The notes under the pieces: model-generated
Database searches by the model: none
What the model was told of the DNA's origin: nothing
The model's input: only the letters and a program-made list of their open reading frames with translations
Part shown: positions 1 to 56,572 of the stretch, piece by piece
How the letters are laid out: each line of letters opens with the position of its first letter
How positions within the stretch are numbered: the first letter of the stretch is position 1
Position numbers and translations under genes: made by a program
Source: a virus
Virus record (IMG/VR): IMGVR_UViG_3300009506_000095
Span: 1 to 56,572 of that record
Reading direction: 5' to 3' (one strand)
Length of the DNA stretch: 56,572 bases

Positions 1-13
1 AAAGGGGTACAAA

Positions 14-442
14 ATGAAACCAAAAAAGAGGCAAACAAGAGCAGAATATGTTGAATCTCTAAAGGAAAGATACGGTGAGAGCATACTAGATGATTATGAT
101 ATGGTTCTTTCTGGTAAAGTAAATTTAACATATATATCTGATAAGTATGAAATATCTGGCCCATATGCTGGATTAATATTTAAAAAATTAAATGGTGAAA
201 GAAGTTATACTGAATTTAAGAAAAGGGGCTGGGTCAGAGATTATAGAGGAAAGAAAGTTGAATATAATCCAAAAGGGCCAAGTAAAAGTTTCATAGTCAC
301 TTTGCCTAATGAGGTTCACCATAGGCTTAAGAATTATTCTACAGAAATCGGTGTAAGTATGTCTTCAGTGGTAAAAGATGCTATTGTATCATACTTAAAT
401 AAAAAGATAATTCGTAAATATTTTCCATCTACAAGAAAATGA
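14..442 (+). CDS. Putative ribbon-helix-helix DNA-binding regulator
   Basis: 142 aa. The N-terminal part (about residues 8-60) is helical and charged, with a helix-turn-helix-like stretch around residues 40-58. The C-terminal part (about 92-130) starts with a short beta-strand (KSFIVTLP) followed by two helices, the pattern of ribbon-helix-helix (CopG/Arc-type) proteins. An AAAGGGG ribosome site lies 7 nt before the ATG. It directly precedes the terminase genes, and a 12-bp palindrome lies just after its stop codon, so it may regulate packaging or late genes; that is inference. It could also be a small-terminase-like or accessory DNA-binding protein. The fold is suggested by pattern only. Confidence 0.55.
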   Translation: MKPKKRQTRAEYVESLKERYGESILDDYDMVLSGKVNLTYISDKYEISGPYAGLIFKKLNGERSYTEFKKRGWVRDYRGKKVEYNPKGPSKSFIVTLPNEVHHRLKNYSTEIGVSMSSVVKDAIVSYLNKKIIRKYFPSTRK

Positions 443-467
443 TTTACTTTTCATAAATAACAGTATA

Positions 468-496
468 TTATTATGTTCATGTAGTGAACATAATAA
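468..496. promoter_or_regulatory. 12-bp perfect inverted repeat (candidate operator)
   Basis: Two perfectly complementary 12-nt arms (TTATTATGTTCA and its reverse complement) flank a 5-nt spacer in the gap between the putative regulator and the small terminase. No U-run follows on either strand, which argues against an intrinsic terminator. The dyad symmetry and the adjacent DNA-binding-protein gene suggest an operator. As RNA it would form a hairpin just upstream of the terminase start. Confidence 0.5.
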
Positions 497-504
497 ATAC
501 CTAA

Positions 505-1035
505 ATGGAATGGATATTTATTGTGACGCAGAAATCTAGAGAACATATAAAGATGCTTCGTAGGAAGATTGTTTCTTCTGCGAAAGCTCGTGGAATGTCT
601 GATGCAGACATTCTTATAATGCTTGAGGAAGAAGACATCCTCAACCCAGATACTGGTGAGCCGTATTCTCTTCAGACTATTGCCTCTGATTCAAGAGCAT
701 TAGAAGAACAGTGGCAAGATGAGATGATGGAGGATATTACTTTCCATAGAGCAAGAGTCTTAGCTGAGTTAAGAGAGCTGAAAGCTGCTGCTTGGGAAGC
801 AAATAAACTCTCAATAGTGTCTAGAGCAATAGATCAGGAAGTGGATCTATTAGGGCTGAATAAGCTTGAAAGGATGAGTCTTGAAATCGCTTTTGCTAAT
901 TTATTCAAGGGTATGCCTAAAGATGTAGCGAAAGAGCTTAAACAGCTTCTATCTGAGAAGGTGGCAAATCGAAAACGAAAGAAGCTTATGAATTCTACAG
1001 ATGATCTTCCAGAGACAATTGAGATAAATAAATAA
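505..1035 (+). CDS. terS: Small terminase subunit (TerS), probable
   Basis: 176 aa, ending immediately before the large terminase. The first half holds a probable DNA-binding domain (helices around residues 15-60, including MSDADILIMLEEE). Residues 75-150 are strongly helical and could be the oligomerisation region, and the C-terminus is basic. The call rests on position next to TerL, size and helical content; I recognise no specific TerS family. The start is uncertain: ATG 505 has no visible Shine-Dalgarno, and an in-frame GTG at 523 would give 170 aa. In phages TerS recognises the pac or cos site and stimulates TerL. Confidence 0.6.
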   Translation: MEWIFIVTQKSREHIKMLRRKIVSSAKARGMSDADILIMLEEEDILNPDTGEPYSLQTIASDSRALEEQWQDEMMEDITFHRARVLAELRELKAAAWEANKLSIVSRAIDQEVDLLGLNKLERMSLEIAFANLFKGMPKDVAKELKQLLSEKVANRKRKKLMNSTDDLPETIEINK

Positions 1036-2763
1036 ATGGAGAATATCCAACCGTCCCAGAAGAATGCTCTTGATATATTAGCTGATAATATCATCAATAA
1101 TTACAATCTCGATGATATTGAAGAACTCCTATCAGAAGTAGACTATTCAGATTACGAAAATGATCCTGTCGGATTCTGTGAAGATGTACTTAAGCAAAGT
1201 CTTACAGATGATGTAAAGGTGATGCTTAATTCTATTCTTACAAATAGATTGACTGTTGCTGTATCTGCTAATGCTACTGGAAAAACCCATGGTGCTGCTT
1301 GCGCAGCAATATGGTTTAAGAAATGTAGAAAAGAAGCGATTGTTATAACAGCAGCTGCTCCTCCAGCTGAAAGAAATCTAAAGTCAAAGCTTTGGGGTGA
1401 AATTAGGACTCAGATCAAGCTCAGCCCAAAAGTATTCGAAAAAGACCGCATAACCTCCCTAAAAATAGTTGATTCAGAATATCCAAGAAGCTACATCGAA
1501 GGTGTTAGCATACCCACCTCTGGTTCAGAGGATGAGCGTGAAGCTAAATTCTCTGGTATCCATGCCCCAAACCTCTTTTTCGTTTTAGATGAAGGCGATG
1601 CTATTCCTGATGAAATATATCGTGCTATAGAATCCTGTATGTCAGGTGGTTTTAACCGCATGCTTGTTATGTTCAACCCAAAAAGAAAATTAGGTGCGGT
1701 TTATAGAATGATTCGTGACGGAAGGTGCAACATTGTTACCATGAAAGCCTTTGATCACCCCAATGTATTAACTGGAGAAGAAATAATATTAGGAGCAGTA
1801 ACAAGAGAGCAAACTGTTGTACGTATAAATGAATGGACAGAACCTCTTGAAGAAGATGTTGATCCAGATGCCAGTTGTTACGAAGTACCAGACTTTCTTG
1901 TAGGGTGTGTAGCAAAAAATGACAGAGGTATTGAATATCCACCTCTAGAAGGTGGATGGAGAAGGATAAAAGGCGAACACCCTGAGTTCAATTATATGGT
2001 TTTAGGGCAATATCCTGCTCAATCAGCTTTTCAGCTAATAAGCTATGAATGGATAGAGAATGCCAGAACAAGATGGGATGCTTATGTAGCTGAATTTGGA
2101 AGAAAACCTCCTGTTGGTGTAGAGCCAATAATGGGTCTCGACTCAGCTGATCTTGGAGAGGACTTTAACTCATTATGTATACGTTATGGTGGATGGATAA
2201 AAGAGATAAGAGTCTGGAATGGTATAGATGTATATCGCACTGCTAATATTGCTGCTAATTATTACCATAAAGAGAAGGGTGTGGCTGTATTAGTAGATGC
2301 TACTGGTGTAGGAGCTGGTGTAGCCCCAAATATTAATGGAAAATACCGATTCGAGTGCGGGAAGTGCGAATATTTCGATCCAGAACCAGCAAAAGGATAT
2401 AAAGAGGAAATAAAGTGCCCAAAGTGCGAACACCCTCTTACACCAGTGTTTAGTAATGCTAAAAGGGTAATGGTAGCATCTAAACCTACTGAAAAGACTG
2501 AGCTAGGAGAGTTCTTCCAGCTGAGAGACCAACTATGGTGGAGTGTTAGGGAATGGTTGCGAACTGATTCAGGGGCTATGCTCCCTCCAGATGAAAAATT
2601 ATGTGAAGAATTAGCTGTCCCTGAATATGAGATAATGAATGGAAAAATCAAAATAATGCCTAAACCAAAGATGAGAGAAGAATTAGGCAGAAGCCCTGAT
2701 AGGGCAGATGCTCTTTGTCTTACTTTTGCTAGTAACTCTAGGCCACGTGTGAGGCTAATGTAA
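1036..2763 (+). CDS. terL: Large terminase subunit (TerL)
   Basis: 575 aa DNA-packaging motor. The ATPase domain has a deviant Walker A (SANATGKT, residues 77-84) and Walker B (FFVLDE, 181-186). The RNase H-like nuclease domain has acidic motifs at about D369 (GLDSAD), D421 (LVDATG) and D555-D558 (DRADAL). An unusual insert between the second and third nuclease motifs (about residues 440-475) carries two CxxC pairs (CGKC, CPKC), a probable zinc ribbon. The start follows the TerS stop directly, and the stop overlaps the portal start (TAATG), so the genes are translationally coupled. Motif order makes the identification firm. Confidence 0.93.
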   Translation: MENIQPSQKNALDILADNIINNYNLDDIEELLSEVDYSDYENDPVGFCEDVLKQSLTDDVKVMLNSILTNRLTVAVSANATGKTHGAACAAIWFKKCRKEAIVITAAAPPAERNLKSKLWGEIRTQIKLSPKVFEKDRITSLKIVDSEYPRSYIEGVSIPTSGSEDEREAKFSGIHAPNLFFVLDEGDAIPDEIYRAIESCMSGGFNRMLVMFNPKRKLGAVYRMIRDGRCNIVTMKAFDHPNVLTGEEIILGAVTREQTVVRINEWTEPLEEDVDPDASCYEVPDFLVGCVAKNDRGIEYPPLEGGWRRIKGEHPEFNYMVLGQYPAQSAFQLISYEWIENARTRWDAYVAEFGRKPPVGVEPIMGLDSADLGEDFNSLCIRYGGWIKEIRVWNGIDVYRTANIAANYYHKEKGVAVLVDATGVGAGVAPNINGKYRFECGKCEYFDPEPAKGYKEEIKCPKCEHPLTPVFSNAKRVMVASKPTEKTELGEFFQLRDQLWWSVREWLRTDSGAMLPPDEKLCEELAVPEYEIMNGKIKIMPKPKMREELGRSPDRADALCLTFASNSRPRVRLM

Positions 2764-4187
2764 TGAAACTATTTGGGTTCGAGATAAAAAGACCGAAAAA
2801 GACTGATACTAATAAAGTCGTTGGAAGCTTAGTGTATGGACAGAGATGGGATGATGCTATAATGCCTAATGCTGATTTTTATTCTATGCTGAAGGCAAAT
2901 AGGGGATGGATATATACGTGCTCATCTAAAAATGCTGTCTCTATAGCATCGACTCCAATAAGACTTTATGTTGGTAAGAAAAACAATAACAGCATTAGCA
3001 GTGTTAAGACTGCTAAAATAACAAAGAAAAAAGAAGCTTCATTAAGGAATAGGGCATCTCTTTCTAATTTGAGCAGGGTGAAAAAGGCTATCGGAATTGA
3101 GGAAGTATTAGAGCACCCTATGTTAGACCTTTTCAACACTGTTAATAATTTTATGAATAAATTCTATCTATTTGAGCTAACATCTTTGTATCAAGAGCTT
3201 TGCGGTAATGCCTATTGGTATATCTTAAACAATAGACTTGGAGTACCAATCGAGATATGGCCAGTACCACCACAGCATCTTGTTATCCTTCCAGATGAAA
3301 GGAAATTCATAAAAGGATATGAACTTAGAAAGGGGATGGATAGGATACCATTCAAAGAAGATGAAATTATCCATTTTAAATTCCCTTCTGTAACCTCAGT
3401 GTATTATGGGTGCAGTCCATTATCTGCTGTTACAGACTCCTATAATATCCACCAGAGTATGAATAGATATGAACTTGCTATATTCAAAAATATGGGTAGA
3501 CCGGAAGGAGCTTTTGAGACAGAGCAAGAACTTAGCCAGTATGAATTTGATAGATTGAAAGAGGAACTGAGCCAATCCTTTGGTGGACTTGATAATGTTG
3601 GTAAGTCACCTTTATTGGAAAAGGGTGTTACATTTAAGAATTATGGTTCACTACCTAGAGATCTGAGCTATCTTTCTGGAAGGTCAAAGATAAAAGAAGA
3701 AATTACAAATGCCTATGGGCAATCCATGGCATTGTGGGATAAAGATTCTACAAGAGCGAATGCTACTGTAGCGAATGAAAATTTTATGCGAGATGCTATC
3801 CGACCTAGGCTGATAAGGATGGAAGAAAAGCTTAATGAGAAATTGGCTCCAAGATATGATGAGAAATTATTCATAGCTTTCGATGATCCTACTCCTGAGG
3901 ATAGAGATTACAGACTGAAAGAGCGTGAGTCTAATATAAAGTCTGGATATTCGAGCATAAATATGGAAAGAGAATCAGACAATGAAGATCCAGTTGAATG
4001 GGGTGATTGGCCAATATTTAATCAGAGCATGGTAAGATATGATCCTGATAGAGAGCCAAGTAGTGGTGGTAATTGGAGCGGAGATGAAAACCCAGAGGAT
4101 AATGGTGATGGCAATATACCGCCGAAGTTTTTGGAATCCATTGCTGAAAGAATTACTAGAGACATTCTAGGAAAAATTAAACAATAA
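2763..4187 (+). CDS. Portal protein
   Basis: 474 aa, the usual size for an HK97/SPP1-type portal, forming the dodecameric DNA channel at the capsid vertex. Typical features are the core around residues 115-300 with phrases such as LCGNAYWYILNN, EIIHFKFPS and YYGCSPL, followed by the helical stem/wing region. Residues 75-110 are a basic Ser/Lys-rich segment. The C-terminal 50 residues are Gly/Asp/Ser-rich and probably disordered. It is coupled to TerL by a TAATG overlap. Position between TerL and protease supports the call. Confidence 0.88.
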   Translation: MKLFGFEIKRPKKTDTNKVVGSLVYGQRWDDAIMPNADFYSMLKANRGWIYTCSSKNAVSIASTPIRLYVGKKNNNSISSVKTAKITKKKEASLRNRASLSNLSRVKKAIGIEEVLEHPMLDLFNTVNNFMNKFYLFELTSLYQELCGNAYWYILNNRLGVPIEIWPVPPQHLVILPDERKFIKGYELRKGMDRIPFKEDEIIHFKFPSVTSVYYGCSPLSAVTDSYNIHQSMNRYELAIFKNMGRPEGAFETEQELSQYEFDRLKEELSQSFGGLDNVGKSPLLEKGVTFKNYGSLPRDLSYLSGRSKIKEEITNAYGQSMALWDKDSTRANATVANENFMRDAIRPRLIRMEEKLNEKLAPRYDEKLFIAFDDPTPEDRDYRLKERESNIKSGYSSINMERESDNEDPVEWGDWPIFNQSMVRYDPDREPSSGGNWSGDENPEDNGDGNIPPKFLESIAERITRDILGKIKQ

Positions 4188-4199
4188 GGAAGGTGCTGG

Positions 4200-7079
4200 A
4201 TGGCTGAGAAAAGACTGCCAAGGCAGAATGAAATCGTTACTAAGAGGATGAATCTTAATGATTCTGGGATTCCTATTTCAGAAGAAATACGGAAAAGCTT
4301 GAAAGATGCTGGTATTGAGAATCCAGAGTTAATTCGAAAAGGCATAGCAACGGATGAAAAAACTCAATATGATGAAGAGGAAAGAACTTCTGTTGACTAT
4401 ATTACCACTAAAACAGTAGATAGGGATGGTGATATAGTGGTTCCAGGTGGAGCTATGCTTGATCATTATCGTAAAAACCCTGTTGTACTTTTTGTCCATG
4501 ATTATAAAAGTGTCCCTGTAGGGAAAGCTCTGTGGATCAAATCTGATAAGCATGGCCTTATCTCCAAGACTAAATATGTATCGAAGGGAAAAGGGAATGA
4601 GATATGGGAGTACAGGAAAGAAGGATTCCCGATGGCTAAATCTATAGGCTTTATCCCTTTTAGTGTAATTGAGGAAAAGGATTTTGGTGATATAAGTGAT
4701 GAAGAGTTTAAGACTATGCAACTCACTAAAGATGACTTATCAGGAGCACAGCGTATATATCCTAAATGGCTTATGCTGGAGTATAGCGATGTTCCTGTAC
4801 CTTCTAATCCTGATGCGCTTCAGCTTGCGATTTCTAAGGGAATCATAAATAATGATGAGCTTCAAGATGCTGTAGATAATGATGCTTTTGTTATTGAGAT
4901 CGAAGATGCTAAGCATGTAGAGGTTGAAGAAGTTGAGACTGATGAAGTTGTAAATAAACCTGAAACTACTGATAACTACCACCACATCCCTGTTCGAGAT
5001 GCGGGAGAGTTTGTAGATGGTTCTTTCAGGACTATTAATATAACAGACGGGATTAAGGCTGTTATTGGAAAGCTGAAGTCTGATCCAGATGGCTCTACTA
5101 AAATCCAAAAATACCTGTTTGATATTAATAAATATACTATGGAAGAAGCTCAGACTTGGGTGAATGAGCATAAAGATCAAGAGCCAGAAGAGCAAAAGGC
5201 TATGGTTGAAGATCCAACTCCAGAACAGAATATGCTAAGTGAGCGGTATGGGAAAGAAGCTATTCTTGATATAAAAGTAGAGAAAGATCCAGAAGATCAG
5301 GAAATGCCTGAAGAAATAACGATGGTTAAGGAAGTGGGAGTTGTTGACGGTGTTAAACGGTTTGAAAGAATGAATATCTTTGATAATTATGCTGTTAAAG
5401 CTTTTAATTCGATTGATAATCCAGATGGATTATGGAATACAGACATTAAGAATTTTGAAATTCAGGGAGTTGATATTGCTCCAAGGAATTTGCTCTATGA
5501 TCTGGCCTCTAAATGGCTAAAGTGCCCTGTAAAGTCGATTTATATGAATGAGTTTGGAGTTCCTTCTGCTCTTATTGGAACTTTTCTTACTGGATTGGAG
5601 AAAACTCTTGAAGAATATGATCTTATTGATACAAGAAACTTCAGGAATTATGAGTCACCTCCAGTATATGATACTATCAGGCTTACAGCTGATAAGCAGG
5701 AAGATTTTCTCATCGAAGGAATACAGTTTTATGAGAAAGATGAGAAAAGAGTGATTATTTCTCGTAGCATGTCTTGGTCTGGGCTATATATTACTATTAT
5801 GTCTGATTCTTCTATCAGATCAGAGAGTAAAGAGATTATCAGTAAAACTTGGGAATGGACTAATGAGAATAATTTCCTGAAAGGCCAGAAATTCTCCCTT
5901 AGTGGTAAATTTCTTGAAACTGATGATGAAGATTGGGATTCGGTATTTCTGACTGATAAGAATTTCAAATCTGTTAAGTCTGCTTTTGATATAATTGAAA
6001 GTAAAGGGATTGATACACCTAATAGAGGGATAATGCTCGTTGGCCCTCCTGGGACTGGTAAAACTATGTCTTGTAGAATCACTATGAATAAGACAAATAA
6101 TACTTTCATCTGGGTTAGTGCTAGGGATTTTCGATATTCTTCGGCAGCTGGCGGGATGAGTTATGCTTTTTCACTTGCTAAAGACCTTGCTCCTACCATC
6201 CTTTGCATAGAGGATATTGATAACTGGTTGGATGGATATACTGTTGATATTCTTAAGTCTGAGATGGATGGTATAGTTAAATCCAAAGGTGTAGTGACTT
6301 TTCTTACTTCTAATTATCCAGAAAGGGTTCCAGAAGCTCTGATAGACAGACCTGGAAGATTCCATGATGTACTAAACTTCTCTTATCCAAGTCGTGATAC
6401 AAGAGTACGCATGCTTGAAGCTTGGTGTGATGTAAAGGTAGCTCTTGAAGACGGTGACCACTGGATATATGATATAGTCAAGGAAACAGAGAATTTCAGT
6501 GGAGCCCATATGTATGAATTGGTATCATTTGCTAAACGTCTTATGGAAGATGATGAAAATTTGACTATCGAAGATGCTGTAACTGATAGCCTTAATAAGA
6601 TCATCGACCAGAGGGCATTGATCAGAGAGCTTAGAGGTGAAAAAGATATTGATTGTGAAGCCTTGGTGAAGCTTGCTGAAGAAAATGTAAAAAAAGACTT
6701 TACTAATGAAAAAAATCAGGATATAATCAGTTCAGAAATTTCTTCAGATGAAGAAATTATTAAAGCTGGTAGGGTTCTTTCTAAGAACACTCGGCAAATA
6801 TTAGGTAAAACTCTTTTCAATCTTGAGCAATCTGTTAGTGCGCTCAAAGAGTTCATGGAGGCAGTAGATCAAGAAGAAAAGGATGAACCAGTAGTAGAAA
6901 TAGCAGAGGAAGATGTTGAAGAGGTTACTGAAGAAGAAGTGATAGAAATTACGCCTGAAAATCTTAAATCTGCTATACTGAATACTCTTGGTGAGTTTAT
7001 CTCTCAGGACAAATCAAGAGTAAATATTGACGAACTCGTTGTTGAGAGAGTCAATAAGGCAAAAGGGAAAATTTTTTAA
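4200..7079 (+). CDS. Prohead protease fused to AAA+ ATPase
   Basis: 959 aa with an AGGAAGG-type ribosome site. Residues about 45-215 look like an HK97-type (U35-like) prohead serine protease: a strand series ending in VVLFVHDY (candidate catalytic H100) and the AKSIGF motif (candidate S148). A linker and an alpha/beta domain follow (about 250-330). Residues about 590-760 are a complete AAA+ module: Walker A GPPGTGKT (about 615), Walker B ILCIEDID (about 667), sensor-1 LTSNYPE and an RPGRF arginine-finger region (about 717). The C-terminal 100 residues are acidic and scaffold-like. Family knowledge: prohead proteases are normally about 200 aa and lack an ATPase. I infer a protein combining maturation protease and remodelling or scaffold roles. 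Confidence 0.8.
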   Translation: MAEKRLPRQNEIVTKRMNLNDSGIPISEEIRKSLKDAGIENPELIRKGIATDEKTQYDEEERTSVDYITTKTVDRDGDIVVPGGAMLDHYRKNPVVLFVHDYKSVPVGKALWIKSDKHGLISKTKYVSKGKGNEIWEYRKEGFPMAKSIGFIPFSVIEEKDFGDISDEEFKTMQLTKDDLSGAQRIYPKWLMLEYSDVPVPSNPDALQLAISKGIINNDELQDAVDNDAFVIEIEDAKHVEVEEVETDEVVNKPETTDNYHHIPVRDAGEFVDGSFRTINITDGIKAVIGKLKSDPDGSTKIQKYLFDINKYTMEEAQTWVNEHKDQEPEEQKAMVEDPTPEQNMLSERYGKEAILDIKVEKDPEDQEMPEEITMVKEVGVVDGVKRFERMNIFDNYAVKAFNSIDNPDGLWNTDIKNFEIQGVDIAPRNLLYDLASKWLKCPVKSIYMNEFGVPSALIGTFLTGLEKTLEEYDLIDTRNFRNYESPPVYDTIRLTADKQEDFLIEGIQFYEKDEKRVIISRSMSWSGLYITIMSDSSIRSESKEIISKTWEWTNENNFLKGQKFSLSGKFLETDDEDWDSVFLTDKNFKSVKSAFDIIESKGIDTPNRGIMLVGPPGTGKTMSCRITMNKTNNTFIWVSARDFRYSSAAGGMSYAFSLAKDLAPTILCIEDIDNWLDGYTVDILKSEMDGIVKSKGVVTFLTSNYPERVPEALIDRPGRFHDVLNFSYPSRDTRVRMLEAWCDVKVALEDGDHWIYDIVKETENFSGAHMYELVSFAKRLMEDDENLTIEDAVTDSLNKIIDQRALIRELRGEKDIDCEALVKLAEENVKKDFTNEKNQDIISSEISSDEEIIKAGRVLSKNTRQILGKTLFNLEQSVSALKEFMEAVDQEEKDEPVVEIAEEDVEEVTEEEVIEITPENLKSAILNTLGEFISQDKSRVNIDELVVERVNKAKGKIF

Positions 7080-7177
7080 CTTATGCAATATCAGGCAGTT
7101 CTGCTTGAAGCTGACTATGAGCAGCTAGGCTACTGAACAGCTGGAGATGTTGGTGATAATATCAAGGAGATTTTAAA

Positions 7178-8440
7178 ATGTCTATGACTATGAATGAACT
7201 TACAAATGTCATCAAAACTGTTTTTGATGAATCTGTAAAGCCTGTTATTGATAATCAGAAGGCTGCTATGGACGAGATTCGTTCTGATATTGATGGCAAG
7301 ATCGCAGAAGTTGCTGGAACAGTAGATGATCTCCGTCCAAAAATCACTGTAGGTGAAGATCTTTTTAATGAAGATCAGAAGGGTGGTTTTAAGACACTTA
7401 GTCAGTTCGCCCAGCACGTTGCCAGAGCTGATAAGTCTCAGGGAAGGAATATCACCCCTGAGTTGGAGAGATGGGAAAAAGCTGCTAGTGCTTCTGGTTT
7501 GGTTGAAGGTGAGGATCAGTATGGTGGGTATCTTATTCCCCCAGAGTTTAGAAATCAGCTTATGCAAGCCATTACTGAGATGAACGAGATTATGCCTCGT
7601 TGTACATCCATTCCTATGGCCTCTACAACTGTGAAGATTCCTTATCTCAATGCCTTCGATGAAAGCGGTGGACTGGTGTACGGTGGGATTAAGTGGTACT
7701 GGCTTGATGAGCTTGCTCAGAAACAGGAAACCAGACCAAAATTCGGGCGCATCTCCCTGGAGCTGAAAAAGATTGCTGGGTTAGCCTATGCTTCTGATGA
7801 AGTTCTGGAGGATTCCCCGATTAGCATGGAAAATATTCTGCGTAATGGATTCCGTGATGGTCTTAATTTCACTATGAACAATGTTCTATTGAGAGGTACT
7901 GGTGCGGGTCAGCCTTTGGGTATTCTGAATGCTCCATGTCTGGTTACGCAAACTGCGGAAACTGGACAAGCTGCTGCGACCATCCTGTTCGAGAATATTA
8001 TAAATATGTATACAAGGATTTTTGATCTCTCAAGGGCTATTTGGGTGATCAATCCTAGTTGTCTGCCTCAGTTGGCTTCTATGTCGCTTAATGTTGGTAC
8101 TGGTGGGTCGCCTGTTTGGTTGCCTGCTAATGGTATCTCTGGGCGACCTTATGATACACTAATGGGCAAACCGATTGTATGGAGTAAGCATGCTTCTACT
8201 CTCGGAACAGTTGGTGACATAATCCTGTGTGATTGGTCTCAGTACCTTATTGGACAAAAAGCTGGTGGTGCTGGTGTTCAGTACGACACTTCTATCCACT
8301 TGAAATTCGATTACGACCAGACTTGTTTCCGGTTCGTTTTCCGAATTGATGGTCAGCCATGGTGGCCAACGTATTATACACCACCACAGGCTACTACTCT
8401 TACTCAGAGTCCATTTGTGGTTCTTGCGACCAGATCGTAA
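7178..8440 (+). CDS. Major capsid protein, HK97 fold
   Basis: 420 aa. The first ~100 residues are helical and charged, matching the delta/scaffold domain that the prohead protease removes. The mature part starts near residue 110 with the YGGYLIPPEFRNQL signature of HK97-type capsids (N-arm and E-loop), then the P- and A-domain phrases LRGTGAGQPLGILN and GRPYDTLMGKPIVWS. An AAGGAG ribosome site is 8 nt from the ATG. The 98-nt gap before it contains a possible 17-codon ORF (7083-7136) without a clear ribosome site. It is followed by a hairpin that may stabilise its mRNA. Confidence 0.92.
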   Translation: MSMTMNELTNVIKTVFDESVKPVIDNQKAAMDEIRSDIDGKIAEVAGTVDDLRPKITVGEDLFNEDQKGGFKTLSQFAQHVARADKSQGRNITPELERWEKAASASGLVEGEDQYGGYLIPPEFRNQLMQAITEMNEIMPRCTSIPMASTTVKIPYLNAFDESGGLVYGGIKWYWLDELAQKQETRPKFGRISLELKKIAGLAYASDEVLEDSPISMENILRNGFRDGLNFTMNNVLLRGTGAGQPLGILNAPCLVTQTAETGQAAATILFENIINMYTRIFDLSRAIWVINPSCLPQLASMSLNVGTGGSPVWLPANGISGRPYDTLMGKPIVWSKHASTLGTVGDIILCDWSQYLIGQKAGGAGVQYDTSIHLKFDYDQTCFRFVFRIDGQPWWPTYYTPPQATTLTQSPFVVLATRS

Positions 8441-8450
8441 AATAGTTTAT

Positions 8451-8485
8451 ATTCATGGGCACTCTTAATTGAGTGCCTAGTGAAT
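8451..8485 (+). terminator. Hairpin after the capsid gene (attenuator or mRNA stabiliser)
   Basis: A 7-bp GC-rich stem (GGCACTC/GAGTGCC, 6-nt loop), extended outward by ATTCA/TGAAT across a small internal loop, lies between the capsid stop and the next ribosome site. There is no U-run, so complete termination is unlikely; partial termination or protection of the capsid mRNA 3' end is more plausible. Confidence 0.45.
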
Positions 8486-8501
8486 GTTTCGGAGGAAAAT
8501 T

Positions 8502-9011
8502 ATGCAGACTTTAGCTCAGAATTATGGCTTTTACAATCAAACTAAACCAGCAGACTTGAATGGATCTAGCTTGAGTAAGTCCAACTGCAAGTTTGTAAGT
8601 CTTAAGGGTTATAGCAAAGTTACTTTCATCGTACAGTGCGGTGCGGTAGGTGATGCTTCTTGGAAGCTGAAAGCTTATCAGGCCAAAACTGTTGCGGGTG
8701 GTTCTGTTAGCTCTACAGCTCTTACACTTACTCATTATTGGACTAATGCTTCTAAATCGAGTCTGAGTAGTACTTCGCTGCTAACAAGAAAGACCGCAAG
8801 CTCTGATACAGTTACTATTACTTCCACTAATAATACTGTATTTATACTTGAGTATGATGCGAAGCAGCTTAATGCTACAAGCCAGTATGACTGCATCGGT
8901 TTGGCTGTAACAAGTATTGGAACAGCGTCTACTTTTGCTGGGATTATGGCAATTCTACATCCAGCTAGGTACGCTGCGGATGGTATGCCGATTAATGCTC
9001 GTGCTAATTAA
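8502..9011 (+). CDS. Virion protein, possible capsid decoration protein
   Basis: 169 aa. The start is ATG 8502 because GGAGG lies 6 nt upstream; an ATG 18 nt earlier falls before that site. The sequence is rich in Ser/Thr and alternates polar and hydrophobic residues, suggesting an all-beta protein with no catalytic motif or signal peptide. Its place directly after the major capsid gene, behind a hairpin, is where phages often encode decoration or head-stabilisation proteins. I do not recognise a family, so the role is positional inference. Confidence 0.5.
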   Translation: MQTLAQNYGFYNQTKPADLNGSSLSKSNCKFVSLKGYSKVTFIVQCGAVGDASWKLKAYQAKTVAGGSVSSTALTLTHYWTNASKSSLSSTSLLTRKTASSDTVTITSTNNTVFILEYDAKQLNATSQYDCIGLAVTSIGTASTFAGIMAILHPARYAADGMPINARAN

Positions 9012-9038
9012 TCGTTGTTTTTGAAAGGGGCTTTTATT

Positions 9039-9899
9039 ATGGCAGAAGTACAGGAAACAAGCTATTATGAGGATGTTCGTGCTGGAGACATAATCGCAAA
9101 CTTCAGACCTTTGCTTATGAATGGAAGTTATAAGCTTAGAGAAGCTGATGGTAAGATTATGGTAAGTGATCCAGCGATGGCTTTTGATACTCCTTGGCAT
9201 CATGTTGCGCACGATGCCTTTTTGGATTGCCAGAAATGGCATTCTATTTTATTTGATTTGTTCAGTAGAGTTATGCCTGCTGGTAAAGCATTTGTTCCAA
9301 GCTCTTGCCAGCAGTGCTGGAAAGTGGTTGTTAGACCGCAGACTCTTATGGGGCTTTTCAATCTTCTGGAATTAGAGCTTGCTCTTAATAGACCTAGTAA
9401 ATGCGGAATAGAAGTCAGACCATATGTATTTGGTCTATATGGTGGGTACTTTTATAATCATTCGCTTGAAGAAGGTCTTGAGTGCTATAAAACTGTCAGA
9501 AAGCTTGTAGATGGTGAAGAGCACTTAGGTGAAGATATTCCAGTAATACTCAAACGATCTTGTACTGAGTATGAACAGCTAGTCAGAAATAGTATGGAAT
9601 GGGAAATAACCCCTGAACAAGTACAGATTGAGACTCTAATCAATAAATGGTTTGTCAGTGATGGTGTTATGAGGAAACAGTCTGATATTCAAATAAAGAG
9701 TGTTCACCGAAAGTGGATTGAATATGCCTATACAAATGGTGACGAAACATATAAGTTTTTCACCAATGGGAAGCCCCCTTCAGGACTTAATGTTGTTAGC
9801 TATGATACCTACCACCACTTAGCTGATGCGAGTGATGAAGAGGTTGAGCAAGCATTAGAGAAATATAAAAGGAGATACCCATATGGCTATGACCTTTAA
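9039..9899 (+). CDS. Uncharacterised head-region protein
   Basis: 286 aa from ATG 9039 (AAAGGGG ribosome site; the ATG at 9015 lies before it). The N-terminal ~60 residues look beta-rich, the middle (about 60-190) helical with a CQQC motif near residue 90, and the C-terminus acidic and helical. No family recognised. It sits among the head genes and overlaps the next gene by 17 nt, so it is probably a virion or assembly protein. The Cys pair could bind metal. Confidence 0.5.
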   Translation: MAEVQETSYYEDVRAGDIIANFRPLLMNGSYKLREADGKIMVSDPAMAFDTPWHHVAHDAFLDCQKWHSILFDLFSRVMPAGKAFVPSSCQQCWKVVVRPQTLMGLFNLLELELALNRPSKCGIEVRPYVFGLYGGYFYNHSLEEGLECYKTVRKLVDGEEHLGEDIPVILKRSCTEYEQLVRNSMEWEITPEQVQIETLINKWFVSDGVMRKQSDIQIKSVHRKWIEYAYTNGDETYKFFTNGKPPSGLNVVSYDTYHHLADASDEEVEQALEKYKRRYPYGYDL

Positions 9900-10092
9900 G
9901 ACTGTAAAGTTGAAAAGTCCATGGATGGATCATCCAAAAGGCTCTGTTTTGACTATTCGATCAGAAAAGGCTGATGAATTAGTCAGTAGAAAATCTGCTG
10001 TAATAAAAGAGGAAAAGATGGCTGATGGGCCACCAGTTAATAAGATGGTTGATGAGCCAAAAAGACGTAAATCCAAAACAAAAACCCCTTAA
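9883..10092 (+). CDS. Small basic head-region protein
   Basis: 69 aa, starting inside the 3' end of the preceding gene. Residues 1-40 look like a small beta domain (MTFKTVKLKSPW...GSVLTIRS) ending in a short helix; the last 15 residues are Lys/Arg/Pro-rich. Similar-sized proteins in this place in other phages are often head accessory proteins. I do not recognise the family. Confidence 0.5.
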   Translation: MAMTFKTVKLKSPWMDHPKGSVLTIRSEKADELVSRKSAVIKEEKMADGPPVNKMVDEPKRRKSKTKTP

Positions 10093-10127
10093 CAGTAGGT
10101 TAAAATCCTACATAAGGAGAATGAATT

Positions 10128-11072
10128 ATGCCTCTTACTGATTCTGCTCATTCTAGAGCACCCCTTTTTGGACGTATGCAAAAAGGTGGTATTTATCAAA
10201 TTGTTAATGAAACTCTGACCACTGGTAATATTTTCTTTGTTGACAGTGGATGCACAACTGGTGGAACTACTGCTTCTTATGGTAGGAATCCAGATGCTGC
10301 TTTTACAACTCTAGCCTCTGCGCTTTCTGCTTGCACAGCAAGTAATGGTGACATGATTTTTATTATGCCTGGTCATGCAGAAGCCCCAACCGCTACCATC
10401 ACTGTGAATAAGATTGGTGTTTCTATCATAGGAATGGGAGTTGGAAGAAATCGACCTGTATTCACTCCTGCTCATACTGTAGCGAGTGATGATACATTCG
10501 ATATTACTGCTGATGATGTTCTGATTAAGAATATTGTTATTGCTGCTGGAACTAACTCTGGTGGAAATAGTACTCAGCTTAATATCAATGCTGATGACTT
10601 TGCTATGGAAGATTGCCTTATTGAACAAGGTGGAGTTAATCTGGTTGGCGTGTCTGTCATTGGCGGAAAGAACCGAGCAAGATTTGAACGATGTGTATTT
10701 CGTGGTACTGCTGCGAACCCTGATGTTGCCATTGATCTGGAAGGTTCTGGAAAACACAATGATATAATAATCAAGGGCTGTCATTTTAATTATGATGGTT
10801 CTTCTGGATTGGATCTTGCTGGAGTTCGCTCAAGTAAGACTGATACTGGTGTATTGATTCAGGATTGTACATTCATAGGTCTGGATACTGCTATAGTTGA
10901 CTTTAATAGCTCAGCCACTGGCTTGGTTGTTAACTGTTATGCTGATAGTAATACTGCTACAGGTACAGTCGCTGAATTAGTTGATGGTGGATTGCTGACT
11001 TTTGTTAATATGAGAGTTGGTGAACCACAAAAATCTGGTGCTCTGATTCCAGCTACTACATCTACTGCGTAA
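10128..11072 (+). CDS. Right-handed parallel beta-helix protein
   Basis: 314 aa with AAGGAG before the ATG. Residues about 35-60 resemble the capping start of phage beta-helix proteins (VDSGC, then PDAAFTTLASALSACTASNGDMIFIMPG). From residue 85 on, short repeats of the type 'IKNIVI', 'MEDCLI', 'FERCVF', 'IKGCHF', 'IQDCTF' recur at coil spacing, typical of a pectate-lyase-like beta-helix. No catalytic residues are evident. Likely a virion decoration or receptor-interacting structural protein. Confidence 0.7.
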   Translation: MPLTDSAHSRAPLFGRMQKGGIYQIVNETLTTGNIFFVDSGCTTGGTTASYGRNPDAAFTTLASALSACTASNGDMIFIMPGHAEAPTATITVNKIGVSIIGMGVGRNRPVFTPAHTVASDDTFDITADDVLIKNIVIAAGTNSGGNSTQLNINADDFAMEDCLIEQGGVNLVGVSVIGGKNRARFERCVFRGTAANPDVAIDLEGSGKHNDIIIKGCHFNYDGSSGLDLAGVRSSKTDTGVLIQDCTFIGLDTAIVDFNSSATGLVVNCYADSNTATGTVAELVDGGLLTFVNMRVGEPQKSGALIPATTSTA

Positions 11073-11091
11073 TTTTAATTAAGGGGCAATT

Positions 11092-11871
11092 ATGAGTAGA
11101 AGAGATTTACCTTTCATACTAGGTATGAAGGTTGAAAGGTTGGCCATAGGCTACCCTTGGGTTTCACCATTTATCTGGCAAAAGCACCATCAAAATGTGC
11201 TAAATTTGGAAAGACCTTCAGGTTTAGACATAAGATGGTTTCAAGGTCAAGGTTGGTGCCCTGCCCGCAGACATATTCACTTGTGTGAACAAGCTGTAGA
11301 GTGGGGTGCCAGCCACATACTTATCCTAGGCTCTGACCAGATTTTTCCTGAAAATCTCATACCAAGGCTCATAGAGAGAGTCGAAGTTGATGGCTGCGAA
11401 GTTATAACAGCTATGGTTCCGACAAGAGGGCTTGTGCCTTGGGTAGATATGAAACCATTTCAACCTGTAGCTTATAGATTTAAAGATGGTATGAAGGCTA
11501 ATGAATATAAAGGTTGGGATGTTAGTTCTGATATGATAGATATTATCATGCCTGATGAAAGTCCAGAGCTAGTTAGAGTAGATTTCATAGGCTCAGGATG
11601 TATAATGTTCCCTGTAGATGACCTTCTAACAATACAGAAGCCCTGGTTTGATGAAACATTTACAGTAGATGAATATAAGCGTCATGCGTCCATGGATACC
11701 AGATTTATTTGGAAGCTCAAAGTTATCGCTGGCGCCCAAATTTGGGTGGATACAACAATTAAGATCGGGCATTTGAACGATATGATAATTGACGATTCAT
11801 ATCAGCACAGGTTCAGTCGTGATGACTGGCAGGAGCAGGGATATGGATCAGCACCAGCAAACATCAAGTAA
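11092..11871 (+). CDS. Glycosyltransferase-like protein (GT-A type)
   Basis: 259 aa; AAGGGG ribosome site. The core phrase ASHILILGSDQIFP places Asp at the usual metal-binding site of GT-A glycosyltransferases. The domain is clearly homologous to the last ~190 residues of the large glycosyltransferase at 31996-34869: both have 'h-DQI-P', a 'VD..G.GCI' segment followed by a PWF motif, and 'WVDT.I.IGH' versus 'YVDTSIEIEH' at the end. Nucleotide-sugar donor and acceptor cannot be told. It overlaps an acyltransferase gene, suggesting a joint role in glycan building. Confidence 0.68.
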   Translation: MSRRDLPFILGMKVERLAIGYPWVSPFIWQKHHQNVLNLERPSGLDIRWFQGQGWCPARRHIHLCEQAVEWGASHILILGSDQIFPENLIPRLIERVEVDGCEVITAMVPTRGLVPWVDMKPFQPVAYRFKDGMKANEYKGWDVSSDMIDIIMPDESPELVRVDFIGSGCIMFPVDDLLTIQKPWFDETFTVDEYKRHASMDTRFIWKLKVIAGAQIWVDTTIKIGHLNDMIIDDSYQHRFSRDDWQEQGYGSAPANIK

Positions 11872-12262
11872 ATTCAGAATACTTGGTGATTTCTCCAATT
11901 TAAGCATTGGAGCTTGTGTAGAAATTGCTAGAGACCCATGGCCATTTTTTGATGTAACTGGTCGGGAGATAGTTCTAGGCAATTATGTTGTGATAAGCTC
12001 TGGTGTTTATATACATACCCATTCCCACCAATTTAATAAATCAAACTGGAGAAAACTCCCAAAAATAATTGATGACGAGCAGACTATAATCTGTGACTAT
12101 GCCTTTATTGGTGTGAACGCACAAATTATGCCTTCTTGTAAATATATAGGACTGCATTCAGTGGTTGCTGCTGGAGCAGTTGTAACTAAAGATATTCCTG
12201 ATTATGAAATATGGGCAGGAAATCCTGCTTTTAAAATTGGGGATGTTGAAAAAGGAGATTAA
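11843..12262 (+). CDS. Hexapeptide-repeat acyltransferase (left-handed beta-helix)
   Basis: 139 aa. ATG 11843 is chosen because GGAGCAGGG lies just upstream; it overlaps the glycosyltransferase gene by 29 nt in another frame. The protein has imperfect hexapeptide turns (LSIGAC, IVLGNYVVISSGV, AFIGVNAQIM, YIGLHSVVAAGAVV) and a conserved HTHSHQF loop whose His is the usual catalytic site in NodL/WbbJ/LacA-type O-acetyltransferases. The terminal IWAGNPAFKIG motif is diagnostic. It probably O-acetylates a sugar made by the neighbouring glycosyltransferases. Confidence 0.8.
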   Translation: MDQHQQTSSKFRILGDFSNLSIGACVEIARDPWPFFDVTGREIVLGNYVVISSGVYIHTHSHQFNKSNWRKLPKIIDDEQTIICDYAFIGVNAQIMPSCKYIGLHSVVAAGAVVTKDIPDYEIWAGNPAFKIGDVEKGD

Positions 12263-12264
12263 AG

Positions 12265-12618
12265 ATGGCAGTAACTAATACAGCAATTAATTCAGAAACA
12301 GCTGGATGGAAAGTTAATTCTGTATCAGCAGACTATTCTGGTTGTGAGGAATTGAAGGCAGCGGTGGCTAGTAATAACCATTATATAGATCATATAACAG
12401 TTTCTACTGGATCTAATATAAATGTTACAATAGGTGCAGGAGAGACAGGTGGTGCTGTTACAGCTACCATACTTGGCCCATTGTATTTTCCAGCAAATGG
12501 CGGAACATATAAGCATACATTTAAACCAGCTATAAAAGTAGCAGCCAACACAGCAATTACAGCAGATGCAAGTGGTGCTGGCGCAACTACAATTTTTATA
12601 GAAGGACGGACAAAATAA
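12265..12618 (+). CDS. Small beta-rich virion protein
   Basis: 117 aa, starting 3 nt after the acyltransferase stop with GGAG upstream. It is Ala/Thr/Gly-rich with alternating hydrophobic strands and no charged active site, resembling small phage structural domains that follow beta-helix or fibre genes. No family recognised. Its stop overlaps the start of a 42-aa ORF (TAATG). Confidence 0.5.
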   Translation: MAVTNTAINSETAGWKVNSVSADYSGCEELKAAVASNNHYIDHITVSTGSNINVTIGAGETGGAVTATILGPLYFPANGGTYKHTFKPAIKVAANTAITADASGAGATTIFIEGRTK

Positions 12619-12746
12619 TGGGAAAAATTTGGCTTGAAACATCATACGGAAAGTTGATCCACCTCCCAGTGCGAGGGGATGATGTGAACTCCCCCGATGA
12701 CCCATTGGGACTTTCGACTGTAAAACTTCATTTAATGCGGGGATAA
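12618..12746 (+). CDS. Small ORF, 42 aa
   Basis: Begins at ATG 12618 in a TAATG overlap with the preceding gene and runs to TAA 12744-12746 (MGKIWLETSYGKLI..., ending LHLMRG). No known motif. The coupling makes translation plausible. It marks the point where base and codon usage shift toward more G+C than in the upstream genes. Confidence 0.4.
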   Translation: MGKIWLETSYGKLIHLPVRGDDVNSPDDPLGLSTVKLHLMRG

Positions 12747-12769
12747 TCGGGGCTGGTAGGAGATATTGG

Positions 12770-13231
12770 ATGGCTAAACTGGTTTGCATACATGAAAATC
12801 TTGCGTTGGCAAAAGTGGCGAGGGGTGTTCGTGCATCGGTTGAAGAAGACCATGCTATTCAACCCGTTGGTGATATTGTTGGGGTGTTTGAGGATAGCCA
12901 TGTGTTTTCTCCACTTGAAGAATCTGAGTTTGAGATAATCGACATACAGGGCTTTACAAGGCAGGAACTGATAGATGCGCTACCCCTTCCACAAATGGGT
13001 GTTGATATAGATGGGAATGATGCGTGGCTGGATGCGTCTGACGGCCTATGGAAAAGACTCTCAAAAAGGCCGAAATTCAAACTGTCTAAGGCAAATATAA
13101 AAAGCAATGATATAAGTAAATTGGCATCATCGTCTATTTCTATAGCAGACAAAATCGCAATATTGCAGACGCTCAAAAACAGGATCGCTGACTATCCAGA
13201 AAACTTCATAACTGTTGTGGTACAGACATGA
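12770..13231 (+). CDS. Fibre-associated protein, paralogue of 41665-42159
   Basis: 153 aa. It shares with the protein at 41665-42159 the core 'VGVFEDxHxFSPLE', then 'hxIhDhxGFTxQEL' and, near the C-terminus, 'SNDISKLAS' against 'SNDIAELAS'. Both lie upstream of a large fibre that itself has a shared N-terminal domain, so the pair looks like a duplicated assembly or chaperone gene plus fibre cassette. I do not recognise the family. Codon usage here is richer in G+C than in the flanking capsid genes. Its stop overlaps the next start (ATGA). Confidence 0.6.
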   Translation: MAKLVCIHENLALAKVARGVRASVEEDHAIQPVGDIVGVFEDSHVFSPLEESEFEIIDIQGFTRQELIDALPLPQMGVDIDGNDAWLDASDGLWKRLSKRPKFKLSKANIKSNDISKLASSSISIADKIAILQTLKNRIADYPENFITVVVQT

Positions 13232-13566
13232 AGCTGACAGTCGATTTGCCGGATTGGTGCGATGAAAGAAACGTCTATATTATGGCGGGTATAGAGTTGG
13301 CGGGATATAAACTTTATGGCAGAAACGAAGTGATGGTCAAGTCTGTCCGGTGCAATATGTGCGGTGAGTGCTGCATGAACCTCCCAAAGAGATACCCGGT
13401 TGATAAAACGGAAGACGGAAAGTGTATTCATTTCGATACAAAAACAAAGCTGTGTTTAATTCCCATAGAGCGGTCAAGACTTTGCGACAGGTGCGACCCG
13501 AACATGAATAGCGAACCAAAAGAATATTGTGCAATCAGATATAAGGTCGGTGGGAGTACTGAATAA
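13228..13566 (+). CDS. YkgJ-like metal-binding Cys-cluster protein
   Basis: 112 aa. The core motif is CNMCGECC (C42, C45, C48, C49), followed by further Cys at the DGKCIHF, KLCLI, RLCDRCD and EYCAIR phrases. This matches the YkgJ/zinc- or iron-chelating family, some of which bind Fe-S clusters. Function is unknown; members occur near radical SAM or glycan-modifying genes. It is coupled to both neighbours (ATGA upstream, TAATG downstream) and absent from the second copy of this cassette at 41.7 kb. Confidence 0.7.
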
Positions 13567-16469
13567 TGGCAACCTATTATCCGCAATTATTAGGGTCGAG
13601 ACTCCTCGCTGATAGCGACGGCAGTCCTCTTGCAGCCGTTGATGCCGATGTTTCTAATCATACCAAAACAGATAAAATAATTCTCGCCATACAGGTCGGG
13701 TATAACGGTAAGGATACTGCTGCGTCCGCCTATAAACTCCAGTATAGGGATGAAACGGACAATCCTGGCGGAGCAATGGGAGATGTCGGTGCTACTGGAG
13801 AAGTTAAGTATTCTGCAACATCCTCCACGCTGACTGACGGCGGTTCTGTTACGTCAAATATCTGCACTGACCAATCCGCCGATATGACATGGCAGAACGG
13901 ACTTGAGAATGTAAACGACAATGTTCTCCCCGATGCCGGGACATTTGACCTTGGGAGTGACTGCTATACAGAGTTCTGGTTTGCGCTCGATCTTTCTGAT
14001 GCAGAAGATGGTCATCAATATACATTTGGGCTTTATAATACCACAGAAGGTGCGAGTCTGGGTGCATGCGCCGCTCAAGTAACGATTGCCGCAGGACCAC
14101 CCACAGAGAATATATACGCAATATGTTCTGCTGCCGATTGGGGCAGTCCTCTGTATGCCGACAAAGGTAGCACTGGAGCGAGAGATGCGTACTACGCAGG
14201 GTATTATACCTCAGCACAAGCATGGGAAACTGCCCGTAATGGAGACCTGACTTCTGGAAATACAAAAGAGACAGCAGAGGCATGTGGTGATGACTGGAGC
14301 GGTAGTCCCGATGGAAATATAGGTTTTGGTGGGTGGATATGCAACAGGGATAACGACCAGATTATAACATTAAAGTCCGTCGGCTCTGCTAAAAATACCA
14401 CTGGTATTTGGGATGCTTCCAAATACGTTATGTACAGGGCCACTGATGATGTTTTTGATATTGCTATAAGTACAGATCGTTTTGATCTTGACGTGGAATA
14501 CATTCAGTTGCACGCTGCCGACCCTGCGGGAAATGAGAGTTTTAACTTTCGACAGCAGGCTGCTGGATCGGTTGTAAATGTAGGATATGCGCTTCTCTAC
14601 CATTCGGGTTCATCGGGGGTTGGATTTAGTAGTAATAGTGCAAATGCAACAACATTAAATATATATAATTCTTACATAACAAATAGCAATTATTACAGAC
14701 CGATACAGTGTATTGGGGCGAGCAGTACGATAAATGTTTATAATAGTACTATTTGCGGTTCTACTGAGCGTGGTATTCATGAAGCGGCTGGTACTATTAA
14801 TGTTTATAACTGCGCTGTTTTTGATAATGATTCTGCTGATATAAATGTAACCAATGGTACTGTAACTAATTGTGCATCCGATGGCGGCACAGGCACTAAT
14901 GCCCAGACTTTAGACAATACCAATAATTATGAGAATGAATTTGTAGATTATCCCGGTGGAGATCTCAGGCTTGTTTCAGGTTCTGTCTGTATAGAAAACG
15001 GGACTGACAATCCAGGTAGTGGCTTATATTCTGATGACTATTTGGGAACTGCCAGAAGCAGCACTTGGGATATTGGAGCGTTTGAGTATGTTGGGGGTGG
15101 GTCTTCAGAGTCTCCTTCTGAATCACCTTCAGAGTCTCCATCTGAATCACCAAGTGAGTCTCCAAGTTTATCTCCATCAGCTTCTGAATCTCCTTCTGAA
15201 TCTCCTTCTGAAAGTCCAAGCGAGTCTCCAAGCTTAAGCCCTTCAGCTTCTGAAAGCCCTTCAGAGTCTCCTTCTGAAAGCCCTTCAGAGTCTCCTTCTG
15301 AAAGCCCTTCAGAGTCTCCATCTGAGTCTCCAAGCTTAAGTCCTTCAGCTTCTGAGAGTCCTTCAGAGTCTCCATCTGAATCACCTTCAGAATCTCCATC
15401 TCTAAGCCCTTCAGCCTCTGAAAGCCCATCTGAGTCTCCATCTGAGTCTCCAAGCTTAAGTCCTTCAGCTTCAGAGTCTCCTTCTGAATCACCTTCAGAG
15501 TCACCATCTCTGAGTCCTTCAGCTTCTGAATCTCCATCTGAGTCTCCTTCTGAATCACCAAGTGAATCTCCTTCATTATCTCCTTCAGCTTCAGAGAGTC
15601 CATCAGAGTCTCCTTCTGAAAGCCCTTCTGAATCTCCAAGCTTAAGCCCTTCAGCTTCAGAGTCTCCTTCTGAAAGTCCTTCAGAGTCTCCTTCTGAATC
15701 TCCAAGCTTAAGCCCAAGTGCTTCAGAGTCTCATTCTGAAAGTCCATCTGAAAGCTCTTCAGAGTCTCCATCTCTAAGCCCAAGTGCTTCTGAGTCTCCT
15801 TCAGAGTCACCTTCAGAGAGTCCATCTGAATCTCCAAGCTTAAGTCCTTCAGCTTCTGAAAGTCCATCAATTTCTCCAAGTGAATCTCCATCTCTAAGCC
15901 CTTCAGCTTCTGAAAGCCCATCAGAGTCTCCTTCTGAATCACCTTCTGAATCACCTTCAGAGAGTCCATCTGAATCTCCAAGCTTATCTCCTTCAGCTTC
16001 TGAATCACCAAGCGAGTCTCCTTCTGAGTCTCCAAGCTTAAGCCCTTCAGCTTCTGAGTCTCCTTCAGAGTCTCCATCTCTAAGCCCTTCTGAATCACCT
16101 TCCGAATCCCCATCGCCATCTCCTGGATCACCATTGGAAGGAACAACTTGTTGGGGACATGTGACAGGAGTTGAAGAGCAAAACACAAGGCCATTCGCTA
16201 CTATATGGACTGGAACAGGAGAGATAAGTGGATCTGGAGATACTGAAATAATTACTTTAGATTCCAGCGAATCTATGGTAGGAGAAGTTGTATACATAGG
16301 TGCTAACACCGTCATTATAGAGGTGAACAAATATAGGTCAGGAACAGGAACCCCAACAGTATATTACAAAGATGGAGATTCCTATAATAATTGTATTGCT
16401 GATGATTGGAATCTTTATTCAGACCCATTCTTATCGACTGGGTATGTACAGATAATGGTAGAGAACTAA
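13566..16469 (+). CDS. Tail-fibre-like protein 1 with beta-helix and Ser/Glu/Pro repeat stalk
   Basis: 967 aa. Residues 1-175 form a beta-rich N-terminal domain. Residues about 180-290 contain a module ([20 protein letters not shown]...) found again at the start of the fibre at 42159. A right-handed beta-helix follows (about 300-500, with repeats such as INVYNSTI and INVYNCAV). Residues about 514-855 are a low-complexity stalk of SPSES units punctuated by LSPSASE. A beta-rich C-terminal head (about 858-967) starts at EGTTCWGH. Such layouts suit adhesins or receptor-binding fibres. The Ser-rich stalk is a possible glycosylation substrate, which is inference. Confidence 0.72.
15105..16128 (+). 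repeat. Degenerate Ser-Pro-Ser-Glu coding repeats, fibre 1
   Basis: About 1 kb of short repeats encoding SPSESPSES with periodic LSPSASES interruptions. At DNA level Ser alternates among TCT, TCA, AGC and AGT and Glu between GAA and GAG, so the protein pattern is kept better than the DNA pattern. The same phrases recur at 16860-19290 and 43198-43975, giving substrate for recombination and slippage. Confidence 0.95.
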
Positions 16470-16470
16470 T

Positions 16471-17355
16471 ATGACTGCGACCCTGAATGGCATAGTTTTG
16501 GATGCTCCAACAGTAGACCCACAGATAGCTGTTGATGAAAGCTTCACTATGACTATTTACGGCACTTATCAGGGTGCTGGAAGTGCAAATCCGCATAGTA
16601 TTTGGTTCGAGTGGGATCAGGGGATAGATTCTTGGCAGCAGATACCTGAAAGCAGTGGAAGTAATGGCTTATACACAACTGGTCAAAGTGATTACACTAA
16701 TTTAACAGTAGTGTATGATGATGCTAATAAGATTTCAATTACTGTATATGGTGATAATGCTGGCACATATAAAATAAGAGCGCACGGGTACAGTAATCCA
16801 AATAATTTTTATAACCCAAGTGCAGACCCATGGTTTACTGTTACTGTAAGCGTTGCTGAAGTTCCAAGTGAGTCTCCATCTGAATCTCCTTCAGAGTCTC
16901 CTTCTGAGAGTCCAAGCGAGTCTCCAAGCTTAAGCCCTTCAGCTTCAGAATCTCCTTCAGAGTCTCCATCTGAGTCTCCATCTGAGTCTCCAAGCTTAAG
17001 CCCTTCAGCTTCTGAAAGCCCTTCTGAATCACCTTCTGAAAGCCCTTCAGAGTCTCCATCTGAGTCTCCAAGCTTAAGCCCTTCAGCTTCTGAAAGCCCT
17101 TCTGAATCACCTTCTGAATCACCTTCAGAGAGTCCATCAGAGTCTCCTTCTGAATCACCTTCAGAGTCACCATCTCTGAGTCCTTCAGCTTCAGAGTCTC
17201 CATCTGAGTCTCCTTCTGAATCACCAAGTGAATCTCCTTCATTATCTCCTTCAGCTTCTGAAAGCCCATCAATTTCTCCTTCTCATTATCTCCTTCAGCT
17301 TCTGAAAGCCCATCAATTTCTCCTTCTGAAAGCCCTTCTGAATCTCCAAGCTTAA
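16471..17355 (+). CDS. Fibre-like protein 2, 5' part (frameshifted)
   Basis: 294 aa as read. Residues 1-130 are a beta-sandwich-like domain ([42 protein letters not shown]) consistent with an Ig-like or bacterial-surface fold. SPSES repeats begin near residue 131. At about 17283 the repeat is interrupted by a 44-bp tandem duplication that shifts the frame, and 24 out-of-frame residues precede a stop. The original frame continues without a stop into the ORF ending at 19478. It is best seen as the front half of one ~987-residue fibre, broken here or in an out-of-phase state. Confidence 0.7.
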
Positions 17356-19290
17356 GCCCTTCAGCTTCTGAGTCTCCATCAGAAAGTCCATCTGAATCAC
17401 CTTCTGAGAGTCCATCAGAAAGCCCATCTGAGTCTCCAAGCTTAAGCCCAAGTGCTTCTGAAAGTCCATCTGAATCTCCAAGCTTAAGCCCTTCGGCACC
17501 ATCTACAATTATAATTGAAGATATAGTGATTACAATATCTGGTGTTTCACCTAGTCCATCTGAGTCTCCATCTGAGTCTCCTTCAGAGTCTCCAAGCTTA
17601 AGCCCTTCAGCTTCTGAAAGCCCTTCAGAGTCTCCTTCTGAAAGTCCATCAGAGTCTCCAAGCTTAAGCCCTTCAGCTTCTGAAAGCCCTTCAGAAAGCC
17701 CATCTGAGAGTCCATCAGAATCTCCATCTATAAGCCCTTCAGCTTCAGAGAGTCCATCAGAGTCTCCTTCTGAAAGCCCTTCTGAATCCCCAAGCTTAAG
17801 CCCTTCAGCTTCTGAGTCTCCATCAGAAAGCCCATCAGAAAGTCCATCTGAGTCTCCAAGCTTAAGCCCTTCAGCTTCTGAAAGCCCTTCAGAGTCTCCT
17901 TCTGAAAGTCCTTCAGAGTCTCCAAGCTTAAGCCCTTCAGCTTCTGAAAGCCCTTCAGAGTCTCCTTCTGAATCACCTTCAGAGTCACCATCTCTGAGTC
18001 CTTCAGCTTCTGAATCTCCATCTGAGTCTCCTTCTGAGTCTCCTTCTGAGAGTCCATCAGAAAGTCCTTCTGAATCACCATCATTATCTCCTTCAGCTTC
18101 TGAAAGCCCTTCAGAGTCTCCTTCTGAAAGCCCTTCAGAGTCTCCAAGCTTAAGCCCTTCAGCTTCTGAGTCTCCTTCTGAGTCTCCTTCAGAGTCTCCT
18201 TCTGAGAGTCCATCTGAGAGTCCATCTGAGTCTCCAAGCTTAAGCCCTTCAGCTTCTGAATCTCCTTCTGAATCACCTTCAGAGTCTCCATCTGAATCTC
18301 CAAGCTTAAGTCCTTCAGCTTCTGAAAGTCCATCTGAAAGTCCATCACTTCCTGGAAGCCCAAGCGAATCTCCTTCAGAATCTCCATCTGAATCTCCATC
18401 TGAGAGTCCATCTGAATCTCCAAGCTTAAGCCCAAGTGCATCTGAGTCTCCTTCTGAATCACCAAGTGAATCTCCTTCATTATCTCCTTCAGCTTCTGAA
18501 AGCCCATCTGAGTCTCCATCTGAGTCTCCTTCAGAAAGTCCATCTGAATCACCTTCAGAGTCTCCAAGCTTAAGTCCTTCAGCTTCTGAAAGCCCATCTG
18601 AGTCTCCAAGTGAATCTCCTTCAGAGTCTCCTTCTGAGAGTCCATCTGAATCTCCAAGCTTAAGCCCTTCAGCTTCTGAAAGCCATTCAGAAAGCCCTTC
18701 AGAGTCTCCATCTGAAAGTCCATCTGAAAGCCCTTCTGAGTCTCCAAGTTTAAGCCCTTCAGCTTCTGAAAGCCCTTCAGAGTCTCCTTCTGAGAGTCCA
18801 TCTGAGAGTCCGTCAATACCAGGTAGTCCATCTGAGAGTCCATCTGAATCACCTTCAGAGTCTCCAAGCTTAAGTCCTTCAGCTTCTGAAAGCCCTTCAG
18901 AAAGTCCATCTGAATCACCATCTGAGTCTCCAAGCCTAAGCCCTTCAGCTTCTGAAAGCCCATCTGAGTCTCCATCTGAGTCTCCAAGTTTAAGCCCTTC
19001 AGCTTCTGAAAGCCCTTCTGAATCACCTTCTGAATCACCATCTGAAAGTCCTTCAGAATCTCCAAGCTTAAGCCCAAGTGCTTCAGAGTCTCCTTCTGAA
19101 TCTCAATCTGAAAGTCCATCTGAGAGTCCATCAGAATCTCCAAGCTTATCTCCTTCAGCTTCTGAAAGCCCTTCTGAATCACCTTCTGAAAGTCCAAGCG
19201 AGTCTCCAAGCTTAAGCCCTTCAGCTTCTGAAAGCCCTTCTGAGTCTCCTTCAGAGTCTCCTTCAGAGTCTCCTTCAGAGAGTCCATCTG
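16860..19290 (+). repeat. Degenerate Ser-Pro-Ser-Glu coding repeats, fibre 2
   Basis: Two blocks (16860-17500 and 17556-19290) of the same short coding repeat as in fibre 1, separated by about 55 nt of unique sequence. Longer identical tracts, such as the DNA for [13 protein letters not shown], recur many times. Confidence 0.95.
17239..17327 (+). repeat. 44-bp tandem duplication causing a frameshift
   Basis: The sequence from 17239 to 17283 repeats exactly with an offset of 44 nt (17283-17327). Because 44 is not a multiple of 3, the extra copy moves the reading frame; deleting one copy would join the 16471 frame to the 17526 frame. Slipped-strand mispairing in the repetitive stalk is the likely origin; an assembly artefact cannot be excluded. 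Confidence 0.85.
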
Positions 19291-19478
19291 AGCATGATTA
19301 TACATCTAATCTGATATACACTAATCCGTATGAATATACTTTCACTTCGAACATATTTAACTACACTTTTGATTCAAATAGTACAATAACTTATACCTTT
19401 AATAGCGATAAAAAATTGTTTGAAGGGTTCACATTCTACACAAATCCATACAATTTCACAAAAGAGGCCAAAAAATGA
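17526..19478 (+). CDS. Fibre-like protein 2, 3' part (repeat stalk and C-terminal tail)
   Basis: 650 aa as read from GTG 17526, but the same frame is open upstream across the repeats from about 17285, and no ribosome site precedes the GTG. A short unique spacer ([16 protein letters not shown]) separates two repeat blocks. [13 protein letters not shown] repeats fill about 10-585, with two LPGSPSES- or IPGSPSES-type variants. The last ~60 residues are a Tyr/Phe/Asn-rich tail ([17 protein letters not shown]). It ends in an ATGA overlap with a glycosyltransferase gene, so fibre and glycan enzyme are translationally coupled. Confidence 0.65.
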
Positions 19479-20383
19479 TAAGCATAATAATACCTGCAAG
19501 AGATGAGAAATATTTACAGACAACTATTGATGATATAAACAACAGAATATCTGGAGAATTTGAATATGAGATAATAGTTGCTCTTGATGGGTGTTGGCCT
19601 AATCCAAGTATAAATAGGGATAAAAATGTATCATTGGTACACTTTGGTGGGCCAAAAGGAATAAGATATATTGTTGAAGCAGCAATAAGAATTGCAAAGT
19701 ATGAGCACATAATGAAGTTAGATGCCCATTGCTCTTTAGCGAAAGATTTTGATAAGGTTCTGATAGCAGATACTGAGGATAATTGGATCTCAATACCAAG
19801 TAGATATAGCCTTAATGAGAAGAGCTGGAAGAAAACCAGAGGGCCAGTAGATTATATGATGATAACCTATCCATACGCTGATGATGATAAATATGGATGG
19901 GGAATCCATGGTAAGAAGTGGAGAGGTGAAAACGGACAAGATGGAAATTTCTGGCACCTTGAGAAAAAAAGAAAGAATATCCTAATAGATGATATAATCA
20001 TATTCCAAGGTTCATGCTGGTTTATGCACAAACAACACTTCTGGAATATTGGTGGATATGAAAAAAGCCATCCATATATAATGTTTCAAGAAGCTCCTGA
20101 GCTTTCTTTTAAAACCTGGTTATCTGGAGGGAGAGTTGTAAGGAATAAAAAGACTTGGTTTGCCCATATGCATAAGTCGAAAGAGCAAGAGAACACATCC
20201 AGCTATGGTCTATCTAAAAGAAAGAAATATGAGGCAGAGGACTGGTCAGCAGACTTTTGGATGAATGATAGATGGGATAAAAGCATACACAAATTCTCTT
20301 GGTTAATAGAGAAATTCTCTCCTATGTACGGGTGGGAGGATATTGATTGGAATCAAGAGTTTAAAATGAATAGAGGTGGATAA
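19475..20383 (+). CDS. Family 2-like glycosyltransferase
   Basis: 302 aa. The N-terminus [18 protein letters not shown] is the GT2 nucleotide-binding start. IMKLDAHCS supplies the Asp-x-His metal site used by polypeptide GalNAc-transferase-like GT2/GT27 enzymes. The C-terminal part with TWFAHMH and WMNDRWDKS matches the first domain of the protein at 24376-26085, so the two are paralogues. It starts inside the stop codon of fibre 2 (ATGA). I infer transfer of a sugar to the neighbouring Ser-rich fibres or to a host glycan; donor unknown. Confidence 0.8.
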
Positions 20384-20385
20384 GC

Positions 20386-21087
20386 ATGAAATATATAATT
20401 CTTATTATATTCATCATTCTTATAGCATGTTCTCCAGCACCAGATGATTCTATAAACATTGCTGTAATAAGCCTACACGGTGGAGGATGGAGAAGGTCTG
20501 ATGGCTGTTTTGATAATATCCAATTTATGAATAAACTCACCGAGTATGATGTTATTATACCAGATTTCACACTCTCAAACGATCCAAATTTCGTAGACCC
20601 ATTCACCACAATAATGGATATAAAAAGTGTTGTTGATAGTGCTAAGCTAACTCATGATGAAGTTTTCTTATGTGGCAGATCATCTGGAGGTCATTTGGCT
20701 CTTTTCTATTCTATACTTAGACCATATGATATAAAAGGAGTGATAGACATAGCTGGGCCATCTGACCTCACCACTCTCGCAGATAGTGCTTGGGATGAGG
20801 ATACAATAGAGATTTTAAGAGGAATGGTTGCTGATTTCAGCATAATAGATGGAAGAGATTTAAGAAAAAGTTTCAGTATAAATGTAGACTCTGGAGTTCC
20901 ATCACTCCTAATATACAATACGCTCGATTCTACTGTTGATTATGATACTCAAGCAATTCCATTATTTGGTACTTTCCCTAATGCAGATATAAGGATATTC
21001 AACGACCCAACAGGGCATATTTTTGTCGATAGGCATGAAGATGAAATAATAAACAGTATTAGAGATTTTATAAAGAAGAATGAGTAA
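20386..21087 (+). CDS. Lipoprotein alpha/beta-hydrolase (esterase-like)
   Basis: 233 aa. A hydrophobic signal (residues 3-14) ends in the lipobox L-I-A-C with C15, predicting a membrane-anchored lipoprotein. HGGG (31-34) is the oxyanion motif of the hormone-sensitive-lipase/carboxylesterase group. GRSSG (97-101) holds the nucleophile S99; the Asp of NTLDSTVDY and the His of TGHIF complete a plausible triad. Likely an acetyl- or acylesterase acting on glycans outside the cytoplasm. A phage-encoded lipoprotein esterase could modify the host envelope or remove O-acetyl groups. It overlaps the next gene by 8 nt. Confidence 0.75.
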   Translation: MKYIILIIFIILIACSPAPDDSINIAVISLHGGGWRRSDGCFDNIQFMNKLTEYDVIIPDFTLSNDPNFVDPFTTIMDIKSVVDSAKLTHDEVFLCGRSSGGHLALFYSILRPYDIKGVIDIAGPSDLTTLADSAWDEDTIEILRGMVADFSIIDGRDLRKSFSINVDSGVPSLLIYNTLDSTVDYDTQAIPLFGTFPNADIRIFNDPTGHIFVDRHEDEIINSIRDFIKKNE

Positions 21088-21748
21088 TATAACCCTCATA
21101 TACTATACAGCTAATAGGATTCATAAGTCATTTGCTCTGAAGATAAGAGAAAACTTACAGGAATTAGCTGATAGTATTGAGTCTGAAATAATAAGTGTGT
21201 CTTGGAAGCCTATTGATTTTGGTAGAAATATATGTGTCGGAGAGCTTGAGTTTTTGCCATACAATGTTTATAAGCAGATACTCATAGGCTCTAAGGCAGC
21301 AAATACAGAGTATATAGGATGCTGTGAGGATGATTCTCTTTATAACATAGAGCACTTCTCCTATAGAAGTGATTGTTTCTCATATAATGTTAATAGATGG
21401 AATGTAGATTCCAGAGGAATTTATTACTACAGAAGAAGATCTGGAATGTGCATGTGCGTAGTCCCAAAAGAATTATTGATTGAGACACTGGAGAAAAGAT
21501 TTGAGAAATATCCAAAGGTTGTAAATAGAGATGAAAGGCCATATTTTGGTGAGCCTGGAAGGTATGAAGAGATACTTGGGCTTCCAGAAGTAAAGATGGA
21601 GACATTCACAACGAATGATCCAACATTAACCTTTAACCATAGACCGAGCCTTGGCGGGAAAAGAAAGATACTGAAAAGGGATATTGTTAAAAAATCAATC
21701 CCGTTTTGGGGAGATGCCGAGACTCTTTGGAGGGAATACTATAAATGA
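21080..21748 (+). CDS. Glycosyltransferase-like protein
   Basis: 222 aa. It is homologous to the C-terminal ~230 residues of the protein at 24376-26085: both start with L-x-YYT-x-N, share 'FG+N', a YKQIL/FKQIL helix, an acidic metal-site-like strand end (GCCEDD here, LTEHD there), 'YNVNRWNVDS' versus 'YYNNNVWKVDA' and end with SIPFWG/SVPFWG. The acidic triplet suggests a GT-A-like fold. Donor and acceptor unknown. It overlaps the genes on both sides. Confidence 0.62.
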   Translation: MSNITLIYYTANRIHKSFALKIRENLQELADSIESEIISVSWKPIDFGRNICVGELEFLPYNVYKQILIGSKAANTEYIGCCEDDSLYNIEHFSYRSDCFSYNVNRWNVDSRGIYYYRRRSGMCMCVVPKELLIETLEKRFEKYPKVVNRDERPYFGEPGRYEEILGLPEVKMETFTTNDPTLTFNHRPSLGGKRKILKRDIVKKSIPFWGDAETLWREYYK

Positions 21749-22506
21749 TAATGCCAGAATTAGTAGACGGATGTAGAGTTAAATGTAAATTATGCTGGAA
21801 TAGTTATCGTTACCCACCGATGACCGAGATGCCTTTGGAGATAGTCGAGAAGGTTCTTGAACGCCATCATGGTGATAAAATAGAATGGTTCAATTGGGGA
21901 GATCCACTTTTACACAAAGATATATACAAAATATCTGAGATGGTTAGGTTTACAAACTCAAGAATAAGCTCTTCACTTTCTCTTATGATGGATGAAGAGA
22001 AATTCGCTGCTGTAAAGAATTTCAAGTCTATTATAGTCTCCATATCAGGAATGACTGGAAGTGTATATAATATCTATCATAGAGCAGGTCTTTTTTCTCT
22101 TGTAGTAAGCAATCTCCACCAGCTTATAAGAAGAGAGAATAATATCATTATCAGATGGCTAGGGCATAAATATAACCAGCATCAGTATGCCCAGTGTAAG
22201 CAATTCTGCGAGAAGCATGATCTTAGATTCGACCCCATATTACTAAATGCTACTGTGGAAGATATGATGAATGGTATAGAGGATGATCTGATTGGGGATA
22301 AACATTCTGATGCTGGAAAATGTCGACTCCTAAAATGGGTTCCAATCGGAGTCGATGGATCATATCTCTTGTGCTGCGCTTCGCATAATATAAAGACAGG
22401 ATACACGATATTCGATGATATAACACCAAAGCAACTACTTCAGAGAAAGCTTGAGATGCCGTTCTGTATAAAATGTAGGGAAAGAGAGTTATGGAGAAGA
22501 TTATAG
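21745..22506 (+). CDS. Radical SAM protein with SPASM-like C-terminus
   Basis: 253 aa. The CxxxCxxC motif is near the N-terminus (C10, C14, C17), followed by a GDPLLH segment equivalent to the SAM-binding GGEPLL. The C-terminal region has further Cys (GKCRLL, LLCCASHN, FCIKCRERE) resembling a SPASM/twitch auxiliary Fe-S site. Such proteins carry out radical chemistry on peptides, sugars or cofactors. In this operon a sugar or peptide modification of the fibres is plausible but unproved. ATGA overlap with the previous gene; it overlaps the next by 16 nt. Confidence 0.8.
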   Translation: MIMPELVDGCRVKCKLCWNSYRYPPMTEMPLEIVEKVLERHHGDKIEWFNWGDPLLHKDIYKISEMVRFTNSRISSSLSLMMDEEKFAAVKNFKSIIVSISGMTGSVYNIYHRAGLFSLVVSNLHQLIRRENNIIIRWLGHKYNQHQYAQCKQFCEKHDLRFDPILLNATVEDMMNGIEDDLIGDKHSDAGKCRLLKWVPIGVDGSYLLCCASHNIKTGYTIFDDITPKQLLQRKLEMPFCIKCRERELWRRL

Positions 22507-23123
22507 AAGTATTAATAGTAGACATAGATCGTTCACGTTACACAGATCAGCTACTTGGAGATATATCTAAGCAGACTGTAGAGCCAGATGTATTCCTGTT
22601 CATACAAGACTCTCATGATATGGTAGGGCTGAATAGGATATGGAATGCTTTCTATGAGCAATCTGAATGTAAATACCTTTCTTTTCTGAACAATGATATT
22701 AGAATACCTAAAAATTTTATTGAAGATACGTTGGATATATTTGAAAAAGAGAGTGATGTTAGCATAGTAGTCCATTCTACAAATCATCCAGATTATACAG
22801 ATGTTACAGATCTTAATTATGTTATATATGATAGCGATCTTTGTCAGGGATGGGACTTCACTATAAGGAGAGAAGATTATGTTAGAATCCCTGATGATTT
22901 GGACACTTTTGGAGGTGATGATTTCTTATTCTATAATCAGTATAGAAATGGCAACAAGGTTGCTGTAGCAATATCATCGCCTATAATTCATTACCATGCT
23001 AAGAGTAGGCATTATTTCAGAGGAGACAGGCAGAAAGAGCGTGATAACCTTAGAAAATATGTCCCAGAACGGATGACATATTATTCTAGATATTCTAGGA
23101 GAGATCCATGCCAGATGGTTTAG
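22491..23123 (+). CDS. Glycosyltransferase, GT-A fold
   Basis: 210 aa. An N-terminal strand (IIEVLIVDIDRS) is followed by YLSFLNNDIRIPKNF, where the NND takes the DxD metal-site position of GT2-like enzymes, and by a C-terminal GWDFTIRRED...GGDDFLF segment typical of the acceptor or catalytic-base region. It is short for a full GT2. It overlaps radical SAM and sulfotransferase genes by 15-16 nt, so it belongs to the same translational unit. Confidence 0.7.
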   Translation: MEKIIEVLIVDIDRSRYTDQLLGDISKQTVEPDVFLFIQDSHDMVGLNRIWNAFYEQSECKYLSFLNNDIRIPKNFIEDTLDIFEKESDVSIVVHSTNHPDYTDVTDLNYVIYDSDLCQGWDFTIRREDYVRIPDDLDTFGGDDFLFYNQYRNGNKVAVAISSPIIHYHAKSRHYFRGDRQKERDNLRKYVPERMTYYSRYSRRDPCQMV

Positions 23124-23776
23124 TCGTATCAGTACCAAAGAGTGGAAGGACTTGGTTGAGAGGATTCTTGATTCTATATGAGAAAGTATCTTCAGAGAAA
23201 ATTGATGTACTATACTCTCATAACTGGAGAAGCCTAAATGTAAAAAGAGTGCTTCTTGTAAGAGATCCACTAGATATACTTGTAAGTGACTATCACCATC
23301 TAAAATACAGAAGTAAGAAGAAAACTGGAAGGCTAAAGAATATAAAAGCTTTCATAAGAAGTGGATGGGGAGTGCGTAAAATAAATAGATACTGGAGTAA
23401 TTGGATTCATGAAATAGATGAAAAAGTCCTTGAAGTAAGATATGAAGATCTATTCAATAATGTATGGTGCGAGATTCTGGATTGGTTTGATATAAAGATA
23501 AATAATGATGTTGTTGAGGTAGTGGATAATATATGCAAATTCAAGAATATGAAAAACAATTTAAGCCTATTCAGAGATCACGAAGATGGCTGGAGATTTC
23601 TGCCTTCGGAGAATGGAAATATGGTGGATAACCCGACTGATAACAATGCTCATAAACTTAGGAGGGGAAAAGTTGGCGGTTATGTAGATTATCTTGACGA
23701 AGATGATATAAACTATGTAAGAAGTTCAATGCCAGTCGCTGGACGATGGTATGAGGAATATAAGGGGGCAAAATGA
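23108..23776 (+). CDS. Sulfotransferase (PAPS-dependent)
   Basis: 222 aa. The 5'-phosphosulfate loop VPKSGRTWLR (residues 9-18) and the 3'-phosphate site LVRDPLDILVSDY (about 50-62) are in classic order. The C-terminal RRGKVGGYVDYL (about 184-195) matches the RKGxxGDWK cap of cytosolic-type sulfotransferases. It would transfer sulfate from PAPS to a hydroxyl or amine, here probably on a carbohydrate made by neighbouring enzymes. ATGA-type overlap with the methyltransferase downstream. Confidence 0.85.
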   Translation: MPDGLVVSVPKSGRTWLRGFLILYEKVSSEKIDVLYSHNWRSLNVKRVLLVRDPLDILVSDYHHLKYRSKKKTGRLKNIKAFIRSGWGVRKINRYWSNWIHEIDEKVLEVRYEDLFNNVWCEILDWFDIKINNDVVEVVDNICKFKNMKNNLSLFRDHEDGWRFLPSENGNMVDNPTDNNAHKLRRGKVGGYVDYLDEDDINYVRSSMPVAGRWYEEYKGAK

Positions 23777-24366
23777 GTAGGATAGATGAAGCAATAAAGG
23801 CAAAGTTCAGAATAAAGAGAGGTGATAACCTTCCATACACTGGGTGGGCAAATTGGGATAGAAATATGCTTGCCGAGCTATTCAAGGACGTTGGATTTAC
23901 GCTTGGTGCTGAAGTTGGTGTAAGAAAAGGTGAATATACAAGAATACTATGTGATGCTAATCCTGAATTAAAGATGTTCTGCATAGACCCATATACTGCC
24001 TACAATCGAGTGTCCAATGATAGACAGGCAAGATACTTTAGGAATGCGGAGCGTAGGCTGAGAGGATGTAATGTAGAATTTATAAAGAAAACGAGTATGG
24101 ATGCTCTTGAGGATATTCAAGACAGGACTCTTGATTTTGTATATATAGATGGAAGGCATGAATTCGATTTTATTATGCCTGATATTATCTTCTGGTCAAG
24201 AAAGGTTAAGCGTGGAGGGATAGTCTCAGGTCATGATTACTATTATTTCTATCAAGGCGGTGTGGTAGACGCAGTAAATGCTTATACTCGCACCCATAAT
24301 ATCCAAGAGTGGTATTTGACCCAAGAGCGTCATCCATCTTGGTTTTGGGTAAACAGATGGTCTTAG
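23773..24366 (+). CDS. Class I SAM-dependent methyltransferase
   Basis: 197 aa. SAM-binding motif I is AEVGVRKGEYT (about 46-56), the acidic strand end is MFCIDPY, and DFVYIDGRHEFD and GGIVSGHDY follow. This resembles the Methyltransf_24/cephalosporin-hydroxylase-like group often found in polysaccharide clusters. Likely O-methylation of a sugar or small acceptor. Starts in an ATGA overlap with the sulfotransferase stop. Confidence 0.82.
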   Translation: MSRIDEAIKAKFRIKRGDNLPYTGWANWDRNMLAELFKDVGFTLGAEVGVRKGEYTRILCDANPELKMFCIDPYTAYNRVSNDRQARYFRNAERRLRGCNVEFIKKTSMDALEDIQDRTLDFVYIDGRHEFDFIMPDIIFWSRKVKRGGIVSGHDYYYFYQGGVVDAVNAYTRTHNIQEWYLTQERHPSWFWVNRWS

Positions 24367-24375
24367 GGGGCTAAT

Positions 24376-26085
24376 ATGACAGATCTATCAATAATTATAC
24401 CAAGCAGAAATGAAGAATTTCTCACCAACACAATAGACAATATTCTTGAGAATATAAGAGGGAATACTGAAGTTATAGCCATCCTTGATGGCTATTTGCC
24501 TATGTTTCCGATTGCTCAGAATGAAAGAGTCAATGTAGTCCTACTCGAAGAATCCATAGGGCAGAGGGCTGCTACAAACTTGGGTGCTAAATTAAGCTCT
24601 TCTGAATTTATAATGAAGTGCGATGCCCATTGTGCTTTTGATGAAGGGTTTGATGTTAAGCTTATGGAAGATTGCGAGTATGATTGGACTGTTGTTCCAG
24701 CTATGTATAATCTCCATGCCTTCGATTGGCAATGTGATAGTTGCGGTGGAAGAGCTTATCAAGGAGTAAAGCCTACAAAGTGTATCGCATGCGGTAGCAA
24801 CTCTGGTAAATTCACTAAGAAGATTATATGGGAAGCAAAGAGTAATCCAAGATCAGAGTTCTATTACATAGACAGTGTTGATCTAAGATTCAAATACTGG
24901 AGACAGTTCAAGAAAAGGCCAGAAGCCCAACCAGACTTAGCACCTACTCTTGGAAATCTTGGGGCATGCTTCTTTATGCACCGTGATAGATTTTTCGATT
25001 TAGGTGGAATGGATGAAGAGCATGGCTCTTGGGGTCAATTCGGAACTGAGGTATCGCTTAAGGCTTGGTGCTCTGGGGGCAAACAGCTTACTAATAAAAA
25101 GACTTGGTTTGCCCATATGTTCAGAACTGGAGATGGCTTCGGTTTCCCTTACAAGTTATCTGGAAAGCAGGTGCGAGAAGCAAGAAGGTACTCAAATGAT
25201 TTCTGGAGGAATAATAAGTGGCCTTTAGCTGTAAGGACTCTAGATGATGTTATAGAGCAATTCAAACCAGTTCCTACTTGGCACGATGATGATGGAGAAA
25301 GGACTGTAGAGGCCAAAGAAGTCACAGAGCCCAAGAAGGAAAAGAAAATAAAGGTTGGAGAGACAAAAGGGTTGGTTTACTATACTGATAATCAGGCAGA
25401 AGAGAGAATACTTCTTGCTGCCAGGAATCAGATTGAAAGATCTAGAAATGGTCATGCTTTAGTCTCTGTTTCTCAATATCCTATTAAATTTGGTAAGAAT
25501 TTTGTCATGGGTCTTGAGAGATCTTCTCTTTCTATGTTTAAACAGATACTTAAGGGTATCCAAGAAATAGATGCAGACATTATTTTTCTTACCGAGCATG
25601 ATGTTCTTTATAATAGTTCTCATTTTGATTTTACTCCCAAGAGAAAAGATGTTTATTACTACAATAATAATGTATGGAAAGTAGATGCGAGTGATGGAAA
25701 AACTCTGCATCATAATAAGATTAAGCAGGTTTCTGCCTTGGTCGCCTATAAAAGCCTCCTCCTAGAACATTATGAGAGAAGGGTTGAGTACATAGAGAAG
25801 AATGGATGGAGGAGGAAGATTGGTTATGAGCCTGGGAAGAAAATGAGACATGGCGGTTTGGATGATTACAGATATAGATATTTCTCATCAGAATACCCTA
25901 TCATAGACATAAAGCATCCAAATACAAAAACAAAGGGCAGGTTCAACTTAGATGAATACCGATGTAAGGATAGCATAAAAGATTCTTGGGAAATATCAGA
26001 CTCAGTACCATTTTGGGGGGTCACTAAGGGTAGATTTAGTGAATTTCTTAGAGATGTAATAACTGGAGATATAAAGATTGGGTAG
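24376..26085 (+). CDS. Two-domain glycosyltransferase with zinc-ribbon insert
   Basis: 569 aa; GGGG-type ribosome site. Residues 1-300 are a GT2 domain (LSIIIPSRNEEFLTNTID, IMKCDAHCA) paralogous to the protein at 19475. Within it, about residues 119-140 form an inserted CxxC...CxxC zinc ribbon (CDSC, CIAC), absent from the paralogue. A charged Lys/Glu linker (about 315-335) leads to a C-terminal domain homologous to the protein at 21080. So two separate genes in this island occur here as a fusion, suggesting they act in sequence. Donor and acceptor unknown. Confidence 0.78.
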   Translation: MTDLSIIIPSRNEEFLTNTIDNILENIRGNTEVIAILDGYLPMFPIAQNERVNVVLLEESIGQRAATNLGAKLSSSEFIMKCDAHCAFDEGFDVKLMEDCEYDWTVVPAMYNLHAFDWQCDSCGGRAYQGVKPTKCIACGSNSGKFTKKIIWEAKSNPRSEFYYIDSVDLRFKYWRQFKKRPEAQPDLAPTLGNLGACFFMHRDRFFDLGGMDEEHGSWGQFGTEVSLKAWCSGGKQLTNKKTWFAHMFRTGDGFGFPYKLSGKQVREARRYSNDFWRNNKWPLAVRTLDDVIEQFKPVPTWHDDDGERTVEAKEVTEPKKEKKIKVGETKGLVYYTDNQAEERILLAARNQIERSRNGHALVSVSQYPIKFGKNFVMGLERSSLSMFKQILKGIQEIDADIIFLTEHDVLYNSSHFDFTPKRKDVYYYNNNVWKVDASDGKTLHHNKIKQVSALVAYKSLLLEHYERRVEYIEKNGWRRKIGYEPGKKMRHGGLDDYRYRYFSSEYPIIDIKHPNTKTKGRFNLDEYRCKDSIKDSWEISDSVPFWGVTKGRFSEFLRDVITGDIKIG

Positions 26086-26094
26086 GTATTACAT

Positions 26095-26337
26095 ATGGCA
26101 AAATTTATGAAGAAGAAACCTGTTCCAGAGAGAGTAATGCTTGATGGGAAACATGGTGGTGCAAATTCAATATGCCAAACTCTCAGGAATATGTATTTAA
26201 AAACCGATGATGAATATATGAAATATAATCTAAGACTAGTTATGGCTATGGCAAAGAGTATGAATAGAAGGCTAAAAGACAATAAGATAAAAATTGAAAA
26301 GTATGAGGAAGAACTAAATGTCATACAAAAGGCGTGA
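26095..26337 (+). CDS. Small helical protein, tandem paralogue A
   Basis: 80 aa. It shares with the next gene the pattern PVPE+VML, 'SICQTLRNMY' versus 'TICQTLRDIY', and a following MAMAK helix. Highly charged and helical with no catalytic motif. The 3' end overlaps the next gene by 20 nt. Function unknown. Confidence 0.55.
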   Translation: MAKFMKKKPVPERVMLDGKHGGANSICQTLRNMYLKTDDEYMKYNLRLVMAMAKSMNRRLKDNKIKIEKYEEELNVIQKA

Positions 26338-26533
26338 ACCTGTCCCAGAGAAAGTTATGCTTAATGAACGCTATCATGGCCACCATACAATATGTCAGAC
26401 ATTAAGAGATATATATGTTGAGACAGAGGATGAAGAGATAAAACTTAAGTTAAGACTTGCTATGGCAATGGCGAAAGCTATGAATGATAAGTTGAAAAAG
26501 TATAAAAAGATGTATGATGAAAAAAAAACATAG
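26318..26533 (+). CDS. Small helical protein, tandem paralogue B
   Basis: 71 aa, a tandem duplicate of the upstream gene with conserved PVPEKVML, ICQTLRDIY and LAMAMAKAMN segments. Lys-rich C-terminus. Function unknown. A 9-bp AT-only hairpin at 26554-26574 lies in the gap that follows. Confidence 0.55.
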   Translation: MSYKRREPVPEKVMLNERYHGHHTICQTLRDIYVETEDEEIKLKLRLAMAMAKAMNDKLKKYKKMYDEKKT

Positions 26534-26553
26534 ACTTTTACAGAAACATGGTA

Positions 26554-26575
26554 TAAAATTTACTTAGTAAATTTT
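26554..26575 (+). terminator. AT-rich hairpin, weak terminator or operator
   Basis: A 9-bp A/T-dominated inverted repeat (AAAATTTAC/GTAAATTTT, 3-nt spacer) followed by one more T. Stability is low, so it is a weak candidate. It separates the sugar island from the small virion and connector genes. Confidence 0.3.
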
Positions 26576-26586
26576 TAGGAGTAGAT

Positions 26587-26943
26587 ATGGCAGATTTCCC
26601 AACATCAGTTATAGAGATAAGAGGTACTTCAGACAACTGGGGCCCATTTAATTTCGATATATCAAATAGGATGCCAAGTGGGGATACAGTAACAAGCTTT
26701 ACAACTAAAGCTTATGTAGGGACAGTACAACCGACAGATACGCTAACTAGTTTTACAGAAATATCTGCAAATCTGATAGAGTCTAACCCTGCTCCTTCCA
26801 ATACGGATACGATTTTAAGCATTTACATGAAGTACCCAGGCAATACATATAAAGGGGAAAGTATAACATTAGTCTTTGATGTTACATTTACTAATCATAG
26901 TGGTGTTCATCCGTATTATTTTCACCACGTAAAAATTCAATAA
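26587..26943 (+). CDS. Beta-sandwich phage protein, uncharacterised
   Basis: 118 aa; TAGGAG ribosome site. The pattern of strands (VIEIRGTSDNWGPFNFDIS, ESITLVFDVTF) and the absence of catalytic residues suggest a small beta-sandwich virion or fibre domain. His-rich C-terminus (HPYYFHHVKI). No family recognised. Confidence 0.5.
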   Translation: MADFPTSVIEIRGTSDNWGPFNFDISNRMPSGDTVTSFTTKAYVGTVQPTDTLTSFTEISANLIESNPAPSNTDTILSIYMKYPGNTYKGESITLVFDVTFTNHSGVHPYYFHHVKIQ

Positions 26944-26964
26944 TGGGGCAGAGGCAGATCTAAA

Positions 26965-27270
26965 ATGGTAAAAGATAAAAAGCTTGCTGATAATGGTATA
27001 TCTATTATTGATTTTAAAAACATGGAACAGGAAGATAAAGACTGGTACATGTACCAGAAGCTAAATAGTATATCAATAGCGATAGATAATTTAGCACAGA
27101 AGGTATGTGGGCAGGGTTTGGATTGTCCAGAAAGATTAAAGAGCTGTAATAAAAAGTTTAGATATGTTTTTATTGCGATTGGTGTTATCTTACTTCTTGT
27201 CATAACCAATGGAGCTACCGATGGTAAGCTCTTAGATTCGATTTCTACATTTATAAAAGTAATCCTATAA
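26965..27270 (+). CDS. Single-span membrane protein
   Basis: 101 aa. A soluble N-terminal half with two Cys (KVCGQGLDC, then CNKK) is followed by one clear transmembrane segment at about residues 66-84 (YVFIAIGVILLLVIT). A holin or spanin-like role is possible from topology only; it does not adjoin the M15 peptidase at 49.5 kb, so I leave the role open. Confidence 0.5.
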   Translation: MVKDKKLADNGISIIDFKNMEQEDKDWYMYQKLNSISIAIDNLAQKVCGQGLDCPERLKSCNKKFRYVFIAIGVILLLVITNGATDGKLLDSISTFIKVIL

Positions 27271-27292
27271 TAAGATATAGGGTAAAATTTTA

Positions 27293-27310
27293 AAGCCCTT
27301 CTAGGGGCTT
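27293..27310 (+). other. Short GC-rich hairpin before the connector genes
   Basis: A 6-bp perfect stem (AAGCCC/GGGCTT) with a 6-nt loop, between the membrane protein and the connector gene. No U-run follows. Could cause a pause or protect the mRNA. Confidence 0.35.
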
Positions 27311-27336
27311 GTCAGAGCGTTGTAGGGATATATAAA

Positions 27337-28509
27337 ATGGCAATTACTACCTTGGCAGAAAATCTATCCTTTTTAGGAATAGATAATCAGTATTTCGATA
27401 TTACTGGTGGGAATGATGAGTTAGTATTCACGAGTTCAAGGGCTGGCCCCAGAACTATTACCGTAACCCATGGGAGTTATGACTGTGAAGAATTAGCAGA
27501 CCAATTAGAATCAGACATGAATGATGATTCGACTCTTACTGGTAGTGGTGCTATAACCTTTTCTGTTTCCTATTCATCTACCACTTATAAGTTTACTATA
27601 GATGCTGGGGCAGGAGAAACTATAGCATATACACACTCTGGGAGTTCAGCAGGGTTCGAATTTGGTTTCGATGATGATCATTCTGCTGCCCAAACCATAA
27701 CCTCTGATAATCCTGTAGGTGACCCTACTACTATCATCTCCACTATAAAAGATGATGTTGAGGATTTTGTATCTAATTATTGTAACAGAACATTCGAATC
27801 AACATCATACTCACTAGAAGAATATAATGGAAGGGGCTATAATAAAATATTGCTAAAAAATTACCCTGTTACTACATTAGATAGGGTTTCCATAGGAACT
27901 AGGGATGCTATAAAGATCAGCAACTCGAACACAGGAACCAGTGCTACAGTTTCTGTTCTTTCTACAGGTCTGAGATTGGTTCTTGATGGATCAGCAGATG
28001 TTACAGTAACATTTGCTACCTACACAACAATATCTACTGTAGTGTCTGCGGTTAATGCTCTTGGTAATGGCTGGTCTGCTTCTGTATTAAGTTCCAGCCT
28101 CAGCTCTTTCAAATCAACTGAACTTTTACCAAGACAGGCTGCTAACTGCTTATCAAGTACTTGGATATATCTACAGATTCCTGATATAGCAGAATATGAT
28201 ATCCAAACTGACTTGAATGCTGGAATTTTAGTCCTTTCATATCCAGTTACTTCTGGTTTTAAGAATATATTTATAGACTATACAGCTGGATACTCAAGCA
28301 GCACCATGCCTGATGATTTAAAGCTTGCTATCTTTATACTTGTTCAATATGTATATGAGAAAGCTAAAAAATCAATGTTCGGTCTTGAAACATATAACAT
28401 AGGTACTGGTGGGACTACTGGTCTCCGTATGATATATGAGAAAGAAAAGAAAGATTTTCCAAGAGAAGCAATAAATATCCTAGGAAGATACAGAAGGTAT
28501 AAAGTATAA
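27337..28509 (+). CDS. Head-tail connector (adaptor) protein with extra beta domain
   Basis: 390 aa, larger than typical adaptors (about 100-200 aa). Residues about 1-130 are a Ser/Thr/Gly-rich beta domain. From about 138 the connector core appears: STIKDDVEDFVSNYCNRTF, then KNYPVTTLDRVSI, typical of HK97 gp6/SPP1 gp15-like adaptors. About 190-260 is a beta-rich insert. The helical C-terminus (LKLAIFILVQYVYEKAKK) completes the adaptor fold. It opens a set of four neck genes in canonical order. Confidence 0.7.
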   Translation: MAITTLAENLSFLGIDNQYFDITGGNDELVFTSSRAGPRTITVTHGSYDCEELADQLESDMNDDSTLTGSGAITFSVSYSSTTYKFTIDAGAGETIAYTHSGSSAGFEFGFDDDHSAAQTITSDNPVGDPTTIISTIKDDVEDFVSNYCNRTFESTSYSLEEYNGRGYNKILLKNYPVTTLDRVSIGTRDAIKISNSNTGTSATVSVLSTGLRLVLDGSADVTVTFATYTTISTVVSAVNALGNGWSASVLSSSLSSFKSTELLPRQAANCLSSTWIYLQIPDIAEYDIQTDLNAGILVLSYPVTSGFKNIFIDYTAGYSSSTMPDDLKLAIFILVQYVYEKAKKSMFGLETYNIGTGGTTGLRMIYEKEKKDFPREAINILGRYRRYKV

Positions 28510-28510
28510 A

Positions 28511-28834
28511 ATGATTGGCCCAACAATTGAGCTTGTCCTTGAAAGATATTCAAGTACAGATGATGGGGGCGGTAGCAGTACAAAATCTTGGACTAGCAAG
28601 AGAAGAATAAGAGGAATACTTGTATCAGTTCGTGGTGATACTATTGTATCAGAGGGCAGGGAGACTGTAAGGATAACCCATAAATTTTGGACAGATTATC
28701 AGAAAGGCATCGACATCAGCGAGAAGGATGAATTCTCAAGATCAGGATATAAAGAAAGATACAGAGTAGTGTATGTAGATGATACGCTTGCTATGGAGCA
28801 AATCCTTATAATCGAACTGATGAGAATTAAGTAA
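28511..28834 (+). CDS. Head-closure protein
   Basis: 107 aa. Small beta-barrel-like protein with the pattern LERYSSTDDGGGSSTKSW...RGILVSVRGDT, then VRITHKFWTDY and ERYRVVYVDD, as in SPP1 gp16/phage head-tail joining proteins. Position between adaptor and gp10-like protein supports it. The stop overlaps the next start (TAATG). Confidence 0.72.
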   Translation: MIGPTIELVLERYSSTDDGGGSSTKSWTSKRRIRGILVSVRGDTIVSEGRETVRITHKFWTDYQKGIDISEKDEFSRSGYKERYRVVYVDDTLAMEQILIIELMRIK

Positions 28835-29307
28835 TGGAGCTTAAATTTAATATAAATAAATACAGAGCTGCTATAATAAAAGATCTTGAATCTGCTCTTG
28901 TTAGAGTTGGTAAGAATCTTGTTGATGATGTTAGAGAGTCTATGACAGCAGGTTCTGGAAGAAAATACAATGTGGGCGGTAAATCTCACCAAGCATCTGC
29001 TGCGGGTGAGCCACCTTCTCCGATAACTGGAAGGCTGAGAGACTCTGTTATGTACACAACAAATTTCGGGAGAAAGTCTAGGATGGGTGGTGCTGCCTGG
29101 GCTTCTGATGAACTTCCTGAAATAATGAGTGGAAGTAGAACAGAACTTGTTCTTGTAGTTGGCTCTGGCGCTCCATATGCTCTCGATCTTGAGAAAGGTG
29201 TTAAAAAAGCAACAAGCAGAAGAAAGAAGATGCAACCAAGACCTTTCATGAGACCTGCTCTTATGAGAAGTAGAGAGATGATAAAAGCTGAGTTTGGGAT
29301 AAAATAA
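28834..29307 (+). CDS. HK97 gp10-like tail-completion (neck) protein
   Basis: 157 aa. N-terminal amphipathic helices, the phrase SHQASAAGEPPSPITGRLRDS typical of gp10-like proteins, a beta region ending VVGSGAPYALDLEKG and the C-terminal QPRPFMRPAL signature. Acts at the head-tail interface or on tail completion. TAATG coupling at both ends. Confidence 0.82.
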   Translation: MELKFNINKYRAAIIKDLESALVRVGKNLVDDVRESMTAGSGRKYNVGGKSHQASAAGEPPSPITGRLRDSVMYTTNFGRKSRMGGAAWASDELPEIMSGSRTELVLVVGSGAPYALDLEKGVKKATSRRKKMQPRPFMRPALMRSREMIKAEFGIK

Positions 29308-29717
29308 TGTCTGTAAATGCTATAAGAAAAGCAATATATGAAGCCTTCACAGATGATGATCTTTCAGAGCTTTATATGAATACTTCTGGAAGAATGTACT
29401 TCTATGAAGCTCCAGAAGAGACTGATAGACCATACTGCATATTCAAACTGTTTGATCAGAATTATGATTTTACTTTTGATCAAGACATTGAGTTTGAAGA
29501 GGTTATGATCCAATTTGAATATTATAGTACTACGGCAGAGGATTGTGATGATGGCATATCTTATATTTTAACTATGTATGATTTCGCTGACTTAGATATA
29601 ACTGGTTATACCTGCCTAAGAATGGAAAGGCAGACCGTACTCCACCCAGAGAGAATCGAGCCTGAAGGGGAATGGGTTGGAATAGTAAGCTATTCACTAT
29701 TAGTACAGGAAGAATAA
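29307..29717 (+). CDS. Tail terminator/tail-completion protein
   Basis: 136 aa. The order after gp10-like and the pattern IRKAIYEAF..., GRMYFYEAPEETDRPYCIFKLFD, then EVMIQFEYYS, resemble DUF3168/gpU-like tail terminators, which cap the tail tube. In most siphophages the tail tube follows directly, but here three modification genes (about 5.1 kb) intervene. TAATG overlap with a radical SAM gene. Confidence 0.68.
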   Translation: MSVNAIRKAIYEAFTDDDLSELYMNTSGRMYFYEAPEETDRPYCIFKLFDQNYDFTFDQDIEFEEVMIQFEYYSTTAEDCDDGISYILTMYDFADLDITGYTCLRMERQTVLHPERIEPEGEWVGIVSYSLLVQEE

Positions 29718-30691
29718 TGGATTACAAGAAAGCAAGCTACTCAGCAGCAGATAGCCTACCTGTAAAGATTATACAAAGTTATGATATAGCAGAGTCGATA
29801 GAAAAGAATGGATGCCTTTTGCCTTTACATGTACAGTTTATGCCTACAAATCATTGTAATCTTAACTGTAGATTCTGTAGTTGTAGAGATGATGATAGAA
29901 CTACGGAAATGAGTTTCATAGAAGTCTGTGAGCTTTCATCTATTCTCTCTGAACTTGGTACAAAGGCTATGACAATAACAGGCGGTGGTGAGCCACTAAT
30001 GCATAGCCAGATAAATGATATCATAGATATATTCTATAACTCAGGGATAGAAATAGGGCTAGTCACTAATGGCTTAAGGCTATCAAGATTAGTGAATCCT
30101 GATAGAATAACTTGGTGTAGGATAAGTCATAGTGATGAAAGAAAGTTCACAAAAGAGTACAGAGACTATCTCAAGCATTATGTCCTTAATGGAAACGAAG
30201 TTGATTGGTCGTTTAGCTATGTACTAGGAAGGTATCCAGACTATGATAATCTTGAAGAAGTAATAAGATTTGCTAATGAGAATAACTTCACCCATGTAAG
30301 GATAGTCTCTGATATAATGCAACCAAGCAACATACCGAGTGCCACAGTTGAGGCTTACTTGAGGAAAAATGTCGATTGCTCTAATGTAATCTTCCAAGCG
30401 AGAAATAAGCCAACTCGTGGTGGCGATTGTTATATATGCTATTTGAAACCTGTAATCTCTGCTGATGGGAGAGTTTACACATGCTGTGGTGCTCAGTATG
30501 CTATAAATAGCAAGGATAAGAGAAGAATGGCTGATGAATTATGCTTAGGGCATTTCAGAGAATTGCCTGAGATAATAGACATGAGCAGTCTGCCGTTTGA
30601 TGGATCTATATGTGATGTATGCTATTACTCCCAATATAACAATCTATTAGGGATGATGCTTACAGATTTAGATCATGAAAATTTTGTATAA
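29717..30691 (+). CDS. Radical SAM protein with SPASM-like Cys cluster
   Basis: 324 aa from ATG 29717, coupled to the tail-terminator stop. CNLNCRFC (C47, C51, C54) is the canonical radical SAM motif, and ITGGGEPLMH the SAM-binding segment. The C-terminus has CYICYLKP, YTCCGAQ and CDVCYYS, resembling a SPASM auxiliary cluster. It is probably a peptide- or sugar-modifying enzyme. It is distinct from the shorter radical SAM protein at 21745, with little similarity outside the motifs. Confidence 0.85.
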   Translation: MDYKKASYSAADSLPVKIIQSYDIAESIEKNGCLLPLHVQFMPTNHCNLNCRFCSCRDDDRTTEMSFIEVCELSSILSELGTKAMTITGGGEPLMHSQINDIIDIFYNSGIEIGLVTNGLRLSRLVNPDRITWCRISHSDERKFTKEYRDYLKHYVLNGNEVDWSFSYVLGRYPDYDNLEEVIRFANENNFTHVRIVSDIMQPSNIPSATVEAYLRKNVDCSNVIFQARNKPTRGGDCYICYLKPVISADGRVYTCCGAQYAINSKDKRRMADELCLGHFRELPEIIDMSSLPFDGSICDVCYYSQYNNLLGMMLTDLDHENFV

Positions 30692-30700
30692 GGGGGCTAA

Positions 30701-31978
30701 ATGGATAGTTTGAAAATTTGCGTAGTTGGATCAGTGAGAAGCGGGACTAATTGGATAGCACATCTATTCTCTCCAATCGTTGATGAAGTTATAGCTGATG
30801 CTGATTATAATGGTGCTACTTGTAATGAGAGATACAGGAATATAGATAATAGAGATGAACTACTGGGAAAAGAAAGTTTTGTCTTCAAACAAAATGAAGA
30901 TCTTATGAACATGGAAAATCTCGACAAGATGATAGAGCTTTTCCCTGATATTAAGTTCATACTTGTTATAAGAGATCCAATAAAGATTGTGGAATCAATA
31001 TGCAAAGCATATCCTGACTCTATCCCGATGAGATTCTTTCCTGCTGTTAGTAAAATTCAAGATGATTTAGGCATATCTAGAGTTGAAGCATCAACAATAT
31101 TCGCATCAGGATATATTAACCAAATACCTAAGTTTATAAATAAATATAGTGACAGAGCTATAATAGTTAAATATGAAGATCTAGTTTACAATTTCGAAGA
31201 TACACTCTCAGGGCTTTATAATTACTTTGGGCATGAGATTAGTCAAAAGCAAATTGATGAAGTAGAAAGGCCAATTGGTGAGCATGGTGAAGGGCTTACT
31301 CCTGATGAAGTAAGCATAATTCTTGACAACACTGTTATCAGAGAAGCACTTGATAAATATGGATACTTTATAGGTGGTAGAACTACTGAGCCAACTGTAG
31401 AGCCTACTATAAAGCCTGATGAGAATGATAACATTGCTGTATCAGATTACATAGCAAGAAATTCAAAAACATATTACTCAAAGGGGAGTTCTGGGTTTAG
31501 AGATAAATTTGCATATGTTAGGGATTTTGTAGATGGCTGTGGTAAAATACTTGATGCTGGAAGTGGATCAGGAAATTATGCCAGAGAATTAATTTCTTCT
31601 GGTAAAGAAGTTTTCTGTATAGACCATAGCAAATATTGCTGTGATAATTTTCTAATAGATATTCCGCACGAGAATAAGAGCATAGTTGAATTCTGTGGAA
31701 AGACAAGAAGGAAATTCGATTGTGTTTATTGCATAGATGTTCTTGAGCATATCCCTTATGATGATATTTGTGATAACCTCAAAGCTTTGAGCAGAGTGTC
31801 TAATAAATTTCTATTTGGAATAGCTAACCATCCAGATGTACAGTTCGGATACCAACTCCATAAGATAATAGAAGGCAGAGACTGGTGGATTGAAAATTTA
31901 TCAGAATATTTCGATAATGTTGAGCATATAGCAAGTTTATTCTTAGGTCAATTTTTCTTCATCAAATGTGAAAACTAA
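30701..31978 (+). CDS. Sulfotransferase-methyltransferase fusion
   Basis: 425 aa; GGGG ribosome site. Residues 1-225 are a sulfotransferase-like P-loop domain (VGSVRSGTNWIAHLF; VIRDPIKIVESI). A Thr/Pro linker (about 228-245) leads to a class I methyltransferase (ILDAGSGSGNYA at about 281-292; FDCVYCIDVLEHIPY). Fusion implies sulfation and methylation of one substrate. A separate sulfotransferase and methyltransferase are adjacent genes at 23108-24366, so the same pair of activities occurs twice in the window. Confidence 0.82.
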   Translation: MDSLKICVVGSVRSGTNWIAHLFSPIVDEVIADADYNGATCNERYRNIDNRDELLGKESFVFKQNEDLMNMENLDKMIELFPDIKFILVIRDPIKIVESICKAYPDSIPMRFFPAVSKIQDDLGISRVEASTIFASGYINQIPKFINKYSDRAIIVKYEDLVYNFEDTLSGLYNYFGHEISQKQIDEVERPIGEHGEGLTPDEVSIILDNTVIREALDKYGYFIGGRTTEPTVEPTIKPDENDNIAVSDYIARNSKTYYSKGSSGFRDKFAYVRDFVDGCGKILDAGSGSGNYARELISSGKEVFCIDHSKYCCDNFLIDIPHENKSIVEFCGKTRRKFDCVYCIDVLEHIPYDDICDNLKALSRVSNKFLFGIANHPDVQFGYQLHKIIEGRDWWIENLSEYFDNVEHIASLFLGQFFFIKCEN

Positions 31979-31995
31979 AAGGCAAAGGGGCTAAT

Positions 31996-34869
31996 ATGGA
32001 CATTACAGATCAGAAGGTGAGTATAATCTTACCAATCATAAGAGAAGAAGGGGCAAAGAAATGCATAGAAGCCATCAGCATGAATGCCGGAATACCATCT
32101 GAGAATTTTGAATTGATAGCTGGGCTTGATACAAAAAGAATTGGTTGCCCAAAGATGGTTAAGATTCTTGCTGAGAAGTCTAATTACGATCTTGTTATGT
32201 TCTTGGCTGATGATACAATACCTCAGAAAGACTTCCTGAAGAATGCACTAAAAGCTATGGCCACACTTCCTGATGGATGGGGATTAGTAGCACTAGATGA
32301 TGGCCTACAGAATCCTGGATTATTGGCTACTCACTGGCTTGCGAGTAAAAAGCTTTTGCCTCTTATTGGTGGAGAGTTTTTCTGCACTGAGTATAAGCAT
32401 AATTTCTGCGATCAAGAACTCACTATGAGGTGTAAGGATTTAGGAAGGTTCACTATTGCTTATGATTCAGTAGTAAAGCATAATCACCCCGCAGCAAATA
32501 GGATGTTCTTTGATAGAAATTATTTAGAATCTTCTAGTGAAAAGAGCATAATGGATGATAGGAATGTTTTCGATAGAAGGTTGAAGGAATACCTTAAGGC
32601 TAAAAATGTATGGAATCTGAAAAAAATACCAAAGATTCTACATCTATATTGGGGAAGAAATAAAAAACTTTCATTCATGAAATTCCTTACTCCATATTCA
32701 TTTGCTAAATTAAATCCAGATTGGAGAATAGTTGTCCACTACCAAGAGTATCCAAATGCTGATGAAGCAGATGTCGGTAGTGAGCAAAAGTCTTACAGCT
32801 ATAAGCATGAGGATTGGTTCTACAGGCTTATAGAGATAGACAATTTAGAACTAAGAATGGCAGAATTTGATCAAGACAAATATGATATAGAGAAAGTACC
32901 AGAGCTTTTCAGAAATGATCTTTATAGGATACAGATCATGCAAAGTATAGGTGGCTTCTGGTCTGATTTCGATGTTCTATTTGTAAGACCTATGTACCAC
33001 CTTGATATTAACAAACCAGAGAATGAGAATACAGACACTGTAACATGCTCTCACTATTCGATGAATAAGACTGCTTTTCTTGGAGGAGCACCAGGAGAAC
33101 CAAATTTCTATTCAGGCTTATATAATATATACAATAAATATAGGAAAAGAGGGATAGATGTTGTAGAGAGGCAAGCATATGGCGAGTCGATGTTCAATGA
33201 TTACTTTGCCTATACAGAAATTAATAAAAAAGCAATAAAGGCAGATATTGGTGTAGATGTTTCAAATATTGCAATGTCTGTGATTTATCCAGTTCTAAAA
33301 AATAAAGTCGAACATCTATATGGAAAAGATTTCAAGATAAGAAATGATACTATAGGATTTCATTGGTATTCTGGAGACCCAAAGACCTCTAAGTATGAGA
33401 ATGAAATAAATGAAGACAATATATCTGCTTTCGATGATAAAATGATATTTTCCATTATGAAAAGTATTTACTTATCTGAAAAATTCAGGTATAGTATTCT
33501 CATGCCTTATTATAAGAGGCACGAGCAACTTCATAACACTTTAGTATCTTTCACCTATCACTATGAGGATAGAAATGATTATGAAGTAGTGATAGTTGAA
33601 GATGGTAAGAACTACAAAGATGCAGATGAACACGAGAAGCTACTAAGTGTTATTTCAGGCTTTAGCGATAAAGTCAATATAAAACATATCGTGGCTGAGA
33701 ATATAATATCAAATAACCCTTCCCCATACTACAATATAGCTGCTGAGAACGCAGAAGGCAAAATACTCGTTATAACAAGCCCTGAGTGCCTACATGAGAA
33801 TAATGTACTAGACAGATTCGATGGGGTTATGGGGTTTAATGACTCGATATATGCTATATGTGCGTGTAGAAATGTTGGTCTGTATCCGAAAATGATAGAA
33901 AAATTTGAGGATTTCGATTATACTCACTTAGAATGGTATCAGCATAGTAAATTCAGGAATATGTCTTTTCATTTTTGCTCTGCTATATCAAAATATAATT
34001 ATCAACTAATAGGTGGATTTGATGATCGTTTCTCTCACGGTATAGATTATGATGATGTAGATTTTAGAGAGATGATAAAATCTGCTAAGATTGAGATAGT
34101 AAAGCTTGATGATGCTTATACGCTTCATCAAAAGCATTCAAAAGACCCAGATATTTTTACAGAAGAGAAGGGTGAGGATGAGGAAAGGAATAGGCAATTG
34201 TTCTACACTAAACGCAAGAAAGATTTTAGATTAGGCATAGGACTTCCTCATACAGATAAGACTGTGACCTCATATTTCTTTGACTCTTGGGTTACTATGG
34301 AGAAACCAGATTTTGTTTATATGCGTCCTCCCTATACTGGATACATAGGATTAGATAAGGCAAGAAACGCATTGGTTTTGGATGCCTTTACAGGTGGATG
34401 CACTCATCTTCTTATGATGGACACGGATCAAATATATCCTACTGATACAATTCCTAAACTGCTTAGTCATGGAAAGGCAGTTGTAGGTGGAGTTGTACAC
34501 AGGAGATATGCGCCATTTGATCCGATTTTATATAAAGGAACCATCGGGAATTATAGCCACATACCAGACGAACTAGCCTACTCAGGAGAGTTGGTGGAAG
34601 TTGATGCAACTGGCTGTGGATGTATACTCTATGATATGGAGGTTTTTAAAAAGGTACAACCACCATGGTTCGAGATCTATCAGTTGGAAACTGGCAAAGA
34701 CGTAGGAGAAGATATTGGCTTCTGCGCAAAACTGAGAGATGCTGGTTTTAGTATCTATGTAGATACATCAATAGAGATAGAGCATATGTCTGTGATGGGG
34801 GTAACTCGTACCATGTATGAATGGTACAAAAAAGTCCACCACTTCGGGTGGGCTGATAAGGGGGCTTAA
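31996..34869 (+). CDS. Four-module glycosyltransferase
   Basis: 957 aa. Module 1 (1-200): GT2-like with VMFLADDTIP. Module 2 (about 210-440): GT32-like/DXD-type (IPKILHLYWGRN; SIGGFWSDFDVLFV). Module 3 (about 497-740): GT2 (YSILMPYYKRHEQ; a GGFDDRFSHGIDYDDVDF acceptor segment). Module 4 (about 770-957): homologue of the protein at 11092 (LLMMDTDQIYP; YVDTSIEIEH). Such multi-domain enzymes can assemble an oligosaccharide sequentially. It ends immediately before the tail tube gene and was probably inserted into the tail operon. Confidence 0.8.
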   Translation: MDITDQKVSIILPIIREEGAKKCIEAISMNAGIPSENFELIAGLDTKRIGCPKMVKILAEKSNYDLVMFLADDTIPQKDFLKNALKAMATLPDGWGLVALDDGLQNPGLLATHWLASKKLLPLIGGEFFCTEYKHNFCDQELTMRCKDLGRFTIAYDSVVKHNHPAANRMFFDRNYLESSSEKSIMDDRNVFDRRLKEYLKAKNVWNLKKIPKILHLYWGRNKKLSFMKFLTPYSFAKLNPDWRIVVHYQEYPNADEADVGSEQKSYSYKHEDWFYRLIEIDNLELRMAEFDQDKYDIEKVPELFRNDLYRIQIMQSIGGFWSDFDVLFVRPMYHLDINKPENENTDTVTCSHYSMNKTAFLGGAPGEPNFYSGLYNIYNKYRKRGIDVVERQAYGESMFNDYFAYTEINKKAIKADIGVDVSNIAMSVIYPVLKNKVEHLYGKDFKIRNDTIGFHWYSGDPKTSKYENEINEDNISAFDDKMIFSIMKSIYLSEKFRYSILMPYYKRHEQLHNTLVSFTYHYEDRNDYEVVIVEDGKNYKDADEHEKLLSVISGFSDKVNIKHIVAENIISNNPSPYYNIAAENAEGKILVITSPECLHENNVLDRFDGVMGFNDSIYAICACRNVGLYPKMIEKFEDFDYTHLEWYQHSKFRNMSFHFCSAISKYNYQLIGGFDDRFSHGIDYDDVDFREMIKSAKIEIVKLDDAYTLHQKHSKDPDIFTEEKGEDEERNRQLFYTKRKKDFRLGIGLPHTDKTVTSYFFDSWVTMEKPDFVYMRPPYTGYIGLDKARNALVLDAFTGGCTHLLMMDTDQIYPTDTIPKLLSHGKAVVGGVVHRRYAPFDPILYKGTIGNYSHIPDELAYSGELVEVDATGCGCILYDMEVFKKVQPPWFEIYQLETGKDVGEDIGFCAKLRDAGFSIYVDTSIEIEHMSVMGVTRTMYEWYKKVHHFGWADKGA

Positions 34870-34895
34870 TATATAAACTGTAGGAGAGTGTTAAA

Positions 34896-35348
34896 ATGTC
34901 TGTTAAAGTTGGTTATAAAGCTAAAGTTTCTCTAGGTACCAGTACTATCGTTGGTATGGGCACTTGGAGTATGAGTGGTATCACAGCAGATCAGCTTGAC
35001 GCATCTGACTTCGGGGATAACTGGAAAGTATTCGAGTTTGGTATGAAGGATGGTGGTCAGGTGACTTTTAACGGTCTACTGGATCCAGACGATACAACTG
35101 GCCAACACGCTCTTATGAGAGCTAATGTTGAAAACACTGATCTTACTAGTCTAAGGCTTTATGTCGATCAGACTTCTTATTATGAACCGTGTCAAACAAC
35201 TGGTTGGTTCTCTCCATCTACCACCACGTTAAATGATACAGTACTTTCTTGGGTCAATATCACTTCGTTTGATATTAGCACAGACAAGTCTGGTCTTGCT
35301 CAAGTTTCCTTTACTGGAAAGGTCAGCGGTATGATGGTGCTGGTGTAA
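34896..35348 (+). CDS. Major tail (tube) protein
   Basis: 150 aa; AGGAG ribosome site. Beta-rich sequence beginning SVKVGYKAKVSLG and the phrases ITADQLDASDFGDNWKVFEFGMKDGGQVTFNGL and VSFTGKVSG are typical of siphovirus tail tube proteins. Located upstream of the frameshifting chaperones and tape measure in canonical order. Followed by a structured intergenic RNA. Confidence 0.82.
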   Translation: MSVKVGYKAKVSLGTSTIVGMGTWSMSGITADQLDASDFGDNWKVFEFGMKDGGQVTFNGLLDPDDTTGQHALMRANVENTDLTSLRLYVDQTSYYEPCQTTGWFSPSTTTLNDTVLSWVNITSFDISTDKSGLAQVSFTGKVSGMMVLV

Positions 35349-35369
35349 TCTATTAACCTTAAAATTCAA

Positions 35370-35444
35370 AAGCGTGGGATAAGGCATTGCCGATGGTGGT
35401 TTGGCCCCTTCCACCGCTCCCACGCTTAAAAAACATAAGGGGCC
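35370..35444 (+). promoter_or_regulatory. Structured RNA: long hairpin with 8-bp pseudoknot upstream of the tail chaperones
   Basis: A perfect 10-bp outer stem pairs 35370-35379 (AAGCGTGGGA) with 35418-35427. Inside, 35395-35399 pairs with 35411-35415 (GGTGG/CCACC) and 35382-35390 can form GGC-ATT-GCC. The loop GGCCCCTT (35403-35410) is perfectly complementary to AAGGGGCC at 35437-35444, just 3' of the outer stem, giving a possible pseudoknot. The next gene's ribosome site begins about 10 nt later. It could act as a translation control, partial terminator or nuclease barrier between the tail tube and the chaperones. Confidence 0.6.
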
Positions 35445-35465
35445 ATTGCCAAAGGAGAAGGGGCT

Positions 35466-35852
35466 ATGAAATTTGATCTTGATAATCTGAATCCTGGAAC
35501 ATTTTTTGAATTCGAAGATGATGATGGTGGTGTAACAATTCGTCTTGCTAATTCTGACGCTATGAGAGAAATTGATAAGGCTACTGTTAAGAAGAAAATT
35601 TCTTTTCATAGAGGTCAGCGGTATGAGGTAGATGTTGTTGATGAAGCATTAAGATCTAATATGATATGGGATTATATCATAATTGATTGGGAAAATGTGA
35701 CTGACAGCAATGGTGTCGATATTCCATGTACTTTTGAGAATAAAGCCAAACTTATGCGTGAGTCTGTTAAGTTTTCCAGCTTTATAGCAAGCTGTGTCGA
35801 ACAGCTGACTGACAATATGTCTCTTTATGAAGAGGAATTGGAAAAAAACTGA
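35466..35852 (+). CDS. Tail assembly chaperone (G-type)
   Basis: 128 aa; AAAGGAG/AAGGGG ribosome site. Acidic N-terminus and a helical C-terminus, size and position of lambda gpG/HK97 gp13-type chaperones that coat the tape measure. It ends at the slippery sequence A-AAA-AAC (35843-35849), with the stop codon immediately after, so a fraction of ribosomes should shift -1 into the following open frame. Confidence 0.78.
   Translation: MKFDLDNLNPGTFFEFEDDDGGVTIRLANSDAMREIDKATVKKKISFHRGQRYEVDVVDEALRSNMIWDYIIIDWENVTDSNGVDIPCTFENKAKLMRESVKFSSFIASCVEQLTDNMSLYEEELEKN
35843..35849 (+). promoter_or_regulatory. -1 programmed ribosomal frameshift site A-AAA-AAC
   Basis: Canonical X-XXY-YYZ heptamer in the zero frame (GAA AAA AAC TGA), one codon before the stop of the tail chaperone. 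A downstream stimulatory stem may be TAGTCGAAAGACTA (35859-35872), a 5-bp stem with a 4-nt GAAA loop. Confidence 0.8.
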
Positions 35853-36184
35853 TTGAAGTAGTCGAAAGACTACAGGAAAAACCCGATTGTGAACTATGCG
35901 AAGCGACTTGGGAGTTGTATGGAAAGGAGCCGAAATGCTCTGAGTGTATGCCTGAAATAATGCCTGAGAATCGAGATGTCATAGATGTCTATGCGAAGGT
36001 TAGAAGTCAGCATATAATGGGAATGAGTGGCCCAGTAGACATAAATATATTAGCCATCAAGGCAGTAATGGATTTACAAGGCATAGAAAATCAAAAGAGG
36101 GTTTTTGAAAAAGTATATAAGTTGTACAACCACATAATGTCGAGAATCAGAGATCAGCAAGAGGCAGAATCTAGGGCGACATAA
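35849..36184 (+). CDS. Tail assembly chaperone frameshift extension (T domain)
   Basis: Read only after a -1 slip at A-AAA-AAC (35843-35849). The frame continues LIEVVERLQEK... for 111 residues, giving a 239-aa G-T fusion with the upstream ORF. Two CxxC pairs (CELC, CSEC) form a probable zinc knuckle. The frame lacks an ATG before 35960, and a TTG at 35915 without a good ribosome site is a poor start. The arrangement is the conserved one of siphoviruses; the fusion helps recruit the tape measure and tube. Confidence 0.8.
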   Translation: MIEVVERLQEKPDCELCEATWELYGKEPKCSECMPEIMPENRDVIDVYAKVRSQHIMGMSGPVDINILAIKAVMDLQGIENQKRVFEKVYKLYNHIMSRIRDQQEAESRAT

Positions 36185-36186
36185 TA

Positions 36187-39100
36187 ATGAGAGTTGGAAC
36201 AGCTACTGTAGATGTAAGAGTCAATCTGAGTCAGTTAGAAGCTGGACTTAGAAGGATTGAAACCCTTGCTTCGAGATCAGCTAGGACTGTTGAGAATACC
36301 TTAAGCAATATTTCTGCCGGGACTACTGACTATGGTAGAGCTACTGCTGGTGCTTCAAAAGACGTTGATAAACTCACCCACTCTATAGAAAGACATAAGA
36401 GAGGGATGAGAGGGTTGCTCCCTCACGTTGCTCAAGTAACTGTTGCCTATATGGCTGCCAGAGCTGCTTGGCGGTCATTAATAACAGGTATAACAGTTGG
36501 TGCTGAGTTTGAGCACAAGATGGCTTTTGTCAAAGCCGTAACTCAAGATCTAGCTGTAGGGTTTAAAGATCTAACAGAACAATTCAATGCGCAGAAAGAA
36601 GCTGCTAAGAAGGCAGGTGAGACAACCAAGTGGACTGCCCAGGAAGCAGCTGAAGCCTTAAAATACCTATCTATGGCTGGGTTTGATGCTAAAGAAGGAA
36701 TAGAAGCATTGCCTGGCGTCTTACAGTTAGCCCTTGTAGGTGAATTAGAACTTGGAAGAGCTACTGATATTGTTACTGATACATTGAGGGCTATGGGTCT
36801 TCAAGCTAAAGACCTGACAAGGGTCAACGATGTATTTGTAGCAACTATTACCAGAACTAATACTGATATTGAGAAGATGGGTCAAGCGATGAAATTCGCT
36901 GCTCCTGTTGCTGGTGCCCTTGGATACCAAATTGAAGAAGTTGCTGCTATGATAGGACTTCTCTCCCAGTCTGGTGTTAAAGCTGGTATTGCTGGCCGTA
37001 ACATTCAGCAAGCTATGGTCAGATCTTCTCAAGCTGCTGCGGCATTCGGCTCTAAATCCTCCCATCTTATGGATGTTCTAAGTGCTCTTAATGAAAGACA
37101 AAAGGAATATGAGAAAACTCTTGGTAAAGTAAGAGCGAGAGAGATGATACTTACTGAGGCTCGGAAGGCTTTTGGCCTCATATCGCTGAAAAGTGTTCTC
37201 GTATTGAAAGAGAATATTGAAGGATATAAAAAGCTTGAAGAAGCTAATGTAAAAGCTACTGGAGAAATGAAGAAAGCAGCAGATATCATTGAAGGAACAA
37301 CCATAAACATGTTCAAGAAGCTTGCTGCTGCTGTATCAAGCATATCAATTGATATATGGGAAAAGTATCAAGATAGAATAAAGATGGCAATATTCAATGC
37401 TACTTATTATATCCTTGAACACAAAGATGAGGTCATCAAATTCTTTGATGATATGGTAAGAGCTGCTAAGAATATTGCTACATTTGCCCTTCCTACAATA
37501 TACTTTATCGGAGATGCTATAAAGGCTGTTTATAATGTTGTAAAGTTATTCCCTGAAGAAGTGACTGGAGCAGGTGGAATGGGTCTTATAGCATTCCTAT
37601 TCACTAGGAATGTTCCACTTTCAGCTCTGATAACTCTTTCCTCTATGCTCATAAAATTAGCTGATGATGCTAAGACTGCTCAGGACGCACTAAGCGAAAC
37701 TGGAAGTACCCAGATACTTGGTGAGAGTGATGAGTATGGTGCCTCTATAAAAACTCTTGAGACCCAGAATGCAGTTTATCAAGCTGCTATTGATAGCCTT
37801 GATAAACAAATAAAAAGATATGAAAGCAAGAAGGCTGAGGCTGATAAGGCAAAGGCTACGATTGAAGAATATAAAGAGAAAGGTATATATGAGGAAAGTA
37901 AGTATATCCTTGGCCCAACAGAAAAGCTTGCTGCTAAGGTTGATGATATTAATGATAAGCTTACTGAACTTGAGAATAGAAGGAAGAAAATTGCTGGTGA
38001 GCTAACAAATATAAAAGAAGCTGAAACAAAAGTCGCACCAAAAGATTCCACTAAGAAGATAGAGGAATCTACTGAGGATATGGCAAAAGCTCTTGAGGAG
38101 AGAGCTGCTAAAGTTGAAGATGCGATGAAGAAGTACAAGGAGAAGCTCAAAAGTATATGGGTGGGCGACAACAGTGAGCTTGATAAAGAGCTTATAGAAT
38201 TGTATGAGAAGGACTATGGCGATATACTTGCTTTAGATGACAGATTAGCTGAAGCTGTAGATAAATCAAGGTTTACAGAATCAATAAAAACACAACTTGA
38301 ATTTATAAAGAAAACTAGAAGTGCCTCAGCTGGTGAGTATGAGGCATTGGTATCAAGATTAACAAAAACGAGAGGTGAAGTAACTAGTATAATTGAAAAA
38401 GCAGCTGATAAAGAAGTAACTCTTGAGAGTAGTAAGTGGCAGGTGATGAGAAATGATCTCAATCTCTACATGAATATCCTTAAGCACATGTACCTAGAGA
38501 ATGATGAAATTCTTATCAAAGAAAAGAAAAGAGTTGAAAAGGCTATGACTGCCATCCAGAAGCTTGAAGATGCTGATAGAACAAAAGCGTTGAAGAAAGA
38601 GCTGGAGGAGCAGAGAAGGCTAAGAAAAAGAGAGCTATCAGCATTAAAGTCCATCTATAAAGATATGTCCAATCTTAGAGTAGATGATACAGATATAGCC
38701 TTAGAAATGCTCAAGATGGAATATGAGCAGCATGTGATTAATGGTGTAGACAAGCATCTTGCAGATCTTTGGTATGCTAATGAGCAGCAGAAGATATTTG
38801 ATAAGCAAACTGTAGAGCATGGCAAAATGATAGATGCCATGAATGTAGGTGTCAGAAGGTGGGCTGAGAATGTTGAAAACTATTCTCAAATGGCTGCCAG
38901 TTTTATGGAAGATTTTCTAAACGGTACTCAAAGTGATTTCTCTGATGCTTTTGCCAAAATGTATGATGGGCAGATGGATGGGTGGAAAGAATTTCTTGAT
39001 AATATGAGTAATAGGTTCAAGAAATTCTTATCAGACTTGGTAGCATATGCTGCTATGCAAAAAATATTTATCCCAATAGTGAATCAAGTTATCGGTGGAG

Positions 39101-41655
39101 AGTTCGGGCAAAAAATACTTGGTGGCAGTCTCAGTGATTCACTATCAAGTATTCTAAAAGGAGTCAGCCCAACAAGTCCTGGAATTGATTTCGGAGGTTT
39201 AGTAGGTGCCACCTCTAAAGGCAATGTATGGATGACAAGTACTAACGAAGAGATTCAGTCAGGAATAGATGCTCAATGGGCTGCTGCTCATCCATACGCA
39301 AATGCTAATCTAAGTGAATTAACTGCCGCAAGACCAGATCTATTTGGGTCTGGAGTAACTGGAGTAAGCCCTAGTGCTTTTGAAAGTGTTATGGGCAAAG
39401 TAGGTGGCTTCTTTAAGGATTTTGGAGGAATTGGAATATTAGCTGGACTTCCTAAACTTTTAAGTGGTGATATACTTGGTGCTGGAACTACTGGTTTAGG
39501 TGCTATGGGTGGTACAGCTCTTGGTACTATGGCTGGAAGTGCTCTGTCTGGCACAGCAATAGGCTCAACACTTGGGTCAATAATACCAGGAGTTGGAACG
39601 ATTATTGGAGGGTTCCTTGGTTCATTAGCTGGTGATTGGCTTGGAGATGTATTTGGAGGTGGACCACCTACAATAAGAGGTGGATTTGGTCTCCATATGT
39701 TTGAAGGTCAAGGCGGTGCTGATCAGACTAAATTCGATATTCTTAATAACCCGACAATATCTGGATGGTCATCTTTTAATTATGAAGATAAATGGCAAAC
39801 TGAAATGCAGGATAAAGTCAGTGGGCTTATAGAAGATACATTTAATCCAGTATTTGGCAAAATATCAGACACTCTTAACTCACTAATAGGTGAAGGGATA
39901 ATAACAGAGGATGATATTCCAGATGACTTCCTATCTTTTGATATGCATGATTTCGAAGTACAAGGATTGAAGCACACTAATGAAGAGTTTCAAGCATTCC
40001 TTAAAAGCACTATAGAGAATTGGGCGAATGATATAAGCAAAGAAACTGAAAAGCTATTTGGCGATATAAGCGTCAAGATCGTACAGAGGGGATTAGAAAA
40101 AGTTGATCTTGATTGGTTAGTTGATAATCACCCACTTATACAGTTAGCAGATAAGTTGAAAGAAGGTCTTGAAGCATATGGTGGTGATTATGATAAATAC
40201 TTAGCAGATGCTCAGGAATTTTTCAACACCACTAATACAATAATGGGGGCTATTGGTGAAATTCTTAGTCAAGCAAGAGACTTAGGCTCTGAGCCATTGG
40301 GAGATATAGAGAGTCAGCTTGCTAATATGAATAATCAATTCAACGATTTTAGCCTCACACTCCAATCCCTTGGTGCTTCAGTAAAGATAGTGACTGAAGT
40401 TGAGAATGAAAGAGCAAAAGCTTTGGCTAGAATAGCAAAGGCTCCATTTATGGAACTTGGTGGAAAGCTAGAAGGAAGAAAGCTTGATCAGGCTTTTGCA
40501 GGATTCGGCACAGAAGATTGGAAATATTGGTTCAACAATATACAAAATGAGTTCAATAGTCTTGATACAAGTAGTTCAGACTACTATGATAAGGCGATAA
40601 AATTGCTGAATGATCAATACGAAGTAGCATCTGCTATAGAGGGATTGAACAAAGATCAACTCCAGCAAATGTATGACTTTAGTGATCTTCTTGAATCATT
40701 TACTATGGGAGCCTTAGCACCAGTAGAAAGCTTTGAAGCATATCAGAGGAAATATGAAGATTTAGTTACTGCTGCTGCTGGGGGGGATAATGCTTCTGCT
40801 GAAGAGCTAAAATCATATGTCCCACAATATCTTGAGTTCATGAGGGATTATGGTGGAGATTATCAAGCACTTATTGATAGTGTTACACAAGATCTTAAAG
40901 ATCTCCAAGACATATCTGCTGAAAATGCTGGAACTGGTACTAATCCGGCAGATGAGCTTTTTGATATCATTTCTCAGAATGTGAATAGTGTTAATGATCT
41001 AATAGATGCCCAATATAATGTTATAGAGAATTTTGATGAAATATCGAAAGGTCTTGATTGGAACAAGCTTTATGAAGATTTCAAAGCTCAACTTGGTGAA
41101 GGTGGAGTTCTTGATTTTAGGCAGTATATAACTGCTGTTAATCTTAATGATTATGTTACACCAGTTGGTGAAGCTGAAACATTGGCAACAGAAACTGCTA
41201 CAGGTACAGAGGGTTTGGGCACTACAACAGGAACAGAGGGATTAACACCAGGAACTGGAAATGCTGGTGTTGAAGATATGTATGTTCTCTCTCAGGATGA
41301 GATAGATGCAATAGCCAGGAATGTAATGCCTCCAGAAGGATTGCGACCATTTCAGCATGGTGGTATGCTAACAAATCCAGGGGCATATTTCGGCGGTGAG
41401 CGTGGGCCATCTTGGCCAGAATATGTAGTGCCAACTAATCCATCAGATAGTTCCAGATTCCTCAGTTCTATAGGGATTAACACTGGAATGATTGCCAGAG
41501 AAATTTCCTCAAATATTAACCAAGGTGGCGGTGGAAATGGCTTGATAGAATTGAGAATCTATACAAACGATGAGTTTACAGAGCAGAAATTCATCAGCCT
41601 TATGAATAGTCCAGAAGTAATAGAAGTTGGTAGACAGAAATTTAACAGGAAGTAA
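36187..41655 (+). CDS. Tail tape measure protein
   Basis: 1822 aa, the longest gene, as expected for a tape measure, and directly after the chaperones. The N-terminus (about 100-330) has the TP901/phage-minor-tail pattern EFEHKMAFVKAVTQ..., GETTKWTAQEAAEALKYLSMAGFDA, AGIAGRNIQQAMVR. Long coiled-coil and Lys/Glu-rich helices (about 510-900) and a Gly/Ala-rich hydrophobic segment (about 1070-1160, likely membrane-inserting) follow. By the general ~0.15 nm per residue rule the tail would be roughly 270 nm. No lysozyme or peptidase motif noticed. Confidence 0.9.
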   Translation: MRVGTATVDVRVNLSQLEAGLRRIETLASRSARTVENTLSNISAGTTDYGRATAGASKDVDKLTHSIERHKRGMRGLLPHVAQVTVAYMAARAAWRSLITGITVGAEFEHKMAFVKAVTQDLAVGFKDLTEQFNAQKEAAKKAGETTKWTAQEAAEALKYLSMAGFDAKEGIEALPGVLQLALVGELELGRATDIVTDTLRAMGLQAKDLTRVNDVFVATITRTNTDIEKMGQAMKFAAPVAGALGYQIEEVAAMIGLLSQSGVKAGIAGRNIQQAMVRSSQAAAAFGSKSSHLMDVLSALNERQKEYEKTLGKVRAREMILTEARKAFGLISLKSVLVLKENIEGYKKLEEANVKATGEMKKAADIIEGTTINMFKKLAAAVSSISIDIWEKYQDRIKMAIFNATYYILEHKDEVIKFFDDMVRAAKNIATFALPTIYFIGDAIKAVYNVVKLFPEEVTGAGGMGLIAFLFTRNVPLSALITLSSMLIKLADDAKTAQDALSETGSTQILGESDEYGASIKTLETQNAVYQAAIDSLDKQIKRYESKKAEADKAKATIEEYKEKGIYEESKYILGPTEKLAAKVDDINDKLTELENRRKKIAGELTNIKEAETKVAPKDSTKKIEESTEDMAKALEERAAKVEDAMKKYKEKLKSIWVGDNSELDKELIELYEKDYGDILALDDRLAEAVDKSRFTESIKTQLEFIKKTRSASAGEYEALVSRLTKTRGEVTSIIEKAADKEVTLESSKWQVMRNDLNLYMNILKHMYLENDEILIKEKKRVEKAMTAIQKLEDADRTKALKKELEEQRRLRKRELSALKSIYKDMSNLRVDDTDIALEMLKMEYEQHVINGVDKHLADLWYANEQQKIFDKQTVEHGKMIDAMNVGVRRWAENVENYSQMAASFMEDFLNGTQSDFSDAFAKMYDGQMDGWKEFLDNMSNRFKKFLSDLVAYAAMQKIFIPIVNQVIGGEFGQKILGGSLSDSLSSILKGVSPTSPGIDFGGLVGATSKGNVWMTSTNEEIQSGIDAQWAAAHPYANANLSELTAARPDLFGSGVTGVSPSAFESVMGKVGGFFKDFGGIGILAGLPKLLSGDILGAGTTGLGAMGGTALGTMAGSALSGTAIGSTLGSIIPGVGTIIGGFLGSLAGDWLGDVFGGGPPTIRGGFGLHMFEGQGGADQTKFDILNNPTISGWSSFNYEDKWQTEMQDKVSGLIEDTFNPVFGKISDTLNSLIGEGIITEDDIPDDFLSFDMHDFEVQGLKHTNEEFQAFLKSTIENWANDISKETEKLFGDISVKIVQRGLEKVDLDWLVDNHPLIQLADKLKEGLEAYGGDYDKYLADAQEFFNTTNTIMGAIGEILSQARDLGSEPLGDIESQLANMNNQFNDFSLTLQSLGASVKIVTEVENERAKALARIAKAPFMELGGKLEGRKLDQAFAGFGTEDWKYWFNNIQNEFNSLDTSSSDYYDKAIKLLNDQYEVASAIEGLNKDQLQQMYDFSDLLESFTMGALAPVESFEAYQRKYEDLVTAAAGGDNASAEELKSYVPQYLEFMRDYGGDYQALIDSVTQDLKDLQDISAENAGTGTNPADELFDIISQNVNSVNDLIDAQYNVIENFDEISKGLDWNKLYEDFKAQLGEGGVLDFRQYITAVNLNDYVTPVGEAETLATETATGTEGLGTTTGTEGLTPGTGNAGVEDMYVLSQDEIDAIARNVMPPEGLRPFQHGGMLTNPGAYFGGERGPSWPEYVVPTNPSDSSRFLSSIGINTGMIAREISSNINQGGGGNGLIELRIYTNDEFTEQKFISLMNSPEVIEVGRQKFNRK

Positions 41656-41664
41656 GGGGGCTTT

Positions 41665-42159
41665 ATGGCAAGAATACTTTTAATAACTGACAAGCACGCT
41701 AATACTGGTGCTTATCAACAGGGCTTATGCTCTAAAGATGATTTGGTTGGCGTGTTTGAGGATGGTCATGAGTTCTCACCACTTGAGATAGCTCATTTTA
41801 AAATCGTTGATGTCCATGGCTTTACTAAGCAAGAGCTTAAAGACGAGTTGGATAAGAAGATTCCAAAGATCAAAGAGATTGTTGAAATAAATGGTGAATG
41901 GTATGAAGGTGATCTAGTTACATTGAATAAATTCAATCCAACTAGGATTAAGGAAGCATTCATTGATAATGACGAATGGTTCTTACTTGAAAAAAGAAGG
42001 AAACACCCTCTAAGCCTATCAGACCTTAGTAGTAATGACATTGCAGAGTTAGCATCTAAATCAACAACAAAAGATCACAAAAAGTCTATATTAGATAAAA
42101 TAAAATGCAAACATAATATCTACCAAGAAAACAAAACAAAAATAGATAAGATAAAATAA
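41665..42159 (+). CDS. Fibre-associated protein, paralogue of 12770-13231
   Basis: 164 aa; AAGGGG ribosome site. Shares VGVFEDGHEFSPLE, KIVDVHGFTKQEL and LSSNDIAELAS with the protein at 12770. Both precede repeat fibres, and this one couples to its fibre by TAATG. It carries a longer Lys-rich C-terminus. Unknown function; fibre chaperone or adaptor is inference from the repeated context. Base composition here is AT-rich like its surroundings, unlike the paralogue. Confidence 0.6.
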   Translation: MARILLITDKHANTGAYQQGLCSKDDLVGVFEDGHEFSPLEIAHFKIVDVHGFTKQELKDELDKKIPKIKEIVEINGEWYEGDLVTLNKFNPTRIKEAFIDNDEWFLLEKRRKHPLSLSDLSSNDIAELASKSTTKDHKKSILDKIKCKHNIYQENKTKIDKIK

Positions 42160-44849
42160 TGGCCACAGTAAATAGATACGCAATATGCTCTACAGCTGAT
42201 TGGGGTTCCCCACTTTATGCTGATAAAGGTTCAGCTGCTGCTAGAGATGCGTACTATTTTGGTTATTATACATCTATACAAGCTTGGGAATCAGACCGGA
42301 ATGGCAATTTAACAACTGGTGGTGACAAAGAAGTTGCTGAACCATGCGGTGATGATTGGAGTGGAAATCCTGACGGTTCTCTTGTAATATCTGGTTGGAC
42401 ATGTAACAGAAGTAATGATGAGTACATTGTTATTGAAGCTGTCGGCTCAGCAAGAAATACAACAGGAATATGGGATACTACCAAGTATATTGTTTCAGCT
42501 AATTCAGGTACGGTGAATGCTTTATTATATTCCTCATCAGGCAATAGTAGACCAGATTCAGACATAATTGGAATACAATTTACACAGGAATATAACTCTG
42601 GTGTCCCTATAGTAAAAACATTGACTGGTTTGGGTGCTAATACAGATTTGCGGTTTGATTCATGCATTATCAAACCAACATATAGTACTAGTACAATTAT
42701 TGGCTTTCAAGCTTATCCACAGCTTTCCACAGAAAGGGTATATCTTTATAACTCAATAATAGATATGAGAAATGGTGGTGGTACAGGTTTAAGTGTACCT
42801 GGAAATGGATATTCCGGTTTAACATATGCGCTGAACTGTACTATATTTGGCTCTACTTATCAGTATCTCTATGGTGCCTATTCTTATTTATCTCCTTTGT
42901 ATCTTTATAATTGTGCTGTATTCTACAATTACGATGATTTTGATATCAACACTGGTTCAATTAATTATTGTGCGTCAGATGATGGTGATGGAAGTTTTGC
43001 TGAGACTCTTGATAATTCAAGTAATTATGGAAATGAATTCACAGATTTTTTGAGCGGTGATGTGACTCTTGTCTCTGGAAGTACATGTATAGGTCAAGGT
43101 ACTGATAATCCTGCAAGTCTTGGCATTTATACTGATGACTTTTTTGGAGATACAAGAACATCGACTTGGGACATTGGTATGGATGAATATGGTGCTTCAT
43201 CAGAGTCTCCTTCTGCTTCACCATCTGAGTCTCCAAGCCTAAGCCCTTCAGCTTCTGAAAGCCCTTCTGCTTCTCCAAGCATATCGCCTTCAGAATCTCC
43301 AAGCTTAAGCCCTTCAGCTTCTGAATCTCCAAGTATAAGCCCATCTGAGTCTCCTTCAGTTTCACCATCTGAGTCTCCAAGCTTAAGCCCTTCAGCTTCT
43401 GAAAGCCCTTCTGCTTCTCCAAGTGAATCACCATCTATTTCCCCATCAATTTCGCCTTCAGAATCTCCAAGCTTATCTCCTTCAGCTTCTGAAAGCCCAT
43501 CAGTTTCGCCTTCAGGTAGCCCATCTGAGAGTCCATCTGAATCTCCAAGCTTAAGCCCTTCAGCTTCTGAAAGCCCATCTGAGTCTCCTTCAGAGAGTCC
43601 ATCTGCAAGCAAGTCTCCATCACCATCTGAGTCACCATCAGCTAGCCCGACACAATCGCCAAGCATATCACCTTCTGAGTCTCCAAGCTTAAGCCCTTCA
43701 GCTTCTGAAAGCCCATCAGAGTCTCCTTCTGAATCACCTTCAGAATCTCCAAGCCTAAGCCCTTCAGCTTCTGAAAGCCCTTCTGAGAGTGCGAGTGAAT
43801 CACCATCACCATCACCATCTGAAAGCCCATCAATTTCACCTTCAGCATCGCCTTCTGAATCTCCAAGCTTAAGCCCAAGTGCTTCTGAATCTCCAAGCGA
43901 AAGTCCTTCATCCTCACCAAGCTTAAGCCCTTCAGCTTCTGAAAGCCCTTCTGCATCTCCATCAGAGCCACCTGCTCCACATGAAATGTATGATTATCTA
44001 AGTCCAGTTGAGGTAGATTATGACTACATATTAGACATAAAGCCACAGAAGGTTATACTTGAAAGCTCTACATTCGGGCAGGATAAATACCTAACAGATG
44101 ATATAAATTATTCTGTTTATGGTAAGTCTACAGCACCAAAATTTATAGCGACTCTTGAATTCAGTGTTAAAAGCTCTTACGAGATAAGTGTCATATATGA
44201 TCTTTACTCTGACAGTAATAAAGCGTATGGTATGTGTAAGACTTTCAAGTGGCAGCATTATGACAATGAAACAGGAAATGGGCATATTTATGCTGTAAGA
44301 TTCTGGGAAGATATTGAAAGGAGTATGATTTCAAGAAGCATCCAAGGAATGGCAAAAGTCAGACTTGCAATTATTGGCAATGCAGTAGATGAAGATCCAG
44401 CATCTGAAAGCCCAAGTATGTCTGATTTTGGAGTAGAAATGTATGATTATCTTCCAGGTACTGCCTCTCCAGATAGTGCATATACCCTTGATGTTAAGCC
44501 ACAGAAAACGATAGTTGAGGCAGTTACTTTTAAGCAAAGCAAGCTAATTATGGATGATATGACTCATAAAATAGCTTCTCCAAGTGATACACCACAATTC
44601 CTTGCTACTCTTTATTTTGATGTAAAGAGTAGAACTGATATTGGAGATATATATGATATATATAATAATACTGGAAAGGGGTATGGAATAAAACGATCAT
44701 TCAAGTGGGTACACCAAGATGCAGAAACTGGAGATGGTCATGCATATGTAGTAAGATTTTGGGATGATATAGAAAGAAGTCTAAAAACTAGAACAATACA
44801 AGGATTCACTAAAATTACATTGGCTATTATTGATAGGATTAATGATTAA
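42159..44849 (+). CDS. Tail-fibre-like protein 3 with repeat stalk and duplicated C-terminal domain
   Basis: 896 aa. Residues 1-110 repeat the module of fibre 1 ([42 protein letters not shown]). A beta-helix-like region follows to about 340. Residues about 347-605 are SPSES-type repeats with more SAS, SIS and SVS variants. The C-terminus holds two copies of a ~130-residue domain (MYDYLSPVEVDYDYILDIKPQK... and MYDYLPGTASPDSAYTLDVKPQK...), each ending in a VRFW+DIER then QG..K+.LAII motif. Position between tape measure and tip protein suggests the C-terminal domains attach to the distal tail. Confidence 0.72.
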   Translation: MATVNRYAICSTADWGSPLYADKGSAAARDAYYFGYYTSIQAWESDRNGNLTTGGDKEVAEPCGDDWSGNPDGSLVISGWTCNRSNDEYIVIEAVGSARNTTGIWDTTKYIVSANSGTVNALLYSSSGNSRPDSDIIGIQFTQEYNSGVPIVKTLTGLGANTDLRFDSCIIKPTYSTSTIIGFQAYPQLSTERVYLYNSIIDMRNGGGTGLSVPGNGYSGLTYALNCTIFGSTYQYLYGAYSYLSPLYLYNCAVFYNYDDFDINTGSINYCASDDGDGSFAETLDNSSNYGNEFTDFLSGDVTLVSGSTCIGQGTDNPASLGIYTDDFFGDTRTSTWDIGMDEYGASSESPSASPSESPSLSPSASESPSASPSISPSESPSLSPSASESPSISPSESPSVSPSESPSLSPSASESPSASPSESPSISPSISPSESPSLSPSASESPSVSPSGSPSESPSESPSLSPSASESPSESPSESPSASKSPSPSESPSASPTQSPSISPSESPSLSPSASESPSESPSESPSESPSLSPSASESPSESASESPSPSPSESPSISPSASPSESPSLSPSASESPSESPSSSPSLSPSASESPSASPSEPPAPHEMYDYLSPVEVDYDYILDIKPQKVILESSTFGQDKYLTDDINYSVYGKSTAPKFIATLEFSVKSSYEISVIYDLYSDSNKAYGMCKTFKWQHYDNETGNGHIYAVRFWEDIERSMISRSIQGMAKVRLAIIGNAVDEDPASESPSMSDFGVEMYDYLPGTASPDSAYTLDVKPQKTIVEAVTFKQSKLIMDDMTHKIASPSDTPQFLATLYFDVKSRTDIGDIYDIYNNTGKGYGIKRSFKWVHQDAETGDGHAYVVRFWDDIERSLKTRTIQGFTKITLAIIDRIND
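43198..43975 (+). repeat. Degenerate Ser-Pro-Ser-Glu coding repeats, fibre 3
   Basis: About 0.8 kb of the same coding repeat as in fibres 1 and 2 ([13 protein letters not shown] units), but more diverged, with Ala, Ile and Val replacing Glu in many units. Shared exact tracts with 15.1-19.3 kb allow recombination between fibre genes. Confidence 0.93.
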
Positions 44850-47800
44850 TGATTACTTTTGATGCTAATCAGAATACTATAATTGGAAACGATTATATAA
44901 CATATTCTTGGTTATTTACTATAACACAAGGCGTTACAACATATCGTCTGTCCACTAAGGAATATAGTTATGGTGGGCAGACATATTTTGCCAGGATTAT
45001 AGCCAATCAATTCAATGGTGGACCACAGGAGCAGAGGATGGCTACCGAGGCAGGTTCTCTTTCTCCATTTAGGTACAGTTTTGCTATATCAAATACAACT
45101 GGTTCTTACTCTGCATCTTTCTTAGAGGGAGCAGAAGTACTTTTACGATTGGTTTGCTCTGATGGTACTCTTGAAGAAGTCATGCGCCAATGGAAGATGA
45201 CTATTCCTTCTGGTGGTGCTAAAGAGTTATATGATAAGATAGAGATTGAAGCTGTTAGTTATATTCAAGATGTAGCAAAAGGAGAATGGCCAAATAGACC
45301 TTTGGTAAAGGACATTTATCCATCATCTGATTCAAGGATAACTTGGTCGATGGTGACTGATAATATGTGTGTCCCAATAACTATCGGAACATCATATATT
45401 CCTGTTAGATCGGTTTATACTGGAGTCCTACATAGTGGAAGAAGATATTATCTTTTAGGTCTTAACTCTGGCACAGATACATATACTCTAACAGAGCTAA
45501 GAGCACCAAGAGGAAGGGGAGACTCTATATACTCAAGTGGCACATATAATTTTAATCAGTATGATGCTGGAAGCTACCGAGTGATGCAACCAATAATAGC
45601 TGATAGTGATTCAGATGGTGATGTGGATGCTTCTGGTATATGGTATGATTCTGGCAGTGGCACTTTGCTTGATCCACTCCTGAAATACAGAACTAATCGA
45701 ACAGGCTTTATAAATGGTAGCCAAGTTGGTACGGCTACAGCAACAGATGGTACAGGAGTAACCCTAACATATTCTGGCACTCAGCTTCCAGCTAATTCGG
45801 TAGCTGGATGCTATGTAGTAAATAGAACCACAAGTGCTTATGGTCTTATAACTTCAAATTCTGGAGCAGCCAAAACCATAACTTGTAGTGGTGGATTATC
45901 CTCTGGTGGATGGACATCAGGGAATACATATACTGTTGGTGGTCCAGCTTCTGTTATAAGATTCGTGCTTACAGATTCCACAGATGGAATGGGTGTAAGC
46001 ACTAGCAATATAGATGATGATCTATTTGGTGCTGCTGAAGTAACCTATGCTGGATGGGGGTTGATCTGGTATCATGGATTCTTCGTTAAACGCAATAGAG
46101 AAGAACTCATGACTGATCTTCTTTGTATGTGCCACAGCATATTCACAGTACGTGATAAGATTGGTCTGAAAGTATTATCAAAAACGTCACAAAAGACATT
46201 CACTAACTTCATAAAAGGTTCTTTCAATTACAATAAGCTTGAACCAAGTGCAAATGATTCTGCTTATTTTGCATTTATAGAATCTGGAGAACCAGCAGAT
46301 GTTTATATAAAGGCAATAGTACCAGCAGGTACTACATCGACATCTCCAGCTAGTGATGTTTTCGAGTGCTATCTTATTGAGGATTCTGATAATGCAAAGG
46401 AACTTGCCCATTTAAGATTACAAAGAAAATTCCTGAAGGATGCAAAGTATAATTTTAAGCATGATTATAGTTCTTTAGCTATTGAGCCAGGAGACATAAT
46501 AACAGTCAATAATGCTTATTATGGCGAATCATCATTCAATTGCATGATAGAGACTATGCACATAAACAAAGACCTTGTTATAGAATACTCTGGATATTCT
46601 TTTACAAGTTCTATAGATGATTTTGGTGATAAGGGGTATTCTGCTGTATCTGTATCTGATACAAGTGGAGAAACAGTAACTCCTTGGAAGGCTGTATATG
46701 CAGGAAGTGATGATGATAATGGTAATAATGTTATTCCTGGAAGATTAAGGCTTACTGGCTCTAATAACGATATAATTATAGATCCAGATGATCCAAGCAT
46801 CACTCTCAATGAATTAGTCGGTGAGACTACAAATGATGTTGTAAAAATTGGAAATATAAATGCTGGTGTAATAGGCATACATATCAAAAATTCAGCAGGG
46901 GACATCGTATTCATTGTAGATGATACACCTCAAGCTAATATAGCTGGATGGGAAATAACAACTACCAAACTTACTAGCGGTGATCTTGAATTAGATGCAG
47001 ACAATACTAAGATAGTCGCTGGAGCTGGAACCAATATCATCACAATAGATGCAGAAGATGAAACATATAGGCTTGCTATTGGTGATTCTGTATATGCTGA
47101 TGCTCCATTCAGAGTAACAAGAACTGGTGTTATGACTGCTATTGGGGCAGTTATTAATGGCACTATAACGATAACTGGCGGAACAGGTATAACTAATTTA
47201 GATGATGCTGGAGGACTTGCTACTGCTGATGATGTAGATTATGATACTCAAGTAACTGGAGATGAGAAGCCTGATAATAATGCCACAGTTGGGGCTGAAT
47301 TTGGTGTAAATATCTCTGGAGGTGGAGCTGGGGCAAATCAAGTAGGCAATGATGGTACTATTACTCAGATAAGTGGTGGGATTATAACAACTGGCACTCT
47401 GAATGCCTTACTCTGTAATGTAACTAATATCAACGCAACGAATATAAATGCTGGAACTCTCAATGTTGATAGGATTTCAGCAAATTCAATAGTCACAGAA
47501 AAACTTTCATTCAAAGACAATCCAAATCTTCTGAGAGATATATACTCCACTTTTGAACACTACCATGATGGTGATAACGTTGGAGCAGGAGTAGCTAACG
47601 GAACAGCTACATGCGATGGTGATAACTTCTATATCGGTAGCCGTTGCCTCAAGATGAATGCGACTTCTGCTGATAACTATGTCTATCTTGGACAAAGTAG
47701 TACGGATTATAACATACCTATCAAGCCATCTACAAGATACATAATCTCATTCTATGCAAAAGGGGCTTCTGGCAATGAAGAGATAGAATGCCTTTTGAGG

Positions 47801-48478
47801 CAGGATACAACTGTCCACAAATCGGTCACATTCACTAGCAATAATAATAGTGAGTCTGGTAACACTACAGCAGATGTGACAACAGCGTGGCTTAGATACT
47901 ATGGATATGTAAATACTGATGCAGGAATAACTGATTCAGGACTGATAAGATTTGATAACAATGATAATGGTGCTGTAGTAAGATTCGATGCTGTTATGAT
48001 CGAGGAAGTTGATGCTGCGAATACTCAACCAAGTCCATACTCTCAGGGTGTATCAATAGCGAACTCTATTACAACTACAAAGATCTTCAGCGTTTCTGAT
48101 GGTGATTATGTAATCTCATATTATGGAAAAGATGGGTCTGAGAGTCCGAGTGAATATCTGCAAACTGCTATGGTATATACAAAAATATTTGAGGTGAGAG
48201 TACCACTTGATGGGACATATACAACATATTTCAATCTTAAACGTCATGTTTCTGACTCAACAGCATATGGCAGGATATATGTGAATGGAGTCGCTGTTGG
48301 TACAGCACGCTCAACATCATCAACAAGTTATCAGTATTATGATGAGGATATAGTGAAGATTAATGCTGGTGATTTGGTGCAGTTATACACTTATTGCTTC
48401 GCTGGAGCAGGGGCTTATACAAATGTATTCAGAGTATCATGTGATACACCATTGGAAAGCATTTTTACAGAGTACTAG
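44849..48478 (+). CDS. Tail-tip/host-specificity protein
   Basis: 1209 aa, following the distal-tail fibre by a TAATG overlap. The N-terminal ~250 residues (YGGQTYFARIIANQFNGG; FAISNTTGSYSASFLEGAEVLLRL) resemble hub/DUF2163-type minor tail domains. The middle (about 380-590) has a baseplate-hub-like segment (LMTDLLCMCHSIFTVRDKIGLKVL; DIITVNNAYYGESSFNCMIE). From about 640 on there are beta-rich fibre repeats and a carbohydrate-binding-like module (about 890-1060). The end (about 1070-1209) is a jelly-roll-like domain. Likely the central tail-tip protein carrying receptor-contact domains. Confidence 0.7.
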   Translation: MITFDANQNTIIGNDYITYSWLFTITQGVTTYRLSTKEYSYGGQTYFARIIANQFNGGPQEQRMATEAGSLSPFRYSFAISNTTGSYSASFLEGAEVLLRLVCSDGTLEEVMRQWKMTIPSGGAKELYDKIEIEAVSYIQDVAKGEWPNRPLVKDIYPSSDSRITWSMVTDNMCVPITIGTSYIPVRSVYTGVLHSGRRYYLLGLNSGTDTYTLTELRAPRGRGDSIYSSGTYNFNQYDAGSYRVMQPIIADSDSDGDVDASGIWYDSGSGTLLDPLLKYRTNRTGFINGSQVGTATATDGTGVTLTYSGTQLPANSVAGCYVVNRTTSAYGLITSNSGAAKTITCSGGLSSGGWTSGNTYTVGGPASVIRFVLTDSTDGMGVSTSNIDDDLFGAAEVTYAGWGLIWYHGFFVKRNREELMTDLLCMCHSIFTVRDKIGLKVLSKTSQKTFTNFIKGSFNYNKLEPSANDSAYFAFIESGEPADVYIKAIVPAGTTSTSPASDVFECYLIEDSDNAKELAHLRLQRKFLKDAKYNFKHDYSSLAIEPGDIITVNNAYYGESSFNCMIETMHINKDLVIEYSGYSFTSSIDDFGDKGYSAVSVSDTSGETVTPWKAVYAGSDDDNGNNVIPGRLRLTGSNNDIIIDPDDPSITLNELVGETTNDVVKIGNINAGVIGIHIKNSAGDIVFIVDDTPQANIAGWEITTTKLTSGDLELDADNTKIVAGAGTNIITIDAEDETYRLAIGDSVYADAPFRVTRTGVMTAIGAVINGTITITGGTGITNLDDAGGLATADDVDYDTQVTGDEKPDNNATVGAEFGVNISGGGAGANQVGNDGTITQISGGIITTGTLNALLCNVTNINATNINAGTLNVDRISANSIVTEKLSFKDNPNLLRDIYSTFEHYHDGDNVGAGVANGTATCDGDNFYIGSRCLKMNATSADNYVYLGQSSTDYNIPIKPSTRYIISFYAKGASGNEEIECLLRQDTTVHKSVTFTSNNNSESGNTTADVTTAWLRYYGYVNTDAGITDSGLIRFDNNDNGAVVRFDAVMIEEVDAANTQPSPYSQGVSIANSITTTKIFSVSDGDYVISYYGKDGSESPSEYLQTAMVYTKIFEVRVPLDGTYTTYFNLKRHVSDSTAYGRIYVNGVAVGTARSTSSTSYQYYDEDIVKINAGDLVQLYTYCFAGAGAYTNVFRVSCDTPLESIFTEY

Positions 48479-48831
48479 TGATGAGAAAAGAATTTTTTTA
48501 CAAAACTGAGGAAGAGAGACAAGGCATAATAGACAGCGATCCAGATCTTTTTGTTATTATTGAGAAGGATAAGGCTTCCACTGGTAAATCTATTATTATG
48601 GCTGATATAGATGAGTGGATTGAATTTGCTTTAAGACCAGATAGAAACTCTAATTTATACAGATCTGACCTTGAGATTCTTAAAGAGATAGAGAATATTA
48701 TGCCAGATATATTATCTGCCCTCAATATAAAAGCTGATAAGCTTTTAGCCTTGATTAATTACAGGCAAGGTCTAAGAGATATAACTAAGAATATTAGCAA
48801 ACCAGAAGATGTTAAATGGCCTGAAAAATGA
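48478..48831 (+). CDS. Uncharacterised small protein after tail tip
   Basis: 117 aa from GTG 48478, or 116 aa from ATG 48481; the GTG overlaps the preceding TAG. Mixed alpha/beta N-terminus (LFVIIEKDKASTGKSIIMADIDEWIEFAL) and a helical C-terminus. No family recognised. Tail-fibre assembly or tip-linked role possible by position. Confidence 0.5.
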   Translation: MMRKEFFYKTEEERQGIIDSDPDLFVIIEKDKASTGKSIIMADIDEWIEFALRPDRNSNLYRSDLEILKEIENIMPDILSALNIKADKLLALINYRQGLRDITKNISKPEDVKWPEK

Positions 48832-49286
48832 AAGAAGTGAAAATAAAAAAGGCGAAAAATATTTGTGCTGCTGGGAGTAGCTGGCTTATAGGAAAAGGTG
48901 ATGTTACTCTTGGTGAGCTTGCAGCAGATGTCTTTGCAGAGGACAAGCAAGCTTTCAGAAAATGGTTCCTGATGAAATATTTCACGATTGGTGAAATAAA
49001 GACTCAGAGTACTTCAGCAGCTAACTTTCTGATAAATATACTTCATCTTGGCATAGGCCTTGATACAGATAGCAGAGAAGATGTTGAGGTGATGAGTATA
49101 AATGAATTTGCTAAGAATAGTGTACTATCTCATTATGATGTTATTGGGGCTGATAACATTAAAGAGTGTACAGAAAAATATCTCATATCAAGTCAATATG
49201 CGTATCAGGCAATTAGTGCTGGTCAAAAAACTGGTTTAACAAATTTCTTATTATCTGAATTATCTAAGATAATTAAAACGGATTAG
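48828..49286 (+). CDS. Uncharacterised helical protein
   Basis: 152 aa, ATGA overlap with the preceding gene. Predominantly helical, with segments AANFLINILHLGIGL and SQYAYQAISAGQKTGLTNFLLSELSK. No signal peptide or catalytic motif. Function unknown. Confidence 0.5.
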   Translation: MKEVKIKKAKNICAAGSSWLIGKGDVTLGELAADVFAEDKQAFRKWFLMKYFTIGEIKTQSTSAANFLINILHLGIGLDTDSREDVEVMSINEFAKNSVLSHYDVIGADNIKECTEKYLISSQYAYQAISAGQKTGLTNFLLSELSKIIKTD

Positions 49287-49294
49287 GTTATCAT

Positions 49295-49495
49295 ATGGCT
49301 GATGTTATAAATATAGGGAATGGTAGAGTTTGGTTCGCAGCATGCCCTAAATGTGAATGTGAGACATTCTATATAATAGTCGAGAGCATGAGCAATGGTA
49401 GTATGAAGAAAATAGTCTGTGCTAATGAATATTGTGACTTTTATTCAGACATAGATGGGCCAAACCTAGCTCCATTAAAAGAAAATGGTTCATAG
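49295..49495 (+). CDS. Small zinc-ribbon protein
   Basis: 66 aa. Cys pairs C17/C20 (CPKC) and C42/C47 (CANEYC) with intervening beta-strands make a probable zinc ribbon. It overlaps the M15 peptidase start by 11 nt. Function unknown. Confidence 0.6.
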   Translation: MADVINIGNGRVWFAACPKCECETFYIIVESMSNGSMKKIVCANEYCDFYSDIDGPNLAPLKENGS

Positions 49496-49853
49496 GAATT
49501 ATTTCAAAGATAGTGAGTTCAACTGTAAGTGTGGTGAATGTGGTCTCGGAATAAAAGAGATGAACAAAACCACAATTATGAGATTGAATATAGCAAGGGG
49601 CATTTCTAATGTCCCTTATGTTTTAAATAGTGCTATGCGATGCCCATCGCATAATATTGTGGAAGGAGGGAGTCCAACAAGCTCTCATTTATTCGGATAC
49701 GCTGTAGACATAAGAGTTCTAAATGGAAGCTACAGATGGAAAATACTGAATGGATTATGGGAAGCAAAATTTAGAAGAATAGGGATTGGAAAAACATTTA
49801 TACATGCTGACGATGATCCAAATAAACCCGCAGGTGTAGTATGGCTTTATTAG
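49485..49853 (+). CDS. M15-family peptidase, probable endolysin or virion-associated hydrolase
   Basis: 122 aa, matching small Peptidase_M15_3 domains. Zinc ligands are visible as H68 (SSHLFGYAVD), D75 and H107 (FIHADDD). The N-terminus has the usual FKDSEFNCKCG start with a Cys pair. The family cleaves L,D or D,D bonds of peptidoglycan peptides. With no separate cell-wall-binding domain it is a candidate endolysin. Tip-proximal position also allows a virion role. Confidence 0.85.
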   Translation: MVHRNYFKDSEFNCKCGECGLGIKEMNKTTIMRLNIARGISNVPYVLNSAMRCPSHNIVEGGSPTSSHLFGYAVDIRVLNGSYRWKILNGLWEAKFRRIGIGKTFIHADDDPNKPAGVVWLY

Positions 49854-49862
49854 GAGTCAATT

Positions 49863-50396
49863 ATGATGAAATATCCATTAATGAGAAGGGGTGATTTTTT
49901 TTGTAGTGCTAATATAGGTGGCAAAAGCAGTTTTCTCTCTAGAAATATAACAAGAGCAGAGCGATGGTGGGCAAAGGATAATGAAGCTTCTTATGGTCAC
50001 TCTGGAATCATACTTAATGATTCAGGTGATACCATGGAAGCTTTGCTTACTATTAAGAGACAGAATATTTTTGCTGACTATATGGACACTAGAGTTCTTA
50101 TAGGCAGACACATAGGGATGAATAAGCTTAGATTTGAAAGGGCTTATGCTGCAATCAGGAATTATGAAGGTAGATTGTACCCTGGTTGGAGATTAGCCTT
50201 TTTCTTATTTTGTCCACCTTTAGCAAAATTCATACATTTTGCTGGTATGCCTGTATGCTCCGAGTTCGCAGGTTACTTTGGGCATCTGGCAGAGCTTGAG
50301 GAGTTCAACACTTATTGGGGTCTTAATCCTGATGATTTAGCAGACATGATAAGGAAATGGGACTGCTTTGCTGTTGTCTTCGAAGGCATAATTTGA
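49863..50396 (+). CDS. Permuted papain-like (NlpC/P60, YiiX-type) hydrolase
   Basis: 177 aa; AGGAG ribosome site. Candidate catalytic residues occur in permuted order: His first (SYGHSGIIL, H46) and Cys later (PVCSEF, C132), as in the YiiX/YaeF/G6R-like group. A hydrophobic helix at about 109-125 (WRLAFFLFCPPLAKF) may contact membrane. Substrates in this group include peptidoglycan and lipids. Next to the M15 peptidase it may assist lysis or entry. Confidence 0.7.
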   Translation: MMKYPLMRRGDFFCSANIGGKSSFLSRNITRAERWWAKDNEASYGHSGIILNDSGDTMEALLTIKRQNIFADYMDTRVLIGRHIGMNKLRFERAYAAIRNYEGRLYPGWRLAFFLFCPPLAKFIHFAGMPVCSEFAGYFGHLAELEEFNTYWGLNPDDLADMIRKWDCFAVVFEGII

Positions 50397-50420
50397 ACAG
50401 ATAACAAAGGAAGGTGTGCC

Positions 50421-51419
50421 ATAGCAAGATCAACCAAAAAGAGAACAGAACTGATAAAGGATACACTAAGAAGATTTGATAATCTCCCGATAAACACAAT
50501 AGCAAAATATCTCATACAAAAATACCCTGAGCTTTTTGATAGTAAAGAAGAAGCAAGATCAGCCTTAAGATATCACACAGGAAGGTCAGGACCAGGGAAT
50601 ATTAAAAAACTTAGTGATAAGTCACTTATAAGAACAGGTGATACAAAGCAAATAAAACTTCCAAGTACATGGAGACATGTAAGAGAGCCTTACTATTTAG
50701 ATCCAGGGCTATGGCTTATACTTAGTGATATACATGTTCCGTTTCACGAACCAAAGCCGATAGAGCAAGCGATAAAGTATGGTCAGAGTGAAGGAATATC
50801 TGGTGTATTGATAAACGGTGATCTTCATGACTGTGCTTCTATAAGTTATTGGCCAGTAAGTCATAGAGACTTCCCAAGAGAAACAGAACTAGTTATAGAT
50901 TTTTTAGACTTCTTGATACAAGAATTTCCTGGTAAGAAGATTGTCTGGAAACCAGGCAATCATGAACTAAGACTTCCAAGACTTTATATGAGTAAGGTTC
51001 CTGAGTTGGTTGAAATGCCTTATTTAGCTATGGAAGCTGCTCTGAATCTTGAAAAGAGAGGGATAGAATTTCTTGACTACTTCCAGCTCGTAATGGGCGG
51101 AAAATTGTACTTGCTCCATGGCCATGAGGTAAATAGGCTAGATGTAGCTGTAAACCCAGCAAGAGGTCTTTTTAGAAAGACGAATGGATCATCAGCTGGA
51201 TGCGGGCATACTCATCGCACTTCTGAGCATGTAGAAGTACGTATGGACGGAACTATGGTGACCTGTTGGTCTTTTGGGTGTCTATGCGATCTTTCTCCAG
51301 ACTACAGACCTTATGGTAATAGCTGGAATTGGGGATTCGCAACTATAAATGTTGAGAAGGATGGAAACTTCGAGCTTGTAAATAGAAGAATAGACAGTAA
51401 GAGTGGTAAGATTTTCTAA
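50421..51419 (+). CDS. Calcineurin-like metallophosphoesterase with N-terminal helical domain, AUA start
   Basis: 332 aa. Metal-site motifs are in order: SDIHVPFHE (about 101), NGDLHD (about 131), KPGNHE (about 178), LHGHE and GHTH (about 233 and 264). The ~100-residue N-terminal part has a helix-turn-helix-like region (INTIAKYLIQKYPELF...). The frame is open back to 50397, but no ATG, GTG or TTG occurs before the first metal motif. The best start is ATA at 50421, 6 nt after GGAAGG. The TTG at 50808 would remove the first metal-binding motif and cannot be the real start. The 3' end overlaps the convergent PurA-like gene by 4 nt. Confidence 0.75.
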   Translation: MARSTKKRTELIKDTLRRFDNLPINTIAKYLIQKYPELFDSKEEARSALRYHTGRSGPGNIKKLSDKSLIRTGDTKQIKLPSTWRHVREPYYLDPGLWLILSDIHVPFHEPKPIEQAIKYGQSEGISGVLINGDLHDCASISYWPVSHRDFPRETELVIDFLDFLIQEFPGKKIVWKPGNHELRLPRLYMSKVPELVEMPYLAMEAALNLEKRGIEFLDYFQLVMGGKLYLLHGHEVNRLDVAVNPARGLFRKTNGSSAGCGHTHRTSEHVEVRMDGTMVTCWSFGCLCDLSPDYRPYGNSWNWGFATINVEKDGNFELVNRRIDSKSGKIF

Positions 51420-52618
51420 TTTATTCTTACTTCACTTAATTCCTCAGCGAAAGGGGATAGTGATATATAAACATTATTTGCCCCTACAACACGATTTATC
51501 TCGCTTATGAACTGATTTCTATTCTTACAATTGAATAGTTCACCCTCTCTGGTATACATATAGCTATTTGGATGAGACATCTCTGCTGAATCTACACAAG
51601 TCACTATAAGATTTACCTTGATGTCTCTATTATCTCTAAGATACTCATACCCTGAGAATATCCTATCGACTGAATATTGGATGAGATCTAGGTCTAAGAT
51701 TGATGTTCTAAACCTGCCCCTTCTGCTATCAGACTCGTTAAGCTCATATATATTACTAAACTTTATACCAACGTAATCATCATTGGTCATAGGGCCATTT
51801 CCATGGCGAGTCTGATAAGCCCTTGTTACAAGGTGTATATCTGTAAGACTAAAATTGGATTCTTCAATAATCTTCATAGCATTGGTAAGATCTGTTTTAG
51901 ACCTTGTAACATGAGGGAAGAATCCATGATTCTGGTCAAGAAGGACTCCTTGAGAACCTTCAAATATTATGTCACCATCAGTATTAATATTATTGCCTAT
52001 AATGCCTATCAAATTATTATTATTGATGAAATCTATAGCTTCATAGAAAGTGTTTAATCTTGAATCATCCAATCTCGCATATCCACCATCCATAGCCTTT
52101 ATATCATAATACTTCTTAATCATTTTCATTTTTATATCCAGAACCTTTTTATTTTTAAGGTCTGAAGCTTTCAAGGAATAAAATTCAGACTCCCTCTGCC
52201 AAGTCTGTCCTACACCTACATAGCAACTGCCATCTATGTTATATCTTCCTGAAATGTTATTATACTGGATATCATAAGGCGTAGTAACTGGACAATCTTT
52301 ACTTATCATTAACCTTATGCTTTTATCACAGATCTTTCTCTCAATTTCTCTGTGCTCATTCATTATTCCTACTGGCTCTATGGTGCAATATTTAGAGAAA
52401 AAAGTTGGGCACCCTTGAAGGGTGCCACTACCATAGTTAGAAAACATATGATGCTTCCCCTTGTAATAAACACTATGCCCTGCCTGTTGCCCTCCACTAA
52501 ATCTTACAACTAGAGGTTTTCTGAAACTTCCTTCCTTTTCATGACAGATATGAGAAACTACCTTTCCCTTGCCCTCATCTCCAAAACCTAATCCAATACA
52601 TATACTTACTTTTCCCAT
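51416..52618 (-). CDS. purA: Adenylosuccinate synthetase-like (PurA/PurZ family)
   Basis: 400 aa from ATG 52618 (GGAGG upstream). GFGDEGKGK (residues 11-19) keeps the catalytic Asp (D14) and P-loop of PurA. SGGQQAGHS replaces the usual GGHNAGH, keeping the second His. EGSQGVLLDQNHG and RRGRFRTSILDLD correspond to the substrate and Arg loops. PurA joins Asp to IMP using GTP. The phage homologue PurZ makes the 2-aminoadenine precursor from dGMP and, as I recall, usually replaces that Asp. Retained Asp favours PurA-like chemistry, but the altered GGQQAGH makes substrate uncertain. No other Z-DNA pathway genes are visible here. Confidence 0.8.
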   Translation of the reverse strand: MGKVSICIGLGFGDEGKGKVVSHICHEKEGSFRKPLVVRFSGGQQAGHSVYYKGKHHMFSNYGSGTLQGCPTFFSKYCTIEPVGIMNEHREIERKICDKSIRLMISKDCPVTTPYDIQYNNISGRYNIDGSCYVGVGQTWQRESEFYSLKASDLKNKKVLDIKMKMIKKYYDIKAMDGGYARLDDSRLNTFYEAIDFINNNNLIGIIGNNINTDGDIIFEGSQGVLLDQNHGFFPHVTRSKTDLTNAMKIIEESNFSLTDIHLVTRAYQTRHGNGPMTNDDYVGIKFSNIYELNESDSRRGRFRTSILDLDLIQYSVDRIFSGYEYLRDNRDIKVNLIVTCVDSAEMSHPNSYMYTREGELFNCKNRNQFISEINRVVGANNVYISLSPFAEELSEVRIN

Positions 52619-52637
52619 AAGCAACCTCCATAATAAA

Positions 52638-52661
52638 AAAGGCAGGATTTCTCCTGCCTTT
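52638..52661 (-). terminator. Intrinsic terminator
   Basis: On the minus strand AAAGGCAGGA pairs with TCCTGCCTTT around a 4-nt loop and is followed by further Ts. It sits between the VWA gene and the PurA-like gene and should reduce read-through from the former. Confidence 0.8.
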
Positions 52662-52681
52662 GGGTTAATCATTGATGTTGA

Positions 52682-53554
52682 TTAAATATCCAATCTTCGC
52701 CTTGTTACATGCCTCTCAGCCTCAAGAATCTCTTGGCTGAACTCATTAATCTTACTTACTATCAGCTGAGGGATTTCCTCATAGTTCTCAGTAGTAATAA
52801 GATTTTCACCAAGTAGATTCCTCCAGCTTTCGATTATATTAGGTTTATTCCCTGTACCGTCAAGAAGATGTATATGAAATACATTATACTTCTCTTTAGC
52901 AGCATTCAAAAGAGCTTCAGAAGATAAGTTCACTTCTCCTGAGGCATGGCTCATTATTTCTCTTAGAGAAGAAATAGGAATTGTCCTATGATAATCCTCA
53001 TCCCCTATAGTGAAAATAAAGCCTTTAATGTTTCTTTTCTCAAAACAGTCAATAGCTGTATGCTGAGAAGCAAAATACCAAGCAAGAGCATAACTCTCAC
53101 CGCCATTACCTCCACCATGGCCTTCAAGGTAAATATCTGTTAGCCACTTATCAAGCAACTCATCGCTTGACTCGAACTGGCCAACTTGGAGAGGAGCGTG
53201 GTCGCATTTATGATCACCAATACCGACAAATAATACCTGAGGGTCAAGAACTCCACCATCACGAATCATAGCATCCATAATAGTTGGTAATCCGTCTTTT
53301 ACGATATGACCAGGCACTCGACCCATAGAGCCTGTTACATCAAGACCTAATAGAATAGCTACAGAGTTCGGGTGCTCTTCACTATCTCTTGATTCACGAA
53401 TCGTAATGTTTTTTGGATTCATAGAATCATCCCTAGCCAAATCATCGAAAGTAATAGAATTAGAAGTAAATGTCTGAGCTAGACTATTAGTATAATAACC
53501 CATATTTTGTGCTCTTACAGTTCTTCTAGAAGAAGAATAACTTCCACCACCCAT
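52682..53554 (-). CDS. VWA-domain protein
   Basis: 290 aa from ATG 53554, chosen for GGAGG upstream; the longer frame would run into the tRNA gene. The MIDAS motif LDVTGSMG (D72) starts a VWA domain with a Gly-rich segment (HGGGNGGES) and TIGDEDYH. Residues 1-60 are a Ser/Arg-rich, probably flexible N-terminus. VWA proteins bind ligands through the metal site. The window's other VWA domain is in the Ro60 homologue 0.7 kb upstream on the same strand, so the two may form an RNA- or protein-handling pair. Confidence 0.75.
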   Translation of the reverse strand: MGGGSYSSSRRTVRAQNMGYYTNSLAQTFTSNSITFDDLARDDSMNPKNITIRESRDSEEHPNSVAILLGLDVTGSMGRVPGHIVKDGLPTIMDAMIRDGGVLDPQVLFVGIGDHKCDHAPLQVGQFESSDELLDKWLTDIYLEGHGGGNGGESYALAWYFASQHTAIDCFEKRNIKGFIFTIGDEDYHRTIPISSLREIMSHASGEVNLSSEALLNAAKEKYNVFHIHLLDGTGNKPNIIESWRNLLGENLITTENYEEIPQLIVSKINEFSQEILEAERHVTRRRLDI

Positions 53555-53573
53555 AGTTGCCTCCTTTTTGTTA

Positions 53574-53651
53574 TGGGGTGGGTGAGGGGATTTGAACCCC
53601 TGACCTTCTGAGTCACAATCAGATGCTCTTTCCGCCTGAGCTACACCCAAC
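53574..53651 (-). tRNA. tRNA-His (GTG)
   Basis: 78 nt with all four arms: D-stem GCTC/GAGC with a GG-containing loop, anticodon arm TCTGA-TTGTGAC-TCAGA giving GTG, T-arm AGGGG-TTCAAAT-CCCCT, acceptor pairing except at 1-72, discriminator C73 and an encoded CCA. A 5' extra G (opposite C73) is the tRNA-His identity element. It sits directly upstream of the VWA gene. Confidence 0.92.
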
Positions 53652-53658
53652 ATAATTT

Positions 53659-53688
53659 CTTATTTCGTTTTTAAACGTCTTTTGTCAA
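53659..53688 (-). promoter_or_regulatory. Candidate sigma70-type promoter for tRNA-His/VWA
   Basis: A perfect -35 TTGACA (53683-53688, minus) is followed after 18 nt by AATAAG (53659-53664), a weak -10, with a start expected near the tRNA 5' end. It lies downstream of the terminator at 53722-53758, a sensible place for a new transcription unit. Confidence 0.45.
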
Positions 53689-53717
53689 GGTCTATATAAA
53701 GATATAGCCTAGGAATA

Positions 53718-53758
53718 GAAAACCTTTCTAGGAGCCTGTCACAAGCCCCTAGAAAGGT
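53718..53758 (-). terminator. Intrinsic terminator of the Ro60 unit
   Basis: On the minus strand an 11-bp stem (ACCTTTCTAGG/CCTAGAAAGGT), lengthened by GC/GC pairs next to single mismatched bases, is followed by TTTTC. It begins 5 nt after the stop of the 103-aa gene. Confidence 0.85.
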
Positions 53759-53762
53759 CTGT

Positions 53763-54074
53763 TTAAGCCTTGTTAAGCTTATCCTTAAGGGTTTTAATCT
53801 GGGAATCAAGATCATTCCTCTGTTCGGCAGCAGTCCTCAAGCCCATCCTCTTTGCCTCAGCAAGTCTGAGTGCTTTGTTGAGGTCTGCTAAGATACGAGT
53901 TTTTATCTCAGTGCTAACCTCAGTTTTCTTGTCCTCCAACCATTCAGGCGGTTGGAGACCATTTGACTCGTATTTAGCCTTAACAATTTCCAATTGATTT
54001 TCAATTAAGAACAAATCCTCAAGACTATCAAACTGATCAAGAATCGTTCTCCCACTAACCAACAGTACTTTCAT
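53763..54074 (-). CDS. Small coiled-coil protein
   Basis: 103 aa; AAAGGAGG ribosome site. The N-terminus (KVLLVSGRTILDQFDSLEDLF) may form a small alpha/beta element; residues 28-103 are helical with Lys/Glu heptad-like spacing. No family recognised. It is last in the Ro60 transcription unit, before a strong terminator. Confidence 0.55.
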   Translation of the reverse strand: MKVLLVSGRTILDQFDSLEDLFLIENQLEIVKAKYESNGLQPPEWLEDKKTEVSTEIKTRILADLNKALRLAEAKRMGLRTAAEQRNDLDSQIKTLKDKLNKA

Positions 54075-54098
54075 GGTAAACCTCCTTTGTTAAATGTT

Positions 54099-54293
54099 TC
54101 AACCAGAACTATCATACAAGTAATAGTACTTACACCAGTGGCATGTTACTTTGTGGACAAAAGGTCTGACGTTTTCCTCTACAGTGTTGTGATCAGAGGA
54201 CTCACACTCTTTGACTAAATCAGGAGTTTCTGGCCATCCATTCGCCCACCCAAAGTCTTTATACCCTTCCAGGCTTTCCCCATCCGAATACAT
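54099..54293 (-). CDS. Small protein overlapping the Ro60 3' end
   Basis: 64 aa starting 35 nt inside the 3' end of the Ro60 homologue in another frame, with GAGG 7 nt upstream. The C-terminus has CHWC followed by KYYYLYDSSG, a possible half zinc-binding site. Acidic overall. No family recognised. Coding potential is plausible because it fills the gap to the next gene. Confidence 0.45.
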   Translation of the reverse strand: MYSDGESLEGYKDFGWANGWPETPDLVKECESSDHNTVEENVRPFVHKVTCHWCKYYYLYDSSG

Positions 54294-55755
54294 CTGCGAA
54301 CCTCAAAAGTTTAGATTCCATAATTTCATCAAGCAGAGAATACCTATTAGCTCTCATAGTCTTCACCAAATTAGGTAGACCATAGTAATCAATATCTGGG
54401 GTATCATAGAAATTTATCCTGCCTTTCACTAGGCTGAACACCTCTACACTTCCTCTAGGCATATAGTTGATAAGCCTGTTGGTCTCCCCTGGTACATGGT
54501 AAAGGTAGACGGTTGGATCAACTCCAAACTTATTTTGATATTTCTCATAAGCTTGGTGGAAATAAGGAGTAGAGTTATCACCACCATCGGAACAGATAGC
54601 TATCCCGTCTACCAATATGCCCTTAGAAGCTATGTAGTCAAGACCGCAACCAATAGAAGTCCCACCACCAGCATTCATCCTCTTGGTCATATCCTTAATT
54701 TCTTGAAGAGTTTTTCCTGTAACATCTACATATGTAGGCATAGTATTAAAGAATACAAGGTGAACTTTTCCCTTAACAGATCTAGCTAGAGTCGCTGCTA
54801 CATTTCTGGCTACTTCGATACAAGCAGACATAGATCCAGATCTATCTCCAAGGACTAACCAATCCCCATCAATTCTGTTCTGATCTATTTTATCTTCTTG
54901 AATCTGGGTGAGTTTCTCAGAAGCCTTTTTATCACCTATAATCTCTGCTGCCTTTCCAGCTTTCATGCTGGAAACTCTCTTATCATCTTTAGCCCTCTTT
55001 ACCGCAGCATCATAAGATGATTTTAGAGCAGGATTCTCAAATACACCATATTTTTTCAACATAGCAGTATTAGTGATAAGCTCAGCCCCTGTCATACCTT
55101 CTATTAGAGCAAGGATAATATCTGTCTTATCCTTGTGAGCACCTATCTCCCCAACAGCTATTAGGAATGGAATCTTATAATTCAATATCGTTCCAGCTGC
55201 TTCTTTAGGGGTCATTAATTTTAGATTCTTTATGGCTTCAAATACAGTTCCTTTTGGACGCTCACCATCAAAAAGAATCTTCTGTGCCCAAGGGTTTGGT
55301 GCTATATGGTTCATAGCATAGAGTCTCTTAAGACCAGATCGGTGTTGAACTGCTACCGCATTCCACCTTCCCCTATCTTCTTCTAAATAACGGATGTAAG
55401 CCTTTACAGCATCCTTCATCAGAGTTCCACCGCCTGTAGTGACTGGGGGGATAGAATCGCTTCTATTAAATTCTGTTGCTCTCAAGAATCCTCTAACATC
55501 AAGCTTACATAGATTAGCAACAGCATTTTCAAAAAGCTCCTCATCATACTCACCTCTTAAGGCTATCACTGGAAGAGCAGCTTTACTATCCCTTACCTCA
55601 CCATTTTTAGTATTCCAAGCAATAAGGTGTGCGAATAGGTCTGGCTCATTTTTTACTGCCTTAAGACCTACAGTGCTGTAGACTGAAAAATCCCTATGGC
55701 CTACTTTGATTAACTGTGAAACGATTTCATTTTTTGATACAATTTCCTGATCCAT
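54259..55755 (-). CDS. rsr: Ro60/TROVE-domain RNA-binding protein
   Basis: 498 aa from the second ATG (55755), 7 nt after AAAGGAGG; the first ATG (55761) is only 1 nt from that site. Residues 1-290 form the helical-repeat TROVE ring (e.g. WNTKNGEVRDSKAALPVIAL, GRWNAVAVQHRSGLKRLYAMN). Residues about 300-480 are a VWA domain with MIDAS DRSGSMS (D304), AGGGTSIG and CSDGGDN. Bacterial Ro60 (Rsr) binds misfolded RNA and Y RNAs and can tether PNPase. Family knowledge: likely Y RNAs lie beside Ro60 genes in bacteria and phages; an array of candidates lies upstream here. Confidence 0.9.
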   Translation of the reverse strand: MDQEIVSKNEIVSQLIKVGHRDFSVYSTVGLKAVKNEPDLFAHLIAWNTKNGEVRDSKAALPVIALRGEYDEELFENAVANLCKLDVRGFLRATEFNRSDSIPPVTTGGGTLMKDAVKAYIRYLEEDRGRWNAVAVQHRSGLKRLYAMNHIAPNPWAQKILFDGERPKGTVFEAIKNLKLMTPKEAAGTILNYKIPFLIAVGEIGAHKDKTDIILALIEGMTGAELITNTAMLKKYGVFENPALKSSYDAAVKRAKDDKRVSSMKAGKAAEIIGDKKASEKLTQIQEDKIDQNRIDGDWLVLGDRSGSMSACIEVARNVAATLARSVKGKVHLVFFNTMPTYVDVTGKTLQEIKDMTKRMNAGGGTSIGCGLDYIASKGILVDGIAICSDGGDNSTPYFHQAYEKYQNKFGVDPTVYLYHVPGETNRLINYMPRGSVEVFSLVKGRINFYDTPDIDYYGLPNLVKTMRANRYSLLDEIMESKLLRFADVFGWGKPGRV

Positions 55756-55786
55756 AGACATGCCTCCTTTTTTGGGTAAAATAAAA

Positions 55787-55913
55787 CCTGAATATTACAT
55801 AGCCCTTTCTGCCTCTATTTTTTATTATACAGAGAATTACCTCTGTTTAATACCGAGTTCGAATCCCGACAGGGCACCAGATAGCTATGCTACCAGACTA
55901 TATAATATTCAGG
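55787..55913 (+). ncRNA. tRNA-like element enclosed by a 16-bp inverted repeat (orientation uncertain)
   Basis: Arms CCTGAATATTACATAG (55787-55802) and CTATATAATATTCAGG (55898-55913) pair with one G-U. Inside, on the plus strand, GCCCTTT (55802-55808) pairs 6/7 with ACAGGGC (55869-55875), followed by A and CCA like a tRNA acceptor. A TTCGAAT loop on an imperfect stem resembles a T-arm, and a hairpin ACAGAG/CTCTGT takes the anticodon-arm position. No D-arm is evident. TAGC-TAT-GCTA makes a further hairpin. It may be a decayed tRNA or another Y-like RNA. It separates the Y array from Ro60. Confidence 0.45.
55824..55853 (-). promoter_or_regulatory. Candidate promoter of the Ro60 gene
   Basis: A minus-strand TATAAT (55824-55829) lies about 65 nt upstream of the Ro60 start. 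A TTAAAC-like -35 is 15 nt further upstream, shorter than ideal. It falls inside the inverted-repeat element at 55787-55913. Weak candidate. Confidence 0.3.
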
Positions 55914-55924
55914 CTAAATTGTAA

Positions 55925-56051
55925 GGGCAGAGAGTCTTGAAAGCAATAATACGTGCTCTAACCACTGAGCTATCCCCCAAGTTGGGGGAGTGGGATTCGA
56001 ACCCACGACCACGGACTCCCAATGTCATGTATGCCTTCAAAGTATCCACCC
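55925..56051 (-). ncRNA. Y RNA-like RNA 4 with circularly permuted tRNA-Pro(TGG) domain
   Basis: Terminal stem GGGTGGA/TCTGCCC (two G-U pairs) encloses the conserved strand TACTTTGAAGGCATACAT and the 3' GACTC. The insert is a permuted tRNA: the 3' half comes first (55982-56026: anticodon loop ATTGGGA, T-arm GTGGG-TTCGAAT-CCCAC, acceptor TCCCCCA), then a 2-nt linker after the discriminator base, then the 5' half (55952-55979: acceptor TGGGGGA, D-arm GCTC-AGTGGTTA-GAGC). Acceptor strands pair 7/7. Joining the outer ends would recreate a perfect CGGAC/GTCCG anticodon stem with anticodon TGG. Confidence 0.75.
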
Positions 56052-56065
56052 TTATTTTCAAAAGG

Positions 56066-56144
56066 AAGGGGAGAGTTGAAGAAGCGTTTGGTTGATTTAT
56101 GTCTTCGCTAGATATAATCATGTAAGCCCCTAAAGTATCCCCTT
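56066..56144 (-). ncRNA. Y RNA-like RNA 3, minimal form without tRNA domain
   Basis: Terminal stem AAGGGGA/TCCCCTT (7 Watson-Crick pairs), conserved strand TACTTTAGGGGCTTACAT, inner helix AGGGGC/GCTTCT (two G-U) and the 3' AACTC. The enclosed part is only about 34 nt and has no tRNA arms. Same architecture as its neighbours with a different stem sequence, so the stem is maintained by compensatory change. It lies 13-14 nt from the flanking elements. Confidence 0.68.
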
Positions 56145-56157
56145 GAAATTCGATTTT

Positions 56158-56310
56158 GAGCAGAGAGTCAAGTGAGCTTTATCTTCAATAAAGAGACATT
56201 CACAGTGTCTCACAGTGTCTTGCGCTACCATTGCGCTAACTGTCCAGTATGGCGGACGGTATCGGATTCGAACCGATAAATTATCATGTAAGCCCTCAAA
56301 GTATCTGCCC
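56158..56310 (-). ncRNA. Y RNA-like RNA 2 with permuted tRNA-like domain (GTG anticodon-like loop)
   Basis: Terminal stem GGGCAGA/TCTGCTC, conserved strand TACTTTGAGGGCTTACAT, inner helix GGGCTT/AAGCTC and the 3' GACTC. The insert has T-arm ATCGG-TTCGAAT-CCGAT, acceptor ACCGTCC with an encoded GCCA, a 4-nt linker, acceptor GGACAGT (6/7 pairs) and D-arm GCGC-AATGGTA-GCGC. An AGACA-CTGTGAA-TGTCT arm reads GTG but is preceded by a 10-nt tandem duplication (56201-56220). Discriminator G and the duplication make a functional tRNA-His unlikely. Confidence 0.7.
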
Positions 56311-56315
56311 AAATT

Positions 56316-56377
56316 TGGCGGGGAATGACCTGCCGAGGAGGTTGCCAGACTGAATGGAAAACGGAAAATCATCCCCC
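56316..56377 (-). ncRNA. 62-nt tRNA-like element with acceptor stem and GCCA end
   Basis: GGGGGAT and ATTCCCC pair over 7 bp (one G-U), followed by G and CCA, as at a mature tRNA 3' end. In the T-arm position a hairpin ACCT-CCTCGGC-AGGT lacks the TTC loop. TTCCA-TTCAGTC-TGGCA could be a weak anticodon arm, and no D-arm is visible. Located 5 nt and 9 nt from the flanking Y-like RNAs. Probably a decayed tRNA or a tRNA mimic used for processing. Confidence 0.5.
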
Positions 56378-56386
56378 AAACTGTAT

Positions 56387-56509
56387 CGGCTGTGAGTCGT
56401 TTAAGCTGTCTTGCTAAATATTCGGAATTGAACCGAAAACATTCAGATTAGTAGTCTGATACTCTAACCAATTGAGTTATATTCATGTAAGCCCTAACAG
56501 TAACAGCCG
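56387..56509 (-). ncRNA. Y RNA-like RNA 1 with tRNA-like domain in normal order
   Basis: Terminal stem CGGCTGT/ACAGCCG (7 Watson-Crick pairs), conserved strand TACTGTTAGGGCTTACAT and the 3' GACTC. The insert (about 56413-56486) is an unpermuted tRNA-like fold: acceptor TGAATAT/ATATTTA, D-arm ACTC-AATTGGTTA-GAGT, anticodon arm TCAGA-CTACTAA-TCTGA, T-arm TTCGG-TTCAATT-CCGAA. The loop would read ACT, but the short variable region does not fit tRNA-Ser and no CCA is encoded. First element of the array. Confidence 0.7.
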
Positions 56510-56550
56510 ATTTTCTCAAAGATCAATAACGTAAAGTTATTTTTAACTAT

Positions 56551-56556
56551 ATTATA
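56551..56556 (-). promoter_or_regulatory. Candidate -10 element for the RNA array
   Basis: TATAAT on the minus strand about 40 nt upstream of the first Y-like RNA. Its -35 would lie at or just beyond the window edge, so the promoter cannot be completed from this sequence. Confidence 0.4.
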
Positions 56557-56572
56557 TAAGAAAAAAGATTTT

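Follow-up and report, generated by a model that had tools for sequence, protein, structure and literature searches.

The window analysed here comprises positions 1 to 56,572 of the IMG/VR virus record IMGVR_UViG_3300009506_000095. It encodes a divergent Ro60-like protein directly downstream of, and on the same strand as, an array of structured RNAs (Table 1). Single-sequence searches of Pfam and the PDB with this protein found no TROVE domain and matched vWA_Ro60 weakly; at the sequence level, an 18-sequence profile matches TROVE as well as human RO60 chains. As judged from its AlphaFold model (pLDDT 83), the protein combines the helical ring and the vWA domain of Ro60/TROVE proteins. Foldseek searches with the model retrieved TROVE 9kop, the Ro60 of Thermus phage phiLo (9l5y), the RNA-bound Xenopus Ro (1yvp) and D. 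radiodurans Rsr (2nvo), with E values from 8.8e-10 (9kop) to 5e-8 and TM scores of about 0.6. On the strength of the modelled structure, the profile matches and the array, the window is assigned as a phage Ro60 locus with a predicted Y RNA array.

Y RNA no. 4 (Y4) is the fourth member of the array, and its 33-nt 5′ motif recurs in three further upstream copies, each heading another Y RNA. The anticodon arm of the tRNA-His(GUG)-like module in Y2 contains a 10-nt direct duplication (GACACTGTGA twice), and the Y2 acceptor loop carries GCCA, as though it stemmed from a tRNA whose CCA is encoded. A fifth structured element, of uncertain nature, separates the array from the Ro60 gene. It may represent a decayed Y RNA, a leader structure or something akin to an attachment site, and its plus strand bears the tRNA 3′-end-like string CCGAGTTCGAATCCCGACAGGGCACCA. 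Elsewhere in the window, an adenylosuccinate-synthetase-like gene (51416-52672 (-)) matches the phage family phrog_1211 and resembles PurZ of the 2-aminoadenine route, a hint of modified phage DNA. The longest phrog_2971 ORF (52682-53653 (-)) begins inside a tRNA-His gene (53574-53650), and translation probably starts at the ATG that follows an AGGAGG near 53554. Genes for glycosyltransferases, a sulfotransferase, a methyltransferase, a radical-SAM protein and a hydrolase cluster among phage genes at 19475-26085 (+), in what looks like a glycan-modification cassette.

Table 1. Features of the Ro60 locus and of the probable Y RNA no. 4, in window coordinates
Feature	Position	Strand	Basis or remark
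Y RNA no. 1: Ro stem around a normal-order tRNA-like module, anticodon ACU	56384-56512	(-)	ARAGORN: tRNA-Ser
Y RNA no. 2: tRNA-His(GUG)-like module in permuted order, broken within the variable region	56156-56313	(-)	
Y RNA no. 3: Ro stem and short hairpin effector, without tRNA module	56058-56146	(-)	
Y RNA no. 4 (probable YrlA-class), 133 nt	55922-56054	(-)	Sequence, Rfam YrlA match, fold
Y4 outer stem, 10 bp, UAAGGGUGGA/UCUGCCCUUA	56054-56045/55931-55922	(-)	Followed by internal loop
Y4 inner stem, 10 bp, UUUGAAGGCA/UGCUUUCAAG	56041-56032/55945-55936	(-)	After internal loop
Y4 UACAUG motif	56031-56026	(-)	Between inner stem and permuted module
Circularly permuted tRNA-Pro(UGG)-like module	55952-56026	(-)	Break between positions 28 and 29
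Anticodon hairpin half GAC + AUUGGGA + GUCCG	56012-56026	(-)	Not in YrlA consensus
Anticodon-stem positions 29-31, GAC	56026-56024	(-)	Read from sequence
Anticodon loop 32-38, AUUGGGA, with U33 and anticodon UGG	56023-56017	(-)	Read from sequence
Positions 39-43, GUCCG	56016-56012	(-)	Read from sequence
Variable loop 44-48, UGGUC	56011-56007	(-)	Read from sequence
T-arm GUGGG UUCGAAU CCCAC	55990-56006	(-)	Read from sequence; present in MFE fold
Sealed 7-bp acceptor stem including ACU loop	55973-55989	(-)	Sequence and fold
Acceptor 3′ strand 66-72, UCCCCCA	55989-55983	(-)	Read from sequence
Acceptor loop ACU, 3 nt	55982-55980	(-)	Read from sequence
Acceptor 5′ strand 1-7, UGGGGGA	55979-55973	(-)	Read from sequence
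D-arm GCUC AGUGGUUA GAGC	55955-55970	(-)	Sequence and fold; UA between acceptor 5′ strand and D-arm
A26	55954	(-)	Read from sequence
Positions 27-28, CG, pairing with 42-43, CG	55952-55953	(-)	Comparison across relatives
Uncertain fifth structured element between array and Ro60 gene	55777-55923	(-)	26-nt inverted repeat, z -7.3
Ro60-like protein, 500 aa, helical ring and vWA domain	54259-55761	(-)	AlphaFold, Foldseek, profile; phrog_850 RNA-binding protein

Y4 contains the parts of a tRNA-Pro(UGG) in circularly permuted order. A preliminary description of this DNA had recognised the module, and both its coordinates and its pairings proved correct: the acceptor strands pair 7/7 over the 3-nt loop and D- and T-arms are present. 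Joining the outer ends completes the anticodon arm, as had been stated, with CG plus GAC complementing GUCCG at 5/5 positions and with U33 and UGG in the loop. The standard tRNA register is kept throughout (7-nt anticodon loop, 5-bp anticodon stem, 5-nt variable loop, 5-bp T-stem and 7-bp acceptor). Because the order of the halves is permuted, neither ARAGORN nor the Rfam tRNA model called the Y4 module in the window.

The Rfam YrlA model (RF02553) matches 55921-56052 (-) over model positions 1-114 of 114 (47.9 bits, E=1.7e-9), and the alignment contains one large insertion in Y4, the 15-nt AUGACAUUGGGAGUC, at the site of the anticodon hairpin. Since this score lies below the curated Rfam cut-off of 69, we name Y4 a YrlA-class variant and do not file it as a YrlA member; sub-threshold YrlA matches turn up in ordinary control genomes too. 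A 135-nt stretch with Y4 has a minimum free energy of -55.1 kcal/mol (z -4.6). Y4 displays the hallmarks of bacterial Y RNAs, namely a Ro60-like neighbour, a stem formed by its 5′ and 3′ ends and a permuted D/T/acceptor module, and we consider it very probable that 55922-56054 (-) is a YrlA-class Y RNA. The YrlA model match, the neighbour of Ro60 fold, the closed Ro stem and the covarying arms in relatives bear out the earlier proposal of a YrlA-type mimic with a retained anticodon arm. The conformer with the anticodon arm lies 7.6 kcal/mol above the minimum, which forms another hairpin there, in an energy model of secondary structure that leaves out tRNA tertiary contacts and protein.

Scans of IMG/VR yielded 18 loci whose encoded proteins are closely related to the Ro60 protein of the window (40-58% identity); L129 and L141, both among them, seem to represent a single sequence. 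A further copy is located on a WWE3 MAG contig (L142, MEWG01000024.1), which equals the viral locus L126 over the Ro locus in coordinates, identity and tRNA and motif positions; the WWE3 MAG seems to include phage sequence, which is a hint, not proof, of the host. Nearly all relatives bear arrays with an outer stem, an ACU.../GACU internal loop, an inner stem and UUACAUG, and most of the 52 candidate Y RNAs extracted from the relatives and the window, seven of them placed by hand, share this layout. Their effectors fall into five classes: (i) normal-order tRNAs leaving the Ro stem at the acceptor end (13 cases); (ii) permuted modules in which the break falls in the variable region and the D-arm precedes the anticodon arm (L005:322, L127:6955, L139:4717, L140:4868 and Y2); (iii) permuted modules broken in the 5′ anticodon strand (L005:587, L129:2737, L134:1372, L136:1110 and Y4); (iv) a permuted module broken at 26/27 (L140:4718); and (v) short hairpins, some of which resemble a lone anticodon arm without D- and T-arms (L138:4753, L135:4910), as found by a search that demanded U33 and a purine 37 and therefore constitutes weaker evidence. 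In some relatives the anticodon loop is swapped for a tetraloop or lacks U33, so that an anticodon-specific factor would not read all of these RNAs.

The arrays contain many different tRNA identities; an avoidance of repeated anticodon identities within an array was too weak to claim. Stop-codon-type anticodons were observed in the Y-embedded tRNA modules L126:4203 and L127:7456 (CTA; TTA with C33). A distant Ro60 relative accompanied by a long array of similar RNAs is encoded by a 595-kb phage (LR756511.1, L003:75-3280); the array shows the motifs CTTACAAAC and ACTTGGACG, and one of its RNAs encloses a tRNA-Thr. The DNA pattern GGATAC..GC.TACATG for the Ro stem proved unspecific (120 viral-contig stretches, 0 with a Ro homologue), blastn with the YrlA consensus gave no match in E. 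coli genomes, and a match in Mycobacterium phage Gardann (L149) was rejected as an ordinary tRNA-Trp region.

All fetched loci were scanned for a T-arm, a sealed acceptor and a D-arm in permuted order, with the anticodon arm ignored. Whenever a normal anticodon arm followed the D-arm, the case was dropped; this removed, among others, tandem normal tRNAs with chance acceptor complementarity, which this arm gives away. The resulting set holds 32 distinct elements from other phages and a Rhizobium plasmid. Once the Ro stem is removed, 22 of these 32 elements rebuild 5/5 anticodon pairs in the exact tRNA register, compared with a mean of 0.9 and a maximum of 5 such stems in 2000 re-pairing trials. 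Both junction pairs, 27-28/42-43, are formed in 25/32 elements (shuffled mean 5.2, maximum 13). In a 33-row alignment built from concatenated segments, two rows of which were shifted by MAFFT, the five pairs covary at 0.713 (shuffled 0.177 +/- 0.036; slid registers 0.11-0.23) and are formed in 73% of cells versus 39% on shuffling; in the junction helix, 86% of cells are paired and each pair shows at least 4 pair types. Among loops placed by the D- or T-arm only (n=23), U33 is present in 21/23 and a purine 37 in 22/23. The preliminary description had cautioned that the 2 bp restored at the joint might be due to chance, and had named unpaired or missing anticodon halves in homologues as an observation that would refute its reading. 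The rebuilt stems and the covarying junction pairs remove the first concern, and the homologues gave the opposite outcome, the pairing being retained in 22 of 32. We regard it as highly likely that Y4 keeps its anticodon arm.

The cultured Gordonia phage BlueNGold carries a Y RNA beside an annotated 'Ro-like RNA binding protein', with the arm CU/CGA AUUGGGA UCG AG, the loop of which is identical to that of Y4. The element corresponds to SEA_BLUENGOLD_156 (L150:2440-2528, near 88731-88819 of OP297539.1), annotated as a tRNA-Leu(gag) with an overlapping tRNA-Gln. More likely, it is a YrlA-class Y RNA with a split anticodon arm, and Y RNAs may be among those included in phage tRNA counts. In the rtcR-rsr-rtcB locus of Rhizobium etli, one Y RNA (L151:2351-2485) has GG/AGA UCGUUAA UCU CC, and its neighbour (L151:2499-2611) is a canonical YrlA (97.9 bits) without an anticodon arm. 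On this plasmid, pRetIE4771c, several Y RNAs stand in a row between rsr and rtcB (L151:2280-3000); one of them appears broken in the D-loop, with the 3′ half of the D-arm first and the 5′ half last.

The preliminary description had also considered a permuted gene that yields tRNA-Pro, by circularisation of the RNA at 28/29 and opening at the acceptor to give a functional tRNA-Pro(UGG). Such a gene would account for the correct register of every tRNA part and the completeness of the rejoined cloverleaf, and a CCA in the acceptor loop of Y2 and some relatives fits it as well. Known permuted tRNA genes, from algae and one archaeon, have junctions at various cloverleaf positions and intervening sequences down to 1 nt, and depend on a BHB junction and the splicing endonuclease (PMC3978253). 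By inspection, however, Y4 has no BHB motif: the gap between junction and inner stem consists of 5 and 6 unpaired bases, without a 4-bp helix with 3-nt bulges. Furthermore, the ends of Y4 are locked in a conserved, predicted Ro-binding stem, its 3-nt acceptor loop is devoid of CCA, and the acceptors of relatives are capped by UUCG, CUCG, GCAA or longer loops. RtcB was not found in the window and 16 related records (17 phage records), although the same search was positive in 9/14 control genomes, and an RNA ligase scored above the cut-off in one of the phage records only. The evidence thus speaks against a tRNA-yielding gene; as several of the records searched for RtcB are fragments and a host ligase is possible, a slim chance is left for circularisation. 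Chance, or a decayed tandem-tRNA remnant without a present role, could be invoked given that partial genes are common in phage tRNA arrays and that control genomes give sub-threshold YrlA matches. The adjoining Ro-fold gene, the stems repeated in nearly every relative, the fold z of -4.6 and a covariation far above shuffles and slid registers make this exceedingly improbable.

Our favoured reading, with a probability of about 55%, is that the permuted element constitutes the tRNA-like part of Y4, a Y RNA used by the phage Ro60, and that it presents a tRNA mimic to readers of the anticodon arm or serves as an RNase tether. The paired 5′ and 3′ ends would form a long two-part stem to which Ro60 is predicted to bind. 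The tRNA body appears to be opened inside the 5′ strand of the anticodon stem, with the Ro stem leaving the gap as a third branch, and the complete tRNA-Pro(UGG) shape, including the anticodon loop, would be shown as transcribed, without cutting or ligation, if the fold suggested by covariation is adopted. Such a mimic should not be chargeable, since its acceptor is sealed by the 3-nt loop. Stably anchored on the Ro60 particle and uncharged, the mimic might then be on offer to proteins that recognise the shape of a tRNA and its anticodon arm; candidate partners are host anticodon-targeting nucleases, for which it would be bait, or an RNase such as PNPase tethered to Ro60. YrlA tethers PNPase to Ro60 and is a substrate of DusA/TruB modification (PMC8394870). 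Y4 may accordingly share this plain role as an RNase tether or target of tRNA-modifying enzymes, its anticodon arm being a tolerated leftover of recent capture. The armless canonical YrlA of Rhizobium, the relatives in which the arm is gone or capped by a tetraloop, and the varied tRNA identities of the arrays, as expected from repeated captures, agree with a leftover. By contrast, the split stem is held by compensatory changes across very different sequences, the persistence of U33 and purine 37 needs constraint or a very recent capture each time, and the Y RNAs with a lone anticodon-like hairpin, weaker evidence given the search settings, also argue against it; we rate the plain role with a leftover arm as the less probable account, at well below even odds. 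Within the favoured reading, the kept arm seems to fit a Ro60-anchored bait better than a pure RNase tether, both being candidate roles, and a bait or sensor for anticodon readers in place of a plain tether is proposed tentatively, at slightly less than even odds. Phages evade tRNA-targeting defences by means of tRNAs (PMC10264068, PMC11555353), and YrlA was suggested earlier as a possible anticodon-nuclease inhibitor (PMC7790460). It is conceivable, albeit unlikely, that Ro60 particles display a panel of complete, unchargeable tRNA mimics of several identities that bait or sense host anticodon-arm nucleases, as a Y-RNA anti-defence system. In such a panel, and with the same reservation, the Ro stem might join at whichever tRNA position suits: the acceptor end, the anticodon stem, the variable region or 26/27.

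Circular permutation of the tRNA in a Y RNA (PDB 6CU1; PMC11472068) and Ro60 genes in phages (PMC7824862) have been reported before. The arms described for YrlA are limited to D, T and acceptor (PMC8394870), and the Rfam YrlA consensus lacks an anticodon arm. As far as checked, what is new is that an anticodon arm is retained and covaries, and that the modules are broken at varied points. The covarying arm bears on what the tRNA-like part of bacterial Y RNAs may do: it is retained in many phages and in a single Rhizobium Y RNA, mostly with U33 and real anticodons, which would extend the mimicry to the part of tRNA read by decoding factors and anticodon nucleases. Whether it acts as bait or tether is directly addressable in BlueNGold. 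Y RNAs, not tRNAs serving translation, may lie behind some of the tRNA genes annotated in phages, among them normal-order ones within Ro stems.

Among known systems, YrlA (RF02553; crystal structure 6CU1) shares with Y4 the location adjacent to Ro60, the stem of 5′ and 3′ ends, the 3′ half placed first, the sealed acceptor and the D- and T-arms. Y4 differs in the 15-nt insertion that restores the anticodon hairpin, in the branching of the Ro stem inside the anticodon stem and in its score below the cut-off. The rsr-Y RNA-rtcBA RNA repair operons of Salmonella and the Rhizobium etli plasmid likewise combine a Ro60 orthologue with a Y RNA cluster, and Rhizobium L151:2351-2485 even shares the split anticodon arm; in contrast to these operons, the phage loci have a divergent Ro60, normal-order as well as permuted modules and, in the window and the 16 related records, no detected RtcB. 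Permuted tRNA genes of algae and Thermofilum pendens also have the 3′ half before the 5′ half and give a complete cloverleaf when rejoined, whereas Y4 has its ends in a predicted Ro-binding stem, a sealed acceptor and no BHB junction. Like tmRNA, Y4 would be a stable, tRNA-imitating RNA working outside normal decoding, but it has neither an mRNA-like part nor an open CCA end and, unlike tmRNA, it possesses an anticodon arm.
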